A DNA stretch of 6,536 nt from a bacterium. GTDB lineage: Bacteria; UBP15; UBA6099; DSWB01. This document shows, piece by piece, positions 1-6,536 of this stretch. Each line of letters opens with the position of its first letter. The stretch's first letter is position 1. Below the pieces are notes generated by a model. That model saw nothing but the letters and a program-made list of their open reading frames with translations, made no database searches and was not told the origin of the DNA. The stretch covers positions 1 to 6,536 of the forward strand of contig JAGUYV010000194.1 in NCBI GenBank assembly GCA_020061125.1, written 5' to 3'. The position numbers and the translations under genes are program-made.

Positions 1-1722
1 CAGCATGCCGCGCCCGCCTGGCGTTCTCCAGGTGGAACTCCACGCCGCGCCCGCCTCGCGCTCGGCCGCGCGCATATTCTCCAGATGCTGATACCCGAAA
101 TCGCGCCCCAGGCTTTTGGCGTATTCCGACAGGCCAAGGTTGCCGCCCGAATACGCGGCGTTCACATGCAGCGCGTAATCGAATGTCCGCGCGCGGGATG
201 AGGACGCATCGAAAATGTCAATGAGCGCGCCGCCGAACAGCGCCACGGTCCGGTCCAGAATCACGCCGTCCACGGCGGTATCGCAGGTGGCGCGCGCGAG
301 CTGGAAATCCTTTTCGGCAATGAATTCCTTGAGAACGCCGGTGTCCCCGGCCGGGGCCTCGGCCCACATGCTCATGCCCGGCACATGCATGGGTTTGTGC
401 GATGTGCGGTCCACCGCCACGGTGTTGTGCGCCAGTGTCTGTTTGGCCCAGGACTGCTGCAGGGGGTCGCCGTACTCGTAGCGGCCGGTCTCGGGCAGCA
501 TGTGTTCGCCGAACGCATAGAGGGTGATGGAGAGCTTGTCCGGGTGCCCGTGTCCGCCGCCGTAGGGTCCGAACACGAATGTGGCTGCGGGCGCGTCCAG
601 GCTGTGCGCGTCCTGCCGCAGCACGGCGTAGCCCGAGCTTGGGAACAGGGAACTGCCGTTGCGCGTGATGCCGTTAAGGGCGAAAGGCCCATCGGGCGGC
701 GCCGCGGCGTGCGAAGGCGAGCCATGGGCTGCGCGTTCGGACTGCGCACGCGCCAGGGATTCCAACGCCTCCATGTGCCTTACATCGTGCGCATAATGTT
801 CCCGGTAGAAATCCGCGAAATCCGCATAGAACGGCTGAACGAACGAGCGGCCCTGCGGTCCCGAATCCTTGATGGCGGCCATGGTCGAGTCCGCGAACGC
901 GAAGTGTGCGGCTGCGTCCATCATGAGCTTGAGGGACTTTTTGCCGTTCAGCCCGTCGTGCGCGGTGGCGTCGTCCACTTCCATGTTCCACAGGTCCGCG
1001 CCGTGCCGCGCCGCGGCGTTGGCAAGATGCGCATAAGCAACAAATGCGAAGTGCTGGTAAGTCATAGCCAGCTCGAAGATGTATCCGTCGTCGTTGATGT
1101 GCTGCGCGAGGTGCGAGCGGAACCCGCGCTCGCCGTTCACGGCCGCATCCACCCACTCCGGCCGGTCCAGCACGAAGCCGCACACGCCGATGGCCGCATT
1201 GAACCACCACTGATGGTTGTTGGGCATGCTGCCGCCCATTTCCACGGCCACGGCCGGCTCGAACAGGCCCTGCACGATGGCGCGGTGCGCGTCTTCGGGC
1301 ACGGCTCCGCCGGCCAGGAGCAGCTCATAGGCCTCGGCCATGAGCACGAGCCATTTGGCCTCGTCCAGAAGCTGCGCGTGCAGGGAACCGCCGTTGCGGT
1401 CATTGTGGAACTTTGCTTCAAGCGCGTTGTAATGCTCCGCATACGCGGAAAAGATTTTGAGGGCCGCTTGCGCGTAGCGCGCGTCTCTGGAGCGGGCGAA
1501 CTCCACGGCCAGGTCAAAAGCCAGGGCCTGGTTGTCGTCGTGGGAGCGGCCCTCGCGCGACCATTTGACCACCCGTTCCATGGGGATGGCGAAGGGTTCG
1601 GAAATAAAAGCGTCCAGGTCGAAATCCGCGGGCAGGGCCGCGCACGCGCGGGGCGCCGGGCACGCAACCAGGATGACGCACAGGAACAGGGAGCACAGCG
1701 CGGCGCGGATCATGCGCTCCAT
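1..1722 (-). CDS. Secreted heparinase II/III-family polysaccharide lyase (3' end beyond window)
   Basis: Open for 574 codons from ATG 1722 to the window edge with no stop, so the C-terminus is missing. The family cleaves uronic-acid polysaccharides (heparin-like, alginate or similar) by beta-elimination. What I see: a hydrophobic export signal at residues 4-28 (MIRAALCSLFLCVILVAC) with a possible lipobox LVAC at Cys21, or type I cleavage after ACA; a helical (alpha/alpha toroid-like) region at about 35-330 with the motifs PNNHQWWFNAAIG (167-179) and YQHFAFVAY (222-230); then a beta-rich C-terminal domain opening with GPYGGGHGHPDKLSITLYAFG (385-405) and W-AKQTLAHNTVAVD (425-438). The GGHGHPDKLS and AHNTV motifs are typical of heparinase II/III-like proteins. 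Substrate cannot be told. The second ATG (1713) is the likelier start because the -10 box overlaps the first one. It has its own promoter just beyond the terminator of the upstream AroC-like gene. Confidence 0.88.
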   Translation of the reverse strand, partial: MERMIRAALCSLFLCVILVACPAPRACAALPADFDLDAFISEPFAIPMERVVKWSREGRSHDDNQALAFDLAVEFARSRDARYAQAALKIFSAYAEHYNALEAKFHNDRNGGSLHAQLLDEAKWLVLMAEAYELLLAGGAVPEDAHRAIVQGLFEPAVAVEMGGSMPNNHQWWFNAAIGVCGFVLDRPEWVDAAVNGERGFRSHLAQHINDDGYIFELAMTYQHFAFVAYAHLANAAARHGADLWNMEVDDATAHDGLNGKKSLKLMMDAAAHFAFADSTMAAIKDSGPQGRSFVQPFYADFADFYREHYAHDVRHMEALESLARAQSERAAHGSPSHAAAPPDGPFALNGITRNGSSLFPSSGYAVLRQDAHSLDAPAATFVFGPYGGGHGHPDKLSITLYAFGEHMLPETGRYEYGDPLQQSWAKQTLAHNTVAVDRTSHKPMHVPGMSMWAEAPAGDTGVLKEFIAEKDFQLARATCDTAVDGVILDRTVALFGGALIDIFDASSSRARTFDYALHVNAAYSGGNLGLSEYAKSLGRDFGYQHLENMRAAEREAGAAWSSTWRTPGGRGML

Positions 1723-1748
1723 TATACACGCGCCGCGCGCGCGGTCAA
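1721..1748 (-). promoter_or_regulatory. Near-consensus sigma70-type promoter of the lyase gene
   Basis: On the minus strand the -35 TTGACC (1748-1743) and -10 TATAAT (1726-1721) are separated by 16 nt. The final AT of the -10 box is the first two bases of the ATG at 1722. The expected start of transcription is about 1714, next to the in-frame ATG at 1713. No Shine-Dalgarno-like sequence precedes either ATG. The AT-rich boxes stand out against a GC-only spacer, which makes a chance match less likely. Confidence 0.6.
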
Positions 1749-1761
1749 AAGCAGTGGCGCC

Positions 1762-1797
1762 AAGCAAAAGCGCCCCCTCGCGGGTGCGAAGGAGCGC
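1762..1797 (-). terminator. Rho-independent terminator after the AroC-like gene
   Basis: Minus-strand hairpin: left arm GCGCTCCTTCGC (1797-1786), loop ACCC, right arm GCGAGGGGGCGC (1781-1770), followed by TTTTGCTT. All 12 stem positions pair if two G-U pairs are allowed. It lies about 30 bases past the stop codon at 1828 and directly before the lyase promoter, so it insulates the two genes. Confidence 0.8.
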
Positions 1798-1827
1798 CGT
1801 GACATTTGCGGGTTGCGTTCTGGAGCG

Positions 1828-3165
1828 TTATTTGCCGCCGTTGACTTTGTCTTTCAGCGCACAGTAGCCGTAGTGCGCGAACAGGTGGTCGAGGATCAGA
1901 ATGGCGGCCAGGGACTCGGCCACGGGCCAGATGCGGCCCACGATGGTGGGGTCGCGCCTCGTGATGGCCGACAGGGTCTTGTTCTCCATGGTGTACTTGT
2001 CCACGGTATTTTGCGATTTATCAATGGTGGGGGTGGGCTTGACCGCAATGCGCGCGATCACGGGCTGGCCCGTGGTGAGGCCGCCGGTGATGCCCCCGGC
2101 GTTGTTGCTGTCGAACTGGATCTTGCCGTCCGCGGAGCGCATGCGGTCGTTGGACTGGTATCCGGTCATGTCCTTGACCGCGAAGCCCGCGCCCACCTCG
2201 ACCGCCTTGACCGCGCCGATGCTCATGAGCCGGCCCAGTTCGCCGTCGAGCTTGTAGAACACGGGTTCGCCCACGCCCGGAGGCAGGCCCAGGGCCGCGA
2301 TCTCCACGATGCCGCCGGACGAATCCCCGGTCTGCGTAATCGCGTTGCAGGCGTCGAGCATGGCCTCGGCCGCGTCCAGGTCCGGGCAGTTGATCACATG
2401 GTGCACGCCGTACTTGTCGCGCACCTCGGCCGGGACCGGCTCCACGGCGCGCTGCCGGATCTCCGCAATTTCATTTTCGATCTCCGCGAAGATCGCCATC
2501 TTTTCGAGGAACCGCTGCTCGGGGTTGATGCGCCCGCTCACGAAAATCTGCTGATAGAACGGGTCGTAATCGCAGCGGTATTTCTTGTACTGGTTGTAAG
2601 CGGTCCAGGCGGTTTCCAGATCCACATCCTTCATTTTCACGCCCGCGGCTTCCTTGATATAAGAGAATACGCGCACGCCGCAGGCTTCGAGCACGCGGCG
2701 CGCCACATGGCCCGCGGCCACGATGGTGCTGGTGTAGCGCCCGCTGAAAAAGCCTGCGCCGATGGCGTCGTCCGCGGGGCCGTACTTCATGAACGACGCA
2801 TACGACGCGTGGCCCGGCCGCGGGGTGCGGTTCGTGTCCTGGTACTGCTTGATGTGGATGAAGTGCCGGTCCAGATTGGGGATGAGCACGGTGAGGGGCG
2901 TGCCGTTGGTCTGGTTCCTGTTGCCCGCGTCCTCGATGGTGTCCGCGGCGTTCACGCCCGTGTAAATCACGGGCAGGTCCGGCTCCACGCGCGGGGACGA
3001 GAGTTCGTCCGCACCGGGCTTGCGCAGAAGCAGGTCCGAGTAGATCTCCTGCTCGGTGATGAGCATGCCCGGGGGCACGCCCTGCATGACCGAAGTGAGG
3101 CCCTCCTGATACGAGCCGCCGCCCACGGTCACCTGGAAATTGCGTCCGATGGAACAGCCAATCAT
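1828..3165 (-). CDS. Divergent chorismate synthase-like protein (AroC family)
   Basis: 445 residues from ATG 3165. Chorismate synthase converts EPSP to chorismate with reduced FMN in the shikimate pathway. Scaffold motifs are clear: MIGCSIGRNFQVT (1-13), QGVPPG (28-33), RPGHASY (116-122), TGDSSGGIVE (279-288), PPGVGEPVF-KLD (295-307), MSIGAVKAVEVGAGF (314-328), SNNAGGITGG (353-362), KPTPTIDKSQNTVD (376-389). The active site deviates. In an ungapped comparison with E. coli AroC the FGESHG box reads GGGSYQ, so the first catalytic His is Tyr19; RPGHAD is RPGHAS (second His kept, His119); GGRSSARET is AGFFSGRYT; GRHDP is TRRDP (Asp kept). About 60 extra residues lie between about 185 and 250, making it longer than the usual 350-390. 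An upstream in-frame ATG (3273) is rejected because it lies upstream of the -10 box and lacks a ribosome site. Family is firm; enzymatic activity is uncertain, so no symbol is given. Confidence 0.85.
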   Translation of the reverse strand: MIGCSIGRNFQVTVGGGSYQEGLTSVMQGVPPGMLITEQEIYSDLLLRKPGADELSSPRVEPDLPVIYTGVNAADTIEDAGNRNQTNGTPLTVLIPNLDRHFIHIKQYQDTNRTPRPGHASYASFMKYGPADDAIGAGFFSGRYTSTIVAAGHVARRVLEACGVRVFSYIKEAAGVKMKDVDLETAWTAYNQYKKYRCDYDPFYQQIFVSGRINPEQRFLEKMAIFAEIENEIAEIRQRAVEPVPAEVRDKYGVHHVINCPDLDAAEAMLDACNAITQTGDSSGGIVEIAALGLPPGVGEPVFYKLDGELGRLMSIGAVKAVEVGAGFAVKDMTGYQSNDRMRSADGKIQFDSNNAGGITGGLTTGQPVIARIAVKPTPTIDKSQNTVDKYTMENKTLSAITRRDPTIVGRIWPVAESLAAILILDHLFAHYGYCALKDKVNGGK

Positions 3166-3174
3166 GATATCGAG

Positions 3175-3183
3175 TCTCCTTTC
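3175..3183 (-). promoter_or_regulatory. Ribosome binding site fixing the AroC-like start
   Basis: GAAAGGAGA on the minus strand ends 9 nt before ATG 3165. This ATG also begins the family-typical M-x-G-x-S-I-G N-terminus, so the site decides the start against the longer reading from 3273, which would add 36 residues unlike the family. Confidence 0.8.
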
Positions 3184-3255
3184 AATCATCCCTCCGCGGC
3201 GCCAGTCCGGAGGAGCGTCGCGGCGCGGCCGGATATCATTGGATATAGATCCATA

Positions 3256-3283
3256 AGTATAAGGTTCGCGCATCCCGCGTAAA
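3256..3283 (-). promoter_or_regulatory. Sigma70-like promoter of the AroC-like gene
   Basis: Minus strand: -35 TTTACG (3283-3278), 16-nt spacer, -10 TATACT (3261-3256). Predicted transcript start is near 3249, giving a leader of about 85 nt before ATG 3165. The leader holds a small hairpin, CCTCCG / CGGAGG (arms 3213-3208 and 3196-3191, 11-nt loop), just upstream of the ribosome site. The promoter sits right after the stop codon of the kinase gene, where no convincing terminator is visible, so some readthrough from the kinase transcript is possible. Confidence 0.55.
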
Positions 3284-3295
3284 GAAATTTTTTAC
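3279..3295. promoter_or_regulatory. AT-rich imperfect palindrome over the -35 box (possible operator)
   Basis: GTAAAGAAATTTTTTAC pairs with itself at all eight positions around a central A if one G-T is allowed. It covers five of the six -35 bases of the AroC-like promoter. In this GC-rich setting the placement suggests a repressor site, but AT-rich palindromes occur by chance and no regulator is identified. Confidence 0.25.
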
Positions 3296-3314
3296 ATGTC
3301 TTGAAGGGTGAAGC

Positions 3315-4136
3315 TCACCTGAACATGGCGAAAGTCACGGCGGCATAAACCGCGGCGCCCGCGGCGTGGCCGGCCAGGGGCCACAGGGGCGAGGTGGCGC
3401 GCCGGGTGAGCGAGTTGAACAGCAGGAACGAGAAGAAGAACATGGCGCAGCACGCAAGCCAGTCCCCGCCGCGCACGCTGATGTGCAGGATGGCGAACGC
3501 GCACGCGGCGCAGAACGGGATCAGAAACACGCGCATGGGCCAGCGCAGGGCGCGCGTGAGCCAGAACCCCAGCACGCTGCTCACAATCACGGCCACGCCC
3601 ACGATTTCGAATGTGCCGGTCTTCCAGAAGTCCGGGTTCAGCAGGGTGTGGAAGAACGGCCCGATGAGCAGGTAGCCCGCGGCCATGACCGAGCCGATGG
3701 ACACCACGAGCACGGCCGCGGCCGCGGTGTCCTTGGCGATCTTGGCCCACTGGCTGTACTCGGGACTCATGAGGTTGGTGAGGTTCTCGATGCAGGTGTT
3801 GAGCACTTCCATGGCGAACACAAAGGTGATGATCATGAACAGGAAGGCCTTGTGCAGGGCGGGCAGGCGGAAGATGACCGCGAAGCTCATGACCCACAGG
3901 GCCATGCAGAAGTGGAAGCGCATGTTGCGCTGGGTGACCATGACATAGAACAGGCCGTCGAAGGCGTACCAGAAGCTCATGACCACCTGTTTGGCCATGA
4001 AAGTGGGGTGGCTGGATTCGGGTTCGAGGCCCGCGGCGCCGCGCATGTGCGGCCCAAGCAGCGGGTCCAGGGGGGCTTCGGGTTTCGGGGCGCCGTCAGT
4101 CCGGGGTCTGGCGGCTTTGCGTTTTTTCTGCGCCAT
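3315..4136 (-). CDS. DgkA-family diacylglycerol/undecaprenol kinase with extra C-terminal membrane domain
   Basis: 273 residues, twice the usual 110-140. Family members phosphorylate diacylglycerol or undecaprenol in the inner membrane. A Lys/Arg/Pro-rich cytoplasmic tail (1-45) precedes the kinase-like domain (about 53-160): SFWYAFDGLFY (54-64), QRNMRFH (69-75), two membrane helices, EVLNTCIENLTNL (110-122) and AKIAKDTAAAAVLV (131-144). The E-x-x-N-T-x-I-E and AKDxAAxAVL signatures are diagnostic. Oddities: Gln69 sits where the family has Glu (E-R-N-x-R-I-H; equivalent to the metal-binding Glu28 of E. coli DgkA), and Asn121 replaces the usual Asp. The C-terminal part (about 165-273) has three or four more hydrophobic segments (about 177-195, 201-219, 226-241, 254-271) that I do not recognise; it lacks the PSGH and SRxxxxxH motifs of PAP2 phosphatases sometimes linked to this family. 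Ribosome site AAGGA lies 11 nt upstream of the ATG. Start choice is fair; Met47 is an alternative. Confidence 0.82.
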   Translation of the reverse strand: MAQKKRKAARPRTDGAPKPEAPLDPLLGPHMRGAAGLEPESSHPTFMAKQVVMSFWYAFDGLFYVMVTQRNMRFHFCMALWVMSFAVIFRLPALHKAFLFMIITFVFAMEVLNTCIENLTNLMSPEYSQWAKIAKDTAAAAVLVVSIGSVMAAGYLLIGPFFHTLLNPDFWKTGTFEIVGVAVIVSSVLGFWLTRALRWPMRVFLIPFCAACAFAILHISVRGGDWLACCAMFFFSFLLFNSLTRRATSPLWPLAGHAAGAAVYAAVTFAMFR

Positions 4137-4193
4137 GCGTGGGCGGTTCCTTGTTTGCGCTGGGATTGCGCGCGCTGCGCGCCGCGCTCCTAC

Positions 4194-4222
4194 ATTGTAT
4201 CACTTTATGGAAAACATGAAAA
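4194..4222 (-). promoter_or_regulatory. Sigma70-like promoter of the kinase gene
   Basis: Minus strand: -35 TTTTCA (4222-4217), 17-nt spacer, -10 TACAAT (4199-4194), in an AT-rich island within GC-rich surroundings. The predicted transcript start near 4187 gives a leader of about 50 nt, which contains a GCGCG-CTG-CGCGC inverted repeat (4170-4182) and the AAGGA ribosome site (4152-4148). Confidence 0.5.
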
Positions 4223-4263
4223 ATGACAACCGGGTCCGCGGGCGGGGGGGAGGAAAAGCGGAT

Positions 4264-4280
4264 CACGAATTTGCACGAAT
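4264..4280. repeat. Direct repeat CACGAAT x2
   Basis: CACGAAT TTG CACGAAT: two identical 7-mers at a 10-base period, one helical turn apart. This could be a paired protein-binding site or part of a dispersed repeat phrase; the sequence alone does not decide. Confidence 0.45.
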
Positions 4281-4376
4281 AAAAACAGAATCTTCACAAA
4301 GGATTCTTTATATGAAGGGCTGTTGAAGGGATTTCTCTATCCACGGATGAATCTCGACCGATCGCAAGACGGCTTG

Positions 4377-4401
4377 TCTCCGCGTCTCCGCGCCTTCGCG
4401 G
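4377..4401. repeat. Short tandem repeat TCTCCGCG x2 plus degenerate third unit
   Basis: Two perfect tandem copies of TCTCCGCG are followed by CCTTCGCGG, a third diverged unit. It lies in non-coding DNA 30 bases from the CCACGGATGA phrase. The repeat unit is not multiples of a codon and overlaps no supported gene. Confidence 0.5.
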
Positions 4402-4550
4402 TGTGCTTTGAGGATTGCCGCGGGGTTTTCGCCCCCCGCACGACAAAAGCCCCGTGGCCGTAAAAATCAGACAGGCACGCGGGACGGCGCCGCGGTTCCA
4501 GTCCCCGTTTTTGCTGCGCTTTCGTGTTTGCGCGGTGAAGTGGGCAGCCA

Positions 4551-4585
4551 AACCAAAACCCGGCCCCGGATTCACCGGGGCCGGG
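4551..4585 (-). terminator. Rho-independent terminator after ahcY
   Basis: Minus-strand hairpin with a perfect 11-bp stem, CCCGGCCCCGG (4585-4575) and CCGGGGCCGGG (4569-4559), loop TGAAT, followed by TTTTGGTT. It begins 30 bases after the ahcY stop codon. Confidence 0.88.
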
Positions 4586-4615
4586 CGGCATGCGTGTTCG
4601 GTTCGTGGAGAGATA

Positions 4616-6031
4616 TCAGTAGCGGTAGTGCTCGGGCTTGAACGGGCCGTTGACGGGCACGCCGATGTAATCGGCCTGCTTCTGTGACAGAGTGGTGAGC
4701 TTTGCGCCGAGCTTGCCCAGGTGCAGGCGCGCCACTTCTTCGTCCAGCTCCTTGGGCAGGCGGTACACATCAATGCCGCGGCCGCTGGTCCACAGGTCAA
4801 TCTGGGCCATGGTCTGGTTGGTGAAGGAGTTGCTCATCACGAAGCTGGGGTGTCCGGTGGCGCAGCCCAGGTTCACAAGGCGCCCCTCGGCCAGAATGTA
4901 GATGGTGTGGCCGTCGGGGAAAGTCAGGGCGTCCACCTGGGGCTTGATGTTGGTGACGGTGACGCCGGGTAGGGCGCGGGCCGCGTCCACCTGGATTTCA
5001 TTGTCGAAGTGGCCGATGTTGCATACAATGGCCTGGTCCTTCATTTTGCTCATGTGTTCGGCGGTGATGATGTCGCAGTTGCCCGTGGCGGTTACGAAGA
5101 TGTCGGCGTAGGGCAGGGCGTCCTCGATAGTGGCGACCTTGTACCCGGCCATGCAGGCCTGGAGCGCGCAGATGGGATCAATCTCCGAGACCCAGACCTG
5201 CGCCTTCTGGCCGCGCAGGGATTCGGCCGAGCCTTTGCCCACATCGCCGTACCCGCACACCATGGCGACCTTGCCCGAGATCATCACATCCGTGGCGCGC
5301 TTGATGCCGTCCACCAGGGACTCGCGGCAGCCGTACACATTGTCGAATTTGCTTTTTGTCACCGAGTCGTTCACATTGATGGCCGGGCACAGCAGTTCGC
5401 CGCGCTCCATCATCTGGTACAGCCGGTGCACGCCCGTTGTGGTCTCCTCGGACACGCCCTTGAAATCCTTGACCAGGCGGTGGAAGAACTGCGGGTCCGC
5501 GGCCAGGCGTTCCTTGAGCACGCGGTTCACGATCTTGAGTTCCTTGTTGTCCGTTGGCTCGTCGAGGATGGCGGGGTTGTCCTCGGCGTAGTAGCCGCGG
5601 TGGATGATGAGCGTGGCGTCGCCGCCGTCGTCCACCACCAGGTTCGGCCCTTTGCCGTCCGGCCAGGTCAGGGCCTTGAGCGTGTATTCCCAGTATTCGT
5701 CGAGGGTCTCGCCCTTGAACGCGAACACGGGCACGCCCGAGGCGGCGATGGCCGCGGCCGCGTGGTCCTGCGTGGAGAAGATGTTGCAGGTGGCCCAGCG
5801 CACATCCGCGCCAAGCTCCACCAGGGTTTCGATGAGCACCGCGGTCTGGATGGTCATGTGCAGGCTGCCCATGACGCGCGCGCCCTTGAGGGGCTTGTCC
5901 GGCCCATACTTCTCGCGCGTGGCCATGAGGCCAGGCATCTCGTGCTCGGCGATCCGGATTTCCTTGCGCCCGAATTCCGCCAGTGCGATGTCCGCGATCA
6001 CGGATTCGGTTTTTTCGTGTACCATGCTCAT
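4616..6031 (-). CDS. ahcY: S-adenosylhomocysteine hydrolase (adenosylhomocysteinase)
   Basis: 471 residues, complete. Cytosolic NAD-dependent enzyme that splits S-adenosylhomocysteine into adenosine and homocysteine, relieving product inhibition of methyltransferases. Substrate-domain motifs: [16 protein letters not shown] (His58), VVDDGGDAT (132-140), [10 protein letters not shown] (191-200, catalytic Glu), [11 protein letters not shown] (Lys226, Asp230) and YGCRES (Cys235). The NAD-binding Rossmann loop GYGDVGKG spans 260-267. His341 (NIGHFDNEI) and His394 ([14 protein letters not shown]) match the other active-site residues, and the C-terminal KPEHYRY tail that reaches into the partner subunit's NAD site is present. 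The insertion of about 40 residues found in many bacterial and plant enzymes lies at about 145-190. All key residues are present, so it should be active. AGGAGG lies 7 nt before the ATG. It follows the cyclase gene by 27 bases, too little for a SAH riboswitch or a leader of its own, so cotranscription is likely. Confidence 0.98.
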
Positions 6032-6038
6032 GAAAATT

Positions 6039-6044
6039 CCTCCT
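6039..6044 (-). promoter_or_regulatory. Consensus Shine-Dalgarno of ahcY
   Basis: AGGAGG lies 7 nt before ATG 6031 inside the 27-base gap after the cyclase stop codon. It is a full anti-16S match, predicts strong translation, and favours Met1 over the in-frame ATG two codons downstream. Confidence 0.85.
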
Positions 6045-6058
6045 GAAGAATAGTTGCC

Positions 6059-6536
6059 TTATGGGGTTGACTGAAATCGAACCTCATCCTGCGGAGCCGG
6101 CTCGAAAATTTCGATGGACTCGTCAATGCCAAGGACGCTGGTTTCACCGCGGCTGCGAAGGGTCGCGCCGGTACCCATGCCCTCGGCCGCGGCCGCGGTC
6201 ACGCCGATGCGTGTTGTGCAATTATCGGCCACCCAGGGCAGGAGCAGGAACGCGGTGTTGACCGTGGCGCCGAGCACATCGGGCCGGGCGTAGTCCGGGT
6301 GGCCGATGGTTCCGAGAAAGATTTCGCCGCAGTGCAGGGTGATGACAAGTTCGTGGGCGTCGAGCATGAGCCGGGTGTGCAGGGCCGCGTCCAGAGCGCG
6401 CCGCTCGTGCCCCTCGCCCGCGAAAAAGCCCAGGAAGCCGTCGCCCACATATTTCACGGGCACGCCTCGGTGCAGGCGCACGGCTTCGGTTACGGAGTAG
6501 TAGATGCCGTTGATCCAGGCGGCCAGGTCGCGCGGA
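6059..6536 (-). CDS. Class III adenylate/guanylate cyclase-like protein, C-terminal part (5' end beyond window)
   Basis: The frame is open from the right edge (the first full codon starts at 6535) to TAA at 6061-6059, giving 158 visible residues. Class III cyclases make cAMP or cGMP at a dimer interface. What I see: LAAWINGIYYSVTEAV, then GVPVKYVGDGFLGFF with the substrate-selecting Lys and second metal-binding Asp; ITLHCGEIFLGTIGHPDY, matching the conserved GxxxGxIG segment; and RPDVLGATVNTAFLLL, matching the y[DT]vlGdxVNxAxRL segment with Asp at the purine-selecting position, which would favour ATP. The transition-state Arg four residues after the conserved Asn is Leu, and GD before VN is GA, so catalysis is in doubt. 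The first metal-binding Asp would be upstream, outside the window, with any sensor domain. A GTG at 6481 is an internal Val codon, not the start. The tail after about residue 115 is not recognisable. Confidence 0.8.
   Translation of the reverse strand, partial: PRDLAAWINGIYYSVTEAVRLHRGVPVKYVGDGFLGFFAGEGHERRALDAALHTRLMLDAHELVITLHCGEIFLGTIGHPDYARPDVLGATVNTAFLLLPWVADNCTTRIGVTAAAAEGMGTGATLRSRGETSVLGIDESIEIFEPAPQDEVRFQSTP

Follow-up and report, generated by a model that had tools for sequence, protein, structure and literature searches.

Chorismate synthase (AroC, EC 4.2.3.5) is the last enzyme of the shikimate pathway. Both histidines of its active site have been regarded as invariant, the first being credited with protonating the leaving phosphate. 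This residue, His17 in fungal numbering, was proposed to act as the proton donor and stated to be conserved across all known species (PMC2386126, PMC7144000), and other residues, for example arginine, may also donate the proton (PMC12697075). The roles of the second histidine and of the aspartate have been described (PMC3509576), and in the fungal enzyme the contacts to EPSP are made by five arginines, R46, R103, R129, R354 and R362 (PMC11633415).

The window, namely the whole stretch of DNA of 6,536 nt analysed here, harbors an aroC homologue in which the first of these histidines is replaced by tyrosine, and which in all likelihood encodes a chorismate synthase that still functions and that represents a divergent, Tyr-type clade with a rearranged leaving-group site. 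The gene and its surroundings are as follows.

1-1725, minus strand: heparinase II/III-like and alginate-lyase-like protein flanking aroC (Pfam search)
1769..1798, minus strand: good intrinsic-terminator-like hairpin downstream of aroC (consensus match only)
1828..3165, minus strand: Tyr-type aroC homologue, open frame of 445 aa plus stop
3175..3182, minus strand: Shine-Dalgarno sequence AAAGGAGA, 9 nt upstream of the ATG at 3165
3256..3283, minus strand: sigma-70-like promoter match, 9/12 (consensus match only)
3315-4136, minus strand: diacylglycerol-kinase-like membrane protein flanking aroC (Pfam search)
4616-6031, minus strand: adenosylhomocysteinase flanking aroC (Pfam search)

The start at the ATG at 3165 is supported by the position of the Shine-Dalgarno sequence and by the invariance of M1 in 46 aligned relatives. 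Of the promoter, ribosome site and terminator announced by an earlier sequence-only reading, all were recovered, the promoter and the terminator as consensus matches only. The Pfam search of the window gave no aro gene other than aroC. A further open frame at 6059-6535 on the minus strand, without a Pfam match at 0.001, carries GDGFLGFF and NTAFLL motifs and by eye resembles a nucleotidyl cyclase catalytic domain.

The family membership of the protein is evident over its full length. It scored 298 bits against Pfam PF01264 (cut-off 27), with residues 10-428 covering positions 1-326 of the 327 in the profile, and 296 bits against TIGR00033 (cut-off 212), while the 304 bits against PRK05382 (NF003793) lay narrowly below the cut-off of 321. 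The AF2 model (pLDDT 78, pTM 0.84) displayed the chorismate synthase fold, with a VIA Z of 33.3 and an rmsd of 3.2 over 345 residues to 7rca and a Z of 28.3 to the FMN/EPSP complex 1qxo. VIA returned 28 chains at Z >= 8, those among the matches listed being all chorismate synthases, and the strong matches from Foldseek and VIA together were chorismate synthases only. The active-site loops 50-58 and 100-128 were modelled poorly (pLDDT <50), which leaves the placing of Tyr19 and His104 around FMN and EPSP tentative.

Fungal numbering (PMC11633415) was transferred manually, with the GRSSARET and RHDP boxes and the phmmer alignment to 7rca as guides, and this located the following active-site features.

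3109..3111, minus strand: Tyr19, at the site of the invariant His (His10 in S. pneumoniae, His17 in the fungal enzyme)
3022..3024, minus strand: Arg48, the EPSP-contact Arg46 of the fungal enzyme, kept
2995..2997, minus strand: Ser57, Thr55 in the fungal enzyme and ordinary AroC, Ser in both Tyr-type clades
2854..2856, minus strand: His104, an invariant residue of both Tyr-type clades, in the FIHIKQY loop
2809..2820, minus strand: RPGH, Arg116-His119, keeping the EPSP-contact Arg103 and the FMN-N1 His106 of the fungal enzyme
2731..2751, minus strand: FFSGRYT, residues 139-145, with Ser141 and Arg143 kept and Arg125, Ser126 and Glu130 replaced
1933..1962, minus strand: TRRDPTIVGR, residues 402-411, with R403 and R411 as fungal Arg354 and Arg362, D405 kept and His355 replaced by Arg404

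In the phmmer search against PDB sequences, GGSYQ aligned with GESHG without a gap, so Tyr19 truly occupies the position of the catalytic histidine and the first invariant His (His10/His11/His17) of the GESHG signature is absent from this protein, as had been read from the sequence. The other replacements named in that reading are equally present: RPGHAD appears as RPGHAS (residues 116-121, the Asp two positions after the second His having become Ser), GRHDP as TRRDP (residues 402-406) and GGRSSARET as AGFFSGRYT (residues 137-145). For this last segment a refinement applies: its first Arg is lost, but contact with the EPSP phosphate is made by the second Arg (SAR), fungal Arg129, which is kept as Arg143, as is Ser141 (fungal S127). 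All five EPSP arginines are thus retained, as R48, R116, R143, R403 and R411. The second histidine (His106/His110; FMN N1) persists as His119 and the aspartate that primes FMN N5 (339/343/367) as Asp405, in agreement with the earlier statement that both remain. R48, R116, H119, S141, R143, R403, D405 and R411 were invariant in 46 of 46 aligned relatives. The changes are concentrated at the phosphate end of the site, where H17 has become Y19, T55 has become S57 and H355 has become R404, together with R125, S126 and E130 of the GRSSARET segment and the Asp near the second His. His104, three residues ahead of Gln107, was found in all rows of the variant and of its sister clade and in no row of ordinary AroC.

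The protein also carries three insertions, the third of which adds 3 residues at about 101-103.

2917..2946, minus strand: about 10 additional aa at residues 74-83
2401..2625, minus strand: large insertion, about 75 aa at residues ~181-255, helical in the AF2 prediction (block pLDDT mostly 87-95)

The charged insertion previously placed at about 185-250 is therefore real, though wider than the 60 residues assigned to it and accompanied by two smaller ones. It gave no Pfam match above cut-off, and its identification as a known domain was rejected, PDB sequence matches being at chance level only (E 0.7-0.9). The helical block probably lies at the surface or at an oligomer interface.

A scan of genome contigs yielded 157 relatives, of which 80 were kept, and conservation was read from an alignment of 96 rows, some of whose loci overlap. 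About 95 relatives across several phyla possess the same traits almost without exception, at 68-81% identity in the aligned examples. Tyr19 occurs in 95 of the 96 rows (99%), one row having His, and RPGHAS, FSGR and TRRD are conserved at 99-100% per position. Since the quoted substitutions are at least 95% conserved in these 96 relatives (position 139 being more often Ile than Phe), they are due neither to chance nor to sequencing error. In pairwise comparisons, dN was far below dS, namely 0.018 versus 0.98 for the loci L024 and L031 and 0.067 versus 1.14 for L019 and L043. The variant is under purifying selection and maintained, its traits are fixed and no decay is apparent, just as had been proposed. 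A decaying gene, an assembly error or a chance resemblance, which the unusual motifs and nothing else would favor, is vanishingly improbable and was ruled out by the motifs conserved in 96 rows and the low dN/dS; about 95 independent relatives bear the same residues, and the open frame is intact with its start and ribosome site.

Five loci (L084, L132, L135, L141 and L149) contain open frames of about 543-548 aa, and in L084 and L132 a shikimate-kinase-like N-terminal part is fused to ordinary AroC.

The genomic neighborhood of the relatives points toward the shikimate pathway. aroA (protein matching PF00275) lies in the flank of 45 of the 80 variant loci, and in 35 of the 80 it directly precedes the variant gene on the same strand, at a distance of 17-198 nt; in genome G021, the prephenate dehydratase (PDT) gene, aroA and the variant aroC all fall within 9 kb. 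Among the carriers tested, a chorismate-binding family protein of the TrpE/PabB type was detected in 24 of 24, an EPSP synthase over the cut-off in 21 of 24, prephenate dehydratase in 16 of 16 and aroB in 13 of 16. The complete pathway that was looked for in the genome of the window itself, which is 79% complete, was found in part: a PDT and two chorismate-binding proteins are present, but aroA and aroB were not detected, the former absence, like the lack of other aro genes in the window, counting against a working enzyme. This genome also encodes an archaeal-type 3-dehydroquinate synthase (G000:C48:8547-9542; PF01959, 426 bits), so that the first part of its shikimate pathway may run as in archaea. 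G033, a single chromosome with the locus L059, has aroA, the variant aroC, PDT and chorismate-binding enzymes, and neither aroB (TIGR01357) nor PF01959 was detected there.

A canonical aroC was sought in the genome of the window, and the Tyr-type gene proved to be its only AroC-family member; the order mates of this genome possess the same type. Tyr-type AroC is the sole type in 38 of 42 carrier genomes, 37 with a single match and G036 with two variant copies, and the 38 include G027, G033 and G041, each represented by one chromosome record. The candidate explanation of a hidden ordinary AroC beside the variant was rejected, none being present in the own genome or in the single-chromosome relatives. 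Two full-length variant copies per genome were seen in G046 as well as in G036. Only G029, G035, G038 and G040 of the 42 carry another AroC type beside the variant. Double carriage is nevertheless real, because the Tyr-type and the ordinary AroC share one contig in G226 and in G040, and its occurrence in G029, G035, G038, G040, G226 and at least 5 more genomes in the phylum of G038 was counted against the working-enzyme reading.

Surveyed by phylum, the variant was present in 6 of 195 genomes for that of G027 (as the sole type in 5 of the 6), in 5 of 193 for that of G019 (as the sole type in each), in 17 of 119 for that of G038 (at least 6 of them having ordinary AroC too) and in 3 of 6 for that of G021. 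This patchy spread, together with the mixing of phyla in the tree at about 70% identity, suggests horizontal transfer, although the labels of the MAGs may err in places. The earlier proposal of a lineage-specific chorismate synthase is borne out as regards a chorismate synthase with an altered active site, given the sole copy, the aroA neighbor and the intact EPSP and FMN residues, while "lineage-specific" is too narrow for a distribution over several phyla.

The alternative raised beside it was a paralogue with a new reaction; this could be, for instance, elimination from some other enolpyruvyl-phosphate compound, with ordinary AroC supplying chorismate. The altered catalytic His, the new insertion and the ordinary AroC that shares its contig in G226 and G040 speak for it; however, 38 of 42 genomes have no AroC type but the variant, three single-chromosome ones included, where chorismate users are present, the variant retains all EPSP arginines, and in many loci it stands directly behind EPSP synthase. 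This alternative is accordingly unlikely, and the claim went unsupported although some genomes do carry the variant beside ordinary AroC. Still less probable is an AroC-related pseudoenzyme, catalytically weak or with a regulatory role: a residue held to be invariant and several of its neighbors have been lost, but the gene is the sole copy in most genomes and under strong purifying selection, and what remains is exactly the set of residues for EPSP, FMN and the base. Since most carrier genomes have no other AroC type, the protein very probably still makes chorismate, and conversion of EPSP with reduced FMN is the most likely activity in view of the sole-copy distribution and the aroA linkage. 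Searches of the open-access literature found no biochemical or genetic test of any Tyr-type member and no earlier description of the variant, and the same Tyr was not found among proven chorismate synthases in the literature searched.

For a functional Tyr-type chorismate synthase, a course of catalysis can be proposed. EPSP would be held by the five conserved arginines and reduced FMN would be bound in the usual fold. As in ordinary enzymes, His119 would serve flavin N1, and Asp405 would prime flavin N5 for accepting the C6-proR hydrogen. Tyr19 would stand in for His17 as the acid that protonates the departing 3-phosphate, probably aided by the extra Arg404 and by the new invariant His104 from the loop just before the RPGH box. 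The changes at the phosphate corner and the new His104 look like a coordinated rewiring, in which His104 might compensate for the lost His. While the sequence features, their conservation, the sole-copy distribution, the linkage to aroA and the predicted fold were observed directly, we infer catalysis, FMN use and the division of labor among Tyr19, His104 and Arg404. A genuinely different leaving-group step, in which Tyr19 with His104 and Arg404 replaces the His by, for example, a Tyr-His relay or a flavin-radical tyrosine, is a tentative possibility; if true, it would be the first natural exception in a family whose mechanism has been built on that His.

A tree of AroC homologues, as the sequence-only reading had advised, placed the window protein inside AroC diversity, with a Tyr-bearing sister clade comprising L161-L165 from the phylum of G019 (support 100/99). 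A long-branch artefact was rejected as the source of this relation, the clade persisting (100/95) once the longest row had been dropped and the insertions and 16 trait columns had been cut from the alignment; both clades have long stems, and placement beyond the sister relation is less sure. Like the window clade, L161-L165 have Tyr at the His17 site (GESY[AS]), Ser57, His104 and TRRDP. They differ in being about 400 aa or less without N-terminal read-through, in lacking the 75-aa insertion, in retaining GES and GAGRASGRET, in having Glu after RPGHA and in an insertion of their own right after GESY. No other AroC was seen in their genomes. Because the sister clade shows the phosphate-corner change without FSGRYT or the large insertion, the natural order read from these sequences would be the phosphate-corner change first and FSGRYT and the insertion later, and the steps appear separable. 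The FSGR-type AroC of L144 and L169 resembles the window protein in bearing Phe-Ser-Gly-Arg instead of Arg-Ser-Ser/Ala-Arg in the FMN/EPSP segment, whereas it keeps the catalytic His (SSHG/ESHG), GRHDP and both histidines. Since these two also lie elsewhere in the tree and not in the sister group, the first Arg of the GRSSARET segment was lost separately.

A Tyr-type clade that supplies the only AroC of many genomes, with a residue reported in all known species naturally absent, offers a natural experiment on which residues the unusual 1,4-elimination needs. There is also a consequence for annotation, since a check of catalytic residues would wrongly report a broken shikimate pathway in the carriers. 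Compared with ordinary AroC (PF01264, TIGR00033; 1QXO, 1UM0, 1R53, 7RCA), the window protein has the same fold over the full length (Z 25-33) and shares the EPSP-contact arginines, the FMN-N1 His, the N5-activating Asp and the aroA neighborhood. It departs from ordinary AroC in the first catalytic His, now Tyr, in RRDP for RHDP, FFSGRYT for GRSSARET and HAS for HAD, and adds the invariant His104, the helical insertion of about 75 aa and the two short insertions.
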